A DNA stretch of 64,000 nt. Source: Anaerolineales bacterium. GTDB taxonomy: Bacteria; Chloroflexota; Anaerolineae; Anaerolineales; Anaerolineaceae. The notes beneath the pieces are model-generated. The model made no database searches and was not told where the DNA came from. It was given only the letters and a program-made list of their open reading frames with translations. Location: assembly GCA_020060485.1 (NCBI GenBank), contig JAGVAB010000174.1:30578-94577 (forward strand), given 5' to 3'. Positions 1-64,000 of this stretch are shown one piece after another. The first letter of the stretch is position 1; every line of letters starts with the position of its first letter. Made by a program: the position numbers and the translations under genes.

Positions 1-441
1 ATCCAGGGCAAAATGGGCATGAGAAGCGTCCACTGGCATCTGCGGATTACGGTAGTCGAAAGTGATGTGCGTTACTCCAAGTTTCTGGGCCATGTCTTGC
101 AGGTCGCAGTGGCCGTTGGAAACACACACGGCACAGATATGATTGCGCTCCGAGAAGATCAGTTCGAGGATCATGCGGCGGTACTTCTGCAATTTCTCGG
201 AATCGGTGGTGACTTCCATGCCTTCACTGATGTGAGTTACGCAGGCCGGCAGGAGTTTGTTGAAGCCTTTAATTTCCACCAGGCATAAACGGCAGGCGCC
301 GGTTGAGGATAACCCGTCCAGGTTGCACAAGGTGGGGATGTCGATGTCGTTCTCGCGCGCCACCTGCAGGATGGTTTCACCTTCCAGGCCGCTGACATGC
401 TTGCCGTTAATGAAAAGGGTCATGATACGATTGGGGCTCAT
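1..441 (-). CDS. hoxU: HoxU-like diaphorase subunit (partial, cut by window start)
   Basis: The first 147 residues are present; the gene continues beyond base 1. HoxU carries electrons from the HoxF flavin site through Fe-S clusters to the HoxYH [NiFe] hydrogenase. The visible part starts with a ferredoxin-like [2Fe-2S] domain (cysteines in CNLDGLS, GACRLC and PAC). It then has the His-Cys3 type [4Fe-4S] motif written NHICAVCVSNGHC, a form typical of HoxU rather than NuoG or the HydA N-terminus. The ATG at 441 overlaps the hoxF stop by 4 bp (ATGA), so the two are translationally coupled. An internal ATG at 423 is an alternative start. A HydA-type [FeFe] subunit is less likely from the motif spelling, but only the missing downstream genes (expected hoxY, hoxH) would settle it. 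Confidence 0.85.
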   Translation of the reverse strand, partial: MSPNRIMTLFINGKHVSGLEGETILQVARENDIDIPTLCNLDGLSSTGACRLCLVEIKGFNKLLPACVTHISEGMEVTTDSEKLQKYRRMILELIFSERNHICAVCVSNGHCDLQDMAQKLGVTHITFDYRNPQMPVDASHAHFALD

Positions 442-2075
442 GCTGCCACCTCCGTTTTGCTCTCAGCCGGTGGTTCGGCCTGGGGTTGGATTTTTTCCAG
501 ATATTCGTGGCGGAAATAACGCAGGGTGCTTATGACCGGGTTGGGTGCCGATTGCCCCAGCCCACACAGGCTGGTGTTTTTGACCAGGTCGCACAGGTCT
601 TCGAGCGTATGCAGATCGTGCTTGGTGGCCTTGCCGTCCAGGAATTTGCAGAGCAAATCGTAGATTTGGGCGGTGCCGGTGCGGCAAGGGATACATTTGC
701 CACACGATTCTTCCATCGAAAATTCCATGAAATATTTGGCAACGTCAATCATGCTGGAGGTGTCGTCAATCACGATCATGCCGCCGGAGCCCATAATGGA
801 ACCCAGTTCGTTCAATGATTCATAGCTGACCGGGGTGTCCAGGTATTCTTCGGGGATGCAGCCGCCGGAAGGGCCGCCAGTCTGCACGGCTTTGAATTTG
901 TGGCCGTTGGGGATGCCGCCGCCAATGTCGTATATGATCTCACGCAGGGTGATGCCCATGGGCACTTCAATCAGACCGGTGTGGTTGATCTTGCCGGTCA
1001 GGGCAAAAACTTTGGTGCCTTTGCTTTTTTCGGTGCCGATGCGGGCAAACCACTTGCCGCCGTTGCGAATGATACCGGGAATGTTTGCCAGGGTTTCCAC
1101 GTTATTGATGAGGGTTGGCTTTTCCCAGATGCCGCTTTCGGCCGGGTAGGGCGGCCGCGGACGGGGCGTGCCGCGCATGCCCTCGATGGAGTTGATCAGG
1201 GCGGTTTCTTCACCGCAGACGAAGGCTCCGGCGCCCAGGCGCAGCTGGACGACAAAGTTGAATGGCGTGCCGCAGATCTCGTTGCCCAGCAGGTTCATGC
1301 GCTCCGCCTGGCGAATGGCGCTGCGCAAGCGCTTGATCGCCAGCGGGTATTCCGCGCGCACGTAAACATACCCTTTGCTGGCGCCAACGGCATATGCAGC
1401 GATTGCCATGCCTTCCAGCACTGCGTGCGGGTCACTTTCCAGGATGGAGCGGTCCATAAAAGCTCCTGGGTCGCCTTCGTCTGCGTTGCAGATGATGTAT
1501 TTGGGATCGCCAACAGCCTTGTAAACTGTGCTCCATTTCAAGCCAGTGGGGAAACCGCCGCCGCCTCTGCCGCGCAGGCCGCTGTCCATGACTTCGCGGA
1601 TAACCTGGTCAGGCGACATCTCTGTCAAGGCTTGCAAGAGGGCAGTATAACCGTCTTCGGCGATATAGTCCTCGATGCGTTCCGGGTTGATGATGCCGGA
1701 CTTGTCGAGGGTGGTCTTTTCTTGCCGGTAAAAGAAAGGCAGGTCGTTGGGAAGGAGCATGCGTTCCACCGGATTCTTGCCCAGAGATTCGATGATCTCG
1801 GCTGCGTCTGCAGTGGTTACGCTCTGATAAAGGATATCGTCTGGCAAAATGGAAACTACTGGGCCGGCAGCACATAGCCCCATGCACCCTACTTTGCGGA
1901 CCAGCACCTGATCCTGAAGGCCGCGGTTTTCCACCTCTGTTTCGAGGGCCTTAATCAATTCTTCGCTGTTGGAAGAAATACAGCCTGTTCCGGCACAGAT
2001 GTGGATGCGGTGTTTGTATTGCTTCAGGCTGGCTTGTTCTTCTTCTGCGATTTGGAGAAGTTCTTCACTATTCAT
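438..2075 (-). CDS. hoxF: HoxF/NuoF-like NADH-oxidising diaphorase subunit
   Basis: A 545-residue flavoprotein that exchanges electrons between NAD(H) and the Fe-S chain of a soluble hydrogenase. Domains in order: an N-terminal thioredoxin-like [2Fe-2S] domain (C27, C32, C64, C68); the FMN/NADH-binding NuoF core with the glycine-rich GLRGRGGGGF at 166-175 and CGEET near 287; and a C-terminal [4Fe-4S] domain with C458, C461, C464 and C504. It lacks the extra two-cluster ferredoxin domain often found at the end of HydB. Length and order fit HoxF. The start overlaps the end of hoxE by 8 bp and the stop overlaps hoxU, so the three genes form one operon. No transmembrane segment is seen; the complex should be cytoplasmic. 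Confidence 0.9.
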   Translation of the reverse strand: MNSEELLQIAEEEQASLKQYKHRIHICAGTGCISSNSEELIKALETEVENRGLQDQVLVRKVGCMGLCAAGPVVSILPDDILYQSVTTADAAEIIESLGKNPVERMLLPNDLPFFYRQEKTTLDKSGIINPERIEDYIAEDGYTALLQALTEMSPDQVIREVMDSGLRGRGGGGFPTGLKWSTVYKAVGDPKYIICNADEGDPGAFMDRSILESDPHAVLEGMAIAAYAVGASKGYVYVRAEYPLAIKRLRSAIRQAERMNLLGNEICGTPFNFVVQLRLGAGAFVCGEETALINSIEGMRGTPRPRPPYPAESGIWEKPTLINNVETLANIPGIIRNGGKWFARIGTEKSKGTKVFALTGKINHTGLIEVPMGITLREIIYDIGGGIPNGHKFKAVQTGGPSGGCIPEEYLDTPVSYESLNELGSIMGSGGMIVIDDTSSMIDVAKYFMEFSMEESCGKCIPCRTGTAQIYDLLCKFLDGKATKHDLHTLEDLCDLVKNTSLCGLGQSAPNPVISTLRYFRHEYLEKIQPQAEPPAESKTEVAA

Positions 2076-2580
2076 TGTTTACCCACTCCCGGATGGTTGT
2101 TTTCATTTCTTCCACGTTCATTCTGCCCGTTACTTTTCCGTCGAGGATGAGAACAGGAGCCAGGCCGCAAGCACCGACACAACGGGCCGCCATGAAGGAT
2201 AATTTGTTGTTACTTGTCGTTTCACCGGGGTTCAAACCATATTCATCCTTCATGAATTCAACAATCTTGTCATTGCCTTTTACGTAACAGGCTGTGCCTG
2301 TGCAAACAACCAGGGTATGATCGCCCTGCGGTTTCATGCTGAACAGATTGTAGAAGGTTGCCACACCGTACACCTTGCTGGGCGGCAGAGAGAGGCAGTC
2401 AGCAATATATTCCAGAGAGCCTTCCTCGATAAAGCCAAATGTATTTTGCACAGCGTGCAGGGTTTCAATCAAGGCCTTGGGTTTGTAACCATGCCGCTGC
2501 ATGGCGGCATCCACGGCCTTCCACCGTTTATCATCAGTAGGGTGGGCTTTTTTGGTTGGACTGAGAACGATTTCGGTCAT
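2068..2580 (-). CDS. hoxE: HoxE/NuoE-like [2Fe-2S] subunit
   Basis: A 170-residue thioredoxin-fold [2Fe-2S] protein with the paired motifs CTGTAC and CVGAC that supply the four cluster ligands. It is the small partner of HoxF in the diaphorase module. The reading frame is open back to base 2625, but the start at 2580 (MTEIVLS) is preferred because GAGGAAAG lies just upstream and the first 15 residues of the longer form are not family-like. It follows the CBS-domain gene by 41 bp and overlaps hoxF, so all are probably cotranscribed. NuoE of complex I is the alternative, but a HoxU-type partner and no membrane Nuo subunits in view favour HoxE. Confidence 0.87.
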   Translation of the reverse strand: MTEIVLSPTKKAHPTDDKRWKAVDAAMQRHGYKPKALIETLHAVQNTFGFIEEGSLEYIADCLSLPPSKVYGVATFYNLFSMKPQGDHTLVVCTGTACYVKGNDKIVEFMKDEYGLNPGETTSNNKLSFMAARCVGACGLAPVLILDGKVTGRMNVEEMKTTIREWVNNE

Positions 2581-2621
2581 TTTTCTTTCCTCGGCTTGGT
2601 GTTGGTTAGGTTGATTGAGGA

Positions 2622-3467
2622 TCAATCAAAGAACTTCATCACGATCAGGCGGAACAGGTCGCTGTCGGTGATGATGCCGATCAACTCGCCGCGTTCATCG
2701 ACCACCGGCAGGCAGTGGAACTTGTGCGTACGCATCAAGCGGGCAGCTTCGACAATGGGGGCGTTTTCCTTGATGGTGATCGGGTTGCAAGTCATCACAT
2801 CCTGCACCGACTGGCTTTGCACTTTGAGCGATTGCTCCTGGTTACCGCGGTTGTATAGGCGGGATGGGTCGGCGCTCATTACGTCTGTGCGGGTGAGGAT
2901 TCCGGTCAGTTTACCACTTTCGGTTACCACAGGCAGGGCGCGGATGCGCTTCCAGCCCATGATACGGTGCACTTCCAGCAGGCTTTCATCCGGTGTGATG
3001 GTTACAGGTTCATAGGACATATAGTTTCGAACCAGGATCTGCCGTTCCAGGTGAGGCACCTCTTCTTCAATCACCCGGAACAGGTCGGAAGAAGTGATGA
3101 TCCCCACGATTTCCTGATGATCCTTGACCACTGGCAGTGATTCGATCTTGTTTTCCATCATCACCCGGGCTGCTTTTGCTACAGGTGATTCGGAGTCGAT
3201 CTGTACTACCTCAGGGCTCATGATGCGTTCAACAGTCTCGTCTTTGAGGTTTTCACCGGGAAGGTTGTTCTCAAGCTGGGCGGTGGAAAGATCAGCCCGC
3301 AAAAGGTCGCGGCGGGTGACGATTCCTTTAAGGACGTTATTTTTCAGAACTGGCAGGGCGCGCACTTTCTCTGCATTCATAATGCGCCGTGCGTCATACA
3401 GGTGAGTCTCTGGGGCAATGGAGATCACCTCACTGGTCATCCAATTTCGAACGAGAGATTTCTTCAT
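2622..3467 (-). CDS. Protein with four CBS domains (two Bateman modules)
   Basis: The 281-residue protein consists of little else than four CBS repeats, roughly 8-60, 82-135, 148-200 and 222-275. Each has the pattern of an early MT/MS motif followed by a LPVV/LPVL-(x)-G-I-(I/V)-T stretch ending in a T-x-x-D-L/V motif. CBS pairs usually bind adenine nucleotides (AMP, ATP, NADH, SAM) and act as energy sensors. It has no fused enzyme or DNA-binding domain, so the partner is unknown. It is the first gene of the hoxEFU operon (strong ribosome-binding site GGAGGG before the ATG). A role in tuning the diaphorase or hydrogenase to nucleotide or redox charge is an inference from position only. Confidence 0.85.
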   Translation of the reverse strand: MKKSLVRNWMTSEVISIAPETHLYDARRIMNAEKVRALPVLKNNVLKGIVTRRDLLRADLSTAQLENNLPGENLKDETVERIMSPEVVQIDSESPVAKAARVMMENKIESLPVVKDHQEIVGIITSSDLFRVIEEEVPHLERQILVRNYMSYEPVTITPDESLLEVHRIMGWKRIRALPVVTESGKLTGILTRTDVMSADPSRLYNRGNQEQSLKVQSQSVQDVMTCNPITIKENAPIVEAARLMRTHKFHCLPVVDERGELIGIITDSDLFRLIVMKFFD

Positions 3468-3489
3468 GGTTCCCTCCGGAACATACTGA

Positions 3490-3523
3490 TTGTGAAATTT
3501 GGAACAATTACAGCATCAGTATA
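3490..3523 (-). promoter_or_regulatory. Candidate Rex-like operator and -10 for the CBS-hoxEFU operon
   Basis: On the plus strand TTGTGA (3490-3495), six bases and GAACAA (3502-3507) form an imperfect version of the Rex palindrome TTGTGA-N6-TCACAA; the outer bases extend it to ATTG...CAAT. On the minus strand a TATACT hexamer (3518-3523) lies just upstream and could be the -10, placing the site over the transcription start. The -35 is not convincing. The right half-site differs at two of six bases, so this is weaker than the site before adhE. Confidence 0.45.
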
Positions 3524-3825
3524 GCCTTGTAAAAGGTATTTGCCATCCTGAGAAAAGATGTACTTTGCTCCACGAAATCGTTGATGTTTCATCATGAAAA
3601 GATCAATAAAAATGTTGAGAGAAAAAGGTAAAAATGGCAGCAGTACAAACAGCCAAAAACACCCCCGTATATCCCATGCTTCGCGGTAGTTTCCATTGAC
3701 CTCTGAAAATGCGGCGGGCAGTGCTTGTTAGCCGGTCCGGTTTCAGGCATTTGGTATACTTAAACCAATTGAAACGGGCGATCCTGGGAATCGCATCAAG
3801 CGCATTTCGAGAAAGGTGGAAGAAT
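3524..3825. other. Intergenic region between divergent CBS-hox and serine hydrolase genes
   Basis: About 300 bases with no supported gene. A TATACT hexamer at 3755-3760 could be a -10 for the rightward hydrolase gene, but no good -35 is at the right distance. An ATG at 3709 opens the hydrolase frame without a ribosome-binding site. No repeat or RNA gene was recognised. Confidence 0.4.
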
Positions 3826-4866
3826 TTGAACCAGTTGACTCAAGCTGATCTGGATTATTTGGTACGTGGACTGATGTCCAGAAAGCATATCTATGGAGCT
3901 GTGTTCCATGTCTCATCGCAAGCCCGCGGCCTAGAACTGATCAGCGCGGCAGGTGAGATGACCCCGGACAGGCCGTATTATATTGCCAGCATCAATAAAT
4001 TCTTTGTGTCTGCAGTTGTTCTCAGGTTGTGCGCACAGCAGCAAATGGGATTGCAGGATAAACTGGCAGACTATCTGGATGCAGATTTAATCTCCGGGTT
4101 GCACGTTTACGAGGGCCGGGATTATTCTGAGGAGATTTCCATTCAGCATTTGCTGTCTCAAACATCTGGATTGCCCTGCTATTTGATGGACAGGCAGGCT
4201 AACGGGGTGCGGGCAATGGATGAACTGGAGGCAGGTTCGGATCAACCCTGGCCAGTCGAAAGAGTGATTTCGATTGTCAAACAAATGAAACCACATTTCC
4301 GTCCGGGTGATGCCGGCCGGGCCAAATATGTGGATACCAACCACCAGATTCTGGGGGTGGTGATCGAGAAAGTTACCGGGCAGCCGGTGGAAAAGGTCCT
4401 GGCAAGTTTATTCGCAGAACTCGGCATGCGGTCAACTTTTGTCTGTGAGCAAGTCGGGCATGACGAATTTGCCCCCTTGTATTTTAAATCTCGTCAGGTT
4501 CAGATTCCACAATTTCTCAATTCAACCCAGAATGACATCATTTCAACAGCCAAAGACCAGATGGTCTTCCTCAAGGCGTTCTTTGATGGATATTTTTATC
4601 CCAAAGACAGATTGTATGAACTTGAGAAGTGGAATAATATTTTCTTTCCTTTCCGCTACGGGATTGGTGTCCAGAAATTCTATACGCCGCGCATATTCTC
4701 ACCTTTTCAGTCCATACCCGATATGGTGGGTCATTGCGGTTCAACCGGCTCGGTGGCTTTTTATGTGCCAGACCGGGAAGTATACATCACAGGCACGATC
4801 AACCAGCAAGCCAGCCCAAATGTCTCTTTTCAGACCATGATGCGCATCATTCATAAACTCGGGTGA
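3826..4866 (+). CDS. Beta-lactamase-fold serine hydrolase (class C / esterase family)
   Basis: Penicillin-binding-protein-like serine hydrolase of about 346 residues. Visible motifs: S-x-x-K in ASINKFF (catalytic Ser and Lys), the Y-x-D-T-N form of the second motif (YVDTNHQ), and GHCGSTG as the third motif in place of KTG. The family includes class C beta-lactamases, D-amino-peptidases and esterases, so the substrate is not known. The frame can be read from an ATG at 3709, but that start has no ribosome-binding site. The TTG at 3826 has AAAGGTGGAAG immediately upstream and gives a normal N-terminus, so it is chosen here. No signal peptide is obvious from either start. It converges on the two-component genes across a strong terminator. 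Confidence 0.8.
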   Translation: MNQLTQADLDYLVRGLMSRKHIYGAVFHVSSQARGLELISAAGEMTPDRPYYIASINKFFVSAVVLRLCAQQQMGLQDKLADYLDADLISGLHVYEGRDYSEEISIQHLLSQTSGLPCYLMDRQANGVRAMDELEAGSDQPWPVERVISIVKQMKPHFRPGDAGRAKYVDTNHQILGVVIEKVTGQPVEKVLASLFAELGMRSTFVCEQVGHDEFAPLYFKSRQVQIPQFLNSTQNDIISTAKDQMVFLKAFFDGYFYPKDRLYELEKWNNIFFPFRYGIGVQKFYTPRIFSPFQSIPDMVGHCGSTGSVAFYVPDREVYITGTINQQASPNVSFQTMMRIIHKLG

Positions 4867-4889
4867 TGTAGCAGAACAAAAGAGGAAAA

Positions 4890-4931
4890 CCCAACCTGCG
4901 CAAGGCAACATGCTGCCTTGCGCAGGTTGGG
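4890..4931. terminator. Strong hairpin terminator between convergent genes
   Basis: Perfect 18-bp inverted arms (4890-4907 and 4914-4931) with a 6-base loop. On the minus strand the hairpin is followed by a T-rich stretch (complement of 4877-4889), so it chiefly ends the two-component operon. It may also stop the rightward hydrolase transcript. Confidence 0.85.
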
Positions 4932-4954
4932 TCCAATTCAAGTGACGCGGGTCG

Positions 4955-5632
4955 TTATGCCAGATTGTCTCCCGGTCCACCAGAAAGCGGTACAAGACCT
5001 TCGCGCAGTGCCAGCAAGGCGGCCTGGGTGCGGCTGTTGACTTCCAGTTTGTTCAGAATCTTGTTGACATGCGAATGTACAGTCGCCTGACTGATGACCA
5101 TCACTTGAGCGATCTCCTGATTGCTTAAACCCTGGGCCACGTATTTCAATACTTCCAATTCGCGATCAGTCAGTGATTCCAGTTTGGAGGTATTTGCACT
5201 TTGTGGGCGGCTCAAACGTGCCACAAGGTGTTTGGCGGCGGCCGGGTGAAGGGAGGATTCTCCCTGGTGTACCTGACGGATGGCCTGTATGAGCACTTCC
5301 GGGTCTGAATCCTTGAGCAAATAGCCCGTTGCACCAGCGTTGATTGAAGCGATGACTTTGTCTTCGCTGCTGAAGCTGGTCAATACCAGGATGCGGGCAG
5401 AGGGGTCAATGCAGGTGATTTGCTGAATGGCTTCCACGCCGTCCACTTCCGGCATGACCAGATCCATCAATGTCACGTCCGGTTTGAGGGCGACCACTTT
5501 TTGAATGGCTTCTTTGCCACCGGAACATTCAGCAATGATCTCCAATCCAGGTTCGGTTTCCAGCATGGCGACAATCCCCTTGCGTACCACAGGGTGATCA
5601 TCAACAACAATGATGCGGATCGTATCAGTCAT
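4955..5632 (-). CDS. NarL/LuxR-type response regulator
   Basis: A 225-residue two-domain response regulator. The receiver domain (1-120) has the acidic pair DD at 11-12, the phosphoacceptor Asp57 in TLMDLVMP, and a conserved Thr/Lys switch region. The C-terminal LuxR helix-turn-helix (about 150-215) begins LTDRELEVLKYVAQG and contains SNQEIA. Its start codon overlaps the kinase stop by 4 bp (ATGA), so kinase and regulator are made as a coupled pair. The target genes cannot be read from the window. Confidence 0.93.
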   Translation of the reverse strand: MTDTIRIIVVDDHPVVRKGIVAMLETEPGLEIIAECSGGKEAIQKVVALKPDVTLMDLVMPEVDGVEAIQQITCIDPSARILVLTSFSSEDKVIASINAGATGYLLKDSDPEVLIQAIRQVHQGESSLHPAAAKHLVARLSRPQSANTSKLESLTDRELEVLKYVAQGLSNQEIAQVMVISQATVHSHVNKILNKLEVNSRTQAALLALREGLVPLSGGPGDNLA

Positions 5633-7647
5633 AGTTCTACCTTTACAGAGATATTGCTGCCTTCTCCTGAGGCAGATTGAATGGTGAAGCTGGCCTGTAT
5701 AGAATCGGCGCGCTCCCGCATGGTTTTCAGTCCCAGACCGCCAGACTGGCTGGCTGCCTGCACATCAAAACCGATGCCATCATCCTGCACATGCAGCAGC
5801 AGGGTTTGTCCACTTTGAATGAGGTGGATGGTCACGTGTTTGGCCTGGGCATGTTTGATGATGTTGTTGAGGGCTTCCTGCACGATGCGATACAGCGCCT
5901 CTTCGATATGCGCCGGCAGGCTGCTGGTGATTCGTGCTTTCAGACCAATCTCCAGACCGGTACGCTCTTCGACGGATTTCAATCGCTCCTGAATGGCATT
6001 GACCAGTCCTTTTTGTTTCAAGATCGGCGGGCGCAATTCGAAAACCAGCAGGCGCATTTCTGCCAGGGCGTCTTTGGCGGTGTTGGCCAGGGTTTCCAAA
6101 TTCTGGCGCGCGCCATCGGGGTCATTCGCCAGTAATTTGCGGTTGGCGGCGCTTGCATACAGGTTGATGGCATATAAAGCCTGGTTGACCGAATCGTGCA
6201 GTTCACGCGCCAGCCGTTGGCGCTCTTCCAGGATGGCCACTTGCTCGGCAGATTGGTACAGGCGGGCGTGTTCAATTGCCATGGCAGCCTGATCTGCGAA
6301 CAATTTCATCACCCTCACGTCTTCAGGTGTGAAGCCGAATTTTTTATGCACCACATCCAGCACACCGATCACCTCGCCCTGTACTTTGAGCGGCACGGCT
6401 AACATGGAAAGCGGAGCTTCGCCAGTTTCCTTGTGCTCTGTGTTTTGAGGATTATTGATCAACAGGGCGTCACCGCGGCGAACCACCAGGCCCAAAAGCG
6501 AGTCATTGGTGGCGACCAGGCTGGAACTATGTACAGATGCGCCGCTTTGAAAGGCAATGCGCAGCCATTTGTCATTTTCCAGCAGAGAGACCGAACTGCC
6601 CATGGCATTTGTCAGGCGTTGCGCCTCGGAACAGACGATCTCCAGTACTTCCGGGAGTTCCAGCTTTTGCAGCAAGGCCAGGGTGATCTGGCGCAGACCG
6701 CTGCTTTCGACCAGCCGTTTGCGGGTTTCGTCATAGAGCAGTTTGTTTTCCTGGGCCAGCCCCAGGGCGCGGGCGATCATGCTGCCCAGTTCGATCTGTT
6801 CCTCGCTAAAGGGGGCAGCTTCCGGGGGATTGCAGGCCAGGATGATGCCATAAATATGTTCCGGGTCGGTGCTGATGGGCAGGGCCAGCATACGCTCGAA
6901 TTTCAGTTGGCTGGCAACGGAGGGGGTGATGGCCATGTCCTGGTTTGCCTGGGCAGATACCAGGGGTTTGCCGTCTGCCAGCAGGCGATGCAGCAACAGG
7001 TCAGTGGATGGATCAAGTGCTAAAGCATGAAAGTCTCGTTTTTGGTTGGCAGAGATGCTGCCGACACTGAACAAAGGCAGAAAGCTTTGCTGGTTTTCAA
7101 TAGCCATGTAAACATAACCAGTTGAGGCTCCTGTCATTCTGATCAGAGACGCAGCCATGTCTTCCAGAATTCTATGGATATCCGGGGGAGGATTGAGCGG
7201 GCGGGAATCCCAGGATCGTTTGATTGTATCCGGCGGCATGGCTGCCCTGGCTTGCGGCGGGTTGCGCTGCAAATCCAGGAAGCTGATGGTGATTTCGTTG
7301 ATGAGCGTATCCATCATGTTCAGACGAATGGAAAGCATCGGCAGGTCATTTTCAAAACCTTCGACCACAAAAGGCATCAGAGCGGTACGCAGGTTCATCA
7401 GACCGCGGGTAGCTGTGTGCATTTCGAGGTTTTCGGCCTGGGTATTTAACACCATTTCTTGCAGAATCCGTTTTAAGGGCCGGTCATTGCCGGCAGTGAG
7501 CACTTCGAAGAAGGCTTCAAGAAAGCTGCTTGCCCAGGCGGGTTGCTGCATTAAAGTCAAACAAGGCCGGGAACTCTGGTTGAGAACCAGCCAGTCCTGA
7601 ATGATGCGGGTCTGGTTGTGGCGCAATTGCTCGATCATTTTGTCCAT
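5629..7647 (-). CDS. GAF-domain sensor histidine kinase (HisKA_3 type)
   Basis: Soluble 672-residue kinase, partner of the adjacent NarL-type regulator. An N-terminal helical region (about 1-150) is not assigned. Two GAF domains follow (about 165-310 and 330-465), the usual sensors of small molecules, redox state or gases. The HisKA_3 dimerisation helix carries the phosphorylated His near residue 484 in ARELHDSVNQAL. The HATPase domain has the N and G boxes (DDGIGFD, GGLGLKTM). No transmembrane segments are seen, so the signal is probably cytoplasmic. No haem- or Fe-S-type cysteine cluster stands out in the GAF domains. A TATAAT hexamer lies about 25 bp upstream of the start on the minus strand. 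Confidence 0.92.
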   Translation of the reverse strand: MDKMIEQLRHNQTRIIQDWLVLNQSSRPCLTLMQQPAWASSFLEAFFEVLTAGNDRPLKRILQEMVLNTQAENLEMHTATRGLMNLRTALMPFVVEGFENDLPMLSIRLNMMDTLINEITISFLDLQRNPPQARAAMPPDTIKRSWDSRPLNPPPDIHRILEDMAASLIRMTGASTGYVYMAIENQQSFLPLFSVGSISANQKRDFHALALDPSTDLLLHRLLADGKPLVSAQANQDMAITPSVASQLKFERMLALPISTDPEHIYGIILACNPPEAAPFSEEQIELGSMIARALGLAQENKLLYDETRKRLVESSGLRQITLALLQKLELPEVLEIVCSEAQRLTNAMGSSVSLLENDKWLRIAFQSGASVHSSSLVATNDSLLGLVVRRGDALLINNPQNTEHKETGEAPLSMLAVPLKVQGEVIGVLDVVHKKFGFTPEDVRVMKLFADQAAMAIEHARLYQSAEQVAILEERQRLARELHDSVNQALYAINLYASAANRKLLANDPDGARQNLETLANTAKDALAEMRLLVFELRPPILKQKGLVNAIQERLKSVEERTGLEIGLKARITSSLPAHIEEALYRIVQEALNNIIKHAQAKHVTIHLIQSGQTLLLHVQDDGIGFDVQAASQSGGLGLKTMRERADSIQASFTIQSASGEGSNISVKVEL

Positions 7648-7774
7648 CTTGGGTTGTGTGCTTTCCTCATATTATAGCCGGACTTGACTGCCCGAATGTT
7701 GCAGAATGCTGCTGGGACTGCTTGCATCTTTTTCCAGCGTTGGCATATTCACTGAGTGACAAGCGCAATAAATG

Positions 7775-7807
7775 CCTCCCCCAAAAACAGTATATTTTTG
7801 AGGGAGG
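7775..7807. terminator. Hairpin downstream of adhE
   Basis: Inverted arms of 13 bases with one mismatch (7775-7787, 7795-7807) and a 7-base loop. The A/T ends of the arms make the base of the loop T-rich on either strand. It lies just after the adhE stop and is the likely terminator, although the following T tract on the minus strand is short. Confidence 0.65.
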
Positions 7808-7828
7808 TTTGCCAGAAATTGCCTATAA

Positions 7829-10468
7829 CTATTTTCCGTAATAAGCCCGGGTGTATAGTTCCTTGATCTCACTGATCAACGGGTAGCGCGGGTTTGCGCC
7901 CGTGCACTGGTCGTCGAATGCCTGTTCAGAAAGATCATCCAGTTTGGCCAAAAATTCAGTTTCTTCTACGCCCCAATCCTTGATGCTGGCCGGGATGTTG
8001 AGGTTGGCTTTCAATTCTTCTGTAGCCTGGATCAGATTGTTAATCTTTTCTTCTTCATCTTTGCCGCCCAGACCCAGGTAATCGGCTGCACGGGCATAGC
8101 GGGCTCTGGTTGAAGGGTATTCGTATTGCGGGAAAGCAGCCTGTTTGGTGGGTACATCGGTGGCGTTGAAGCGGATGACTTCATTGATCAGCATGGCATT
8201 GGCAATGCCGTGCGGGATGTGGAAGGCTGCACCCAGTTTGTGTGCCATGGAGTGACATATGCCCAGAAAAGCGTTGGCGAAGGCCATGCCGGCCATGGTG
8301 GCTGCATTGTGCACTTTCTCGCGAGCCTTGATGTCATCGGCGCCTTTTTCGTAGGCCAGGGGCAAGTACTTGTAAAGTAAACGCAGGCTTTCCAGAGCCA
8401 TACCATTCGTATAGTCAGTAGCCAACGCGGAAGCCAACGCTTCCAGGCAGTGAGTGATGGCGTCAATGCCAGAGGCTGCGGTCAGCGATTTTGGCTGGTG
8501 AATGACCAGTTCGGCATCTACAATGGCCATGTTGGGGGTCAGTGCGTAATCGGCGATCGGGTATTTGAAGCCTGTGCGATCGTCTGTTACCACCGAGAAG
8601 GGGGTTACTTCGGAGCCGGTGCCGGATGTTGTCGGGATGGCGACCAGTTCAGCTTTCTTGCCCATGTTGGGGAATTCATAGATGCGTTTGCGGATGTCCA
8701 GAAAGCGCAAAGCAAGACCTTCGAATTTAACTTCCGGGTTTTCATAGAGCAGCCACATGATCTTGGCGGCATCCATTGGCGAACCGCCACCCAGGGCAAT
8801 GATCACGTCTGGTTTGAAAGCATTCATGATCTCCAGGCCCTTGTTGATCGTGGACAGGGTGGGATCCGGCTTTACCTGATGGAAGCATTCACACTCCACG
8901 CCCAGCGGCTCAAGCACATTGGTCACTTTTTCCACATAGCCCATGTTGAACAAAACCGAGTCGGTCACGATGAAGGCGCGTTTCTTGCTTTTCAGTTCTT
9001 GCAGGGCTACCGGCAGACAGCCATATTTGTGGTAAATCTTGGGAGGAACCTTGAACCAGAGCATGTTTTCCCGTCTTTCTGCGATGGTTTTGATGTTGAT
9101 CAGGTGTTTGACGCCTACATTCTCGCTGATCGAGTTGCCGCCCCAGCTTCCACAGCCCAGGGTCAGCGAAGGCTCAAGCATAAAATTGTAAATGTCGCCA
9201 ATGGCGCCCTGCGACGCGGGCATGTTGACCAGCACCCGGCCGGTTTTTACAATATCACCAAAGGCCTGGATGCGCCCGTTGTTGAGCTTGTTGGTAAAGA
9301 GCAGGGAAGTGTGGCCAAAGCCGCCAAATTCTATCAGGCGGCGCGCCATATCGGTGCCGTCTTCGAAACTGCGGCATTTGATCAACCCCAGCAGAGGGGA
9401 CAGTTTTTCATAAGCAAAAGGTTCAGTAGCATCAATGGCAGTAAATTCACCAATCAACACTTTGGTGCGCGGATCAACTTCAATGCCAGCCATGGCCGCG
9501 ATATCGGCAGCAGATTGCCCAACGATTTTGGGATTGATCGTGCCGCGTTTCTCATCCAGAATGATGCGATCAATTTTTGCTTTTTCATCCGGGCTAAGAA
9601 AGTAAGCGCCGCGGGCAATGAATTCCTGTTTGACTTGTTCGTAAACATCTTTGTGTACGATGACAGCCTGTTCTGAAGCACAGATCACGCCATTGTCGAA
9701 GGTTTTGCTGATGAGGATCGAGTTGACGGCCAGCTTGATCTTGGCAGTCTCGTCGATGAGGGCGGGTGTGTTACCAGCGCCCACGCCGATCGCCGGTTTG
9801 CCGGAGGAGTAGGCTGCCTTGACCATGCCCGGACCGCCGGTGGCCAGGATGAGGCTGATGTCTTTGTGGGTCATCAATTGGTCTGTCATTTCGATGGAGG
9901 GCTCGGCGATCCAGGCAATGATGTCGCGCGGGGCGCCTGCCTTGACTGCTGCTTCCAGAATGATACGGGCAGCAGCTGCGGTGCATTCCCTGGCGCGCGG
10001 GTGGGGGGCAAAGATGATCGCATTACGGGTCTTCAGAGTGATCAAAGCCTTGAAGATGGCAGTGGATGTCGGGTTTGTGGTGGGAATGACGCCGGCTACA
10101 ACACCTACCGGCTCGGCAATTTTGGTAATGCCAAACGAAGCGTCTTCTTCGATGACGCCGCAGGTTTTGGTGTCACGATACTTGTTGAAGATATACTCTG
10201 AAGCGAAGTGGTTCTTGATGACCTTGTCTTCGACGATCCCCATGCCGGTTTCTGCCACTGCCAGTTTGGCCAGACTGATGCGGGCTTCATTGGCTGCGAT
10301 GGCCGCGTGATAAAAGATTTCATCCACTTTCTCCTGGGGAAAGGTGGAAAATTGAAGCTGGGCGGCTTTGACCCGGGCGATCAATGCTTCCAATTCCTCC
10401 GGGTTGCGGGCACCCTCATACAGGGAACTGCCGTTGCTGTTCTTGCCATTCGAGCGTTTTGTGGTCAT
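7829..10468 (-). CDS. adhE: Bifunctional acetaldehyde-CoA / alcohol dehydrogenase
   Basis: The 879-residue AdhE reduces acetyl-CoA to acetaldehyde and then to ethanol, regenerating two NAD+ per acetyl-CoA; it is usually cytoplasmic and forms spirosomes. The N-terminal half (about 1-450) is a CoA-acylating aldehyde dehydrogenase with the catalytic Cys in NGVICASEQ. The C-terminal half (about 460-870) is an iron-type alcohol dehydrogenase with GGGSPMDAAK for NAD and the metal-ligand histidines in THCLEAL, CHSMAHK and HIPHG. Length matches the family. TAAAGGAGC precedes the ATG. A promoter with a perfect Rex site directly upstream predicts induction when NADH is high. Confidence 0.97.
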   Translation of the reverse strand: MTTKRSNGKNSNGSSLYEGARNPEELEALIARVKAAQLQFSTFPQEKVDEIFYHAAIAANEARISLAKLAVAETGMGIVEDKVIKNHFASEYIFNKYRDTKTCGVIEEDASFGITKIAEPVGVVAGVIPTTNPTSTAIFKALITLKTRNAIIFAPHPRARECTAAAARIILEAAVKAGAPRDIIAWIAEPSIEMTDQLMTHKDISLILATGGPGMVKAAYSSGKPAIGVGAGNTPALIDETAKIKLAVNSILISKTFDNGVICASEQAVIVHKDVYEQVKQEFIARGAYFLSPDEKAKIDRIILDEKRGTINPKIVGQSAADIAAMAGIEVDPRTKVLIGEFTAIDATEPFAYEKLSPLLGLIKCRSFEDGTDMARRLIEFGGFGHTSLLFTNKLNNGRIQAFGDIVKTGRVLVNMPASQGAIGDIYNFMLEPSLTLGCGSWGGNSISENVGVKHLINIKTIAERRENMLWFKVPPKIYHKYGCLPVALQELKSKKRAFIVTDSVLFNMGYVEKVTNVLEPLGVECECFHQVKPDPTLSTINKGLEIMNAFKPDVIIALGGGSPMDAAKIMWLLYENPEVKFEGLALRFLDIRKRIYEFPNMGKKAELVAIPTTSGTGSEVTPFSVVTDDRTGFKYPIADYALTPNMAIVDAELVIHQPKSLTAASGIDAITHCLEALASALATDYTNGMALESLRLLYKYLPLAYEKGADDIKAREKVHNAATMAGMAFANAFLGICHSMAHKLGAAFHIPHGIANAMLINEVIRFNATDVPTKQAAFPQYEYPSTRARYARAADYLGLGGKDEEEKINNLIQATEELKANLNIPASIKDWGVEETEFLAKLDDLSEQAFDDQCTGANPRYPLISEIKELYTRAYYGK

Positions 10469-10545
10469 GGTATTGCTCCTTTATTTTTTTCTCTCTGCCA
10501 GAAACAATATTGGTTGGGGCAGGAGGATCTTTCTGCTGTGCTTAT

Positions 10546-10565
10546 ATTGTGATAATTTTCACAAT
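10546..10565. promoter_or_regulatory. Rex operator upstream of adhE
   Basis: A 20-bp palindrome with TTGTGA and TCACAA halves separated by six A/T bases, flanked by A and T. This matches the known binding pattern of the NADH-sensing repressor Rex, which controls adhE in many anaerobes. It starts five bases downstream of the adhE -10, the usual place for a repressor. No rex gene is in the window. Confidence 0.85.
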
Positions 10566-10569
10566 CAGG

Positions 10570-10598
10570 ATTATCCTGCATATGCAAGTGGATGTCAA
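10570..10598 (-). promoter_or_regulatory. adhE promoter
   Basis: On the minus strand TTGACA (10593-10598), a 17-base spacer and GATAAT (10570-10575) form a near-consensus sigma-70-type promoter about 100 bases upstream of the adhE start. The Rex palindrome overlaps the expected transcription start. Confidence 0.8.
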
Positions 10599-10847
10599 GG
10601 AGATTGAGAAATAATTCACAAATAAGGAAGATTGACTATGATACACCTGTGACAATGTTCTTAACCTTCTCAATAATTTTGTTGATTTTTTGTAGGCTTG
10701 AGGGTAGAACAAATTTGAGCGGGGGAACATTCACGACGCTGAACTGCATAAATTGCCTGTGGCAGTTGCGAAAAAGATGGGACTAACGTATGATCAACAT
10801 TGTGTTGATGAGGAAATCGGCTTCATCGGAGAGCGAGGAATGAAAGC
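10599..10847. other. Intergenic region upstream of the DUF3788 gene
   Basis: A/T-rich stretch of about 250 bases without a supported gene. A 64-codon frame crosses it but has no ribosome-binding site or recognisable product. A rightward promoter is expected here for the next gene, but no clean -35/-10 pair was found. Confidence 0.3.
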
Positions 10848-11267
10848 ATGGCATTGAGCATATTCGAGGATAAATCCAGACCGCCAACCGAGGATGACCT
10901 GGCAGAGACATTGGGGGAATGTAAACCACTCTGGGACGAGCTGTATGCTGCGAGTAACCAGGATTTCGGCCCGCTCAGGAGTGAGTGGAAATTTTACGGG
11001 AAGAATTCAGGCTGGACACTGTTGCTTAAAAACAATAAACGCACCATTCTCTATCTATACCCGCAGCATGGTGCTTTTATTACCCTGTTTGTGTTTGGCG
11101 AGAAGGCAGTCGATGCTGCCCGGCTGGCAGCATGGCCTGCCGGGATCATGACCTTGATTGATGATGCAAAGCCCTATATGGAAGGACGTTCTTTCCAGGT
11201 GAAAGTGGGGACATCAGATGATCTGGCAGTGATCCATAAACTGGCAGCGATCAAAATGGCGCATTAG
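10848..11267 (+). CDS. DUF3788 family protein
   Basis: Small soluble protein of 139 residues resembling the DUF3788 family, whose function is unknown. Features typical of that family are the WKFYGKNSGWTLLLK stretch near 49-63, a following YLYP strand, and a C-terminal basic/hydrophobic segment. There is no signal peptide or membrane segment. A weak AGGA lies 12 bases before the ATG. It sits alone between adhE (divergent) and a small membrane protein gene, so context says little. Confidence 0.7.
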   Translation: MALSIFEDKSRPPTEDDLAETLGECKPLWDELYAASNQDFGPLRSEWKFYGKNSGWTLLLKNNKRTILYLYPQHGAFITLFVFGEKAVDAARLAAWPAGIMTLIDDAKPYMEGRSFQVKVGTSDDLAVIHKLAAIKMAH

Positions 11268-11390
11268 AAGGGCGCTGCTTACCGCCTGGAGCTTGGCCAG
11301 GCGACTACGAGACGTCAGAATTTTTGAGCAGATGATGATGTGGATTCAGGGATGGTTGTTTTTTCATCAAATAATCGACAGGAGGTTCAC

Positions 11391-11690
11391 ATGGGTTTCA
11401 GAAAATTTATGAGTTTTGAGCGCATGGTTACGCCTTTGATCATCCGGGTTTTCTTCTGGATCGGGGTGGTGATTGCCATTTTGACAGGTCTGGCGGTCGT
11501 GGTGGGCGGCGTTATCGGCGGCCTGAGGGAAGAGAATTTTCTTCTCGTGGTTGGCGGTCTGGTTGGTGGACCGCTGGCCATCCTGCTGGGTGTTTTGATG
11601 GTGCGCATTTATGCCGAGCTGTTGATCCTGGCTTTCCGGATCAATGAGACCCTGACAGACATCAAGGTCCTTCTGGAAAAAAAGCAGTAA
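11391..11690 (+). CDS. Small membrane protein, DUF4282-like
   Basis: A 99-residue protein with two hydrophobic segments (about 18-40 and 50-72) separated by a short loop GLREEN, and a charged C-terminal tail. This layout and the MGFRKFMSFERM opening match DUF4282 proteins, of unknown function. The ATG at 11391 follows a strong AGGAGG; an upstream in-frame start at 11340 lacks one and is rejected. It is followed directly by a hairpin terminator, so it is probably the last gene of its transcript. Confidence 0.8.
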   Translation: MGFRKFMSFERMVTPLIIRVFFWIGVVIAILTGLAVVVGGVIGGLREENFLLVVGGLVGGPLAILLGVLMVRIYAELLILAFRINETLTDIKVLLEKKQ

Positions 11691-11711
11691 TCGCCTGTCT
11701 TTTCCGGGGCT

Positions 11712-11737
11712 GTTGAGAACCCATCTTCTCAACTTTT
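11712..11737 (+). terminator. Intrinsic terminator after the DUF4282-like gene
   Basis: GTTGAGAA (11712-11719) and TTCTCAAC (11726-11733) pair around a 6-base loop and are followed by TTTT. Confidence 0.75.
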
Positions 11738-11855
11738 GGCTGTACGCATGCAATCATGTTATCTCATGCCACAGCTCTTTTGGGCGCGGTTGGTGCCGCT
11801 CGATGGGCTGTTTGTGTCATGCATCCCCATGTCATGGAAAAACCACAGGTGCCTC

Positions 11856-11908
11856 TTGAAAATGGGAAAAACCCGTGCTATTATAATCAGAATACGAATT
11901 CTAATTCT
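11856..11908 (+). promoter_or_regulatory. Promoter and candidate operator of the TetR-MFS operon
   Basis: TTGAAA (11856-11861), 17 bases and TATTAT (11879-11884) form a promoter; an overlapping TATAAT is at 11882-11887. Immediately downstream, AGAATACGAA (11889-11898) and TTCTAATTCT (11899-11908) form a 20-bp inverted repeat matching at 8 of 10 positions, a typical size for a TetR operator. Its place over the transcription start suggests autorepression. The promoter lies inside an upstream extension of the regulator frame, which argues for the downstream start. Confidence 0.6.
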
Positions 11909-11932
11909 AATCTGATGGAGTTAACAGCAGAT

Positions 11933-12565
11933 ATGGAAAGCGGCATTCAGGAACCTCTGCAGGATCGCAGTATGCAAACCATGAATCAAATTCTGGATGC
12001 AGCCAGTGAATTGCTCGAGGAACGATTGTTTGAAGAAATTTCCATTGCCGAGATCGTGGCCCGGGCGGGCTGCTCGGTGGGGGCTTTTTACGGGCGTTTT
12101 AAGGATAAAAGTGCGCTGTTGTTTGCCCTGGACGAATACCATTTTCAGGATTTCATTGTCGCAGCCAATGCGTTGATCGCTGAAATCCAGTCTGAGGATC
12201 GGGGATTGCAGGAGGTGATCCGCTCAGTGGTGCAATTCCTGGTGGATGCCTATGGGCGGCGGCCGGGTCTTTTGCGGGCGCTGGTGCTGTATGCCAAACA
12301 GCATCACGACGAAGGCTTCCGCTTGCGCGAACGGCGCGCCTGGGCGCTGTATCCGCAGCTCCATCAGATCATCCTGAACCACGCGGCTGAAATGGATTGC
12401 CCAGACCCTAATTTTGCTGTGCGATTTGGTTTTATGCAGGTCTTTTTCACGGCCAGTGAGATCCTCTTGTGGGGCACACGCAATGAGGATTTTCCCGTCT
12501 CTGCCGATCAACTGGTCACAGAATTAACCCGCACTTACCTGGCTTATCTGGGCGTCAATCCGTAA
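11933..12565 (+). CDS. TetR/AcrR family transcriptional regulator
   Basis: About 210 residues. The N-terminal helix-turn-helix reads ILDAASELLEERLFEEISIAEIVARAGCSVGAFYGRFKDK, reported here only as the characteristic order: a helix, then the SIAEIV / AGCSVGAFY recognition region and the YGRFKDK end of the domain. The rest is an all-helical ligand-binding domain. The frame is open from 11756, but a promoter and operator lie within that extension. The ATG at 11933 has GGAG upstream; ATG 11915 is the alternative. It is 54 bases upstream of an MFS transporter gene and probably represses that operon in the absence of an unknown ligand. Confidence 0.87.
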   Translation: MESGIQEPLQDRSMQTMNQILDAASELLEERLFEEISIAEIVARAGCSVGAFYGRFKDKSALLFALDEYHFQDFIVAANALIAEIQSEDRGLQEVIRSVVQFLVDAYGRRPGLLRALVLYAKQHHDEGFRLRERRAWALYPQLHQIILNHAAEMDCPDPNFAVRFGFMQVFFTASEILLWGTRNEDFPVSADQLVTELTRTYLAYLGVNP

Positions 12566-12619
12566 AGGATACTTTGCGGGTTTTAATCATACTTTTTAAC
12601 TGAAACATTGGAGGAGAAC

Positions 12620-13810
12620 ATGGAAAAAAGGGACAGGTTTTTAAGGCTGGCTTTGTTTGGCGGGGTGTATTTTGTGGAAGGCGCCTTGTTGACTTATTTT
12701 TCAGCATTCAATGTCATCTATTTGCGCAGTTTTGACCTTTCTTATTCAAACATTGGCTTGATCAGCGGGATCACGCTGGTGCCGTTTGTGCTCAAGATCT
12801 TCATTGGCCTTTTGAGCGACAAGGTCAAGATTGGCCGCTGGGGATACCGTAAGCCGTATATCTTATTCGGGCTTGCTCTGCAGGCTGTGGCTTTTTTCCT
12901 GGTGCAGTTTGTTCATCCTGTTCACCAATTTTCGGCTTTTCTGGTGTTGATGGTTTTATCTGCTTTGGGAATGTCCACCTATGATACTTGTACAGATGGG
13001 CTGTCCATCGATACCACTCCCGAAGCCGACCGCGGCCTGGTGCAGGGCATTATGGTGGGCGGGCGTGCGTTGAGCTCGATCTTGGCGGCAGCAGTGATCG
13101 GTTTGCTCTCGGCCCGCGGCAATTGGCCGATGGTTTTTACATTGATTGCTGTTTTGAGCGTGCTGGTATTTGTCCTGACTTTCTTTGTGCAAGAGGCCAA
13201 AGAACGCAAAACGGAAGTGGCCTATGAGAAAGGGGCATTCTCCGCTTTTCGTGATTGGGGTTTCATTCTCTTTCTGGTGCTGGGCATTTTATACCCGCTG
13301 GCTCTCTACAGCGCCAATGGAATGGTGTCACCTTTCCTGAATGAATCTCTGGGCATTTCTCTGGACCGGGTGGGATTGTATATCTCTGTCTTTGGCTTTG
13401 GCACCGTTTTGGGGGCGGTGGTTGGCGGTCCTTTGATGAAGGTGCTGGGACGGCGCAAAAGCATTCTGGTTGCGCTTGTTCTAACCCTGGTTTCGACTGT
13501 GGGTTTGGCGTTGGCGCCTTCGGCTGGTTTGGCCTGGGTGATCGTCTTTCTGTTTGGCGTAGCCTTCGGGTACTACGAAACCGTTTACTTTGCCATGGGC
13601 ATGGACTTTTCCGACCCGCGCATCGCAGCCTTTATGTTCTCGATCATCATGGCGGTGGGCAATATCGGTATTGGTCTGGGTGCCCCGCTGGCCGGGGTGT
13701 TGGTGGACAATCTGGGCTTTCAGTCCATGTTCTGGATCTTTGCCGGGGTACATGTGCTGACCCTGCCGGTGGTGCTGGGTATTTTCAGGCTGCGCAAGGA
13801 CATGCGCTAG
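12620..13810 (+). CDS. MFS transporter
   Basis: A 396-residue polytopic membrane protein with about 12 hydrophobic segments in two halves, as in the major facilitator superfamily. The loop between segments 2 and 3 contains GLLSDKVKIGRWGYRKPY, in which the acidic-basic pattern corresponds to the MFS signature; a second copy of the pattern (PLMKVLGRRK) follows in the C-terminal half. GGAGGAG precedes the ATG at 12620; a TTG at 12608 also opens the frame but lies at the ribosome-binding site. The TetR neighbour suggests regulated export or uptake of a small molecule. Drug efflux is possible, but the downstream epimerase and peptidase could equally point to a peptide-derived compound. Confidence 0.87.
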   Translation: MEKRDRFLRLALFGGVYFVEGALLTYFSAFNVIYLRSFDLSYSNIGLISGITLVPFVLKIFIGLLSDKVKIGRWGYRKPYILFGLALQAVAFFLVQFVHPVHQFSAFLVLMVLSALGMSTYDTCTDGLSIDTTPEADRGLVQGIMVGGRALSSILAAAVIGLLSARGNWPMVFTLIAVLSVLVFVLTFFVQEAKERKTEVAYEKGAFSAFRDWGFILFLVLGILYPLALYSANGMVSPFLNESLGISLDRVGLYISVFGFGTVLGAVVGGPLMKVLGRRKSILVALVLTLVSTVGLALAPSAGLAWVIVFLFGVAFGYYETVYFAMGMDFSDPRIAAFMFSIIMAVGNIGIGLGAPLAGVLVDNLGFQSMFWIFAGVHVLTLPVVLGIFRLRKDMR

Positions 13811-13908
13811 CCCAGCGTCAACTTTGATGCCTGGTGGAAATCTTTCAAATTGTATGGGAAAACAACAAAAAATTCGGATTTTTGTGGCATGAGAAAGCAG
13901 GTGAATGG

Positions 13909-14979
13909 ATGAAGATTATTGAGATGCGCGTATGGCCTTTGAACCTGGAACCGGTCAGCGCTTTCACCGTGGCCTATGGCAGTTACGATGTCTTTGAATA
14001 TGCGCTCATTGAACTCATTACCGATACAGGCTTGAGCGGCCTGGGCGAGGCCGCCCCGGATACCGAGGTGACCGGGGAGACGCAAGTCTCGGTGCTGCGC
14101 GATCTGGATTCTGCCCGGCAGGCTGTGGTCGGCAAGGATCCCTTTGACATGGAGCTGATCCTGCGCCACCTGGAGGAACTGCTGCCGCATGGTCCTTCTT
14201 CCCGGGCGGCGGTGGACATGGCCCTGTATGACCTGGTGGGCAAGGCGCTGGGTGTGCCTGTGTACCGCCTGTTGGGGGGCAAGGCGCACGCTGCGGTGCC
14301 GGCTTATCCGGTAGTGCCTTTGGATGTGGCAGAGAGCATGGCGGCAGTGGCGGCGCAGTTTGCCGCTGGCGGAGCAAATACGCTGAAGGTCAAGATCGGC
14401 ACCACCATTGAAGAAGATGAAGCCCGCCTGGCGGCCATTCGGGCAGCCATCGGCATGGAGATCAGGCTGCGGGTGGATGTTAACCAGGGTTGGGGGGATG
14501 CCGACACAGCCATAGCGGCTATTCGCCGGTTGACCAGGTTCAATTTGGACTATGTTGAGCAGCCGGTCAAGGACAGCGATATTGACGGCATGGCAGCGGT
14601 TTGCCGCGCCGTGGACGTGCCCATCATGGCCGACGAAAGTTTGCACAGCCCGGCAGATGCCCTGGAGATCATCCAGAAGGGGGCGGCTGATATCCTTAAT
14701 ATCAAGTTGATGAAGTGCGGCGGCATTTATCGCGGTTTGCAGATTCTGGCGCTGGCCGAGGCGGCCGGCCTGCCCTGCATTGTGGGTTCGATGGGCGAGA
14801 GCAGCATTGCCAGCGCGGCGGGGGTGCATCTGACAGCAGCCAAAGCCAATATCCTGTCTTGCGAGGCCATCGGACCGCTATTCGTCAAAAACGACCCGGC
14901 AGAAGGTTTTCTGGCGGATCTGGAACGGATGGTCTTGCTGCCGCCGGAAGCGCCCGGCCTGGGGGTGCGCTTGAAATGA
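13909..14979 (+). CDS. Enolase-superfamily enzyme, dipeptide epimerase / muconate cycloisomerase type
   Basis: About 356 residues with a capping domain and a TIM barrel. The muconate-lactonising-enzyme subgroup residues are visible in order: K-V-K in LKVKIG (general base lysine), D in RVDVNQGW, E in DYVEQPV, D in IMADES (three metal ligands), and K in NIKLMKCGG on the opposite face. L-Ala-D/L-Glu epimerases belong to this subgroup, and the following M20 peptidase gene fits peptide metabolism, but specificity cannot be read directly. The start at 13909 (MKIIEMRVW) has AGGTGAATGG upstream; the frame extends to 13834 without support. The stop overlaps the M20 start. Confidence 0.83.
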   Translation: MKIIEMRVWPLNLEPVSAFTVAYGSYDVFEYALIELITDTGLSGLGEAAPDTEVTGETQVSVLRDLDSARQAVVGKDPFDMELILRHLEELLPHGPSSRAAVDMALYDLVGKALGVPVYRLLGGKAHAAVPAYPVVPLDVAESMAAVAAQFAAGGANTLKVKIGTTIEEDEARLAAIRAAIGMEIRLRVDVNQGWGDADTAIAAIRRLTRFNLDYVEQPVKDSDIDGMAAVCRAVDVPIMADESLHSPADALEIIQKGAADILNIKLMKCGGIYRGLQILALAEAAGLPCIVGSMGESSIASAAGVHLTAAKANILSCEAIGPLFVKNDPAEGFLADLERMVLLPPEAPGLGVRLK

Positions 14980-16316
14980 AACCTCCATCCGACCTGGGAG
15001 AACGTGCGGCGCGCTTGCTGAGCGAGTACATCCAGATCAACACCACCAACCCGCCGGGCAATGAGGCCCAGGCAGCGGATTTCTTTGCCCAGCAATTGCG
15101 CCAGCGCGGACTGGAACCGCGGGTTTATCCCACTGCGCCGGGGCGGGCGAATGTGGTAGCCCGCCTGAAAGGCCGGGGGGATGGCAGCCGCGGCCCACTG
15201 CTCTTGCTGCATCACATGGACGTGGTGACTGCCGAGGCAGCGGATTGGGTGCATGACCCCTTTGGCGGGGAGCTTGACGATGGTTATGTGTATGGGCGCG
15301 GTGCGCTGGATATGAAGTGCTTCGGCATCATGCACCTGATGGCCCTGGATATGCTTTTGCAGCAGGGTATGCCCCTTGACCGCGACATTATCTTCTTGGC
15401 TGTGGCCGATGAAGAGCAGGAAGGCGAATTTGGCGCGGGCTGGATGGTGGAGAATCACTGGGAGGAAATTGCCCCCGAGATCGTCTGGGACGAGGGCGGC
15501 TATGGCATCCGCGGGTTGTTGAAAGACGAGCTGGTCTTCTATGTGTCCGTGGCCGAGAAGAACGGGCTGTGGACACGGTTGATCGCCAGTGGAGAGGCGG
15601 GCCTGGGTTCCATTCCGCGCGGCAACAACCCGATTGATGTTTTGACACAGGCCTTGCACAAATTGCAGGAGTACCCTTTTCCGCCGCGTCTCACCCCAAC
15701 CTCGGCTGAAATGCTGCGCCGCTTGGGAAGCACAGCCGGGTTCCCGCAGTCCTTTCTGTTGCAGCATGCCGCGAATCCCTTGCTCTGGCCGCTGGTCAGC
15801 CGCGCACTGACTGGGATGCCCACCCTGAATGCGATGGTGCGCAATCTGGCCACGCCCACCGTGCTGCGCGGCGGTGAGAAAGAAAACATCATCCCTGCCC
15901 GGGCTGAGGCGATGCTGGACGTGCGCCTGCTGCCGGATGAAGACCCGGCGCGGTTCTTTGCAGAATTGGAAGCCTTGCTTGCTGACGACCGTCTGCGCCT
16001 GGAAACGCCAGCCGACCTGACAATGCCTGCCGTGACACCCTTCGAGCATCCCTTCTTCGCTGGCCTGGAAGCCGGCATCACCGGCCTGGTGCCCGATTGC
16101 CAGGTGGCCCCCATGCTCACCCCCGGCGGCACCGACTCACGCTACTTCCGCCGCAAGGGCGCAGCCGCCTTTGGCCTGATCCCGATCATCATCGATCCTG
16201 ATGAACTGGAGCGCATGCACGGCATCGACGAGCGCATCTCGGTGGAGAATTTGGCGCTGGGGTCGCGGGTGGTGGCGGATGTGGTGGGGAGGGTGTGCAA
16301 AAGCACCCCATCCTAA
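14976..16316 (+). CDS. M20 family metallopeptidase
   Basis: About 446 residues, zinc-dependent exopeptidase or deacylase of the ArgE/DapE/CPG2 group. Metal-binding motifs: HHMDVV, GRGALDMK (bridging Asp), DEEQEGEFG (catalytic and ligand Glu), and a C-terminal PGGTDSRYFR. The lid domain lies between about 190 and 310. The start is fixed by an ATGA overlap with the preceding epimerase gene, so the two are translationally coupled. An in-frame upstream extension to 14715 runs inside the epimerase gene and is rejected. Substrates in this family include dipeptides and N-acyl amino acids; pairing with an epimerase suggests dipeptide turnover. Confidence 0.9.
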   Translation: MKPPSDLGERAARLLSEYIQINTTNPPGNEAQAADFFAQQLRQRGLEPRVYPTAPGRANVVARLKGRGDGSRGPLLLLHHMDVVTAEAADWVHDPFGGELDDGYVYGRGALDMKCFGIMHLMALDMLLQQGMPLDRDIIFLAVADEEQEGEFGAGWMVENHWEEIAPEIVWDEGGYGIRGLLKDELVFYVSVAEKNGLWTRLIASGEAGLGSIPRGNNPIDVLTQALHKLQEYPFPPRLTPTSAEMLRRLGSTAGFPQSFLLQHAANPLLWPLVSRALTGMPTLNAMVRNLATPTVLRGGEKENIIPARAEAMLDVRLLPDEDPARFFAELEALLADDRLRLETPADLTMPAVTPFEHPFFAGLEAGITGLVPDCQVAPMLTPGGTDSRYFRRKGAAAFGLIPIIIDPDELERMHGIDERISVENLALGSRVVADVVGRVCKSTPS

Positions 16317-16435
16317 CCTTCCCCAATTTGTGGTACTGCTACAAATCAGGGAAGGCATATGTTGAGTATCCAAAATTTGATGATAATAAGTTATTGTATT
16401 ATGAAGTTTTGGCGTACTGAATAGATCGATAGCAT

Positions 16436-16470
16436 AAGCTGCCTGCTGGTTATTCCGCAGGCGGCTTTTT
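16436..16470 (+). terminator. Intrinsic terminator after the M20 peptidase gene
   Basis: An 11-bp stem (16436-16446 with 16457-16467, one G-T pair) with a 10-base loop, followed by a run of T. It ends the rightward TetR-MFS-epimerase-peptidase group. Confidence 0.8.
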
Positions 16471-16508
16471 GATTTCCCGGTATTGAAATAATCTTGCCTG
16501 TCCCTGCG

Positions 16509-16554
16509 AAAAAAACAGTCCCGTTTTGCATGATTTTGCAAAACGGGACTGTTT
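16509..16554 (-). terminator. Intrinsic terminator after thrC
   Basis: Perfect 18-bp arms (16513-16530, 16537-16554) with a 6-base loop. On the minus strand the stem leads into seven T (complement of 16509-16515). It ends the threonine operon only a few bases after the thrC stop. Confidence 0.9.
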
Positions 16555-16559
16555 GTGTC

Positions 16560-17882
16560 CTACAACTTTCTCTCTCCAATTGCCTTAAGCACGGCATCAT
16601 AGCTGGCTTCGAGTTCAACCGGTGGGTTGGCGAACTGCGACTCGATGCCATCCAGACGCAGGTTGTGATAATCGACCTTGAAGCCGGAGAACTTCAAGCC
16701 GTGGGCGGTGGAGATGACCACCACGCGCTCGTCGGAATGGATGATGCCTTTGTCGAGCAGCTTGATCAGGGCGCCCAGGGCGACGCCGGTGTGCGGGCAG
16801 CAGTACAGTCCGGTGCGGTCGGCGCGGGCGGCGGCGTTGGCCAGCTCTTCCTCACTGACCTGCTCGACCACACCGTCAAAGGATTTGAGGATGCGCACGG
16901 CGCGTTCGTAGCTGACCGGGTTGCCGATCTGGATAGCGGAGGCGAGGGTCTTCTTTGCGGCCACGGGTTTGAAATCGGTATAGTCGGTGATGAAGCTCAG
17001 GTATAGGGGATTGGCCTGGTCCGACTGGGCGCAGGCGATGCGCGGCAGGCGTTCGATCAGGCCCAGTTCTTTCATCATCAGCAGGCCCTTGCCCAGCGCC
17101 GAAACATTGCCCAGATTGCCTGAGGGCAGGATGATCCAGTCCGGCACTTGCCAATCGAGCTGCTGCACGATCTCGATGCCGACCGTCTTCTGGCCCTCGA
17201 TGCGCAGGGAGTTCATCGAATTGGCCAGGTAGATGGTGGGGTCTTCCGAAAGCTGCTGCACGATGCGCATGCAGCCGTCGAAGTCTGTGTCCAGCGAGAG
17301 CACCAGCGCGCCGTTGGCGATGGGCTGGATGAGTTGAGCAGTGGAGACCTTGCCCCGCGGCAGGAGGATCACGGCGGGGATCTCGGAGGCGGCGGCGTAG
17401 GCGGCCAGGGCGGCGGAGGTGTCTCCGGTGGATGCGCAGGCGATGGCTTTGATGTCCTTGCCGTCCTTGCGCATCTGCTTGACCGCCGAGACGAGCACCG
17501 TCATGCCCAGGTCCTTGAAAGAGCCGGTGTGGCTGTTGCCGCACAGCTTGACCCACAGATCGGGCACGCCGATCTGCTTGCCCAGCAGGTGGGCGTTGTA
17601 GATGTTGGAGTTGCCTTCGTACATGGAGACCACGCTGTCGTTCTCCAACTGCGGGCAGACCCATTCTTTTTTGCCCCACACGCCGCTGCCGTATGGATAG
17701 CGGCGTGTGTGTTCGCGCAAGTCAAAGAGCTCTTTCCATTCTTCAGCGCTGTGGTCCTTGAGGGCGTCCAGGTCATGTTCGACTTCCAGCAAGCCACCGC
17801 AGTCTTCGCAGCGATAGATTACATCATAGATCGGGTAGCGCTTTTGACAGCGGATACATTCATACCAGCAGGTGTAGCTCAT
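16560..17882 (-). CDS. thrC: Threonine synthase
   Basis: 440 residues, PLP enzyme converting O-phospho-L-homoserine to threonine. An N-terminal zinc-ribbon-like section has two CxxC pairs (CIRCQ, CEDCG). The PLP lysine lies in HTGSFKDLG, and the phosphate-binding glycine-rich loop is PSGNLGN. These features fit the threonine synthase family with the Cys-rich N-terminus. It is the last gene of hom-lysC-asd-(HAD-like)-thrC, three bases after the HAD-like gene, and is followed by a strong terminator. Because the enzyme needs phosphohomoserine, a homoserine kinase must exist somewhere, yet none is recognisable here. Confidence 0.93.
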
Positions 17883-17885
17883 GGG

Positions 17886-19013
17886 TCACGCTCCGAGTAT
17901 GTGGGTTTCGGTCTGGTGGATGGGGCGCAGACCTGCTGCTGCCTGTTCGGCGGAAGGCATGGAGGCTTCATCCGGTTTGTCGGAAATGCCAAACAACAGC
18001 GCCCCCGCAGATTGCCATTGCAGGGCGATCTGATAGACCTCGCGGGTCAGCACGATCTCTTCTTTGAGCATGGTTTCCGGTAGAGTATCATCTGGCAGAT
18101 GCCCCATGCGTTTGACGGTGGCCAGGTATTCACATTGGCGGAAGGCCTTAAAAGGCGTGGGGTCGCCTTGCGCATAGCTTTCATAGAAACATTCGTGCAT
18201 CTGGCGGAGTTCCTGTGGAAAACCGGCTTTGGCGGCCTCGCTTTCGGCCACCAATTCAGAGAAGGAGGCCACTTTTTTCGCATAGTACCATTCCAGCAGG
18301 CGGTCGAGGTTGACCCAGCCGCCGCTCAGTACCAGGCAGATATACACAAGGTAATCCTGGTTATCGGCGGTCAGCGGGTGGAAATCGGGCTGGTTGAGAG
18401 TGTCGTACATTTTCTGAAATTGAAGCAGATCTGCATCTTCGCCCAGCACTTTACCGGCGGTGATGCAGGCAGCCTCCAGGCGCGCCTGGTCGATGAGCTT
18501 GTGGTTGCGGCCTCTGGCGCCCAGGGCGGTTTTGTCAATGTCGAAGAGCACGACGGTGGTTTCATCCACCAGGAAGTTCAGTTGTTTCAAAGTCTGCGCG
18601 AATTGTTCAAGCGCCGTCCAGCGGTTGGCGGTGTACAGGGTGCCGGAATCCAGCTTTTCGGCATGGAAGCTCAAGGGGCCGATTTTTTCCGAACCGATGA
18701 AGGCCATCCCCGGCCAGCCGCCAACGGCAGCAATGTTGGCGAAGGCAGTGCCGTCATTCATGCGCGTATCACCCATATACACCAGGCGCGCCAGCGGATT
18801 GGCCGAGCGCATCTGTTGGGCGGTTTGCAGCACAGCGTGGATCACCCTGGCATATTCGGGGGTGGTTTTACGCGGGATGCTGCCAGGCTCAATGCCCAAC
18901 TGGCTGCGTAATTGCGGCAGGCCCGGCAGGCCGGGGTCGGCAGGGATCAGATTGCGGTAGAGGACACGGTCACCCAGAAAGGAACTGAGCGCTGCCCGTT
19001 CAACAGGTTTCAT
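17886..19013 (-). CDS. HAD-like protein with apparently permuted motifs, in the threonine operon
   Basis: 375 residues, not assigned to a named family. Residues 157-162 read FDIDKT, the nucleophile motif I of haloacid dehalogenase-like phosphotransferases, followed by GARGRN. A helical stretch of about 165 residues could be a cap. GISDKP at 342-347 then resembles motif II. The acidic motif IV candidate, MGDTRMNDG at 80-88, lies before motif I instead of after motif II, as though the fold were circularly permuted. The gene overlaps asd by 4 bp and ends 3 bp before thrC, so it is firmly part of the threonine operon. A role as phosphatase, phosphotransferase or a replacement homoserine kinase is speculation from position; a regulatory role is also possible. 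Confidence 0.6.
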
Positions 19014-20062
19014 TGTATGTACCCTCCTGCGACCAACAGCTCGGCGTTGAGCAGAGAACCGCCAGCTGCGCCGCGAATGGCATTGTGCACCACGCTCACC
19101 AGACGCAAGTCGAGCATGGGGCAGGGACGCACGCGCCCCACCGTACAGACCATGCCGTTGTCGGCATCCCGGTCCCGACGGGGTTGGGGACGATCAGGCT
19201 CCATGCGCACGATCACCGGGTGGGCAGGGGCGCTGGGCAGGTCCCAGGCCAGTTCAGGACCGCGGTAATTTGCCAGCACCTCGATGGCTTCCTGCGGGCT
19301 GGGCTTGCGTTTGAAGCCCACCGACAGGCAGATGGTGTGGCCGTGCAGCACCGGTGCGCGGTTGGATTGGGCCGAGATGACCATCTCGGCATCAATGCGC
19401 CTGCCGTTTTGCATCTTGCCCAGCAAGGCACGGCTTTCCGATTCCATCTTTTCTTCTTCACCCTGGATGAATGGGATCAGGTTGTCGCTGGCGTCCAGGA
19501 ATGAAACGCCGGGGTAACCTGCACCAGAGATGGCCTGAAAAGAAACCGCCATGAAGCGGTCGATCTCAAAGGCTTGATGCAGAGGCTTGAGGGCCATGAC
19601 GATGCCGGTGGTGGTACAGTTTGGGCTGGTCACCAGCAGACCTTTCCAGCCGCGGTTCTTTTTCTGTTCAGCCAGCATGGCAATGTGATCGCCATTCACT
19701 TCGGGGATGATGACCGGCACATCCGGATCCAGACGGAAGGCCGAGGCATTGGAACACACGGCAACACCGGCCTCAGCCAGGCGGGGTTCGATTTGGCGGG
19801 CCACTTCGGCTGGCAGGGCCGAGAAGGCCACCCGGCCGGGAATCTCGGCGTCCAGAGGCAGGACGGGCATTTGGTTGATGCCTTGCGGCGGGTCGCCGGC
19901 GATGACCCAGTTGGCGGCTTCGCCGTAGGTTCGGCCAGCGCTGCGTTCTGAACCAACCAGAGCAGCAATTTCAAACCAGGGATGATTTGCCAGCATTTGA
20001 ATGAAACGCTGGCCCACGATGCCTGTGGCACCCAAAACTGCAACGGGAATTTTGTTCATCAT
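19010..20062 (-). CDS. asd: Aspartate-semialdehyde dehydrogenase
   Basis: 350 residues, NADPH-dependent reduction of aspartyl phosphate to the semialdehyde. The N-terminus has the nucleotide-binding GATGIVGQRF. The catalytic Cys is in SPNCTTTG, and the substrate-binding region contains GAGYPG. The spelling is closer to the archaeal/fungal branch of Asd than to the enterobacterial one. AAAGGTG precedes tandem ATG codons at 20062 and 20059. It lies 111 bp after lysC and overlaps the HAD-like gene by ATGA. Confidence 0.94.
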   Translation of the reverse strand: MMNKIPVAVLGATGIVGQRFIQMLANHPWFEIAALVGSERSAGRTYGEAANWVIAGDPPQGINQMPVLPLDAEIPGRVAFSALPAEVARQIEPRLAEAGVAVCSNASAFRLDPDVPVIIPEVNGDHIAMLAEQKKNRGWKGLLVTSPNCTTTGIVMALKPLHQAFEIDRFMAVSFQAISGAGYPGVSFLDASDNLIPFIQGEEEKMESESRALLGKMQNGRRIDAEMVISAQSNRAPVLHGHTICLSVGFKRKPSPQEAIEVLANYRGPELAWDLPSAPAHPVIVRMEPDRPQPRRDRDADNGMVCTVGRVRPCPMLDLRLVSVVHNAIRGAAGGSLLNAELLVAGGYIQ

Positions 20063-20173
20063 ATTTCACCTTTCGCCCAAGAGCGGGCGGATATTTTTTT
20101 CGGTCATTGCGACAAGTTCAGCGGTTTGATCGATCCGGTGCCCAGGCCGCGAAGTGCAGGCCAGGCAAACGGA

Positions 20174-21589
20174 TCAGTTTCCGTTTTTCTCAACCACTTC
20201 GGCATGGATGGCCTGCACGGCGCGGTTGGCGTCTTTGGCTGCCAGCACCAGGGAAATGCTGAACTCGGAAGAGCCCTGGGCGATGGCGATGACGTTGATG
20301 CCGGCCTGGCCTAAAGCGCCAAAGATGCGGGCAGAAACGCCGGGTGTCTCCCGCATGCCGGCCCCGATGACGGTCAGGATCTCCACTTCGTCTTGCGCCC
20401 AGATGCGGTCAATGTCACGGCGCATCAATTCGAGGGCCATCTCGGTCTCGATCGATTTCAGTACGCCGGGCACACTTTCCGAAGGGATGACGAAACAGAT
20501 CGACTGTTCCGAGGAGGACTGCGAGATCATCAGCACGCTGGCACCCTCGCGGGCCACGGCGGCAAAGGTGCGGGCGGCGATGCCGGGTACGCCCAGCATG
20601 CCGCGGCCTTCCACGTTGAGGATGCTCAGATTGCGGATGGTGGTAATGGCAGTGACAATGCCGGGCTTGCTGTTCGAATCCTTGCTGATGCGCGTGCCGG
20701 GGTGGGTTGGGTTGAAGGTATTCTTGACCCACAGGGGAATACCGCGCTCAATGATCGGGCGAATGGTCTTGGGGTGCAGCACCTTGGCGCCGAAATAGGC
20801 CAGTTCACCTACCTCGCTGTACGACAGCTCTGACACCACTTTGGCGGAAGGCACCACACGCGGGTCGGCTGTCATCACGCCGTCCACATCGGTATAGGTA
20901 TACACTTCGGCTGCATCGAGGCAGTCGCCCAGGATGGCAGAGGTATAATCACTGCCGCCGCGGCCCAGGGTGGTGGTTACGCCGCTCCGGGTGGCGCCAA
21001 TGAAACCGGTCACTACCGGGGTCAGGCCTTTTTCCAGCAAGGGCAGCATTTTTTCCTGAATGCGGGTGCGCGTCAAATCCATGACGGGAGCAGCGTCCAT
21101 GAAATGTTCATCGGTAACGATCAGTTCGGAAGCATCCACTGCCATGCTGGGGGTGCCAATCTCTTGCAGCAGGGCGGCAAAGACGCGGGCATTCATACGC
21201 TCGCCCAGCGAGGCAATTGAATCGGTACCGCGCGGAGTCACTTCGCCCATGACGTGGATACTGCCGCATAAGGTGCGCAATTCCCGGATGAAGTGACTGA
21301 TGCCGGTTTCCAGTGCGGTGCGGGCTTCGCCTTTTGGCAGCAGGGCACGGATGGTTTCCTGGTGGCGGTAGTGAATATCATCAATAGTGGTGGTATACAG
21401 CTTTTCGTCGCCTGATGCAGCGGCTTTGGCCGCGGTCAGCAGGGCGTTGGTGATGCCGCTCATGGCAGATACCACAACGACTACATGGTCCCAGTCACGG
21501 GTTTGTTGTTGTACAATGGCTGCGGCCTGGCGCAGGGCATCCACGCTACCTACTGAGGTGCCGCCGAATTTTATGGTTAAGACGCTCAT
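20174..21589 (-). CDS. lysC: Aspartate kinase with C-terminal ACT domains
   Basis: 471 residues, monofunctional aspartokinase catalysing the first step of the lysine/threonine/methionine pathway. The N-terminal KFGGTSVG is the phosphate-binding signature; TLGRGGSDYTS and YTDVDGVMTADPR belong to the amino-acid-kinase fold. Two ACT domains (about 315-465) provide allosteric feedback by threonine or lysine. It follows hom by 22 bp. Which amino acid inhibits it cannot be told from the sequence, but its place in a threonine operon suggests threonine. Confidence 0.94.
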   Translation of the reverse strand: MSVLTIKFGGTSVGSVDALRQAAAIVQQQTRDWDHVVVVVSAMSGITNALLTAAKAAASGDEKLYTTTIDDIHYRHQETIRALLPKGEARTALETGISHFIRELRTLCGSIHVMGEVTPRGTDSIASLGERMNARVFAALLQEIGTPSMAVDASELIVTDEHFMDAAPVMDLTRTRIQEKMLPLLEKGLTPVVTGFIGATRSGVTTTLGRGGSDYTSAILGDCLDAAEVYTYTDVDGVMTADPRVVPSAKVVSELSYSEVGELAYFGAKVLHPKTIRPIIERGIPLWVKNTFNPTHPGTRISKDSNSKPGIVTAITTIRNLSILNVEGRGMLGVPGIAARTFAAVAREGASVLMISQSSSEQSICFVIPSESVPGVLKSIETEMALELMRRDIDRIWAQDEVEILTVIGAGMRETPGVSARIFGALGQAGINVIAIAQGSSEFSISLVLAAKDANRAVQAIHAEVVEKNGN

Positions 21590-21611
21590 AGAATGATCCT
21601 TGATAATGAGA

Positions 21612-22679
21612 TTAGACAGCCAGATGCAGGATGTCGCTGAAAACGCCGGCGGCGGTTACTGCTACCCCGGCTCCCGGCCCGGCGATGACCAGCGGTGTAT
21701 CGGCGTAGCGGGCGGTGGTCAGGGCAAAATAATTGTCCGGCCCTTGCAAGGCACCCAGGGCGCTGCTTTTGGCCGCCATTTCCAGGCCGACAGCCGCTTT
21801 GCCGGCAGAGATGCGCGCCACATAGCGCGGCACCATGCCTTCAGCCAGGGCAGGCTGCAAACGTTGTTGAAAGACTTCATCCAGCGTGTGCATATTGGTC
21901 AAAAAATCATCCAGCGATAGACTGGCGATCTGGTCGCTATACAATTTTTCGATGGGCAGGTTGTCCATTTCCAGGGGCATGCCGGCCGTGCGGGCCAGGA
22001 TGACAGCCTTGCGGGCTACATCCAGACCGCTGAGGTCCTGGCGGGGGTCTGGCTCGGTGTATCCCAACTGGTGCGCCTCGTTGACCGCAGCACTGTAGGA
22101 TACGCCTTGTTCCAGCCGGGTGCAGAGAAAGCCCAGTGTGCCGCTCAGGCAGCCCTGAATGGCAGTAACCGTGTCGCCGGTAGCCAGAAGGTCACGCAGG
22201 GCAGCCATGACCGGCAGCCCGGCCCCGACAGTGGCCTCGCAGCGCAGCCGGGGATGACCAAAAAGCGGACTCGCCTGCTCCCAGGGCGCGCTGATGGGGT
22301 GCTTGTTAGCCAGCACTACGCCGCAGCCATTGTGCAAGGCAGACAGGATGAGCGGCATGGTCTCAACGGAGGCGGTGGTATCCACGAGAATGGAACCGGC
22401 ATGCAGTAAATTGTTCAGGGAAGCGGCGGCCTGACTCGCCGGCAGATCTGCCAGTGAACGCCCGGCCGCCTTTTGAGTTATGGCGGTACGGATTTGCTGA
22501 TCCGTCAACCCGGAGGCGGCATGCAGCACGGCCCGGCTGTCGGCCAGAGTGGTGAAGCCCAGCTCCAGGTGGCGGTCTTTTTGCAGGCGGCTGCGGCTGG
22601 TCAGTACCTGATTTGCCAGTTCCTGACCGACCTTGCCCAGCCCCAGCAGGATGATGTTGATCTTTTTGTGTACCGTCAT
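21612..22679 (-). CDS. hom: Homoserine dehydrogenase (short form, no ACT domain)
   Basis: 355 residues, NAD(P)-dependent reduction of aspartate semialdehyde to homoserine. The Rossmann motif is LLGLGKVGQELA near the N-terminus, the mid-region ANKHPIS corresponds to the conserved ANK motif, and GYTEPDPRQDLSGLDVARK carries the conserved substrate and catalytic residues. No ACT domain follows, so feedback control probably acts on LysC. The start at 22679 is preceded by CTGGAGC; the frame is open to 22745 without a ribosome-binding site. It is the first gene of the threonine operon. Confidence 0.93.
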   Translation of the reverse strand: MTVHKKINIILLGLGKVGQELANQVLTSRSRLQKDRHLELGFTTLADSRAVLHAASGLTDQQIRTAITQKAAGRSLADLPASQAAASLNNLLHAGSILVDTTASVETMPLILSALHNGCGVVLANKHPISAPWEQASPLFGHPRLRCEATVGAGLPVMAALRDLLATGDTVTAIQGCLSGTLGFLCTRLEQGVSYSAAVNEAHQLGYTEPDPRQDLSGLDVARKAVILARTAGMPLEMDNLPIEKLYSDQIASLSLDDFLTNMHTLDEVFQQRLQPALAEGMVPRYVARISAGKAAVGLEMAAKSSALGALQGPDNYFALTTARYADTPLVIAGPGAGVAVTAAGVFSDILHLAV

Positions 22680-22705
22680 AATTTTTGCTCCAGTAAAGGA
22701 TAGCG

Positions 22706-22738
22706 CTGTGAGTTTGGCAGGTTTCGCCAAACTCACAG
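22706..22738. other. Perfect hairpin between acnA and hom
   Basis: Perfect 13-bp arms (22706-22718, 22726-22738) with a 7-base loop. No T tract follows on either strand, so it is not a classical terminator. It lies between the acnA stop and the hom ribosome-binding site and could be a 5' leader structure of the threonine operon or an mRNA-processing or stability element. Confidence 0.5.
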
Positions 22739-22781
22739 GTAACATCCAGGGATGAACTGACTGGCAATGCGCCGGATAGGT

Positions 22782-25436
<2,655 letters not shown>

Positions 25437-25492
25437 GGGATTTCTCCGGTGATTGTTTTTTTTGCGTGTTTATGCACCAAATTATTTGTGCG

Positions 25493-25514
25493 GGGGCGAG
25501 ACATGCCTCGTCCC
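25493..25514. repeat. Short palindromic element between icd and acnA
   Basis: GGGGCGAG (25493-25500) and CTCGTCCC (25507-25514) pair with one G-T around ACATGC. Sequences of this GGGCGAG-ATGC-CTCGCCC kind recur as dispersed repeats in various genomes. Only one copy was seen here, so the repeat assignment rests on general knowledge. Confidence 0.4.
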
Positions 25515-25554
25515 TACGTTATTTGGATATCGATCGCACCAATTTATCGTTGAT

Positions 25555-26859
25555 CTACTTCTCCATATACTTTATGACAGCCTGCCCAAATTCCGAGGTT
25601 GAGAGCAGCTTTGCGCCCAGCACCAGTTTGTGCAGGTCAAAGGTTAACATACGCCGGGCGACTGTGGTCTCGATACCCTTCACTACCAGATCGGCGGCTT
25701 CGTTCCAGCCCAGGTGACGCAGGAGCATCTCGCCCGAAAGGATCAATGAACTTGGGTTGGCGCAATTCTGACCGGCGAACTGCGGAGCGGTGCCATGCGT
25801 GGCCTCAAAGATGGCTGCGCCGGTGTCATAATTGATGTTACCGCCAGGAGCGATGCCCACCCCGCCCACCTGGGCAGCCAGGGCATCCGAAAGGTAATCG
25901 CCGTTCAGGTTGAGGGTGGCCAGCACATCCAGGCTGGCAGGGTCGGTGAGCAGCTTTTCAAAGGCGATGTCGGCAATCAAATCTTTGACCAGCAACCGGC
26001 CGCCAGCCAGGGCGGTTTCCATTTCAGCGTTGGCTGCATCGTTGCCCTTTTCGACTTTGGTGCGCTGCCATTGTTCCATTGTGTAAACTCGATCCCCAAA
26101 TTCTTCCTGAGCCAGGGCATAGCCCCAGTTTCGAAAGGCGCCTTCGGTGAATTTCATGATATTGCCCTTATGCACCAGGGTCACGCTGCGGCGTTGATGG
26201 TCAAGCGCCCACTGGATGGCGGCCCGCACCAGGCGCTGGCTGCCTTGCTGAGAAACAGGTTTGATGCCCAGGCCAACATTCTCGGCAAAGCGCAGCTTGG
26301 CATAGTCTTTGGGGAAATGCTCTTTCAGCAGGCTCAGAAATTTTTGATTGTCTTCGCTCCCGGCGGCGAACTCGATGCCGGTGTAGATATCCTCGGTGTT
26401 CTCGCGAAAGACGATCATGTTCACATGCTCGGGAGTGCGCACTGGCGAAGGCAGGCCATTGAACCAGCGCACCGGCCGTTGGCAGACGTAGAGGTCAAGG
26501 GCCTTGCGCAGAGCCACGTTCAGCGAGCGGATGCCGCCACCGACCGGGGTGGTCAGCGGGCCTTTGATGCCCACCAGATGGTCGGTAAAGGATTGGATGG
26601 TTGCATCTGGCAGCCAGGATCCAGTCAGGTTGAAGGCTTTTTCACCGGCCAGCACTTCCAGCCAGTGAATGCGGCGCTGGCTTCCATAGGCTCTCTCCAC
26701 GGCTGCATCCAGCACACGATGGGCAGCTTGCCAAATGTCCGGGCCGATGCCGTCACCCTCAATGAAAGGGATCAGCGGATCGGGTGGAACGTTCAGTTGG
26801 CCGCCAGGGATGCAGGTGATGCGGTTGCCAGACGTTGCTGCAGAGGAATGGGTCATCAT
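25555..26859 (-). CDS. icd: NADP-type isocitrate dehydrogenase
   Basis: 434 residues, oxidative decarboxylation of isocitrate to 2-oxoglutarate. Family motifs: [12 protein letters not shown] near the N-terminus, [12 protein letters not shown] with the substrate-binding Ser that is phosphorylated in E. coli, [14 protein letters not shown], and the cofactor-binding [11 protein letters not shown]. The ATG at 26859 has GGAGGCG upstream; a longer frame from 26940 would begin upstream of the predicted transcription start and is rejected. NADP rather than NAD use is inferred from similarity to E. coli-type Icd. It heads the icd-acnA transcript. Confidence 0.94.
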
Positions 26860-26894
26860 GGAATTCGCCTCCGGGAGAGGATTGTCTTGTTTGA

Positions 26895-26950
26895 TGGGAC
26901 AGTGTCTGAACAGATGGGACAATTCTACTTGCCGCAGCATGGCATGTCAA
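26895..26950 (-). promoter_or_regulatory. icd promoter with paired TGTCCCA operator
   Basis: On the minus strand TTGACA (26945-26950), 17 bases and TAGAAT (26922-26927) form a promoter. Abutting the -10 is AATTGTCCCAT, then 12 bases, then TGTCCCA; on the plus strand the two TGGGACA copies are at 26895-26901 and 26915-26921, exactly 20 bp apart. The same arrangement occurs at the iclR promoter, so this is very likely the IclR operator. Confidence 0.75.
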
Positions 26951-27184
26951 GGTTTCTGGTGGAAATCACCCGGTCGCTAGCCAGGCGGTATGGATCCTTC
27001 CGGCAGAGCTTGCCGGCATTGACCCTGTAAGGCAAGCCGGCATGTGGGCCGCGGATGATTTCAAGGGGCGTTCCCTATGCCAGTCGAAGGAAACGAGTTT
27101 CCATATTAACACGACGGCTGCGCAAGTTGAAGCCGATACCCTTTCAGTTGCTCCGTTGATAACAAAATCTTAACCAAAAACCTC

Positions 27185-27241
27185 TTGACAAGCGCCAGAA
27201 AAAAGTTGTATAATTGTCCCATTAGACTGGACGATGTCCCA
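27185..27241 (+). promoter_or_regulatory. iclR promoter with paired TGTCCCA operator
   Basis: TTGACA (27185-27190), an 18-base spacer and TATAAT (27209-27214) give a near-perfect promoter. Directly after the -10, TGTCCCA occurs at 27215-27221 and again at 27235-27241, as AATTGTCCCAT-N12-TGTCCCA. This matches the element at the icd promoter base for base outside the spacer. The place over the transcription start suggests autorepression. Confidence 0.8.
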
Positions 27242-27266
27242 CTTGGTAAGACGAAATTAAAAACCT

Positions 27267-28031
27267 ATGCCTGCTGAAAAGATGCAATCCCTGGAAAGAG
27301 CCGTATCCATCCTCAACTGCTTCAGTTTGGAGCAGCCGGAGATGGGTGTGCGCGAAGTGGCGCGCAAGATCGACCTTTCGGCCAGCACCACCGGGCGCAT
27401 CATGGCTGGTTTGAAAGAAATGGGTTTGCTCAGTCAGAATCCCGACACACGGGCTTATGCTTTGGGGGCTTCTGTGCTGGTGTGGGCCGGGGTTTATTCC
27501 AGTACGCTGGATGTGCGCAACGCAGCCCTTTCGGCCATTGACCGCCTGCACCGCGACACGCAAGAGACCATTAGCCTGTACATTCTGCAAGGCGACGAGC
27601 GGGTGTGTGTAGAGCGGCGCGAAAGTCCGCAAACTGTGCGCCTGGTGACCCGCGTTGGCCGGCGTCTGCCGCTTTATGCCGGGTCTGCAGGCAAAGTCTT
27701 TTTGGCATTTTTGCCTGCTGAAAGAACCTCCGAAATTCTCGACAAATCAGCCTTCACTCCCTTCACGCCCAGCACAATCATCGATCGCAATGCACTGGAA
27801 GCTGAACTGGAAGTTGTGCGTCGTCAGGGATTTGCTCTCAGCACTGGCGAATGGCAGAGCGAAGCCTCCGGGATCGCTGCACCGATCTTTAACGAAAAAG
27901 GCGAGATCGTGGCAGCATTAACCATCTCCGGCCCTTCCCAGCGCTTCACAGAGGAAAAGATGAATCAGTATGCTGATGTGGTTGCCGCGGCCGCAGGTGA
28001 AGTCTCACGCACCATGGGATACAGGAGGTGA
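27267..28031 (+). CDS. IclR family transcriptional regulator
   Basis: 254 residues. The N-terminal winged helix (about 1-70) contains MQSLERAVSIL and the recognition region LSASTTGRIMAGL. The C-terminal effector domain has the family pattern around RLVTRVGRRLPLYAGSAGKVFLAF and ASGIAAPIFNEKGEIVAALTISGP, described here by these segments only. It lies between icd-acnA (divergent) and gltA (downstream), and its own and the icd promoters carry the same operator, so control of the citrate-to-2-oxoglutarate steps is a reasonable inference. The ligand is unknown; a small organic acid would be usual for the family. The stop codon lies inside the ribosome-binding site of a tiny downstream gene. Confidence 0.93.
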   Translation: MPAEKMQSLERAVSILNCFSLEQPEMGVREVARKIDLSASTTGRIMAGLKEMGLLSQNPDTRAYALGASVLVWAGVYSSTLDVRNAALSAIDRLHRDTQETISLYILQGDERVCVERRESPQTVRLVTRVGRRLPLYAGSAGKVFLAFLPAERTSEILDKSAFTPFTPSTIIDRNALEAELEVVRRQGFALSTGEWQSEASGIAAPIFNEKGEIVAALTISGPSQRFTEEKMNQYADVVAAAAGEVSRTMGYRR

Positions 28032-28033
28032 TC

Positions 28034-28141
28034 ATGAAAATTGCCATGCTCTTGATGCCTCAGCTTTTGCCGCGACTGCCAGAGCAGCCAGCGGCTATGC
28101 AGCCCGTGATTTTCCAGCCGGCTGCCATGGGTGAGATGTAA
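28034..28141 (+). CDS. Possible 35-residue small protein or leader peptide
   Basis: A short frame starts 2 bases after the iclR stop and is preceded by AGGAGGTGATC, an almost perfect match to the anti-Shine-Dalgarno sequence and among the strongest ribosome-binding sites in the window. The peptide starts MKIAMLLMPQLL, is rich in Met, Pro and Gln, and has no charged cluster or clear membrane segment beyond a mildly hydrophobic start. A terminator follows 27 bases later. It could be a real small protein or a leader affecting gltA expression. No family is recognised. Confidence 0.45.
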   Translation: MKIAMLLMPQLLPRLPEQPAAMQPVIFQPAAMGEM

Positions 28142-28167
28142 GAAGGTGCAGGAAATTGAAATGAATC

Positions 28168-28199
28168 ATTCCCTGGCCTTCCAGGGAATTTTTATTTTT
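28168..28199 (+). terminator. Intrinsic terminator between iclR and gltA
   Basis: ATTCCCTGG (28168-28176) pairs with CCAGGGAAT (28181-28189) around a 4-base loop and runs into TTTTATTTTT. It separates the iclR transcript from gltA unless there is readthrough or antitermination. Confidence 0.88.
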
Positions 28200-28256
28200 G
28201 ATGCGTTTGGTGAGATGGCAAAAGGCGTTACGGGACAAATTTAATGGAGGAGGATC

Positions 28257-29624
28257 ATGGTGCTCGCAGATAATAACCTTTCAACAAATCTTTCGCTTTT
28301 TTCCAGCGTACTGCCGCAACTGGAGGAAAAGATCGCGGCCCAGTTGCCAGCCATGAGAACCCGCATCCAGCGCCTGGTCAAAGAACATGGCGATCAGAAG
28401 ATCGGCGAAGTCACCGTGGCCCAGGTCTTTGGCGGGCTGCGCGGGGTGAACATGCTCACCGGTGATATTTCCTACGTGGACCCGTATGATGGCATCCAAA
28501 TGCGCGGGTTGTCTATCGATTGCTTGATGGAAAAGCTTCCCAAGCGGCCAGGAACACAAGTACCCCTGGCCGGCGGGGTGTATTATTTGCTGTTGATTGG
28601 CGAGATGCCCACCCTGGAAGATGCCTTGATGATTGAGGACGAGTGGAAGGAGAGGCGCTTGATCCCGGGGTATGTGCTGCGCATGTTGAAAGCCATGCCG
28701 CAGGAGACGCACCCCATGACCATGTTCTCGCAGGCTGTGCTGGCCATGCAGAATGAATCCGAATTTGTGCGCGCGTATCAAAACGGTTTGCGCAAGCCGG
28801 ATTACTGGAGACCGACCCTGGAGGACAGCCTTAACCTGACCGCCAAATTGCCTGCCCTGGCTGCATATATCTACAACCTGAAATACCGCGACGGCCAATT
28901 CATCCCCATGGATCTGGATATGGACTGGAGCGCCAACTTTGCCCATATGATTGGCAAGGAGGATGACCTGGAGTATCAGGAGCTGTGCCGGTTGTTCTTC
29001 TTCCTGCATGCTGACCAGGGGCGCGGCAATGTTACTGCCCATACCACCCATCTGGTCAGCTCAACCCTTTCGGACGTGTATTATGCCTGCTCGGCAGGCT
29101 TGAACGGCCTGGCCGGCCCGCTGCATGGCCTGGCCAACCAGGAATGCCTGCGCTGGCTGCTTGACCTGCGCGCCGGCTTTGGCGGCCTGCCATCCCGCGC
29201 CCAGTTGGAGAACTTCGCCTGGCGCACCCTTGACTCCGGTCAGGTGATCCCTGGTTACGGGCATGCCGTGTTGCGCCACACTGACCCGCGCTTTACCGCC
29301 CAACTGGAATTTGGCAAGAAGTACATGCCAGATGACGATCTGTTCAAGCTGGTTGAACTGGTCTATCAGGTTGTGCCGCGGGTGTTGACCAAGCTGGGCA
29401 AGGTGAAGAGCCCCTGGCCGAATGTGGACGCCATCAGCGGCACCCTGCAATATCATTACGGCGTGCGCGAATTTGATTTCTACACCGTGCTGTTTGGCGT
29501 CAGCCGCATGCTGGGTGTGACCGCCGCCTGTGTGTGGGAACGCGCTCTCGGCCAGCCGATTGAGCGTCCCAAATCGATGACCACCGATATGCTTGAAAAA
29601 TTAATTGGACTGGACGCCGAGTGA
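28257..29624 (+). CDS. gltA: Citrate synthase, mitochondrial-type (type I)
   Basis: 455 residues, condenses acetyl-CoA with oxaloacetate. The sequence follows the eukaryotic-type enzyme: NGLAGPLHGLANQE holds the catalytic His equivalent to pig His274, GYGHAVLRHTDPR holds His320, and PWPNVDAISG holds Asp375. In the usual HSDHEGGN segment this protein reads HADQGRGN, so the second His (pig His238, oxaloacetate binding) is Gln. The start follows GGAGGAGG. A single GGGACAA, the core of the nearby IclR-type operator, lies at 28232-28238 just before the ribosome-binding site. A strong terminator follows. Confidence 0.93.
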   Translation: MVLADNNLSTNLSLFSSVLPQLEEKIAAQLPAMRTRIQRLVKEHGDQKIGEVTVAQVFGGLRGVNMLTGDISYVDPYDGIQMRGLSIDCLMEKLPKRPGTQVPLAGGVYYLLLIGEMPTLEDALMIEDEWKERRLIPGYVLRMLKAMPQETHPMTMFSQAVLAMQNESEFVRAYQNGLRKPDYWRPTLEDSLNLTAKLPALAAYIYNLKYRDGQFIPMDLDMDWSANFAHMIGKEDDLEYQELCRLFFFLHADQGRGNVTAHTTHLVSSTLSDVYYACSAGLNGLAGPLHGLANQECLRWLLDLRAGFGGLPSRAQLENFAWRTLDSGQVIPGYGHAVLRHTDPRFTAQLEFGKKYMPDDDLFKLVELVYQVVPRVLTKLGKVKSPWPNVDAISGTLQYHYGVREFDFYTVLFGVSRMLGVTAACVWERALGQPIERPKSMTTDMLEKLIGLDAE

Positions 29625-29662
29625 GTTTTAGCAACTACCTGATCTTTTGAATTCTCCATGAG

Positions 29663-29704
29663 CCCGTCACCCTCCCGCTGGTCGGGAGGGTGACGGGGTT
29701 TTTA
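29663..29704 (+). terminator. Intrinsic terminator after gltA
   Basis: Perfect 15-bp GC-rich arms (29663-29677, 29683-29697) with a 5-base loop, followed by GTTTTTAA. Confidence 0.93.
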
Positions 29705-29746
29705 ATGAGAAGTGAACTCACCACAGGGTCAATGTTGTCTGGTGGA

Positions 29747-30139
29747 TTATTCCAGCACCTCAATCCAACCCGCTTCCCCATCCACCCTCAACTGCATCCC
29801 ACTCGCCAGCCTGTCAATCTCGATGCGGTCCACGCAGGGGATCTCGGAGATGATGCAGCCCACGGCGGTGATGGTCTCGGTCTCGGCGTTGACCACCGCG
29901 GCCGGGGCCATGCCGTTGGCTTTCAGGCGGTAGAGGGTATACGAGCCGACCGTGGAGCCTTTACCGCTGGGGAAGACCAGCACTTTTCCGGCGATGCTCT
30001 GCCCTTCGAGGTCGTGCCCTTTTTCCAGGATGATTCCCGTGTCGGGGTCCACGCCGCCGTAAAAGGAAATGCCCATGTGGGAGACGAGGGCTTCGCCTTC
30101 CACCGTGCCGGAGAAAATCTTGCGTCCTTGCAGTTTCAT
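29747..30139 (-). CDS. Aconitase-X swivel (small) subunit, phosphomevalonate dehydratase-like
   Basis: 130 residues of the DUF126/AcnX swivel family. The conserved serine-containing loop is PSGKGSTVGS (Ser62), expected to close over the substrate held by the large subunit. Its start overlaps the large-subunit stop by 4 bp (ATGA), as in other two-gene AcnX enzymes. Known AcnX activities are phosphomevalonate dehydratase in archaea and cis-3-hydroxy-L-proline dehydratase in bacteria. With ubiD and ubiX just upstream in the same direction, the former is favoured here. It is the last gene of the group. Confidence 0.87.
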   Translation of the reverse strand: MKLQGRKIFSGTVEGEALVSHMGISFYGGVDPDTGIILEKGHDLEGQSIAGKVLVFPSGKGSTVGSYTLYRLKANGMAPAAVVNAETETITAVGCIISEIPCVDRIEIDRLASGMQLRVDGEAGWIEVLE

Positions 30140-31332
30140 TTCACCGCCTCCAGCACCACATCATCAAAGGATTTGTAAATGATCTTGAAGCCGTTTTTGG
30201 CATAGCCGTAATAGCAGGCCTTGGCGCTGTCGGTGGCCAGGGTTTTGAAGCGGCCCTGGATGGGAGCCACCACGCAGCAGGTGTCGGCGGCGAATTTTGC
30301 ACCAGCCGCCTCGATAATTTGCGTATAGCCAGCTTTGTCGGCGATCTGCTTGGTGGGGCGGGCGGTGGTGATCCAGAATTCTTTGGTCACCTGCTTGCCT
30401 TCCAGCAGCTCGGCGATGCGGGCGATCTCCCGCAGTGAGAGGTGCGGGCAGCCCAGGCTGACAAAATCCACCTCGTCTGCCGCGTCATTCATTGAATCAA
30501 TTGTCTCATCAATGTTGGCCTGGGTGATGTTAATGCGTTCCTGCGGGGCGGTGTAGCGTTCTGTTTCGGGGGTGATGCCTGGCATGTGGAAGAGTGCTGC
30601 CCCGCCATAGGTGGCGATGCTGGCGCAAAAGGATTTCAACTGTTCCACGGATGCCTGCGGGATACCCAGGATATATGGCACGGGCCGTATGCTGCGCCCT
30701 TCGAGCTGGTTGCCGATACATTTGCCCAGCGCACCAAAGTGGTGGTTTTCTGTCATTTCGGCATCGACTTCAATCGTGATGGTGGGGCGGCGGTTATTTT
30801 CCAGGTGCATGCCGTAGGCCGGGGTGAAGCCGGTCAGGCTGGCAGCCAGGGCGCTGGGGCCGCCTTCACGGTTGGTGCGTGCACCGAGTACCGAGTTGGC
30901 ATAACACACCGCACTGCTCTCGGCCCAGGCGATATGCTCGCCAAAATGGGGCGTGTTGCCAAACAGGTAGGGTGTGCAGGAGCAGGTGGTGATCACGCCC
31001 ATGCGCGCAAAAGCATCCAGCACGCGGTTCTGGTTGCGGGCGAAGTCCTCGGGGATGCCGAGGGCCTGCCAGTTTTCGGTGTCCATGCCGGCCGGGTTGA
31101 GGGTGGTCAGCACACGCGCCCGACCGTCGCCCGCGGCCAGCTCATCCAGGAATTGCAGCCCGGCCTCGCCCAGATTGGCGTAGCTGACCCCCGCCACCTG
31201 CACCGAGGTGACGGGCACCATTTCTTCGGTTCCGTAGATAGTGCCCAGGGCATCCAGTATCTGCATGGCTTTCCGGGTAGCCTTGCCGTGCGCCCCGTCG
31301 AGCATGGCTTGCTGAAGTGTGGTGAGTTTCAT
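30136..31332 (-). CDS. Aconitase-X catalytic (large) subunit, phosphomevalonate dehydratase-like
   Basis: 398 residues of the DUF521/AcnX family. Likely [4Fe-4S] ligands are in TTCSCTPY (C117/C119), LGCPH (C295) and DTCCV (C352/C353). In archaea the enzyme dehydrates (R)-5-phosphomevalonate to trans-anhydromevalonate 5-phosphate, which a UbiD-type enzyme then decarboxylates to isopentenyl phosphate. AAAGGAAATAA precedes the ATG. It lies 184 bp downstream of a UbiD-family gene across a spacer with three short repeats. The bacterial hydroxyproline branch of AcnX remains possible, since specificity cannot be read from motifs alone. Confidence 0.87.
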   Translation of the reverse strand: MKLTTLQQAMLDGAHGKATRKAMQILDALGTIYGTEEMVPVTSVQVAGVSYANLGEAGLQFLDELAAGDGRARVLTTLNPAGMDTENWQALGIPEDFARNQNRVLDAFARMGVITTCSCTPYLFGNTPHFGEHIAWAESSAVCYANSVLGARTNREGGPSALAASLTGFTPAYGMHLENNRRPTITIEVDAEMTENHHFGALGKCIGNQLEGRSIRPVPYILGIPQASVEQLKSFCASIATYGGAALFHMPGITPETERYTAPQERINITQANIDETIDSMNDAADEVDFVSLGCPHLSLREIARIAELLEGKQVTKEFWITTARPTKQIADKAGYTQIIEAAGAKFAADTCCVVAPIQGRFKTLATDSAKACYYGYAKNGFKIIYKSFDDVVLEAVK

Positions 31333-31390
31333 TTATTTCCTTTTCGCAGTTATATGAACCTGAGTTGCGGAGGATTAAATCGCGTTTATC

Positions 31391-31497
31391 GTAGTGACGA
31401 ATTTATTCGTCATAATGGCTGTTAATAACGACTAAAGTCATTACTACAATTTTTAACAAAATTCAGGCTAGAAAAAAATAACGAGAGTCGTTACTAC
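31391..31497. repeat. Three copies of a short hairpin-like repeat between ubiD and the AcnX genes
   Basis: Copies at 31391-31416 (plus), 31421-31447 (minus) and 31471-31497 (minus) share the pattern GTAGTRAYGA followed by 4-6 bases and TCGTTATT or TCGTCATAAT. The first contains the perfect palindrome TGACGAATTTATTCGTCA. They fill much of the spacer between two genes likely to be cotranscribed. They may be dispersed mobile hairpins or mRNA-processing sites. Confidence 0.65.
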
Positions 31498-31516
31498 AAT
31501 TATTTTGCATTTCAGG

Positions 31517-32827
31517 TTAAAAATCCTCCAACCCGAATTGCTTCAGGTCAACCCGCGGGAAGGCTGCTTTGTTGAAAGACTTGCCTGCTGTGTGCAGCGG
31601 TTTGGTCAGGTCAAAGCCCAGGCGGGTGGTGTTTTTGGTTTCCGGATCAGCCGAAGGGTCCAGGCTTGATCCCGGGGTGCGTTCTCTCATCACCAGATCT
31701 ACATCTCCCTGGAAACGGGTTGCCAGCGCCCATTCCACTTGCAGCGGGTCATAGATATCGATATCATCGTTTACCACGAAGACGTGCTTGCAGGAGCCGT
31801 GCCCGGCAAAGGCAGCCTCAATCGCCTTGCGGCCATCGTCCTCATGTTGCTTGTCGATTTGTACGATGGCATGCAGCCAGGAGCAGCCGCCCGGGTTGAC
31901 ATTGACATCCAGGCAGCGCACCACCTCGTTGACCTTTTTGAAAATGGTGGGTTCACGCGGCATACCCATCAGCAGCTTATGTTCCAATGCTCCAGGCAGC
32001 AGGGCGTGCCAGATGGCATCCCGGCGGTGGGTTACGGCCTTGACCAGCATGGTGGGTTCCTGGCGGATGGTGTCATAGGTCTCGGTCAGGTCAACGAATG
32101 GTCCTTCCGGGCTGCGCCGGTCCAGATAAACCGTGCCCTCGATCACAAATTCGCTTTCGGCGGGTACCAGCAGGTCAATGGTTTTGGCAGGCACCATTTG
32201 CAGCGGCTCAAGGGAATTGGCAATGGTCATTTCATCTATGCCAAGCTCAACCGAGGTGGCCGCCGCGGCCAGCACATTGGGCGCATTGCCGATGCAGATG
32301 GCCACGTCCAGCTCTTTGCGCTCCTGCAGGAAGGCGTCAAAATGCCGCGAGCGCACCACGCGCACCGCCATTTCGGTCGCCGAGAGCTGCATACAGCGAT
32401 GGAAGTCGGCATTCTGACCATACAGCGGGTGCTTTGCAATGAAGACCCCGGAGCTGATGTAGTTGCCGCCGTCTTTTTCGCAGTGGCGCAGGATGGGTAA
32501 GCGGTTCAGGTCAGGTTTCAGGTCAATCACTTCCTGGCATGGGGCATCACGCACCACCTGATATGGTGTGGGGTTGGCGATAGCAGCCATCAGGGCGGGA
32601 ATGATGTGGGCCACAGGGATGTTGAAGTAGTCCGCAAAGGCGGACTTGCTGCAAAAAAGGTTACCTGCTACGCGGAAGGCGGAGTCGGTCACTTGTTCGA
32701 ACAGGGCGGCCTGCGGCTCAATCCCCTTTAGTACGCCGGCCATCTCATAGGTTTTCGAGATGGGTGCGCTGACGCATACCAGACGATTTTCAGTTTCCAG
32801 TTTGTGAAGATGGGTTCTCAGAGACAT
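31517..32827 (-). CDS. UbiD-family prenyl-FMN-dependent decarboxylase
   Basis: 436 residues. UbiD-family features are the central EGPFVDLTETYD segment with a conserved acidic catalytic residue, the preceding IEGTVYLDRRSPEG strand, and a C-terminal region with VMRERTPGSSLDPSA. These enzymes use prenylated FMN, made by UbiX, to decarboxylate unsaturated acids. The neighbouring AcnX genes suggest trans-anhydromevalonate 5-phosphate as substrate, giving isopentenyl phosphate. Alternatives include 3-octaprenyl-4-hydroxybenzoate or aromatic acid decarboxylation, but no quinone genes are nearby. It starts 59 bp after ubiX; AAAGGTGA lies 12 bases before the ATG. Confidence 0.9.
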   Translation of the reverse strand: MSLRTHLHKLETENRLVCVSAPISKTYEMAGVLKGIEPQAALFEQVTDSAFRVAGNLFCSKSAFADYFNIPVAHIIPALMAAIANPTPYQVVRDAPCQEVIDLKPDLNRLPILRHCEKDGGNYISSGVFIAKHPLYGQNADFHRCMQLSATEMAVRVVRSRHFDAFLQERKELDVAICIGNAPNVLAAAATSVELGIDEMTIANSLEPLQMVPAKTIDLLVPAESEFVIEGTVYLDRRSPEGPFVDLTETYDTIRQEPTMLVKAVTHRRDAIWHALLPGALEHKLLMGMPREPTIFKKVNEVVRCLDVNVNPGGCSWLHAIVQIDKQHEDDGRKAIEAAFAGHGSCKHVFVVNDDIDIYDPLQVEWALATRFQGDVDLVMRERTPGSSLDPSADPETKNTTRLGFDLTKPLHTAGKSFNKAAFPRVDLKQFGLEDF

Positions 32828-32886
32828 GGGGGAGTTTCACCTTTGCATTTTGGCTATGATATGGAAAAGAAACCTGCCAGTCGGTC

Positions 32887-33489
32887 TCATTCCGCTGGCG
32901 GTGTCATACCCTGCCATTGGTATACGCCGGACAGGGAAACGCCCAGACGCTGGAGAAGGCGCAGAACGATATTGTCGATCATGTCTTCCAGGGTCTGCGG
33001 ACGCTGGTAAAAAGCCGGCAAGGGCGGGGCAATGATTGCGCCTGCCTGGGCGGCCTGGTCCATGATCCTGATATGGCCGCGGTGCAAGGGGGTTTCGCGC
33101 ACCGCCAGGACCAGCGGGCGGCCTTCCTTCAGGCAGACATCCGCCGCCCGGGCAATCAAATTCTCGGCGTGGGCATTGGCAACCTCGGACAGGGTTTTGA
33201 TCGAGCAGGGCAGGATGAGCATGCCGTCAACGGGAAAGGAGCCGGAAGCCAGCGGAGCGGCGATGTCCTCCGGCTGGTAGTAATGGTTGGCCAGGGCTTC
33301 AACCGCGCTGATCTGCCAGTCGGTCTCCTGGGTAATGGTCAGGCGGGCTGGGCCGCTGATGATGAGGTGCGTTTCCAGACCTGCCTGGCGCAGGAGCTGC
33401 AAGGCGCGGATTCCCAATATTGCACCGCTGGCACCGGTGATCGCCAGGACGATTTTCTTGTTTCGGGTCTCAAGGCTGCTGTTTGGCAT
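32887..33489 (-). CDS. ubiX: UbiX-type flavin prenyltransferase
   Basis: 200 residues. UbiX joins dimethylallyl phosphate to FMN to make the prenyl-FMN cofactor of UbiD enzymes. The Rossmann-like flavoprotein signature AITGASGA is near the N-terminus (19-23 GASGA); LPCSIKTLSEVANA and LVLAVRETPLH are conserved substrate and flavin-site segments. It is the first gene of ubiX-ubiD-acnX(L)-acnX(S). The cofactor pathway is self-consistent: dimethylallyl phosphate is itself an isoprenoid-pathway product. Confidence 0.93.
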   Translation of the reverse strand: MPNSSLETRNKKIVLAITGASGAILGIRALQLLRQAGLETHLIISGPARLTITQETDWQISAVEALANHYYQPEDIAAPLASGSFPVDGMLILPCSIKTLSEVANAHAENLIARAADVCLKEGRPLVLAVRETPLHRGHIRIMDQAAQAGAIIAPPLPAFYQRPQTLEDMIDNIVLRLLQRLGVSLSGVYQWQGMTPPAE

Positions 33490-33678
33490 AAGAATGCTCT
33501 CTATTTGTATAAACCGTTTCGGAGCCGATTGGCCGTTAGTGTAAACAAGAATCTACCACATTTATACTTTCCGTGGTTGATAAAACGACTGGCAAGCAAC
33601 TTTCGACTGGACATGTGAGTGGGGGTATCTATTCAAAAAATGCCAGTAATTCACCTACAAATTGCTGGCAGGCGGCAA

Positions 33679-33707
33679 TTGACAAACAATTCCTGTTCGT
33701 GTATGCT
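33679..33707 (+). promoter_or_regulatory. Promoter for the degenerate GGDEF gene
   Basis: TTGACA (33679-33684), a 17-base spacer and TATGCT (33702-33707) form a good sigma-70-type promoter about 75 bases upstream of the ATG at 33786. Confidence 0.7.
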
Positions 33708-33785
33708 GTGTTCAGGGGATGTGTTTCAGTATTTAATATTGGGGTCATTTGTTGGTGTTGTTATCTTTGGGACAGGTGGAATTCT

Positions 33786-34613
33786 ATGAAACGGTTATTA
33801 AATGCAGGGATCGTACTTTTGGTTTACCTTTCTTTGTTGTTGAATATCGACCGGCTTGATGTTCAGGGATGGGTGCCAATCGCGACCTTCGTCTATGTGC
33901 TTTGTACTTTGTCTGTGTTGGTGAATATGGTCGTTCCCTTACTGCGCCGTCAACAAACTGGCTATGCACTTATGTTTTGGGGTCTGGTTTATGTCCTCAG
34001 CAAGCTCTTGGTTTTTAACCAACACCCTTTTTGGGGAGAAAATTATACATTTATTACCATTCTTGAGTTGGCAGTGTATTTGCTGGCGGTGTATTTCACC
34101 AAGCAGTTTACCCAACATCTTTCCGAGGCTGGAAATCTGATCGAACAGGCTATTGTTCCGAATATGCGTCACCAGGTTCTGTCACTTGCGCAAGCCGGAA
34201 GTGCAATTGAAACAGAATTCATGCGCAGCAGGCGATACGACTATCCGATCTGTGCATTGATGGTGGAGCCCGAATGTGGCGCAGAAAATTGGCCTTTGGA
34301 GAAAGACCTCGAACGCGCAGTGCGGGAGATCGAGATGCAGATCCGCAGAAAATATGCTGCGACCGAACTGGCTGAAGCCATCAGCAACCATACCCGCCAG
34401 ACCGACTTGGTGGTCGATTTGGGAGAGCCAGGACAGTTCCTTTTGATCTGCCCCGATATCACCCCGGACAATGCAGAAAAATTCATGGGAAGATTGCAGC
34501 AGGCGGTGCAAGGATCGCTTGGCGTGAAACTGCGCTATGGCATGGCATTGTTCCCTCAAGATGCACCCTCATTTGAGGGGGTATTGCAGGTGGCGGAATC
34601 GAATATGAGGTGA
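33786..34613 (+). CDS. Membrane protein with degenerate GGDEF domain
   Basis: 275 residues from the ATG at 33786, which has AGGTGGA upstream; a longer frame from 33573 lacks support. Four hydrophobic segments occupy about 1-110. The C-terminal part aligns by eye to the diguanylate cyclase fold, with a conserved DLVVDLG strand, AEKFMGRLQQAV helix, and SLGVKLRYGMALFP. Where the GGDEF signature should stand it reads GEPGQF, so cyclase activity is not expected. It could bind nucleotide or serve as a structural partner. It lies just upstream of a BcsB-like gene, and cyclic-di-GMP is the usual signal in cellulose-type systems, so a regulatory link is plausible. Confidence 0.7.
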   Translation: MKRLLNAGIVLLVYLSLLLNIDRLDVQGWVPIATFVYVLCTLSVLVNMVVPLLRRQQTGYALMFWGLVYVLSKLLVFNQHPFWGENYTFITILELAVYLLAVYFTKQFTQHLSEAGNLIEQAIVPNMRHQVLSLAQAGSAIETEFMRSRRYDYPICALMVEPECGAENWPLEKDLERAVREIEMQIRRKYAATELAEAISNHTRQTDLVVDLGEPGQFLLICPDITPDNAEKFMGRLQQAVQGSLGVKLRYGMALFPQDAPSFEGVLQVAESNMR

Positions 34614-34669
34614 TTTTGGAGGAAAAACAGGGCAATATCGCGAAAAATGCCAAATCAGACATAATATAT

Positions 34670-34699
34670 CTTGAATTAATTCAAGTTTCGATATATGAT
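34670..34699 (+). promoter_or_regulatory. Promoter and palindromic operator candidate upstream of the BcsB-like gene
   Basis: TTGAAT (34671-34676), 17 bases and TATGAT (34694-34699) form a promoter. A perfect 16-bp palindrome, CTTGAATTAATTCAAG (34670-34685), overlaps the -35, which suggests a repressor or activator site. The regulator is unknown. Confidence 0.55.
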
Positions 34700-34811
34700 A
34701 TTAGAAACTATTAAATCTAGAGTATCTGTGATCGGTTGCTTAACTGGTAGCATTCGGAATGCAATAGAGACTGTGCAACCACATGCGCCATTAATGCGGG
34801 AGGATGATGAA

Positions 34812-37202
34812 ATGGCTAATAGAATTCGCAAATTTGTTTCAACTGGCTCGATCTTGTTTCTGGTTTTGTTTTTGGCTTTCAGCAGTATGCAGGTATCTGC
34901 AAAGGGTGTAGAACCAATTGGGGAGGAAGGGATTTCGGCCGGGCAGGCAGAAACACCGGAAATTCCTCCAACACCCACACCCCTGCCGGAAATTCACACT
35001 TATAACAACGAAATCTCATTCACGTTTGGGGATGTCGGGGAAAGAACTTTTACCCTGTATTATCCTTCTGCATATGTTTTCAATTTCAGTATGCCGAATC
35101 AGTGGTCGCTGTTTACTGAAGGCGGTGCAGGTTACATTGATGTCCATTATGATTTGTTTGAGGATTGGAGCAAAACTGCCGCCCAACCCAACCCAAACCT
35201 TAGTTCTGCATTGCGCACTCTGGGGCCAGACCGGCCGTATCTGGATGTGGTGGTCAATGAGGTTCTGGCAGGTTCTTTCACTCCAGAGGTGGGCCAGGAC
35301 AAGTTTGTGCGTATTCAGATCCCGACTGAAGCAGTGGTTGGAAGATTCACCAACAATCCATTCAATGATTTCACGGTGGAAATCCAGTACTATGGTAACC
35401 GGGATAACTTCTGCTTTTATGACGGCACAATAAAGATCTACGAAGACTCCAAGATCCACTTTGGTTTCCGGGAAGTCAACCCGGTGCGCAATATTGCGGA
35501 ATTCCCAAGACCACTTGTGCAGGATTCTTTCCTGCCTGAAACGATTAAAGTCGTTATCCCGGATGTTTTCACACAGGCAGATATGGAAGCAGTCACAGCT
35601 GTCTCTGCTGCCTTGGGCGCAGGAACCTTTGGCAATGTCAATCTGGAAGTACTGAAGGCTTCGGAAGCCGTACCCGGCGCGATCCAGAATCACAGCTTGA
35701 TCGTGATTGGTCAGCCTGGTAAGAATAGTTTCCTGCAATCCTTATATCAACGCCAGTTGTTGCCTACCGGGTTATCAGGCTCCAATATTATTCAGTATGG
35801 CGGCAGGGTCCTGTCGGAAGCAGACGGTGTTTTGCAGATCATTCCATCGGAATTCAACAACACCTACTCCTATTTTGTGATTACTGGCACCAGCGACACA
35901 GCCTTGGTGCGGGCTGCAAAGGCTTTGCCCAATTTACCGATCGGTGTTGAAGGTAACTTGCTGGTCGTTTCCACGGATGGGCCTGAAGCAGTTGCGGTAG
36001 AAACACCCATGGTGCGAACATTCAGCTCACTAGGTTTCAGGGCGAGGAGCTTCTTTGGCCTGGGTGTGCGGGTAGCCTTTTTGACCTTTTATGTGCCGCG
36101 AAATTGGTCAATCCAGGATGGAGCATCCATTGATTTGATCTATGCTTTCTCGGACAAACTGAGCGAAGCCAATTCAACCGTGACCATCGAGTTGAACGGT
36201 AATCGGATTGGTACTGCCCCGATAAAAGCGGGTATGGTCGGGGAGCAAGTGGTTCGCATTCCGCTGCGAAAGGAAGATATTCGAGTAGGGGCGGCGAACT
36301 TCCTGCGGTTAGAGGCAGTGATGCAATCCGAACTGGATTGCGCCAGCTTTGATTATCGGGCCAACTGGGTCAGTCTTCGTGAGACCAGCCGCCTGAATCT
36401 GCCTTATGCCGTGGTGACAAATCCGGATCTGCTTTCCCCATTTGTACATCCCACTTATTATCTGATTTATGAACCGGGAATGCTGGTTTCCTTGTCTGCC
36501 CAGCCCACCAAAGAGGAGATCAGTGCATTGGCAAATTTGGCCCGCCTGGTCGGAGCGCAAAATGGAGCAACAGCAGACATCATGGTCAGCATGGATCCTG
36601 CGCTGGACATGAGCAGCTATCCGGATCGGCATATTGTGTTATTTGGCCGACCTACGACCAATCCTCGAATCATGGAATTGAATGATGTAGTGCCACAGCC
36701 TTTCGTAACAGGTGAGGATAACCTGAAACAACGTATTGGCGGGGTTGCTTACCGGGTTTCGCAGGGCATTGATCTGGGAATGGTGGAAGTGATTCCTGCC
36801 CCCTGGAATAAATTTAAAGGTGTCACCGTTGTTACAGGCACTTCCGAAACGGGCGTTGGGCTGGCTTTGAGAGCTTTTTCGGATGCTGACAGCCTGTTTG
36901 ACCTGTTTGGGGACCTGCTGTTTGTAACGCCAACGGAAATTCTGTCTTTCCCCACCACAGAGCAAGTACCTGAGCTGCTCGATACTTTGGCACAGGAAGC
37001 GCTGTCGGCTGGGGAGGCACAACTGGAACAAATTTCCCCGAGCCCGCAAAGCGGCGTAACCCAAACTGGGCGATATGTGAGTGAGGAGGCAGCACAAAAG
37101 AACACGACCGGCACGATCCTGTTGGTCAGCCTGGTAGCACTGGGCGTGGTGTTTGCCATCCTGGGCATTGTGAAGACGACCCGCGGTGGACGCACTTCTT
37201 AA
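34812..37202 (+). CDS. BcsB-like cellulose synthase accessory protein
   Basis: About 796 residues. A signal peptide (RIRKFVSTGSILFLVLFLAFSSM at the N-terminus, given only as its hydrophobic core position 9-26) leads to a large extracytoplasmic region, and a single transmembrane segment (IVSLVALGVVFAILGIV type, near 770-790) anchors the C-terminus. Repeated carbohydrate-binding and flavodoxin-like modules as in the BcsB family are suggested by the paired SFFGLGVRVAFLTFYVP and LNGNRIGTAPIKAG segments. The start is the ATG at 34812 after GGGAGG. BcsB normally pairs with the BcsA synthase, but no BcsA is in the window. A BcsB-like secreted scaffold for the nearby polysaccharide is an alternative. 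Confidence 0.78.
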   Translation: MANRIRKFVSTGSILFLVLFLAFSSMQVSAKGVEPIGEEGISAGQAETPEIPPTPTPLPEIHTYNNEISFTFGDVGERTFTLYYPSAYVFNFSMPNQWSLFTEGGAGYIDVHYDLFEDWSKTAAQPNPNLSSALRTLGPDRPYLDVVVNEVLAGSFTPEVGQDKFVRIQIPTEAVVGRFTNNPFNDFTVEIQYYGNRDNFCFYDGTIKIYEDSKIHFGFREVNPVRNIAEFPRPLVQDSFLPETIKVVIPDVFTQADMEAVTAVSAALGAGTFGNVNLEVLKASEAVPGAIQNHSLIVIGQPGKNSFLQSLYQRQLLPTGLSGSNIIQYGGRVLSEADGVLQIIPSEFNNTYSYFVITGTSDTALVRAAKALPNLPIGVEGNLLVVSTDGPEAVAVETPMVRTFSSLGFRARSFFGLGVRVAFLTFYVPRNWSIQDGASIDLIYAFSDKLSEANSTVTIELNGNRIGTAPIKAGMVGEQVVRIPLRKEDIRVGAANFLRLEAVMQSELDCASFDYRANWVSLRETSRLNLPYAVVTNPDLLSPFVHPTYYLIYEPGMLVSLSAQPTKEEISALANLARLVGAQNGATADIMVSMDPALDMSSYPDRHIVLFGRPTTNPRIMELNDVVPQPFVTGEDNLKQRIGGVAYRVSQGIDLGMVEVIPAPWNKFKGVTVVTGTSETGVGLALRAFSDADSLFDLFGDLLFVTPTEILSFPTTEQVPELLDTLAQEALSAGEAQLEQISPSPQSGVTQTGRYVSEEAAQKNTTGTILLVSLVALGVVFAILGIVKTTRGGRTS

Positions 37203-37222
37203 ATCTGCGTGATTTTAAAACA

Positions 37223-37253
37223 AAATCCGGCGAAGACCTCGCCGGATTTTTCT
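37223..37253. terminator. Bidirectional terminator after the BcsB-like gene
   Basis: Arms 37223-37234 and 37240-37251 pair perfectly (12 bp) around a 5-base loop, with T and A ends that serve both strands. It separates the BcsB-like gene from the converging polysaccharide operon. Confidence 0.85.
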
Positions 37254-37266
37254 TTATGTCTAATTA

Positions 37267-37303
37267 AACCGGATACTGAGCTTGTCAAAGTGGCCGGTTT
37301 GGT
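37267..37303. repeat. Short dispersed repeat, copy 1
   Basis: About 37 bases beginning AACCGGATACTGAGC and ending GGCCGGTTTGGTT. It resembles two other copies at 56987 and 60203 (AACCG...GTC..AGGTGTCRGTTYGATT) and, like them, stands right after an intrinsic terminator. The ends pair with each other (AACCGG with CCGGTT). Confidence 0.5.
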
Positions 37304-37903
37304 TCATGCGGAGATTTTCCTTAGCCCCTCTGATCTTAGGCTATAGCTTTTCCCACAGATATGGCAGATAGACTGGCCATCCGCTGAAAAATTTAATCTT
37401 TCCCCACATTCACAGACCCAGCCGATCTGCCGGGCGGGATTGCCCACCGTGAGAGCGTGGGGGATCACATCTTTGGTCACGATGGAGCCGGCTCCCACCA
37501 TGGCGAATTCGCCGACGGTTATGCCGGGTAGAATGACCGCGGCGGCACCCAGGGTGGCGCCATATTTGATGCGGGTCGGCGCAAACCATTCATGGGATTC
37601 ATAGCGCAGACTGGCCTCTGGCAGGCGTGGGGAGCGCGGAAAGCGGTCGTTGGTAAAGAAAACATGCGGGCCGACAAAAACGCCGTCTTCAAGGGTGATG
37701 CCTTCAAAGAGCATATTGCCATTCTTAATGGTAACGTTATTGCCAACAACTGCGCCAGATTCGATGAAACAATTGTCACCGATATTGCAATTTGCCCCGA
37801 TGGATACTTCTTTCATGATATGGGTGAAAGCCCATATCTTGGTGTTCTCACCGATAGTCTCGGTTTCCACCAATGCAGTGGGATGGACAAAAGGTGCACT
37901 CAT
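37304..37903 (-). CDS. Hexapeptide-repeat acetyltransferase, WbpD/WlbB-like
   Basis: 199 residues. Left-handed beta-helix repeats fill most of the chain (pattern I-G-x-N-x, for example IGANCNIGDN and VGNNVTIKNG), the fold of sugar N-acetyltransferases. A C-terminal zinc-ribbon-like section has CECG and CHICG pairs. The family acetylates a 3-amino sugar nucleotide; the WbpB-like dehydrogenase and WbpE-like aminotransferase at 51894-54053 would supply the substrate. The start at 37903 (MSAPFVHP) follows AGGAGGAATA. A longer frame to 38125 overlaps the upstream glycosyltransferase and is rejected. It is the last gene of the large minus-strand operon. Confidence 0.85.
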   Translation of the reverse strand: MSAPFVHPTALVETETIGENTKIWAFTHIMKEVSIGANCNIGDNCFIESGAVVGNNVTIKNGNMLFEGITLEDGVFVGPHVFFTNDRFPRSPRLPEASLRYESHEWFAPTRIKYGATLGAAAVILPGITVGEFAMVGAGSIVTKDVIPHALTVGNPARQIGWVCECGERLNFSADGQSICHICGKSYSLRSEGLRKISA

Positions 37904-37928
37904 TATTCCTCCTGATGAATACTTAGGT

Positions 37929-39152
37929 CTACGGCTTGGATGTGAAAGGCAGGCCGGGCAGTAAACTGCCCAGGGTGTCAAAATACTTTTGACGTTCGTT
38001 TTCCCAGTTTTGCAGTTGCACAAATTCCTGGTCGGCGTGCTGCACCAGGGCTGTGCGTTTTTCGGGGTGATGGTACAAGTCCACAACTGCAGCGGCAAAT
38101 TCTTCTGGGGAGCCGGGGGAAACATAGTATACAGTGCGTTCTGAAAAGACGTCTTCCAATACTTTCAAACGCGAGGTGACTGTGGGCAGACCCATGACCA
38201 CGTATTCCAGCACTTTGCCGGGCATGGCAATGGACATGTGCGGGTCGGGCAGGGCGGGATAAATACCCAGGTCCGCCTGCGCCATTTCTTCGGGCATTTT
38301 GTCTCTGGGCAGCAGGGAGATGAAGTCCACATAGGTCTCGACCTTCAGCTCTGCTGCCAGCACTTGAAGCTGCCGGGTGGTTTTATTGTCATCGCCGATG
38401 ATGCGCAGGCGGATATTTGGGATTTCTGGAATCAAAACTGGCAGGCTGCGAATGGCAACATCCAGACCATAGCGCGGGGCAACCGTGCCAGGATAAAGCA
38501 GGATAAAAGGTTTGGAGGGGTCGTTCACACGCTGAAATCTTTGGCGGTCGAATACTTTGGCATCCGGCAGGTTCTGGGTAACGGTGATCTTGGCGGCAGG
38601 TATGCCACGTTTGATCAAGTTTTCCTTGAAGGTCGGGTTGGCTGTCAGTACGGCGTGAGAAAAAGCAGCCGAAAGCCATTCTTGCCAGACCATCAGCCGT
38701 ACCAACGGGTGGCTGGCTGCTTTCTGGAATTTGGCCTGGTAGAATTCCGGCATGGGGTCATGGATGTCCAGGATGAGCCTGGCACCAAACAGGCGCGGCA
38801 GAAAAGCGGCAAAGACCAGGAAGTCGGGCATATTGTGAACGTGGATGATGTCGTAAGGCTGGCGAAGATGCAGGAAAAATAATTGAAACGAGAAGAACAG
38901 CATCGCCAGTAAATATTCAAAAAGATAGGCAGCCAGGCTTTGGCTGGTGTGGGGCAAGGGGATGGTGTAAACACGCAGGTTATTGCCGCGTACGATGGGC
39001 AATTTTTCCTCGCCAGGCGTGGAAAGCACATCCACGGACACGCCTTGCTCAAGCAGGGCCTCGGCATAACGCATGACGCGGGCATCTGTGTCGTAAACCT
39101 GCTGTACGATCATGCAAACCCTGATCTGCTTGTTTTTATCGCGTGTTCTCAT
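37929..39152 (-). CDS. GT4-family glycosyltransferase
   Basis: 407 residues, two-domain GT-B glycosyltransferase. The N-terminal domain begins VCMIVQQVYDTDARVMRYAEAL; the C-terminal domain shows LLYPGTVAPRYGLD and the E-x7-E type region near GKVLEYVVMGLPTV, typical of group 1 transferases. It should add a sugar to the lipid-linked repeat unit at the inner membrane face. The start overlaps the upstream deacetylase stop by ATGA. Donor and linkage cannot be determined. Confidence 0.87.
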   Translation of the reverse strand: MRTRDKNKQIRVCMIVQQVYDTDARVMRYAEALLEQGVSVDVLSTPGEEKLPIVRGNNLRVYTIPLPHTSQSLAAYLFEYLLAMLFFSFQLFFLHLRQPYDIIHVHNMPDFLVFAAFLPRLFGARLILDIHDPMPEFYQAKFQKAASHPLVRLMVWQEWLSAAFSHAVLTANPTFKENLIKRGIPAAKITVTQNLPDAKVFDRQRFQRVNDPSKPFILLYPGTVAPRYGLDVAIRSLPVLIPEIPNIRLRIIGDDNKTTRQLQVLAAELKVETYVDFISLLPRDKMPEEMAQADLGIYPALPDPHMSIAMPGKVLEYVVMGLPTVTSRLKVLEDVFSERTVYYVSPGSPEEFAAAVVDLYHHPEKRTALVQHADQEFVQLQNWENERQKYFDTLGSLLPGLPFTSKP

Positions 39153-40336
39153 GATTCCTCACTGCGGTATGACTCTATGATGATCTGGTCGTTTTCAAGG
39201 CATGCCCGCGATTGCGGCAGACCGGCGGGGCTTGTTTGCCGTTTGCGCCACCAAGCGGCAGCTTGACGCGGCAAGGTGTGCCAGAATCCGCTGCGCCCGG
39301 CCATTTCTTCCAGGAATGACTCATATACCGCCCAGTTGGCAGGCTGACGCAAATAGTCGGGGTGGGTGTTCAGTAGAGCCATGGCATGGTATTTTTTCAG
39401 AAAGTCGACTTTATCCAGCCAGACGGCAGGGGTTGTGGCTTTGAGAATGTTCACCAGAGTGTAATCTTGCGGCAGGGTATAGGGCAATTCCATAAAATGG
39501 CCCATCTGGAAGGGCCACAGGCTCATGGTGCCACCGGGGATGGGTTCATAGGGGTCGGTGTCAAAAAAGGACAGATCGTACTCAATTTCCAGCTTCTGCA
39601 TCCATAACGGGTTGCGGTGGGTCAGCGGAGTGCGGAAGCCGGTTGCCTTGAGGCTGTGCAGGTGATGGTTTATTTTTTCTGCCCGCTGGTTGAATTTCTC
39701 CTGCGAGAGGAAGAGTTTGCCGTCATGTTTGAGGCCATGCACGCCGATCTCAAAGCCGCGATTTCTTAATTCTGCGATCACTCCCTGATCCAGTTTGTAT
39801 CTCTGGGGCACAAAATTGAAGGAGGATCGGAAACCGTGCTTTACTTCAAGTTCGGCAACGCGGAGTGCGAACTTTTGCCCGATGGAGGTTTCGATATCGT
39901 GGGTAAGGATGAAGGCAGCTTGGTGCGATTCTGGCCAGAGGCTCACCATTTTCAGGGTCCCGGAATGGTTGAAAATGAGCAGTTGGCGCAGACAGGCCCA
40001 AAGAAAGGCTGCATAACGTTCTTCAACCGGCCAGCCTAGTGGAAAACTGGCCTGACCTGAACCGCTGTAAACTTTGCGCATGATGCGGGTTATGGGACGC
40101 GGCAGAAGGGGTTTAAGCAGGTAATAGATGCGTTTGGCAAAACCAAGATGCCAATGGTCGGGGCCAAATTGTCCTTCGCCGAGACTGAGCTGAATGGCAG
40201 TGTCGATATCTTTGGCAGCCAACCCCAATTCAGGCAGGGCGGCCTGAATGGCTGTCTGCCAGAGGTCGGGTGGAAGGTCTTCCTGAACCTGCCAGAAAGT
40301 CTGGGGTGTGTTTGCAGAAAAAAGATGATCTTTCAT
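39149..40336 (-). CDS. Polysaccharide deacetylase-like protein (NodB fold)
   Basis: 395 residues. FILTHDIETSIG contains the Asp pair expected of a metal-dependent NodB-type deacetylase, and GFEIGVHGLKHDGK contains the H-G-x-x-H metal-binding motif. The C-terminal part, FRTPLTHRNPLW, fits the conserved Arg/Thr region. The ATG at 40336 overlaps the upstream gene by ATGA; the frame to 40393 is rejected. It may trim N- or O-acetyl groups from the polysaccharide. No signal peptide is seen, so action on a cytoplasmic lipid-linked intermediate is likely. Confidence 0.83.
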   Translation of the reverse strand: MKDHLFSANTPQTFWQVQEDLPPDLWQTAIQAALPELGLAAKDIDTAIQLSLGEGQFGPDHWHLGFAKRIYYLLKPLLPRPITRIMRKVYSGSGQASFPLGWPVEERYAAFLWACLRQLLIFNHSGTLKMVSLWPESHQAAFILTHDIETSIGQKFALRVAELEVKHGFRSSFNFVPQRYKLDQGVIAELRNRGFEIGVHGLKHDGKLFLSQEKFNQRAEKINHHLHSLKATGFRTPLTHRNPLWMQKLEIEYDLSFFDTDPYEPIPGGTMSLWPFQMGHFMELPYTLPQDYTLVNILKATTPAVWLDKVDFLKKYHAMALLNTHPDYLRQPANWAVYESFLEEMAGRSGFWHTLPRQAAAWWRKRQTSPAGLPQSRACLENDQIIIESYRSEES

Positions 40337-41376
40337 CCTACGTGCCTGTAAAGAATTTCTCCAGCAACCCGGCAGACGAATTTGGGGCTGCAACGGATGA
40401 TTGTGCTCATGATACCCATGAGTTTGCTATCACCGGATGAGGGTGGTTCGCCGCCAATGACGCCGTAATACAGGGGCATTTCGGTGGCGCCGAGGCGGGT
40501 TTTGTAATCCTGCAGGCCCGTATTCTCCAGTGCACTGCGGCCATAATCGATGGTTTGGAATCCATTTTCATGTGACCAGCGAATGGCGGTAACGTCTAAC
40601 AGGTAATTGGGTTTGAGTTTCTCGTAATCGCGAGTATCGGCGCTGTATTTGAGGGTTACGGTTTTTTGATAATGGAGTAATACCAGGCCGGCAAGCATGC
40701 GGTCATCCTGGTAAGCAGTGAGGACGAACCCCATACCTTTTTGCAGCACCTGGCTTGCAAGCAGATCAAAAAATTTTCTGGGCTGGACGGGTACACCATG
40801 TCTTCGGCGGGTTTCGAGCTGAAGTTGATAGAATTTCCGAATATCCTCGGGCTGGCTGCCAAATTCCAGACGCAGATTAGCCTTTTCAGTTTGGCGGATG
40901 TGCTTGCGCATCCGTTTGTGGATGCGGTTGTAAACTGTGTCAAAATCCGGGTCGAGGTGGTTCAGATGAAGTACATGGTGCTGGTAGGGGATGATCTGCG
41001 GGTGGGACGGGAACTGCCAGCGCAGTTCAATGCGGGGAGTTTCAGGTAGGGCAGCCAAAGCGGACAGGCGTTCGGTGAATTCCAGCAGGGCTGGAGCGTC
41101 AATGACCAGGGGTGGGCAATAATCTGAGAAGGGCAGCGAGACCCATCTGCGGCCACCGGTCAGGCGGCTGTTGACTTCCATGGCGGGCAGTCCGGCCTGA
41201 ATGTCACCGTTGGCTGCGCAATGCGCCAGAATGAAGGGCCGGTAATGATATGTCTGTTCCAGAACATCGATCCAGGCTGGATGGTGAAAGATAACGGCGT
41301 CTGACTGGGATTGGGTGAAGGAAAGCCAGCGCGGATCTTGCGGGTCAATGAATTGGAGTGGGTTGGCATTGGTCAT
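40333..41376 (-). CDS. GNAT/FemAB-like acyl- or aminoacyltransferase (BioF2-like)
   Basis: 347 residues of the Acetyltransf_6/FemAB-like fold. Recognisable segments are RIHKRMRKHIRQTEKANL (basic helix), LETRRRHGVPVQP and GFQTIDYGRSALENTGLQDYKTRLG, the last being the conserved end of such enzymes. Proteins of this kind are common in polysaccharide and exosortase loci and may acylate or add amino acids to sugars. It is less similar to the two upstream FemAB-like proteins than these are to each other. The start at 41376 has GGAAAG at some distance. Confidence 0.77.
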   Translation of the reverse strand: MTNANPLQFIDPQDPRWLSFTQSQSDAVIFHHPAWIDVLEQTYHYRPFILAHCAANGDIQAGLPAMEVNSRLTGGRRWVSLPFSDYCPPLVIDAPALLEFTERLSALAALPETPRIELRWQFPSHPQIIPYQHHVLHLNHLDPDFDTVYNRIHKRMRKHIRQTEKANLRLEFGSQPEDIRKFYQLQLETRRRHGVPVQPRKFFDLLASQVLQKGMGFVLTAYQDDRMLAGLVLLHYQKTVTLKYSADTRDYEKLKPNYLLDVTAIRWSHENGFQTIDYGRSALENTGLQDYKTRLGATEMPLYYGVIGGEPPSSGDSKLMGIMSTIIRCSPKFVCRVAGEILYRHVG

Positions 41377-41433
41377 GGTGTTGGCATTTCTTTCCGTATT
41401 GTTTTTCTTTGGAGGTAAAAGGAATAGGGCTCA

Positions 41434-42537
41434 TTATGCCATAAAAGCCATGAGCCGTTGGGCGATGGGCAGGCCCATGAGCTTTGAGATGAAATTTGCG
41501 TATAGCCATCGAATCCCGGCGTTGGTAAAGTAGGCATAGGTTTCGGGATACAGTACGGGTGTGCCACCAAAGCTTAATTTAAACATTTCGCTGGTATTGC
41601 CATACGCTCCGAGGTCAAGATGTTCTTCAGGGGAGGTATGTTCCTGACACAATTTTCTGGCCGCACCGAGATGTATTTCACCAAAATCGAAGTATTGGAA
41701 ATTGTTCTCTTTGGCCCACAGGATGGCATGCCAGACGAGTGCATCGTTGGGGCGTTTCTCGGCGAGTTCTCTGGAAGAACCAAACCGCCAGGCAGTGGCA
41801 GTTTGACCAAAACAAAGCATTAGCATTGCTGAAAGGGGCTGACCTTCAAATGTGCTGATAAACATTTTTATATGCCCTTCTGCATTCAGAATTCGCCAAA
41901 TGTTTTCAAACCTGGATTTGTCATCCAAATCGAAATGCAAGTAATTACCTGTGATTTGATAAAGACTATAAAACGTGTCAATATCCTGCGCAGTTCCTTG
42001 TTTGATCACAACGCCAGCTTTTTGGGCGCGGTGAACATTTCTCTGTCTGCCATGAGTCATATTCTTAAAGAGAGTGTTTGCATCTGGTTTGAGATCAAGG
42101 ATGATTGTACCGGGGGGGACGATATTTTCATCTGGCAATTTGTAAAAAAATTCATTCAGCAGTTGGTTAACCAGAAATTGTTCCTGGTCAGCCGGTTGCA
42201 CCAGCAGGCAGAATTTATGTCTGTCTTTTGCCCAGCGCTTTATTTGAGTGAGTAAATCAGGCAAGAGGTTGGTGTGAAAGGAGTCGCTGAGCGGGCCTTT
42301 GGGCAGGCAGGTCACAGAACCGAATAACGGAATGCGGTGTTCATAAAGTTGAGCACCTGCAACCAGATTGCCATTTTCCCAGGCAGTCAAATAATGGGTA
42401 ATCCAACCGGTGAGTGCTTTGGTGTCCGCCCACAGGCTGGTTTGCATACGGTGGCATTGTGAATTGTTCAGGACAAAGTTATCCCAAACCCGGCCGTCAA
42501 TTTCGTTTTTCTCACTCATTCTGTATTCAATATTCAT
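41434..42537 (-). CDS. FemAB-like transferase A (tandem paralog)
   Basis: 367 residues of the FemX/MurM-like fold, two GNAT-like halves. Diagnostic segments are YFDFGEIHLG and FKLSFGGTPVLYPETYAYF, matching the FDFGG-...-FK-x-FGG arrangement of lipid II aminoacyltransferases. In Gram-positive bacteria such enzymes add amino acids from tRNA to peptidoglycan bridges; in a polysaccharide locus they may modify a sugar instead. The next upstream gene has the same 1104-bp length and a clearly similar protein, so they arose by duplication. AGGCGG precedes the ATG. Confidence 0.8.
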   Translation of the reverse strand: MNIEYRMSEKNEIDGRVWDNFVLNNSQCHRMQTSLWADTKALTGWITHYLTAWENGNLVAGAQLYEHRIPLFGSVTCLPKGPLSDSFHTNLLPDLLTQIKRWAKDRHKFCLLVQPADQEQFLVNQLLNEFFYKLPDENIVPPGTIILDLKPDANTLFKNMTHGRQRNVHRAQKAGVVIKQGTAQDIDTFYSLYQITGNYLHFDLDDKSRFENIWRILNAEGHIKMFISTFEGQPLSAMLMLCFGQTATAWRFGSSRELAEKRPNDALVWHAILWAKENNFQYFDFGEIHLGAARKLCQEHTSPEEHLDLGAYGNTSEMFKLSFGGTPVLYPETYAYFTNAGIRWLYANFISKLMGLPIAQRLMAFMA

Positions 42538-42610
42538 TGTTCTACCGCCTAAAAAATGGCTTGCCTACATAGTTGTATCTGAATACCCTCACATCAACAC
42601 CTGTCAGCTT

Positions 42611-43714
42611 TCATCCTGCTGCGACAGTCAATATCTTTTGAGCGACGGGGTGGTTCATGATCTTGCACAGGATCGTGTCATATAACCAGCGTACAACTGC
42701 ATTGGGAAAATAGACATAGGTTTCTGGATATAAAACGGGAGTGCCTCCAAAGGCTAATTTAAACCTTACACTGGAACATTTGTATTCTTCAGGCAGATGG
42801 TGATCGTTGCATAGACATTTAGCTGCGCCAAGTTCTATTTCGCCAAAATCGAAAAATTGAAAGCCTTGCTCTTTAGCCCAGAGGATGGTGTGCCAGTAAA
42901 GAGCCTCATTGGGTCTTTTCTCGGCGTGTTCTTTTGTCCATCCAAAACGCCAGCAGGTGGCCGTATTGCCGAAACAAAGCAGTATGATGGCTGAAACAGG
43001 TTGATCTTCAAAGTAGCTGATGAAGAGCCTGATGTGCCCTTGCGGGGACAGGATCTGCCAGATGTTTTCGAACCTGGTTTTGCAATCCGGCTCAAAATGC
43101 AGGTATTCACTGGTCCTGAGGTAGAGGGTGTAGAAGGTTTCCATATCCTGGGTATCGCCTTCTTTTACCGAAATACCTGCTTCCCTGGAACGGCGCACAT
43201 TGCATTGTTTGGCATGGGAAAGTTTCTTGAAAAGCGTATGCTCATCTGGTTCAAGGTTGATGATGATTGTGCCGGGAGGGACAATGTTCTCATCTGCAAG
43301 TTTCGAAAATTTTTCATACAGCAGTTGGTCAACCAGATATTGTTCCTGATCTGCCGGTTGCACCAGCAGACAAAACTTGTGGTTAATATGCCCCCATTTC
43401 TTTATTTGGTTGAGCAGTTGGGGCATAAGATCTTCATGGCAGGATTCACATAAAGGCCCTTTTGGCAGGCAGACCAGCGACCCAAACACGGGAATGCGGT
43501 GTTCATAAAGTTGAGCACCTCCCACAAGGGTGCCATTGTGCCGGGCAGTCAAAATATAAGTGGCCCAGCCATTGGATTGCTTGGTATCTGCCCACAGGCT
43601 GGTTTGCATACGGTGACACTGCGGATGACTTAAGACAAAGCAATCCCATTCTCCACAATTCATCAGTTCTTTTTTGACAATCCTGATATCGATATCCAAA
43701 TCCCCGTCGCTCAT
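42611..43714 (-). CDS. FemAB-like transferase B (tandem paralog)
   Basis: 367 residues, paralog of the downstream gene. The shared blocks are CHRMQTSLWADTK, GAQLYEHRIP, LPKGPL, CLLVQPADQEQ and FGGTPVLYPETY. The two differ mainly in the N-terminal 25 residues and in the helical insert. The start at 43714 follows GGGGAGAG and lies 1 bp from the preceding glycosyltransferase stop (TAA then A then ATG on the minus strand). A frame to 43900 is rejected. The role is as for its partner, and retention of both suggests two steps or two acceptors. Confidence 0.8.
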   Translation of the reverse strand: MSDGDLDIDIRIVKKELMNCGEWDCFVLSHPQCHRMQTSLWADTKQSNGWATYILTARHNGTLVGGAQLYEHRIPVFGSLVCLPKGPLCESCHEDLMPQLLNQIKKWGHINHKFCLLVQPADQEQYLVDQLLYEKFSKLADENIVPPGTIIINLEPDEHTLFKKLSHAKQCNVRRSREAGISVKEGDTQDMETFYTLYLRTSEYLHFEPDCKTRFENIWQILSPQGHIRLFISYFEDQPVSAIILLCFGNTATCWRFGWTKEHAEKRPNEALYWHTILWAKEQGFQFFDFGEIELGAAKCLCNDHHLPEEYKCSSVRFKLAFGGTPVLYPETYVYFPNAVVRWLYDTILCKIMNHPVAQKILTVAAG

Positions 43715-43715
43715 T

Positions 43716-44693
43716 TTACTCTCCCCTGGATAACGTTTCTTGATATAGTTGTAGCACTTTTTTAGCTGACCAGTGTGAATTAAAAGAGAGGATTTTTTCA
43801 ATACCATTGGTACGCTGCAATTTTTCCAGGACAGGCTGGGTTTTTTTTGCGATATCTTGTGGCGTGCGTTCGGCAAGGGAACAAAAAGGGGTATTGGCAA
43901 TGATCTGGGCTACGTCGCCTACATCAACAGAGACGATGGGCAGGTTGCAAGCCATGGCTTCGCGCACGGCAACTGGCGAGCCTTCATAAAGCGAAGTCAA
44001 GACCAGCACATCACAGGCATTCATGTACTGTGCAATGGTTTCCCGCGGCTGGCCGTGAATGGCGATCACCTGTACACCAGGGTCAGTTCGTTGCAGAATT
44101 TGAAGTGCGTCTTTGACGACAGAGAACATTTTCTCTGGCCGTTCAGGGTCCCAAGGGAAGAGGATCAATCTATCCTCCAGCGGCAAACCGAGTTCCTGGC
44201 GGGCTTGTTCTCTGGCATAGGGCTTGAAGATATCTGTGTTGACGCCGAAGGGGATCACGCGGGCGTCATGGCGTTTGCTGACGGCTTTCATTTCCTCTGT
44301 CATGGTGATGACGCGATCTACCCATAGCAGGGATGTGCGGCCGATCAGGCCGTCTGTCCAGTTGACTCCGCCTTTGCCGAGCAGGTCAGAGCCGAGGTAG
44401 GTGGCGATGATGGGATAGCGAAACTGGCAACGGGCCAGAAAGGCACTATGTCCAAAAAAAGTATGTACCAGGTCAAATTTTCTTTTCTGGAAATTCAGGC
44501 AGAACAATTGCCAGGCGGCTTTCAGGAACGAGGGCAGGCTGCCTTTGTCGATGCGCAGCAAATTGACTTGCACACCCAGTGCTTGCAACGACTCCACCTG
44601 ATCCTGCACGCTGGGTGTGCCCGGTGAGTTGGCGGTAGGGTAGACGTTAGTGACAGCCAATACACGGATGGGAACGGTTTTTTTGGTGTTCAT
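43716..44693 (-). CDS. GT-B glycosyltransferase (group 1)
   Basis: 325 residues. The N-terminal domain starts RVLAVTNVYPTANSPGTPSV; the C-terminal domain has LILFPWDPERPEKMF and VLVLTSLYEGSPVAVREAMACNLPIVSVDVGDVAQI, described here by this E-x7-E region of group 1 transferases. It lies tightly between a deacetylase gene and the FemAB-like pair. The start at 44693 is chosen because it lies 7 bp after the deacetylase stop; a longer frame begins at 44732. Confidence 0.85.
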   Translation of the reverse strand: MNTKKTVPIRVLAVTNVYPTANSPGTPSVQDQVESLQALGVQVNLLRIDKGSLPSFLKAAWQLFCLNFQKRKFDLVHTFFGHSAFLARCQFRYPIIATYLGSDLLGKGGVNWTDGLIGRTSLLWVDRVITMTEEMKAVSKRHDARVIPFGVNTDIFKPYAREQARQELGLPLEDRLILFPWDPERPEKMFSVVKDALQILQRTDPGVQVIAIHGQPRETIAQYMNACDVLVLTSLYEGSPVAVREAMACNLPIVSVDVGDVAQIIANTPFCSLAERTPQDIAKKTQPVLEKLQRTNGIEKILSFNSHWSAKKVLQLYQETLSRGE

Positions 44694-44700
44694 CTTGAGA

Positions 44701-45681
44701 TCACCCGCTGATTGATGCAGCGTTCTGGTCAAGGATGAGATTTGCCATCTCTGTCATGGTAACTGAACGCAAGCGGCTATGGGCGATCTCTTCGGCCGCA
44801 AAGGCGAGGATGGCTTCCAATTTTTCAAGGTCCTTGGCGGTGCGAAATTCCCAAGGGTGCGCCCAAAGGTGCACCATTTTTCCTTCCGCCGCAGCTTTTC
44901 GCATCCCTTTGAAAATGCGTTTCAGACGTAATTTATGGAAACCGAGGGCATCCAGGATGGTTTCCATTTGACGGTTGTAGTTGAAAAGATGCTGTGAGCC
45001 GCGCAGGCAGACCAGGCCCTTGGGGTCAATGGCACTGGCGTCGACATCGTACACAGGCAGTCTGGAGAGAGAGAGGATGTGATCAAATGATTCCAGAATG
45101 GGCACCAGCTCATACAGGCGGGGGATGAGGTCGTGTCCCCGGTATGTAAGAAAGCCAGCCTCTTTTACAACATCCAGATGACCAATGGCGTTGCGAGGGA
45201 AGACCATGGAAGTGCCATGCAGATTATGGCGTGCAGCCAGCCGTTTCCATTCGGCAATTTCAAAACGGGCTTCTTCGGCATCCATCTTGGATTCGGTGAA
45301 CACACGATGGGTATAGCCATGGAAGCCGATTTCCTTGGGCTGCGGGCTGGCAAGGATTTGTGAAATTACATCTGCACCATACCAAAGGGGGTGATCGGTG
45401 CCATAGGCTTCATCATAGCTCTGGTATTTGCCCTGCCAGGCCTGAATGGGACAGCGCTGGCAGTATTCACAACGCGCATAGAAAATATGGCCGACAATAG
45501 CCCATGTGGCGGCAATTCCATACTTCTCACACAAGCCCAGGACAGAACGGATGGAATTCCTTTCGCGCTGGCCGTTTGCTGAAAAGATCTCATGGCGTTC
45601 CTGATCCAGGTCAAAGAAACCCACAGAGAGTTCGGTGTCGAGGGAGAAAATAAAGTATCCTGGTTTTGAATGAGATGGCAT
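44701..45681 (-). CDS. Polysaccharide deacetylase-like protein with Cys-rich insert
   Basis: 326 residues. FSLDTELSVGFF holds the Asp-Thr-Glu of a NodB-type metal site, and GFHGYTHRVF the H-G-x-x-H motif. An unusual insert, CEYCQRCPIQAW (near 75-85), has three cysteines spaced CxxCxxC, which suggests bound metal. The C-terminus (LWAHPWEFRT) provides another conserved His. The start at 45681 has AAGGA upstream. It should act on the polysaccharide or its precursor. Confidence 0.8.
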   Translation of the reverse strand: MPSHSKPGYFIFSLDTELSVGFFDLDQERHEIFSANGQRERNSIRSVLGLCEKYGIAATWAIVGHIFYARCEYCQRCPIQAWQGKYQSYDEAYGTDHPLWYGADVISQILASPQPKEIGFHGYTHRVFTESKMDAEEARFEIAEWKRLAARHNLHGTSMVFPRNAIGHLDVVKEAGFLTYRGHDLIPRLYELVPILESFDHILSLSRLPVYDVDASAIDPKGLVCLRGSQHLFNYNRQMETILDALGFHKLRLKRIFKGMRKAAAEGKMVHLWAHPWEFRTAKDLEKLEAILAFAAEEIAHSRLRSVTMTEMANLILDQNAASISG

Positions 45682-45715
45682 ACAATAATTCCTTGGTGTT
45701 GTTGTTTGATCGGCT

Positions 45716-46906
45716 TCACTCGCACGTAAAATCCTGCAAACCTTTTTCAAGAGCATCTTTCAAATGGCGGGCGGCTTCTGTCCAGCTCCAGTGGGCGGCG
45801 GCCTGGATGGCGTGCTGGCTCAAACCGGGCAGCGCATCCCGGGTGAGCCAGATTTTTTCCAGGGCTGTGAGCAGGCTGGCGCTGTCTGCGCCTTCGGCGT
45901 AAAGGGCATAGGGTTGGTCGTGCATGACATCGGTATGGCATGCGATGCGCGTAGCCATTACGGGTAAACCGGCGGCCATATACTCGAAAAGCTTGATGGG
46001 GCTGCTGACCCGGAATTTTTCCTCGTCCGGGAATGGCAGCGCCCCCAGATGGGCTTTTGCCAGCCAAAGTGGAATGTCCTCATGGGGTACGGCATCGTGC
46101 ACGGACAGGGTTGCAGGGTATATCTCGGCAAACGCTTTGAGTTCTTCCTGCTGGGCACCTGCGCCAATGATGGTCAGGTGATAGTTCATGCCTTTTTCGA
46201 CAGCTTGGTTGACGGCTTTGGCAAGGGTTAACAGATTGCGCTCGTAGTGGGTGGAACCAATATAGATCATTTCCAGCGTTCCATTCGGGCTGGGCCATTG
46301 GCGCATACCTGCCGCCGGAGTAAAACGATCCAGGTTGACGCCGGAAGGCCAGCAGCCCCATAGTTTACTGGGGGGGATGTGGATGCTTTCCGCGATGCGC
46401 TGGGTGATGGCTGTTTGGCCGTCTGTCCAGCGATTGGCAGCCCAATTGATGAAATTCAGATAGGATTCTCGCAGCAAACCCTTGAGATGTTGGCGGGTGG
46501 ACTTCTCGGGCATGTAGACCGAGCGAGTATCCAAGACCAGCAAAGGTCTCTTCCTGCGGTGCAGTCTGAGCCAGGGGCGTAATTTGAGCATCCACAAGCC
46601 CGATACCTGATGGAACAAAACCACATCGGCGGGAGGATGCTGATTTTTGATGAATTTCAAAGCTTTCTGGTGAAAGATGTGCTGCCCAAGAAAATAGATA
46701 TCCGGGCTGGGGATGGATTCCACGGCAATGCCGCGAATCTGTTGGGTGCTGTCCGGTGAGCCGGCGATCAGGGTTACATTCCAGCCCAGTTTGCGAAGTT
46801 CATCTGCCGTGTCCAGAAACGTGGCGGCATCCAGCGCGGTGCGCAAGTCATTGGGGGTAACCCAGATCAGGTGCGGCGGGTGGCCATTGATGGGGTTCAT
46901 TGACAT
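45716..46906 (-). CDS. Group 1 glycosyltransferase
   Basis: 396 residues of GT-B type. The C-terminal half has LEMIYIGSTHYERNLL, LTIIGAGAQQEEL and SPIKLFEYMAAGLPVMAT, the last being the E-x7-E-like donor site. The N-terminal domain is acceptor-facing and not assignable. The start follows directly on the stop of the upstream transferase gene (TGAATG), so the genes are coupled. Donor and acceptor are unknown. Confidence 0.87.
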   Translation of the reverse strand: MSMNPINGHPPHLIWVTPNDLRTALDAATFLDTADELRKLGWNVTLIAGSPDSTQQIRGIAVESIPSPDIYFLGQHIFHQKALKFIKNQHPPADVVLFHQVSGLWMLKLRPWLRLHRRKRPLLVLDTRSVYMPEKSTRQHLKGLLRESYLNFINWAANRWTDGQTAITQRIAESIHIPPSKLWGCWPSGVNLDRFTPAAGMRQWPSPNGTLEMIYIGSTHYERNLLTLAKAVNQAVEKGMNYHLTIIGAGAQQEELKAFAEIYPATLSVHDAVPHEDIPLWLAKAHLGALPFPDEEKFRVSSPIKLFEYMAAGLPVMATRIACHTDVMHDQPYALYAEGADSASLLTALEKIWLTRDALPGLSQHAIQAAAHWSWTEAARHLKDALEKGLQDFTCE

Positions 46907-48106
46907 TCAGTCCAGTTGAGAGAAGGTATCCAGTAATTTTTCCGTTATCGCGTCCCAGTCGTAATAATCCACCGCAAATTGACGAGCCTGGCTGGCAATC
47001 TTTTGCCAGGCGGCTTCATCTTGCAATAGACGCACAGCCTGGTCGGCAAAGGTTTGAGGGTCATCCCCAATCAGGATATTTTCTCCATCCTTCACTGCAA
47101 TACCTTCTGCGCCCACAGAGGTCGAAACGACTGGACGTCCCAAGGCCATCGACTCGAGGATCTTAAGGCGGGTGCCGCCCCCGGCGCGCAGGGGAATGAC
47201 GCACACGCTGCTCTGCTGGTAATACGGTCGCACATCTTCCACGCGGCCGGTAACGTGCACAAACTCGTTTTGTAGATCGTAAACTTCTGGTAAGGGCTGG
47301 TTACCGACGATCCAGAATTCCACATCCGGGATTTCCTGTTGAATGAGGGGTAGGATTTCTTCGCAAAAATAGGTGGCGGCATCCACATTGGGGCGATAGC
47401 CCATGTTGCCGACGTAGATCAGATGTTTATATCCCTCTGGGGGTGGGAGCAGCACCTGAAACTCTTTGGTATCCACACCATTGGGTATGCTGGCTATCCT
47501 AAGCCGGGGATTTTGGGAGAGGAGCAGATCGCGGTCAATATCCGACATGGTGATGTTCAGATTAAATTTGGCAGCGTAATTTGGCTCCCAGGTGCGCATC
47601 ATGCGGCTGTAAAACCAGAGGCGCAGTTTACGCAGTTTCTTGGTTTCAATGCGGTAGATACGATCATATTGACGATAGGCAATGTCGATGAAGGTCAATA
47701 CTTTTTTGCCCCGCCAGTCAGACGGGATAGCTTCCTGATAGCGGGCCATATAAGAATCTTCGATCTGGATCACGTCGAAACCAATCCGGTTGACAAGATC
47801 ACGGATGGCAGCCAGCATGAGGGCCGATTCATATAAGCGCAATTCCGGGGGCGTGCCTTGCAGCAGAAATTGAAGGGCTTGCAGGGGTCTGGCAATGGCG
47901 CTGAAGTCTCTAAAAGGGATAAGAATGACATCCTGACAGATGTTTTGCAGCGGGCCAAGATCTACCGGGAGTTGATCTTCATCCACGAGAGCAAGCAGCC
48001 AGACCTCGTTTTTTTGAGCAATGCGTTTAAGCAAGTTGAAATTGCGGATCGGGTGGCCGGCGATCGGTGGATATGGAAGGGTGTTGGTTATCATTAAGAA
48101 ACGCAT
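46907..48106 (-). CDS. Group 1 glycosyltransferase
   Basis: 399 residues of GT-B type. It starts MRFLMITNTLPYPP, the usual opening beta strand, and has HLIYVGNMGYRPNVDA and RLKILESMALGRPVVSTSVGAEGI in the donor domain. AAAGGAACC lies upstream of the ATG at 48106; the frame can be read from 48274 inside the flippase gene and is rejected. It follows the flippase stop by 16 bases. Such transferases with an N-terminal MITN start are common in exopolysaccharide loci. Confidence 0.88.
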   Translation of the reverse strand: MRFLMITNTLPYPPIAGHPIRNFNLLKRIAQKNEVWLLALVDEDQLPVDLGPLQNICQDVILIPFRDFSAIARPLQALQFLLQGTPPELRLYESALMLAAIRDLVNRIGFDVIQIEDSYMARYQEAIPSDWRGKKVLTFIDIAYRQYDRIYRIETKKLRKLRLWFYSRMMRTWEPNYAAKFNLNITMSDIDRDLLLSQNPRLRIASIPNGVDTKEFQVLLPPPEGYKHLIYVGNMGYRPNVDAATYFCEEILPLIQQEIPDVEFWIVGNQPLPEVYDLQNEFVHVTGRVEDVRPYYQQSSVCVIPLRAGGGTRLKILESMALGRPVVSTSVGAEGIAVKDGENILIGDDPQTFADQAVRLLQDEAAWQKIASQARQFAVDYYDWDAITEKLLDTFSQLD

Positions 48107-48122
48107 ACCAGGGTTCCTTTGA

Positions 48123-49613
48123 TTATTGGTTTGCAGCCTTTTTTGCGTGCAAGCGGTTGTTCCACAGGGTCTTCGTTTCCCGTACCAGGGTGGTGGCATC
48201 ACGCAGTGAAACCACAGATGTGGCAATGGAGAACACGAAATATAAAACAAAAGCAATGATCTTGAGCAGCACATTCTCAGGAAACAGGAAATTCACAGGA
48301 ATATACAGTGCCAGAAAGATGAGAAAAGGTTTCAGAAAAGAGGCAAATTTTGCGGACACATCTTTGCGGCGCAGGAAGTACATATTGATCGGGTTGACGA
48401 GAGACGTGCCAATGATGGTGGAAAGGGCTGCCCCGGAAATCCCCAGTGGTGGAATGAGCAGGGCAAAGCTGCCCAACGTTACCACGGTGCGCAGGATGTT
48501 GATCAACGGCGGTTTGCTGGATTCACCCACTGCCACCAGAGAATAGCCCAGGGTATTGTCGATGATGGTCAGAGTCAGGGCGATCATGAGAATGTAGAAA
48601 GCCGGCACACTGGGCAGGTATTCGGGAGAGAAGAGCATGACGATGATCTCTTCTCCAAAAAGAAAGGCGATCAGGCTGCCCATGATGCCAAAGAAAGCGA
48701 TCAGGCGAGTGGAATGATTTAGCATTTGCGAGGCTTCTTTTTTCCTGCCAGTGCCAAACAAGTTGGACAGGAAGGGGAAATAGACCTGGCGGAAGGCGTT
48801 GTAGAGCATTTCCAGGCTGTCGGGGATCTTGCGGGCGATCTCGTAAAAAGCAATCTGGGCCGGGCCCAGTAGAGCGCCAATGATAAAAGTGCCAGCCTGA
48901 TTGAAGATGAAATCCAGAATGTAATTGGCATACAAGGGCAGGCCAAAGCGCAGCATGCGTTTTAATTTGGTCAGGCTGAATTCAAAGCGAAAGGCGATCT
49001 TTGCGGTCAGGAAAGAATAGAGCAGACCGACGCTGCGAGAGATGAGGCGAACGAAAATGAGCCCCATAATGCCCAGTTGAAAATAGCCCACCAGTGTGAG
49101 CAGTGAAAGAAAATTGGTGACACTGATAATGAAATCGACCAGGGCGATATTTCTGAACTGGAACAGTCCCTCCAGCACGGACTGGTAAAGCTGGATCAGG
49201 CTTTCGACCAGAATGAAGATGGGCACATAGAACAACAAGTCGGTGTAAAGAGAAGCACCAAAAAAGTCAAACAGCACTTGTTTGCCCAGCAGCGCCAAAA
49301 CAGATCCGATCAACGCGGCTGCAACCCGAAAAATGATTGAAGTGTTCAGGATCAGGCTTTTTTCGGCTTTGTCTTCATTGCTGGCGATAAATTGGGTTAC
49401 TGTCAAGCTCAGACCGAGATCAGTCAAACCCACCATGAAACTGACGATGAGCTGTACCAGCACAAAAACGCCATACTCTTCGGCAGGCACCCAGCGGGTG
49501 ATCAGCATCAGGCCGACAAAGCCGGAAGTGATCACGAACATGGAGCCTATACCGGTGGAGAGTGTGCCAGAAAGAAACCTGGACAGGATCGGTTCTGCGG
49601 GGCGTTCTTCCAT
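48123..49613 (-). CDS. Polysaccharide flippase (Wzx-like)
   Basis: 496 residues with about 14 hydrophobic segments; family signatures include FVLVQLIVSFMVGLTDLG near the N-terminus and YANYILDFIFNQAGTFIIGALLG in the centre. It should move the undecaprenyl-linked repeat unit across the membrane before polymerisation. It lies directly after the sugar transferase gene (3-bp gap) and before a glycosyltransferase. With a Wzy-like protein at 55449 and a Wzz-like protein at 54102, it indicates Wzx/Wzy-dependent export. Confidence 0.88.
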   Translation of the reverse strand: MEERPAEPILSRFLSGTLSTGIGSMFVITSGFVGLMLITRWVPAEEYGVFVLVQLIVSFMVGLTDLGLSLTVTQFIASNEDKAEKSLILNTSIIFRVAAALIGSVLALLGKQVLFDFFGASLYTDLLFYVPIFILVESLIQLYQSVLEGLFQFRNIALVDFIISVTNFLSLLTLVGYFQLGIMGLIFVRLISRSVGLLYSFLTAKIAFRFEFSLTKLKRMLRFGLPLYANYILDFIFNQAGTFIIGALLGPAQIAFYEIARKIPDSLEMLYNAFRQVYFPFLSNLFGTGRKKEASQMLNHSTRLIAFFGIMGSLIAFLFGEEIIVMLFSPEYLPSVPAFYILMIALTLTIIDNTLGYSLVAVGESSKPPLINILRTVVTLGSFALLIPPLGISGAALSTIIGTSLVNPINMYFLRRKDVSAKFASFLKPFLIFLALYIPVNFLFPENVLLKIIAFVLYFVFSIATSVVSLRDATTLVRETKTLWNNRLHAKKAANQ

Positions 49614-49616
49614 GAA

Positions 49617-50357
49617 TTACCCGGCACCTTTTTTGGAAAGCACTGCAGGCAAGGTTTTCAACAGGATCTGGAAATTCAATTTCAGCGATTGATTGCGAAT
49701 ATAGCGGATATCCAGACGAAGCTGACTGTCGAAAGATGCCGAACTGCGCTCGCTCACCTGCCACAAACCGGTCACGCCGGGCAGAGTGGTCAGGCGTTCA
49801 CTGTGCCAGAGGTTGTATTGATCGGCTTCATAGATGGGCACCGGGCGAGGCCCAACCAGGCTCATTTCACCTTTAATGACATTGAACACCTGGGGGAGTT
49901 CGTCAATGCTGGTTCTGCGGATGAATTTGCCAACCCGGGTGATGCGCGGATCGTCTTTCAACTTGTAAGACTCTTCCCCTTCTAAATCACCATTGGCATA
50001 AGCCAGGATTTGCTTGATGTGAAGTTTTTCATCAGCATCGTTGCGCATGGAACGGAATTTGTAAATCTCAAAGATTTTGCCATCCAAGCCAACCCGCTTT
50101 TGTTTGAAAAATGCCGGGCCTGGGGAATCGATGCGGATGGCAATGGCAGTGATCAACAACAGGGGTGAGATGACAATCGTACCAGGGATGGTGAGCAGGA
50201 GATCAAAAGCCCGTTTTTGCCAGGAACGGTTGAATTTCCTTGCTCTGGAAATGGTTTGAATATCAGTATTGGCGCCAAAAGATGCCAATCGGCCGGGGGT
50301 GATTTTATTTGCCTTGACCATGGTGGTCTCCTTGTTCATGCTCTTTGTATTCATCAT
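49617..50357 (-). CDS. Priming sugar transferase (undecaprenyl-phosphate sugar-1-phosphate transferase)
   Basis: 246 residues of the bacterial sugar transferase family. A single membrane segment (about 55-80, [17 protein letters not shown] type) precedes the catalytic domain with [47 protein letters not shown] and [17 protein letters not shown] sequence (given as the final conserved part: PGVTGLWQV). It loads the first sugar phosphate onto the lipid carrier and so starts repeat-unit synthesis. The start overlaps the preceding gene by ATGATG. The lack of extra N-terminal membrane segments suggests the short form. Confidence 0.93.
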
Positions 50358-51460
50358 TGAGGCAGGGTGTAATCCGGGCCAATACGCTGCGTGCTAATGG
50401 CAGCATCATCGATGAAGATCGTTGAAGGACTTGGTCTGATACTATTGGTGTAGTGGTTCACGCTCCAGTATACGGTATTGTTTTTTAAGGTAGTAGTAAC
50501 ATTGGTCAATTTGAAGATTTCAACGCCGTCTTGCCAAACAATAACTTCCCCGGAATTGTTGCTGGCTTTTTTATAGTAAGCTTCAATTTGAACCCATTTA
50601 TTGGTTGGCAGGTTTTTAATATTCTGGCGATAGATGATCTTTCCATTAATATCCGGGCGATAGAAAAGGCTTAAGGCCAACTCCCCGTTGCTTTTTTCTC
50701 CCAAATCGAGCGAATACATGGGCACACTGTTATCTGTGTTTCCATCACTGGTGGATTTCCATTGCCAGATATTCCACCATTCCTGGGGACGTGTGCCAGT
50801 GGGAATATAGTACCATGCGGAATAATAATAGCCCTGATTGGGAAGCTGGTCCCAATAGAAAAGATAGGCAGCAAAGTCTCCGCTGCGCGATGACCCCTGG
50901 GTGTCGATGGTCAATCCCACGGCATATTTTCCGCTGTGGACAGGCGAGGTAACCATGCTGTAATAGGCGCTTTGGCCTTGCTGGATAAAATCACCATGCT
51001 CCTTCCATTCGCGCAGATCGCCAGTTTCGTGGGTGGCTTTCCAAACGATGGCGGAAGATTTGGATTGGGAAGATTGGTCTGGAGAGTCGGCGTTCATTTG
51101 TGTTATTGACGCGTGAGAAGATTCGCTGTCAAGGTTTTCTTGCGAATTGTCAGATTGGGATAACACGCCAGGGTCTGTTGGGTTTTCCCCATCAGGTGGT
51201 TCAGCCGTTTGGAAAACGATCGTATTAAGGATCGGCGTTCTGGTAGGTGGCAAGGTTTGGCTGGGCCGCTTAGTGTTAGTCTCAAAGGCGGTTGAGGGCA
51301 TGGTTGTTTTCAGGGAACCTTGTGCGGCATTTACAACCGGGTTTGAGGCAGGTTCAATGCTCTGCGCAGCTAATGCTTTCATCGCTGGCCGGCAACCGGT
51401 TAGTAGTAGAAGTGCTCCCAGAGATATCAATAATAAAAACCTGGGTGTAAGCTTGAACAT
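50354..51460 (-). CDS. Lipoprotein with polysaccharide-lyase-like domain
   Basis: 368 residues. A lipoprotein signal peptide ends in the lipobox LLTGC (Cys at about 22). A Ser/Thr/Pro-rich linker runs to about residue 140, and a C-terminal jelly-roll-like domain (about 140-365) with YYYSAWYYIPTG, WWNIWQWKS and KNNTVYWSVNHYTN resembles the heparin-lyase I-like family. Anchored outside, it could cut or bind the exported polysaccharide. It is the first gene of the minus-strand operon. Whether it has enzymatic activity is uncertain, since catalytic residues cannot be assigned by eye. Confidence 0.75.
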   Translation of the reverse strand: MFKLTPRFLLLISLGALLLLTGCRPAMKALAAQSIEPASNPVVNAAQGSLKTTMPSTAFETNTKRPSQTLPPTRTPILNTIVFQTAEPPDGENPTDPGVLSQSDNSQENLDSESSHASITQMNADSPDQSSQSKSSAIVWKATHETGDLREWKEHGDFIQQGQSAYYSMVTSPVHSGKYAVGLTIDTQGSSRSGDFAAYLFYWDQLPNQGYYYSAWYYIPTGTRPQEWWNIWQWKSTSDGNTDNSVPMYSLDLGEKSNGELALSLFYRPDINGKIIYRQNIKNLPTNKWVQIEAYYKKASNNSGEVIVWQDGVEIFKLTNVTTTLKNNTVYWSVNHYTNSIRPSPSTIFIDDAAISTQRIGPDYTLPQ

Positions 51461-51476
51461 TCAGTGTCCCTTCTCT

Positions 51477-51498
51477 TGTTCATTAATACACGAACAAT
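51477..51498. promoter_or_regulatory. Inverted repeat upstream of the minus-strand polysaccharide operon
   Basis: TTGTTC (51477-51482) and GAACAA (51493-51498) separated by 10 bases lie just before the start of the lipoprotein gene. The size fits an operator, but no -10/-35 pair was clearly matched to it. The regulator is unknown. Confidence 0.3.
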
Positions 51499-51893
51499 AT
51501 TACTTTATATTACCATTTTACGCTGAATTGTGGATAGATTCAATCCACAAATTTGAAAGGTGTCCGAACAATTTTTAGCTGGCAGGCTTGGAAAAACAAG
51601 CTGGTTGTGAAAAAAGTGAAATGTTGGCCGGGTTTATTTGGACTATTTGTGTCGAAATAGTATTTGTAGTATAATCTAAAAAAGAATATTACATATTCGT
51701 GCTCCTTTTAGCCACATGCATTCTTGGACATGTTATAGAATAAGGTCAAATAACAATGGTTCAAGGGGAGTGAATTGACAAATTTGACATGGCATTGCAC
51801 ATCCATTGTTCCGCGAAATTAGCTCTGGTTTTAAAGTAGAGAACATTCTTGCAAAGCTGCGAACATAGTAGAAAAAAAGGAGCGAAAAAGCAT
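51499..51893. other. A/T-rich divergent control region between the two polysaccharide operons
   Basis: About 400 bases without a gene. It contains the rightward promoter listed separately and, near 51776, TTGACA-like repeats without a matching -10. A leftward promoter is expected but not assigned. The leader of the rightward operon would be long (about 210 bases). Confidence 0.4.
51647..51675 (+). promoter_or_regulatory. Promoter of the WbpB/WbpE-like operon
   Basis: TTGTGT (51647-51652), a 17-base spacer and TATAAT (51670-51675). Confidence 0.6.
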
Positions 51894-52916
51894 ATGAAAA
51901 AAGAGGGGTTTGCTGTTATAGGCACTGGCTATTGGGGCGGCAATTATGTCAGATTACTGTCTCAACTGCCTGAGACCGAATTGTTGGCTATCGTTGATGT
52001 GTCGCAAGAACGGCTGGACGCCTTTGGTACGCGTTTCCCGGATGTTGCTAAATATCAAGATATTGACCCGATCCTCGCACGTGAAGAGATTGGGTCTGTT
52101 GTTGTGTGTACCAATCCTGGCTCGCATTTTGATGTGACCAAACGCTTGCTGCAATCCGGCAAACATGTGCTGGTTGAGAAACCGATGACCTTGGAGGCAG
52201 ATACCTCACAGATTTTGGTTAACATCGCAAAAGAAAAAGGTTTAACGCTGATGGTGGGGCATATCTTCCTGTACCATCCTGCCGTTGAGAAAATGAAGTC
52301 CCATATCCTCAGCGGGGATTTGGGAGACGTGCACTACCTGTATTCACAGCGCACCAATCTTGGGCCGATCCGCAAGGATGTGAATGCGTTGTGGGATTTG
52401 GCCCCGCATGACATTTCAATCTTCAACTATTTACTGGATAGCCAGCCGATATGGGTCAGTGCAGTGGGGGCCAGGTTCTTGAGCAATTATTCAGAAGATG
52501 CCGGGTTCATTGTGCTTGGGTACCAAAATGGCGTGCTGGGCAATATCCATGTAAGCTGGGCAGACCCGCACAAGGTTAGGGAAGTGGTTGCAGTAGGGTC
52601 GAAACAGCGCATTTCTTTCAATGACACCTCTCCGGATGAGAAAGTGCGTGTGTTTGAAAAAGGGGTGGCAGCATCGGCAACGGCTTATGCCGATTATGGC
52701 GAATACCAACTGTTGATCCGCGATGGGGATGTGATCAGCCCGAAGATAGCGGCTGTGGAGCCTTTGAAAAGCGAAGTGATGCATTTCATCGAGTGTGTAC
52801 ACAACGGAACACAGCCGCTCACAGATGGCGAAAATGGTCTGTCTGTGGTCAGGATCATGGAAGCAGTCAACGTGTCCGTTCAAAAGAATGGCACTCCGGT
52901 CTATTTGAAATACTAA
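51894..52916 (+). CDS. Gfo/Idh/MocA oxidoreductase, WbpB-like
   Basis: 340 residues. The N-terminal Rossmann fold has AVIGTGYWGGNYVR, the dinucleotide motif, and VEKPMTLE, the conserved EKP lysine. LAPHDISIFNYLL carries the usual catalytic His. Members with this spelling oxidise the 3-OH of UDP-GlcNAc-uronic acid (WbpB/WlbA) so that an aminotransferase can act; the next gene is such an aminotransferase. The start at 51894 (MKKEGFAV) follows AAAGGAGCG; the longer frame from 51849 is rejected. It heads a plus-strand operon. A UDP-GlcNAc 6-dehydrogenase (WbpA) would be needed and is not in the window. Confidence 0.87.
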   Translation: MKKEGFAVIGTGYWGGNYVRLLSQLPETELLAIVDVSQERLDAFGTRFPDVAKYQDIDPILAREEIGSVVVCTNPGSHFDVTKRLLQSGKHVLVEKPMTLEADTSQILVNIAKEKGLTLMVGHIFLYHPAVEKMKSHILSGDLGDVHYLYSQRTNLGPIRKDVNALWDLAPHDISIFNYLLDSQPIWVSAVGARFLSNYSEDAGFIVLGYQNGVLGNIHVSWADPHKVREVVAVGSKQRISFNDTSPDEKVRVFEKGVAASATAYADYGEYQLLIRDGDVISPKIAAVEPLKSEVMHFIECVHNGTQPLTDGENGLSVVRIMEAVNVSVQKNGTPVYLKY

Positions 52917-52928
52917 GAGGGAATCTAT

Positions 52929-54053
52929 ATGACAACAGAAAAATCTTTTTCAAAAATTCCGTTTGTAGACCTTTCGGCGCAATATGCGTCCATTGCATCC
53001 GAGGTGAACCCCGCCATTCAGGGTGTAATTGACAGTTGTGCTTTTGTTTTGGGGCCGGAAGTGAAGAAGTTTGAGGAGGAGTTTGCAGCATTTTGTGATG
53101 TGCAATTTGCAGTCAGTGTGGACTCTGGGACTGCGGCGATTGAGCTTGCCCTGCGTGCCTTCGATATAGGGCCGGGTGATGAGGTGATCGCTCCGGCTAA
53201 TACTTTCATCGCCACGGTTTTGCCGATCACCCAATTGGGGGCACGGCCGGTGCTGGTGGACCATCATCCGGATACATACACGATTGACGTGGAAAAAATC
53301 GAAGCAGCGATCACCGATAAAACCAGGGTGATCATCCCGGTGCATCTTTACGGCCAGCCGGCAGACATGGACGCCATCATGGAAATTGCCCGGAGGCATA
53401 AATTGATCGTCATTGAAGATGCCTGCCAGGCGCATGGTACGCGTTATAAAGGCCGGCGGGTTGGCGGAATTGGCGACGCAGCAGCATTCAGCTTTTATCC
53501 GGGCAAGAATTTGGGTGCCTATGGTGATGGTGGAATGGTGGTGACCAACAACGCACAAACTGCTGACAGGCTGATGATGTTGCGCAATTATGGACAGCGC
53601 AAAAAATATCATCACGAACAGATAGGTTACAATCACCGGCTCGACTCGATCCAGGCGGCAGTTTTACGGGTGAAGCTGAAATATCTGGATGGGTGGAATC
53701 AAGCCCGGAGGGAGCATGCTGCATTGTATGGCAGTCTGCTGGCTGAATTGGGTGTTCATCCACCGGTGGTGCCGGATTATTCTGAACCGGTCTGGCATTT
53801 ATATGTGATCCGCGTGGAAGATCGCGAAGGTTTTCAGGCGTTTTTGGCAGAACACAAGGTTGATACGGGCATTCATTATCCAATCCCGATCCACTTGCAG
53901 GCTGCTTATCAATCGCTTGGGTACAAACAAGGCGATTTTCCGGTGACCGAGGCCTATGCCGATCGTCTGGTTTCACTACCGATGTATGCAGAATTGACTG
54001 ATGAAATGGTTTCTTATGTGGTTTCTGTAATGAAAGAATTTCTGCGAAAGTAG
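52929..54053 (+). CDS. DegT/DnrJ/EryC1 sugar aminotransferase, WbpE-like
   Basis: 374 residues, PLP-dependent transamination of a keto-sugar nucleotide. The PLP lysine is in FYPGKNLGAYGDGG; DSGTAAIELAL and EDACQAHGT are the other cofactor segments. The N-terminus PFVDLSAQYASI is typical of the family. It lies 12 bp after the WbpB-like dehydrogenase, which strongly suggests they act in sequence to make a 3-amino uronic acid for the hexapeptide acetyltransferase at 37304. A dTDP-3-amino-6-deoxyhexose enzyme is the main alternative. Confidence 0.9.
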   Translation: MTTEKSFSKIPFVDLSAQYASIASEVNPAIQGVIDSCAFVLGPEVKKFEEEFAAFCDVQFAVSVDSGTAAIELALRAFDIGPGDEVIAPANTFIATVLPITQLGARPVLVDHHPDTYTIDVEKIEAAITDKTRVIIPVHLYGQPADMDAIMEIARRHKLIVIEDACQAHGTRYKGRRVGGIGDAAAFSFYPGKNLGAYGDGGMVVTNNAQTADRLMMLRNYGQRKKYHHEQIGYNHRLDSIQAAVLRVKLKYLDGWNQARREHAALYGSLLAELGVHPPVVPDYSEPVWHLYVIRVEDREGFQAFLAEHKVDTGIHYPIPIHLQAAYQSLGYKQGDFPVTEAYADRLVSLPMYAELTDEMVSYVVSVMKEFLRK

Positions 54054-54101
54054 TGCGTTTGTTCTTGTTGGAACGGGTTCAGCCCAAAGGAGGGTACTCG
54101 C

Positions 54102-55412
54102 ATGGAACTGATTAATTACCTGAATATCCTGGTGCGCAGGAAGTGGATCATCATTCTGACCACTTTGTTTGCTGTATTGGTGGTAACCGTGGGTGCATTG
54201 ACTACGCCAACCAAATATACCGCTACAACGCGCATACGTATTCTGACCGCCAGATCTGGCGGAGCAGACTATGTTGATTACAACATTCAATATGCGGAAA
54301 GGTTGGCAGGTACTTATGTGGATATTGCCACAAGCACCCCGATCATTGAAGCCTTGAGCACTTACGTTTCACCGTTACCGAAGATCACTGTACAGGTGAT
54401 TCCCAACACGGAACTGATTGAAATTGCAGCTGAGAGCAGTGATCCGGCATTGGCGCAGTTTTCTGCCAATAAACTCTCCGAGATTTTGATCGTACAGAGC
54501 CGGGAGATCTATGGCTCAGACACCAAGCTGTATGTGATCGACCCGGCGGCCTATCCAGCCAAGCCATCCAGTCCCAACCCATTCCTGCTGATTGCCTTAA
54601 GCCTGGTGGCAGGGTTGATCGGCGGCGTTGGTCTGGCGTTCCTTTTTGAGAGTCTGGACACCCGGCTGTATACCGATTGGGAAATCCAGTCGCTGACGGA
54701 TTTGCCGGTGATTGGCGATATTCCAGATGATAAGCGGCGCGGGTCAGAGAGACTGATATTAGACAGTCTTTTGCAGGCAGAGTCATTCCGCCGGCTGCGT
54801 ACCAATCTGTTTGCTCCGGCAACCAACCAGAACCTGAAAACTTTCCTGGTGACAAGTTCAGTGCGTCATGATGGACGTTCCACTGTCACAGCCAATCTGG
54901 GTGTGGTGATGGGGCAGGCCAAGCGCAAGGTGATTGTGGTGGATGCAGACCTGAGAAAGCCAAACATTCATGAGCTTTTTGACCTGGAAAATGATTGTGG
55001 ATTGAGCGATGTGCTTTCTGGCAAAGTGGATCTGGAAAAGGCGATCAAACCGACTGCTTACCCATTGGTGAGTGTGTTGACCAGCGGACCGCAGCCATGG
55101 GATCCGGAGCTTCTGGGAACAACAGAGATGAATGCAGTGCTGCAAAATCTGGCAGAAAAGTTTGATATTGTTCTGCTGGATTCGCCTTCATCAGTATCAG
55201 TAACCGATCCGGCAGTCCTGGCTCCAAAAGTGGATGCCGTCCTACTGGTGGTGCGGCACGGCTGGGTACGCCGGGAAGCTTTGCAATACACAATGCGCAA
55301 CTTGCGGGGCGTAGGTGCCAATGTGCTGGGTATTATCACCAACCGCACAGAAATGGGTACCAGTTCTCGTTTGTTAAGGATGCAGCGCCAATCTGCTCCC
55401 CCAGAGGTTTAA
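54102..55412 (+). CDS. Wzz/BY-kinase-like fusion with altered Walker A motif
   Basis: 436 residues: an N-terminal chain-length-determinant domain with two membrane segments (about 15-35 and 161-183), the periplasmic part between them, and a C-terminal tyrosine-kinase-like ATPase domain. Walker A' VIVVDADLR (Asp281, Asp283) and Walker B VLLDSPSS (Asp360) are kept. The Walker A region reads RHDGRST (258-261 GRST) where GEGKST is expected, so the nucleotide-binding lysine is replaced by Arg259. The C-terminal tyrosine cluster used for autophosphorylation is also absent. It probably acts in chain-length control, perhaps without kinase activity. Confidence 0.85.
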   Translation: MELINYLNILVRRKWIIILTTLFAVLVVTVGALTTPTKYTATTRIRILTARSGGADYVDYNIQYAERLAGTYVDIATSTPIIEALSTYVSPLPKITVQVIPNTELIEIAAESSDPALAQFSANKLSEILIVQSREIYGSDTKLYVIDPAAYPAKPSSPNPFLLIALSLVAGLIGGVGLAFLFESLDTRLYTDWEIQSLTDLPVIGDIPDDKRRGSERLILDSLLQAESFRRLRTNLFAPATNQNLKTFLVTSSVRHDGRSTVTANLGVVMGQAKRKVIVVDADLRKPNIHELFDLENDCGLSDVLSGKVDLEKAIKPTAYPLVSVLTSGPQPWDPELLGTTEMNAVLQNLAEKFDIVLLDSPSSVSVTDPAVLAPKVDAVLLVVRHGWVRREALQYTMRNLRGVGANVLGIITNRTEMGTSSRLLRMQRQSAPPEV

Positions 55413-55448
55413 TGGTATGGGGAGCGTGATGCGCTCCGGGAGGTTGAC

Positions 55449-56924
55449 GTGGCCAGTATTTATTCCAGGCCCGAATCCAAGGGCTTTGATATAACCATTC
55501 AGTTGATCCTGGCTGTTTTGGTAGGGGTGGCATTGGGGAGCATCTCCCTGGTGCTATCCCCTTTCTGGACCATCGCCGGCATCATCGGGCTGGTGGTGGT
55601 TCTGATTGCGATCAAATGGCCAGAACTTTCCATTCTGGCAGTGATTGCCGCACTTTGCACCATTTTACCGGAAGAGAGCATGCCGGTGATCAATATTGGC
55701 ACTGGCCGGTTGTACATGACAGAGCCGATCCTGCTTGGATTATACACAATCGTGATTGTGCGCTGGCTGGTTGACCGTTCCTTCCGCCTGGTGCATACCC
55801 CGCTTGATCTACCGTTGCTTTTGTTTTATATCTGGGCGATGGGTACGACGGTTATTGCCGTAGTGCAGGGCAGGGCAGAACCTGCCGGCTTCATTCCAGA
55901 GGTTCGAATTGCTTCGTATTACCTGATCTTTTTTGTCATCACAAATCTTGTGCGTGAGAAGCAGCAACTGGAAAGATTGATACAGGGTTTCTTCTTTTTT
56001 GCAACGGTCGTGGCGGTTGCCATGATCTATCAATACACCATGGGAACCTCAGTTGCTTTTCTTTCGGGGCGGGTGGAAGTTCTGGAGACTGCGGGTACTG
56101 TCCGATCAGATGTTACCCGGATCACTGATACCTCAGGGGAGGGAATCATCACCCTGGCCTTCATCCTGAAATCTGTGTTGTTGATGACCAAGAGCATCAA
56201 AGTACAGCGTGTACCGGCACTTGTGCAATGGGTTTTGTTTGGCGTGGCGTTGATCATGAGCTTTAACCGCACCCATTGGGTGGTCAGCGGCTTGATCATC
56301 CTCGTAACCGCATTGATTGTGCGTGGCGAAATGCGTCAACGGTTGCTTAAATGGGCATTGATCATTATCTACCTGGTGCCATTGGCAGCGATCCCCTTGT
56401 TGGTCATGCCTGAATCCAAAGCGGGAAAATTGGTTATCGCGGCTGTAGAGCGTATTGCAACTGTAACCGATAGCGAATCCTATGCCAAAGGCTCAAACAC
56501 CAGCACGATTCGCTGGCGGGATTTTGAATATACCTATGGATTTCGTCAGGTGCAACAACACCCGGTATTGGGAGTGGGACTGGGTGCGGATTACCGTCCG
56601 GCGGTGTTTGGTATCGATGATGAATACTTTGACGGCCGCGGATATACACATAATGCGCACTTGTGGCTGGCTGTCAAGACGGGCTTGGTGGGTTATCTGC
56701 TTTTCATGTGGCTGGCAGTCCTTTTTGTGTGGCGGGGATTCAAACACTGGAATCAAATTGAAGATGGTCATTTGAAATCTGTTGTCCTGGGAACGTCCCT
56801 GGCGATGGCAGGTTTGATTATTGCCGGAATTTTGCATCCGATCTTCATGACATTGTTCTGGACGCCGCTTTTGGGCTGGATGTTTGGCGTGAATGAGGTT
56901 ATCTATCGATTGGAAGCCGTATAG
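55449..56924 (+). CDS. O-antigen ligase / polymerase-like membrane protein (Wzy/WaaL family)
   Basis: 491 residues with about 11 hydrophobic segments and one large extracytoplasmic loop near 310-410. The loop contains QQHPVLGVGLGADYRP, which matches the conserved pattern of the ligase/polymerase family, and HNAHLWLAVKTGLVGYL follows with a conserved His. It would polymerise or attach repeat units outside the membrane. The GTG start at 55449 is 5 bases after GGGAGG. It ends the plus-strand operon before a bidirectional terminator. Confidence 0.88.
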   Translation: MASIYSRPESKGFDITIQLILAVLVGVALGSISLVLSPFWTIAGIIGLVVVLIAIKWPELSILAVIAALCTILPEESMPVINIGTGRLYMTEPILLGLYTIVIVRWLVDRSFRLVHTPLDLPLLLFYIWAMGTTVIAVVQGRAEPAGFIPEVRIASYYLIFFVITNLVREKQQLERLIQGFFFFATVVAVAMIYQYTMGTSVAFLSGRVEVLETAGTVRSDVTRITDTSGEGIITLAFILKSVLLMTKSIKVQRVPALVQWVLFGVALIMSFNRTHWVVSGLIILVTALIVRGEMRQRLLKWALIIIYLVPLAAIPLLVMPESKAGKLVIAAVERIATVTDSESYAKGSNTSTIRWRDFEYTYGFRQVQQHPVLGVGLGADYRPAVFGIDDEYFDGRGYTHNAHLWLAVKTGLVGYLLFMWLAVLFVWRGFKHWNQIEDGHLKSVVLGTSLAMAGLIIAGILHPIFMTLFWTPLLGWMFGVNEVIYRLEAV

Positions 56925-56943
56925 AAATTGGCCGGTATGCATC

Positions 56944-56984
56944 ACAAAAAGAGAGGAATGCATAATGCTTTCCTCTCTTTTTGT
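56944..56984. terminator. Bidirectional terminator after the polymerase gene
   Basis: Arms 56944-56958 and 56970-56984 (15 bp, perfect) around an 11-base loop, with A and T runs built into the arms. It serves the plus-strand polysaccharide operon and probably the converging small gene. Confidence 0.88.
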
Positions 56985-56986
56985 CC

Positions 56987-57023
56987 AACCGCACACCGAG
57001 TTGGTCGAGGTGTCGGTTCGATT
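56987..57023. repeat. Short dispersed repeat, copy 2
   Basis: AACCGCACACCGAG continuing to GGTGTCGGTTCGATT, with imperfectly self-complementary ends. It is about 85% alike to the copy at 60203 and stands 2 bases after the terminator hairpin. Confidence 0.6.
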
Positions 57024-57106
57024 AATTCAACATTTTTAAGGCTGGCTTGGAAATACCTGAATCGTTAATGGGCAACTGGATGGAAATGGCCAGATTCTGT
57101 TGGGGT

Positions 57107-57679
57107 TCATTCATACGTGAAATGAATCGAGGCTTTGCATAGTCTTTCGGCTTGTTGAACATTGGCTTTATTCTCATCCATCGAGATAAAATTGACCAGA
57201 AAGGCTTCCCATAAAAAGACCCATCCACCGATGTGCAGACCTTCATTTGCGATTTCAAAAACTACATTATTCGCCATCAACGGTGTTGAGAGCACGGCGG
57301 TGGTGATGAAGGCAAGTGAGATCAGCACGTACTTGACGGCCTGGAGTCTTTTTTGGCGGATTTCCTGACGGGTGCGGTTGGCCAGATAGGAATAATAATA
57401 TCGGATACCAGCCACGACTTCGTTTTCCAACAAATTCTGTGCGTTTTGTGCAGTGATGTGGATGGCTAACTCGAGGGGATGCCGGTCAGGGATTTCGTTG
57501 GTGCATTCTTCCAGAAAAGTGACGAAATCATAGGAAAGGTCTTTGCGGCGAATGGGCGAGTGGTCAAGTTTGTTGAACAGGTCATCATATTTTTCGATGA
57601 TCACAGGTATGGTGAATGTACCGGTGGCTGGGTCGAAGGCATAGATCTCGGTCAGATAGGCTGGAATTTTTGAATTCAT
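57107..57679 (-). CDS. Hypothetical membrane protein
   Basis: 190 residues, no family recognised. A hydrophilic N-terminal part (1-110) with several acidic residues precedes two hydrophobic segments (about 115-132 and 145-165) and a short acidic tail. The upstream sequence has only a weak Shine-Dalgarno (AAGGA at some distance), so the start is uncertain. It is convergent with the polysaccharide operon and divergent from nfnAB. It resembles a small membrane-anchored sensor or chaperone by layout only. Confidence 0.6.
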   Translation of the reverse strand: MNSKIPAYLTEIYAFDPATGTFTIPVIIEKYDDLFNKLDHSPIRRKDLSYDFVTFLEECTNEIPDRHPLELAIHITAQNAQNLLENEVVAGIRYYYSYLANRTRQEIRQKRLQAVKYVLISLAFITTAVLSTPLMANNVVFEIANEGLHIGGWVFLWEAFLVNFISMDENKANVQQAERLCKASIHFTYE

Positions 57680-57892
57680 GACGGTTTATTTTTGTAAGAA
57701 AGGATTCCTGGCGGCCTTGTTCATCATAGCGCATTTTGCTGCTCAATGCAATCTGACTATACAATATGAGCAATTTTTTAAGTAAAACAGTAGTTTGTCA
57801 TATTTACGAAAAAAGGACTTTAGCGGTATGATTGAGTACTTCAATATTTTAATTTCCCTTAATTTCAATGATTACCAGTAGAGGATGAATTT

Positions 57893-60142
57893 ATGAATCG
57901 CATTGTATCATCAGAGTATATTGCCCCTGCCATTAAGAAGCTGGTGGTTGAGCACCCGGAAATTGCCCGCAAACGAAAACCAGGCCAATTTGTGATTGTT
58001 CACATTGATGAGCACGGTGAACGTGTGCCGTTGACTCTGGTTGACTCTGACCCAAAAGCTGGAACGATCACCTTGATCGTTCAGGAGGCGGGAAAAAGCA
58101 CGAAGCAACTGAACAGTCTGCCAGAGGGTGGTTTTATTGAAGATGTACTGGGGCCTTTGGGACATGCTTCGGAAGTTGAAAGGTATGGCACTGCTGTGGT
58201 GATCGGCGGCGGCGTTGGCACCGGAGTGGCTTATCCCAATGCGGTGGCACTCAAAGAGGCCGGGAATTATGTGATCTCCATCACCGGGGCCAGGAACAAG
58301 GATTATGTGATTCTGGAAGATGAATTACGCCGGGTGAGCGATGAGACCCACGTTACCACAGATGATGGCAGTTATGGGTATCATGGGTTCACCACCCAGA
58401 AACTGAAAGAGTTGATCGATTCCGGAAAACAGATTGATTATGTGCTGGCGATTGGCCCAATGCCGATGATGCGGGCGGCAGCAGAAGTAACCCGACCGTA
58501 TGGCATTAAGACAGTGGTTAGTTTGAACACGATCATGGTGGACGGTACGGGCATGTGCGGTGGCTGTCGGGCGGTTGTGGGCGGCGAGACCAAGTTCGCC
58601 TGTGTGGATGGGCCGGAATTTGACGGCCATCTGGTTGATTTTGACGTTTTGATGAAACGCGGCCGGGCGTATGCCCACGAAGAAGAAGAGTCCTTCTGCC
58701 GGCTGGATCTGCAATTGGATAAACTTGTGCCCACACCAGCAGAGCGGCGCAAAATTCCCCGCCAGAGAATGCCGGAGCAGGATCCGCTGGCACGGGTGCA
58801 AAACTTCAACGAAGTCAACCTGGGGTTCACCGAAGAACTCTTGCAGATCGAAGCCCAGCGCTGTTTGCAATGCAAGAAGCCGCTGTGTGTGGATGGCTGC
58901 CCGGTGGGGGTGAAGATCCCGCAGTTCATCGACAAGATCCTTGAGCGGGATTATGTGACGGCTTCGCGCATCATCAAGGAGGACAACGTCCTGGCTGAAG
59001 TGTGCAGCCGGGTGTGTCCTCAATCGGAGCAGTGCGAAGGTCATTGCATTCTCAGCAAGAAGGGCGATGCAGTCTCGATTGGCGCCTTGGCGCGCTATGT
59101 TACCACCTATGAACGTGAGCTTGGTTTAAAGGAACCCCCCAAAATCAAACCAAAGACGGGCAGGAAGGTGGCTATTATTGGTTCGGGTCCTTCCAGCTTG
59201 AGCTGCGCCGGCGATTTGATCCGTGAGGGGCATGATGTGACCGTTTTCGAGGCGTTGCATGAGTTTGGCGGCGTGCTGGCTTATGGCATTCCTGAGTTCC
59301 GCCTTCCCAAAAATATTGTGAAGGAAGATGTGTCGGGTTTAAAGCAGCTGGGTGTTGAATTTCGCAAAAACGTGGTGATTGGTTCCACTTATACCATTGA
59401 TGAATTGATGAATGAACAGGGATATGAAGCGGTGTTCATCGGGGTGGGAGCCGGGCTGCCGCGCTTTATGAACATTCCGGGTGAGAACCTGGTGGGCATC
59501 TATTCTTCCAACGAGTTTCTCACCCGGGTCAATTTGATGAAAGCCTATCAGTTCCCGGATTATGATACGCCAGTGTTTGACTGTCAGGACAAGGTCGTGG
59601 CGGTGATCGGCGGCGGAAATACCGCCCTGGACTCTGTGCGTGTAGCCAAACGGCTCGGGGCACGCCGGGCGTATATCATTTACCGGCGCACAGAAGAAGA
59701 AATGCCGGCCCGCCTGGAAGAAGTTCATCATGCCAAAGCGGAAGGGATCATTTTTGAATTCCTGCGTAATCCGGTTGCCTTCATCGGCGATGAAAAAGGT
59801 TGGTTGAAAGGCATGAAACTGGAGCGCATGGAATTGGGCGAGCCGGATGCGTCCGGCCGGCGGCGGCCAGTTCCGGTAGCTTGTTCAGAATATGACATGG
59901 AAGTGGATATGGTGGTGGTTGCTGTGGGAAATGGCTCGAATCCCATCATTGAAAGGACCACCCCTGACCTGGCATTCAACAAATGGGGCAATATCGTTGT
60001 GGACAGTGAAACCATGCAGACTAACAAGCAAGGTGTTTATGCTGGCGGCGATATTGTTACTGGTGGGGCAACTGTCATTCTGGCCATGGGCGCAGGGCGC
60101 AAGGCAGCCAAGGCCATCAATGAATATTTGTTGACACTTTAA
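57893..60142 (+). CDS. nfnAB: Fused NfnAB: NADH-dependent ferredoxin:NADP+ oxidoreductase
   Basis: 749 residues that join the two normally separate subunits of the electron-bifurcating transhydrogenase. Residues 1-280 are NfnA-like: an FAD domain (KPGQFVIVHIDEHGERVPLTL), an NAD domain (GGGVGTGVAYP) and a Cys-rich [2Fe-2S] region with MCGGCR and FACVDGPEFDGH. Residues 300-749 are NfnB-like, as in the glutamate synthase small subunit: [4Fe-4S] cysteines near 325-338 and 366-380, an FAD motif GSGPSSLS near 429, and an NADPH motif GGGNTALDSV near 572. It couples NADH plus reduced ferredoxin to two NADPH, or the reverse. AGAGGATG precedes the ATG. The fusion is known in some anaerobes. Confidence 0.92.
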   Translation: MNRIVSSEYIAPAIKKLVVEHPEIARKRKPGQFVIVHIDEHGERVPLTLVDSDPKAGTITLIVQEAGKSTKQLNSLPEGGFIEDVLGPLGHASEVERYGTAVVIGGGVGTGVAYPNAVALKEAGNYVISITGARNKDYVILEDELRRVSDETHVTTDDGSYGYHGFTTQKLKELIDSGKQIDYVLAIGPMPMMRAAAEVTRPYGIKTVVSLNTIMVDGTGMCGGCRAVVGGETKFACVDGPEFDGHLVDFDVLMKRGRAYAHEEEESFCRLDLQLDKLVPTPAERRKIPRQRMPEQDPLARVQNFNEVNLGFTEELLQIEAQRCLQCKKPLCVDGCPVGVKIPQFIDKILERDYVTASRIIKEDNVLAEVCSRVCPQSEQCEGHCILSKKGDAVSIGALARYVTTYERELGLKEPPKIKPKTGRKVAIIGSGPSSLSCAGDLIREGHDVTVFEALHEFGGVLAYGIPEFRLPKNIVKEDVSGLKQLGVEFRKNVVIGSTYTIDELMNEQGYEAVFIGVGAGLPRFMNIPGENLVGIYSSNEFLTRVNLMKAYQFPDYDTPVFDCQDKVVAVIGGGNTALDSVRVAKRLGARRAYIIYRRTEEEMPARLEEVHHAKAEGIIFEFLRNPVAFIGDEKGWLKGMKLERMELGEPDASGRRRPVPVACSEYDMEVDMVVVAVGNGSNPIIERTTPDLAFNKWGNIVVDSETMQTNKQGVYAGGDIVTGGATVILAMGAGRKAAKAINEYLLTL

Positions 60143-60163
60143 CCGCAATCTGGATCGTATAAC

Positions 60164-60193
60164 AAAAATGCCCAGGTCTCTCCGGACATTTTT
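60164..60193. terminator. Terminator-like hairpin after nfnAB
   Basis: AAAAATG (60164-60170) and CATTTTT (60187-60193) pair, with two further G-C pairs inside across one mismatch, followed or preceded by T/A runs on either strand. It probably serves nfnAB and the converging phosphofructokinase-like gene. Confidence 0.6.
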
Positions 60194-60202
60194 GGATTAT
60201 CA

Positions 60203-60236
60203 AACCGTACATCGATGGTCGAGGTGTCAGTTTGAT
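60203..60236. repeat. Short dispersed repeat, copy 3
   Basis: AACCGTACATCGA continuing to GGTGTCAGTTTGATT; closely similar to the copy at 56987 and more distantly to 37267. It again follows a terminator-like hairpin by about 10 bases. Confidence 0.6.
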
Positions 60237-60252
60237 TGGGGGTTGGATTGAA

Positions 60253-61377
60253 TCAGTCGCCAAAGACGGTGCCGACGCGTTTTGCTCCCAATATCCAGGG
60301 ATGATCCAGGGGGATTTTTTTGGTCTTGCCGGCCACATTCTCCAGAGGCACGGCAGCGGTGTGTCCAGACTGCATGGCAATCATGACGCCAAACTTGCCT
60401 TTGTGGATCATTTCCGCGCACATTGTGCCAAGCTGGGTGGCAAGCAGACGGTCGGCGGAAGAGGGAGCGCCACCGCGCAACAGATGGCCCAGGATGGTCA
60501 CACGGGTTTCCAGTCCGGTGAAAGTGCGCAGACGATCCGCCAGCAACAGGGTATTGCCCTGCATCTGGTTTTGGATGCGCTCCAGTTGTTGGGCAATCTC
60601 GGATTGGTCATCGCCAGTACGCAGGCGCTCATTCATTTTGTGGGAATGTTCAAAGAATTCAACATAATCCAGGGACATGGCGCTTTCAGCCACCGCTACA
60701 ATGCTGAAACGTTTTCCGGAGGACCGGCGGTTATTGATGGCCTTTGCGACGACTTCCGGGTCATAAGGGATCTCCGGAATAAGGATGACATCCGCTCCAC
60801 CTGAGATGCCTGCACCCAAAGTCAGCCAGCCAGCTTCGCGCCCCATGATCTCCACGATCATGATGCGGTGGTGGCTGTGCGCAGTGCTGTGCAGACGGTC
60901 GATGGCTTCTGTTGCCACGCCCAGTGCGCTGTCAAACCCGACGGCTGTGTCTGTTTCGGCGATATTGTTGGTGATCGATTTGGGGATGGTCAGGATATTC
61001 AGTCCTTTGTTTTTCAAGATCAGGGCAGATGCTTGGGTTTCGTGCCCACCCAAACAGACCAGGGCATTCAATTTATGCTTTTTGTAGGTTTCGACAGCCT
61101 GATCGGTACGGTCTTCAAACTTGCCATCTTCTGCCGGGTAATTCTCAATGCTGTCCCGGCTGGTACCGAGAATGGTGCCGCCATCGGTCAGGATGCCGGA
61201 AAGTTCCGAGCCGATGATCTCGATGGATTGATCTTCAATCAGCCCTTGAAAGCCATCCGTAAAGCCAATCAATTCCATGCCAAAAGCACCCTGGGCAGCT
61301 TTACCAATGCCGCGGATGGTGGCGTTAAGCCCCGGGCTGTCGCTGCCCGCCGTTAAAATGCCAATGCGTTTTGTCAT
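60253..61377 (-). CDS. Phosphofructokinase-family protein with altered active site
   Basis: 374 residues clearly of the PfkA fold: DGFQGLI, GGTILGTSR, VGFDSALGVATEAIDRLHSTAHSH and MGREAGWLTL are in the expected order. Key catalytic motifs differ. GSDSPG (11-16) replaces GGDxPG, GGHET (110-114) replaces GGDGS or GGEDT, and PKSITNN (132-138) replaces PKTIDND, so the catalytic Asp is Thr136 and the next Asp is Asn138. It may be a diverged kinase with another substrate or a regulatory pseudoenzyme. GAGGAAAAT precedes the ATG at 61377; the longer frame to 61434 is rejected. It lies 87 bp downstream of a GT1-family gene. The usual product name (6-phosphofructokinase) is therefore doubtful. Confidence 0.78.
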   Translation of the reverse strand: MTKRIGILTAGSDSPGLNATIRGIGKAAQGAFGMELIGFTDGFQGLIEDQSIEIIGSELSGILTDGGTILGTSRDSIENYPAEDGKFEDRTDQAVETYKKHKLNALVCLGGHETQASALILKNKGLNILTIPKSITNNIAETDTAVGFDSALGVATEAIDRLHSTAHSHHRIMIVEIMGREAGWLTLGAGISGGADVILIPEIPYDPEVVAKAINNRRSSGKRFSIVAVAESAMSLDYVEFFEHSHKMNERLRTGDDQSEIAQQLERIQNQMQGNTLLLADRLRTFTGLETRVTILGHLLRGGAPSSADRLLATQLGTMCAEMIHKGKFGVMIAMQSGHTAAVPLENVAGKTKKIPLDHPWILGAKRVGTVFGD

Positions 61378-61464
61378 ATTTTCCTCGCCAATTTGAACGA
61401 TGTCATAAAAATAGTTTACCACGAACGGCTGCAAACGATGACTGCGGGGTCAGGATGGGGGGAA

Positions 61465-62676
61465 TCACGCTGTTTGTGAGGACAGGATGAGGTCAACTGC
61501 GTTCTTTACGCCCGACTCGCTGCGGATCTTGCGGCCCAATTCGGCGGCAGCGGATCGCATACTGGTGTCCTGGGTTAACTGGCGCAGCGCTTCTGCCAGA
61601 GGATGCACTGCCAGTTTGGTGCGGGCGATGGGTTTTGGGCCTACACCCAACTCAAAGATCTTTTGCCCCCAAATGAACTGGTCAATAATATGGGGGATGG
61701 CCATGCAAGGGATGCCTGCCTGGAACCCTGCGGCAGTTGTACCGAAACCTCCGTGGTGGATCAGGCCAGCACAGTGCTGCAGAAGCCAGTCGTGGGGAAT
61801 GGCGCCGGCGCAAAAGGCGCCCTGGGGCAAATTCAGGGTTTTCAATGGTTCATCCCAGCCCTGAATGATGGCACGCACTCCAGCTTCCTTGATGGCGTCC
61901 AGGGTGATGCTGGCAGCCTGATGGGCATCTTCGCCGCTGATGGCCATGGCACCCAGACTGATGGCCAGAGGAGGTTCTCCGGCTTCCAGAAATTGAACCA
62001 TTTCTTCAGGTGGAGACCAGGTTTGCGGAGAGGGAGCGAACCAGTACCCAGTCATGCGGTGGCGCGTTTCCCAGCGCGGGTCGGGCTTGGATACATGCGG
62101 GCTGAGGGGAATGAGGTTGAGAGAGGATGAGGTGATGCCTGTTTCGGTCATTGGGCCAAGCCCCAGGCGTTCACGGATTTGGTTTAATGGCCGGGTCATA
62201 ACCAGTCCCATCCCTGCGCCGGCGATCTTACCGAATGTGCGCTTCCATAAGGGCTGTGCGGGATCCTGTACCGGGATGGCTTGCGGCAGCAAGGTGACGC
62301 TGACCGCCGGAATCCCCAGCATATCGGCTTCCATGCTGCCCGCAGCGGAATGAGAAATGACGATCAAATCCGCCTGGCGGCAGATTTCCAACAGTTCCGG
62401 ATGGGATTTTTCAAGCATGGCAAAAGAAAATTTCATCACCCGCATGAAGCCAGCCATCCAGTTGCGTGAATGGCCGCGGATGACGGCAGCTTCATACCCA
62501 ATATCGATATCCGGACCGATGGGAGAAAATTCCAGGCCGTATGCTTCAACCAGATTACGCATCATGGGGTGGGTGGCGAGGATGGGGGTGTGTCCGGCGG
62601 TTTGCAAGCCGAGAGCCAGGGCAATGTAGGGCTGCAAGTCACCGCGGGTACCGATGGTGGGGAGGATGATTTTCAT
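61465..62676 (-). CDS. GT1-family glycosyltransferase, sterol/lipid glucosyltransferase-like
   Basis: 403 residues of GT-B type. MKIILPTIGTRGDLQPYIALA at the N-terminus is described only as the glycine-rich GTRGD opening at 8-13 of UGT80/UGT51-like enzymes. The C-terminal donor site reads HHGGFGTTAAGFQAG and DQFIWGQKIFELGVGPKPI, also of that group. These enzymes transfer glucose or another hexose to sterols, hopanoids or other lipids. AAAGGTGAAACT precedes the ATG at 62676; the frame extends to 62721 into the next gene and is rejected. It could glycosylate a membrane lipid, but the acceptor is unknown. Confidence 0.83.
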   Translation of the reverse strand: MKIILPTIGTRGDLQPYIALALGLQTAGHTPILATHPMMRNLVEAYGLEFSPIGPDIDIGYEAAVIRGHSRNWMAGFMRVMKFSFAMLEKSHPELLEICRQADLIVISHSAAGSMEADMLGIPAVSVTLLPQAIPVQDPAQPLWKRTFGKIAGAGMGLVMTRPLNQIRERLGLGPMTETGITSSSLNLIPLSPHVSKPDPRWETRHRMTGYWFAPSPQTWSPPEEMVQFLEAGEPPLAISLGAMAISGEDAHQAASITLDAIKEAGVRAIIQGWDEPLKTLNLPQGAFCAGAIPHDWLLQHCAGLIHHGGFGTTAAGFQAGIPCMAIPHIIDQFIWGQKIFELGVGPKPIARTKLAVHPLAEALRQLTQDTSMRSAAAELGRKIRSESGVKNAVDLILSSQTA

Positions 62677-62704
62677 AGTTTCACCTTTTTGATTTGGAGA
62701 GTCA

Positions 62705-63706
62705 TTATTGCACCTGATCAATCAGCAGGGTTTGTTTCACGGGGTCTGAGATGAGGCTGAATACTCGAAACTCTTCAAAGGAATCACCCAGGGTATATTG
62801 GTAGTAGATGGTAACGTATACGATGGCCGGGTTGGTGTCCCATGCTTGCAGTTTGGCGGAGCGTACCTCGACCTTGTCAATATTGTCCCAAAAATGGGTA
62901 TAGATGACGAAGGGGTCGTTGCCGGCCAACTGGCAACAGGACTGTTGAAAAGCTGGAGAAAGCATATTCCATGATTTTTCGTAATCGCCACTATCAACGG
63001 CCAGGTAATAATCCTGAATGAAAATCTCTGGATTGGTGAACTCCTGAAAAGGCCAGGGGGTAAAGGTGGCAGTGGGAGCAAAGAGCGAAGTGGCTACCGG
63101 GGATGGAAGCTGGATGAGGACTGCTTGCTGCGCGTCTGCTTTCTGCAGGGCGGCGGTTGAGGTCATTTCGACAAACAGGGTTTTTGCTGCCTGGGTAAAA
63201 AGCAGTTCAAACGATTGGGCCTCGAAGTTTTGGGCGGTTGAAGTATTGCCCATTGGGCGCAGGACAAGGAAAAGGATGATGGCTGCAATTGCCACCAGTG
63301 AGAAGGGGATGATCAGCCAGATGGCCGATGAGCGCACAGGAACGATGGTGCGTCCGGTTGGTTGGTAGGTACCGCTGTACCAGTGTTCGCCGGCGTTGCT
63401 GGTTACCAGCAGAACATCTTCAAATTCATAAGCGGTTCGGTTGGCTTCGTAGGGCGCACCGGTACTGATCCTGACGGTGTGCTGGCTGGTTTCACCGGTC
63501 AGGCAGGAAAATTCGATTGGAAGGGGAATCAACCAACTGACCATAGGCACCAATCTGCCGGATAGTCTGCCGGTACCATCGTTGGTAACCTTGATCTTGA
63601 TTACTGGCTGTTGGGTCAATGGGGCATTGGGATGATATTTGCCAAAATCCAGAGTTTCTGGCTGCACCTTGAGACGGGGGCTGTTGTTGGGGTCTTTTGC
63701 TTGCAT
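62705..63706 (-). CDS. Hypothetical single-pass protein with Ig-like and NTF2-like domains
   Basis: 333 residues. The N-terminal ~110 residues look like an ASH/HYDIN-type Ig-like domain (LKVQPETLDFGKYHPNAP near 12-29). A transmembrane segment lies at about 129-150. The C-terminal domain (about 225-333) contains YYLAVDSGDYEKSWNMLSPAFQ, a pattern frequent in NTF2-like domains of extracytoplasmic proteins. The orientation suggests a cytoplasmic Ig-like part and an outer NTF2-like part. No function is known. It is followed by the GT1 gene with a 28-bp gap. Confidence 0.65.
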   Translation of the reverse strand: MQAKDPNNSPRLKVQPETLDFGKYHPNAPLTQQPVIKIKVTNDGTGRLSGRLVPMVSWLIPLPIEFSCLTGETSQHTVRISTGAPYEANRTAYEFEDVLLVTSNAGEHWYSGTYQPTGRTIVPVRSSAIWLIIPFSLVAIAAIILFLVLRPMGNTSTAQNFEAQSFELLFTQAAKTLFVEMTSTAALQKADAQQAVLIQLPSPVATSLFAPTATFTPWPFQEFTNPEIFIQDYYLAVDSGDYEKSWNMLSPAFQQSCCQLAGNDPFVIYTHFWDNIDKVEVRSAKLQAWDTNPAIVYVTIYYQYTLGDSFEEFRVFSLISDPVKQTLLIDQVQ

Positions 63707-63899
63707 GTCCGCGGCACTTTAGGGAAAAAACAGGAAAATCCAGCTGCGGTTAATTGTACCCGATGCTGGCAAGCGGTAAGATAAAAATCTACCTGGCTTT
63801 CTCAAAGTTAATTTTCCATTTGCTTCTTTAATTGATGGCACGAGGCCGGACGAGAGACGGTCTGTGCATCACCGGGGTTTATTCACCCCACCCCTCGAA
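63707..63899. other. Intergenic sequence near the window end
   Basis: About 190 bases without a supported gene. A leftward promoter for the hypothetical protein is expected but no clear -35/-10 pair was seen. Confidence 0.3.
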
Positions 63900-63963
63900 C
63901 TCCCCTCCCCGCTGCTTGCGTGACGAATTCCAATTCATTCTTCTGCGGGAAGGGGAGCTTTTT
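63900..63963 (+). terminator. Terminator-like hairpin with long loop
   Basis: Arms 63900-63912 and 63945-63957 pair with one mismatch around a 32-base loop, and CTTTTTG follows. It could end a transcript coming from the left, although no rightward gene is nearby; an alternative is a small RNA or repeat element. Confidence 0.45.
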
Positions 63964-63969
63964 GTGCGG

Positions 63970-64000
63970 TGTTGAGCAGCGGCTTCGCCGCTGCTCAACA
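63970..64000. repeat. Perfect palindrome at the window edge
   Basis: Two 14-base arms (63970-63983, 63987-64000) flank a TTC loop and pair perfectly. Its context continues beyond the window, so terminator or dispersed repeat cannot be told apart. Confidence 0.5.

What the first reader, a model, noticed from the sequence alone, without database searches (positions are those of the whole stretch)
29747..33489. Archaeal-type mevalonate module (AcnX large/small + UbiD + UbiX) in a bacterium
Four minus-strand genes encode UbiX, a UbiD-family decarboxylase, and both subunits of aconitase-X. In archaea such as Aeropyrum pernix, phosphomevalonate dehydratase (AcnX) makes trans-anhydromevalonate 5-phosphate and a UbiD-type enzyme with prenyl-FMN (from UbiX) decarboxylates it to isopentenyl phosphate. 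Bacterial AcnX is otherwise known as hydroxyproline dehydratase, which needs no UbiD or UbiX. The set of all three parts in one group argues for a complete dehydration-decarboxylation pathway.
Basis: partly seen in the sequence, partly recalled or inferred. Interest (0 to 1): 0.85.

Follow-up and report, generated by a model that had tools for sequence, protein, structure and literature searches.

The report
Archaeal isoprenoid-making gene set in Anaerolineae
A Chloroflexota bacterium carries, in one small gene cluster, archaeal-type enzymes that probably make an isoprenoid building block by dehydration and decarboxylation; the genes look borrowed from small archaea, and most relatives found with them also hold a gene for the ATP-using enzyme of the same step.

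Summary
In detail: four minus-strand genes encode UbiX, UbiD and both aconitase-X (AcnX) subunits. The host is Anaerolineae, Chloroflexota. The reading as phosphomevalonate dehydratase plus anhydromevalonate-phosphate decarboxylase is well supported by sequence. The mevalonate 5-phosphate contacts and cluster cysteines published for archaeal AcnX are all kept. AcnX and UbiD each nest among Diapherotrites-type archaea, where the same genes sit beside isopentenyl phosphate kinase in 26 of 30 loci. Four Anaerolineae relatives have mevalonate kinase and isopentenyl phosphate kinase and no IspG. The window's own genome is not held, so its other pathway genes are untested.

The pathway is already reported in Chloroflexota (Kanno 2024; seen only as a citation). 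What may be new: the class holds at least two AcnX/UbiD lineages, the window's being the archaeal-nested one, and 7 of 9 of its genomes also hold a mevalonate-family decarboxylase gene, in one case about 0.1 kb from UbiD. In the rest of the class the two routes are mostly alternatives. Interest is lowered mainly by the prior paper.

The parts
32887..33489 (-). UbiX flavin prenyltransferase, expected to make the prenyl-FMN cofactor for UbiD (function inferred from family)
   Evidence: PF02441, TIGR00421 over cut-off; PDB UbiX 6m8t E 6.7e-54
31517..32827 (-). UbiD-family decarboxylase, probable trans-anhydromevalonate 5-phosphate decarboxylase
   Evidence: Arg144, Glu241 and Asp246 kept in 51 of 51 rows; tree; with AcnX in 30 of 30 archaeal loci
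30136..31332 (-). AcnX large subunit, probable phosphomevalonate dehydratase catalytic subunit; Cys119, Cys295, Cys352 at the Fe-S cluster positions
29747..30139 (-). AcnX small (swivel) subunit; Ser62-Thr63-Val64

Best explanation
The four genes form one operon that turns mevalonate 5-phosphate into isopentenyl phosphate by the archaeal route. The two AcnX subunits form phosphomevalonate dehydratase: an Fe-S cluster held by Cys119, Cys295 and Cys352 removes the 3-hydroxyl and gives trans-anhydromevalonate 5-phosphate. UbiX prenylates FMN. UbiD uses that cofactor to decarboxylate the intermediate to isopentenyl phosphate. Isopentenyl phosphate kinase elsewhere in the genome would then make isopentenyl diphosphate. 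The module was probably acquired from a Diapherotrites-like or related archaeon, separately from the AcnX/UbiD lineage commoner in the same class. Shown here: families, gene order, residues, tree positions, partner genes in relatives. Inferred: co-transcription, the reactions, partner genes in the window's own genome, and the direction of transfer.
For: Families. The residues given for T. kodakarensis AcnX with mevalonate 5-phosphate (PMC8184944, passages) are kept in the window: large subunit Ala47, Gly48, Val49, Ser50, Asn53, Asn79, Glu138, Ser139, Ser140, Lys371, Tyr375; small subunit Thr63, Val64, and Ser62 at the place of the proposed general base. The cysteine pattern is that of the archaeal enzyme: sites A, 1 and B present, site C absent. 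AcnX tree, 85 rows: 11 window-lineage rows form a clade (100/100) inside a 47-row clade (100/97) whose other 36 rows are archaeal. UbiD tree, 51 rows: 10 window-lineage rows (100/100) inside an 18-row set with 8 rows of the Diapherotrites phylum (100/99). Archaeal loci: UbiD, AcnXL and AcnXS together in 30 of 30, isopentenyl phosphate kinase in 26 of 30; L005 also has mevalonate kinase and type 2 IPP isomerase beside them. Anaerolineae relatives: mevalonate kinase 4 of 4, isopentenyl phosphate kinase 4 of 4 over cut-off, IspG 0 of 4.
Against: No enzyme of this lineage is known to me to have been assayed. The window holds no mevalonate kinase, isopentenyl phosphate kinase, isomerase or decarboxylase by tblastn, and its genome is not held. 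7 of 9 genomes of this lineage also have a mevalonate-family decarboxylase gene, so the module need not be essential and could serve another substrate. Small-subunit Leu27 of TkAcnX is Tyr in the window, though also in 21 of 30 archaeal rows. UbiX lies with the genes in 3 of 9 window-lineage loci, several of them cut by contig ends. The AcnX bootstrap had not settled.
Confidence: 0.9

Rival explanations
1. The module works on a different 3-hydroxy acid (catabolic or specialised) in these Anaerolineae, because isopentenyl phosphate already comes from the ATP-dependent decarboxylase.
For: 7 of 9 lineage genomes hold the decarboxylase family, with the catalytic Asp in 7 of 7. The module in the window is not beside mevalonate kinase or isopentenyl phosphate kinase, unlike 26 of 30 archaeal and 12 of 22 clade B loci with the latter kinase.
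Against: All residues listed as contacting mevalonate 5-phosphate are kept. In G169 the decarboxylase gene is divergent and about 0.1 kb from UbiD (L059), and in G003 it lies about 8 kb from the module (L003), which hints at one shared substrate. G001 and G062 carry module genes with no decarboxylase hit, although assemblies may be incomplete.
Confidence: 0.07
2. [quoted passage not shown]
For: NCBIfam's only match for the large subunit is the hydroxyproline dehydratase model NF051439 (294 bits against a cut-off of 700).
Against: Far below that cut-off. Six group D rows of the same class do carry the hydroxyproline-type residues (Asp47 6 of 6, small-subunit Trp27 6 of 6, Ser at cysteine site 1 in 4 of 6) and fall outside the window's clade; the window carries none of these.
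Confidence: 0.02
3. The module is archaeal DNA mis-assembled or mis-binned with bacterial contigs.
For: Nearest relatives outside the lineage are archaeal, and the records are metagenome assemblies as far as their titles tell.
Against: The neighbouring citrate synthase is on the same contig and its named relatives are Anaerolineales, Anaerolineaceae or Chloroflexota. The same lineage is found in the window, 8 genomes and two database proteins on the AcnX tree, on contigs as long as 315,322 bases. Cluster G+C is 0.58, within the window's range of 0.472-0.606 for stretches of that length (5 kb before 0.56, 5 kb after 0.496).
Confidence: 0.01

Closest known systems
Archaeal (anhydromevalonate) mevalonate pathway, as in Aeropyrum pernix and many other archaea
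   Same: Same enzyme set; order UbiX-UbiD-AcnXL-AcnXS as in Diapherotrites L005; active-site residues kept
   Different: The host is a bacterium; the isopentenyl phosphate kinase and isomerase of the L005 cluster are not beside it in the window
Archaeal mevalonate pathway of Candidatus Promineifilum breve, Chloroflexota (Kanno et al. 2024)
   Same: Same pathway in the same phylum; that its enzymes were assayed is recalled, the paper is not held
   Different: Whether its genes belong to the window's lineage or to the commoner lineage (clade B) was not tested here
Haloarchaea-type / Roseiflexus-type pathway with phosphomevalonate decarboxylase
   Same: Same substrate and product (PMC3857490, passages and section 10); a homologue is in 7 of 9 genomes of the window's lineage
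   Different: One ATP-dependent enzyme with no sequence similarity to AcnX and UbiD (PMC9254496, passages)
[quoted passage not shown]
   Same: AcnX family
   Different: Different signature residues and tree position

Membership tests
Phosphomevalonate dehydratase (AcnX type IIb) | Separate large and small AcnX subunits | tested here: met
Phosphomevalonate dehydratase (AcnX type IIb) | Three cluster cysteines at sites A, 1, B and none at site C | tested here: met
   Cys119, Cys295, Cys352; Val at site C; sites defined in PMC10040528
Phosphomevalonate dehydratase (AcnX type IIb) | Residues contacting mevalonate 5-phosphate in TkAcnX | tested here: met
   all listed contacts kept; the non-contact small-subunit Leu27 is Tyr
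Phosphomevalonate dehydratase (AcnX type IIb) | Groups with archaeal AcnX rather than hydroxyproline-type AcnX | tested here: met
Phosphomevalonate dehydratase (AcnX type IIb) | Dehydrates mevalonate 5-phosphate | not testable with these tools
   needs an assay
Anhydromevalonate-phosphate decarboxylase (UbiD family) | Groups with UbiD of archaeal anhydromevalonate gene clusters | tested here: met
Anhydromevalonate-phosphate decarboxylase (UbiD family) | Decarboxylates trans-anhydromevalonate phosphate with prenyl-FMN | not testable with these tools
   needs an assay
Complete archaeal mevalonate pathway | Mevalonate kinase and isopentenyl phosphate kinase in the same genome | tested here: inconclusive
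   window genome not held; both over cut-off in 4 of 4 Anaerolineae relatives
Complete archaeal mevalonate pathway | HMG-CoA synthase and reductase | not tested
   no search was made
[quoted passage not shown]

The most novel reading that the evidence does not exclude
One lineage of Anaerolineae took the anhydromevalonate module from DPANN-like archaea, independently of the other AcnX/UbiD lineage in its class, and kept its older ATP-dependent phosphomevalonate decarboxylase. These bacteria would then run two chemically different routes from mevalonate 5-phosphate to isopentenyl phosphate, one ATP-free and oxygen-sensitive, one ATP-using, perhaps switched by oxygen or energy state.
Probability: 0.5. 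Interest if true: 0.6.

Novelty: new member of a known kind. Interest (0 to 1): 0.45.

Why it matters
It suggests that the archaeal isoprenoid route is present in one bacterial class as at least two lineages, one of them nested within DPANN-type archaea, and that some bacteria may hold both known solutions to the same step. That gives a natural system in which to ask why the ATP-saving, oxygen-sensitive route is kept or lost, an open question in the evolution of the mevalonate pathway.

Tried and rejected
Hydroxyproline dehydratase and mis-binning were considered and rejected (see rivals). A phosphomevalonate kinase test (TIGR01220) gave 0 of 9 genomes over cut-off, but 0 of 14 control genomes passed the cut-off too, so it shows nothing; whether the decarboxylase of this lineage acts on the mono- or the diphosphate therefore rests on residues alone. 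No Rfam family reached its gathering score in 24000-38000. A repeat-like stretch between UbiD and AcnXL was found once only in the window at up to 3 mismatches. The Fisher tests treat related genomes as independent and are not used as probabilities. No structure was predicted.
Full report
OBSERVATION. Searches confirm UbiX (32887-33489), UbiD (31517-32827), AcnX large (30136-31332) and AcnX small (29747-30139) on the minus strand. The set is convergent with a citrate synthase gene (28257-29624, +), which follows an IclR regulator (27267-28031, +); NADP isocitrate dehydrogenase and aconitase lie at 25555-26940 and 22782-25436, minus strand. A tblastn of mevalonate kinase, isopentenyl phosphate kinase, type 2 isomerase and the decarboxylase against the window gave no hit.

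HOST. Among the 120 AcnX relatives listed, those with an organism name are Anaerolineaceae, Anaerolineales, Anaerolineae or Chloroflexota; the named ones among the 120 listed for the neighbouring citrate synthase are Anaerolineales, Anaerolineaceae or Chloroflexota. The protein's own contig is 94,577 bases. No whole genome is held.

FUNCTION FROM RESIDUES. The contacts of TkAcnX with mevalonate 5-phosphate are given in PMC8184944 (passages), and the three cysteines needed by the A. pernix enzyme in PMC10040528 (passages). On an alignment of 85 AcnX rows the window keeps all three cysteines and all listed large-subunit contacts, and Ser62, Thr63 and Val64 of the small subunit. Leu27 of the TkAcnX small subunit, which is not listed as a contact, is Tyr in the window and in 21 of 30 archaeal rows. 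Six rows of the same class (group D: L087-L089, L094-L096) carry Asp47 and small-subunit Trp27, the hydroxyproline-type letters; the window does not.

UbiD. Arg144, Glu241 and Asp246 of the window are kept in 51 of 51 rows, His143 in 50 of 51. The matching of Arg and the two acidic residues to the catalytic set of ferulic acid decarboxylase is recalled, not tested. The nearest solved relatives are a 3-polyprenyl-4-hydroxybenzoate-decarboxylase-like protein (6h6x, E 3.4e-72) and other UbiD enzymes; no solved anhydromevalonate-phosphate decarboxylase was listed under that name.

TREES. AcnX, 85 rows: the 11 window-lineage rows (window, 8 genomes, P0009, P0022) form one clade (100/100) inside a 47-row clade (100/97) whose other 36 rows come from the phylum of G005 or are proteins named Diapherotrites, Micrarchaeota, Aenigmarchaeota and Bathyarchaeota; the commoner Anaerolineae lineage (clade B, 22 rows) is apart (100/99). 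The program warned that the bootstrap had not settled (correlation 0.884) and of long branches. The branch that joins the window lineage to its nearest archaeal rows is weaker (84/92). UbiD, 51 rows: window lineage (10 rows, 100/100) inside an 18-row set with 8 rows of the Diapherotrites phylum (100/99). Holding the Anaerolineae lineages together was rejected for AcnX (p-AU 0.029, 11 plus 22 rows) and for UbiD (p-AU 0.00047, 10 plus 20 rows). Lineage labels were set from identity and gene order before the trees; L097 was moved from group D to B after the first tree. The trees are unrooted; the archaea-to-bacteria direction is inferred from the nesting. Archaeal sampling is narrow: one phylum, eight further named proteins and T. 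kodakarensis.

GENE ORDER. Diapherotrites L005 has mevalonate kinase, UbiX, UbiD, AcnXL, AcnXS, a HAD-type hydrolase, isopentenyl phosphate kinase and type 2 isomerase in a row. In the phylum of G005, 33 of 87 genomes match the window's AcnX; 30 loci were read, and UbiD and AcnXS are with AcnXL in 30 of 30, isopentenyl phosphate kinase in 26 of 30 and UbiX in 6 of 30, most stretches being only about 4 kb. Clade B: isopentenyl phosphate kinase in 12 of 22 loci, mevalonate kinase in 3 of 22, UbiD in 16 of 22. Window lineage, 9 loci with AcnXL: UbiD in 8, AcnXS in 7, UbiX in 3, none with mevalonate kinase; L060 has one weak partial match to isopentenyl phosphate kinase.

PARTNERS IN RELATIVES. 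G001-G004 (Anaerolineae) and G005 (archaeon): mevalonate kinase 5 of 5 and isopentenyl phosphate kinase 5 of 5 over cut-off, UbiD 60-71% identical in 5 of 5; IspG in 0 of the 4 bacteria, and a partial hit in the archaeal assembly. Of the five further window-lineage genomes, a mevalonate kinase relative was seen by tblastn in 4 of 4 looked at (G026, G062, G134, G169; G148 was not looked at), with isopentenyl phosphate kinase beside it in 2 of 4.

CLASS SURVEY. In 199 genomes of the class of G003: AcnX over cut-off in 89, UbiD at E 1e-60 or better in 82, diphosphomevalonate-decarboxylase family over cut-off in 95, IspG in 1. UbiD and decarboxylase occur together in 12 and neither in 34. Of 6 genomes with window-like UbiD (at least 60% identity), 5 have the decarboxylase; of 76 with other UbiD, 7 do. 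With G001, G002 and G004 added it is 7 of 9 for the window's lineage; G001 and G062 lack a hit. AcnX itself was found in 8 of those 9; the UbiD of G062 lies at a contig end. Completeness of these assemblies is not given, so absences are soft.

THE DECARBOXYLASE. It passes the cut-off of the diphosphomevalonate decarboxylase model and stays under that of the phosphomevalonate decarboxylase model (200 and 185 bits against 475, two proteins). In 7 of 7 window-lineage sequences the catalytic Asp is present and the diphosphate-type Lys absent; 6 of 7 have the phosphomevalonate-type Arg described for Roseiflexus (G148 has Val). Of 17 other sequences of the class aligned with them, 5 have that Arg and 2 have the Lys. 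The best solved relative of the G003 protein is 6n0z, deposited as diphosphomevalonate decarboxylase (E 4.9e-122); that it is the Anaerolinea thermophila phosphomevalonate decarboxylase is recalled, though PMC9254496 mentions such a structure (passages). So phosphomevalonate decarboxylase is the likelier reading, not a shown one. In G169 the gene is divergent from UbiD with about 0.1 kb between their probable starts (L059).

PRIOR WORK. PMC13001223 (passages) says some Chloroflexota encode an archaeal-type pathway, citing Kanno 2024 and Dellas 2013. Kanno 2024 could not be read; what I say of its content is recalled. PMC11052028 (passages) covers the archaeal distribution. The listings of searches (15 of 1,803 shown) showed no paper whose title or abstract start speaks of two such lineages, or of both routes together, in Anaerolineae; the library lacks most subscription papers.

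VERDICT. An archaeal-type module that most likely makes isopentenyl phosphate. The kind is known in the phylum; the separate archaeal-nested lineage and its coexistence with the ATP-dependent enzyme are the parts worth following.

Noticed in passing
L075, L076, L077, L090, L091, L092, L093 (class genomes): AcnX fused in one stop-free frame with the large part first and the small part last in 7 of 7, the reverse of the domain order described for type I, and 17 bp to 4.5 kb from a UbiD gene; at the TkAcnX positions Asn53 and Ser131 they have Thr and Asn in 7 of 7.
   Followed up: partly
L087, L088, L089, L094, L095, L096: A second kind of AcnX in the same class with hydroxyproline-type residues and no UbiD match in the stretches read.
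   Followed up: partly
G007, G018, G045, G068, G077, G096, G170: Seven genomes with the other UbiD lineage also hold the decarboxylase family; contamination was not ruled out.
   Followed up: no
G192:C27:455-1486: The only genome of 199 in the class with IspG of the MEP pathway.
   Followed up: no
G005:C31:3849-4532: Partial IspG in a Diapherotrites assembly, perhaps a contaminant contig.
   Followed up: no
window 31333-31516: The 184-bp gap between UbiD and AcnXL is 67% A+T and holds pieces that look like inverted repeats by eye.
   Followed up: partly
window 34695-56924: A BcsB-like protein followed by a long exopolysaccharide cluster with glycosyltransferases, FemAB-like proteins, flippase, sugar transferase and O-antigen ligase.
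   Followed up: no
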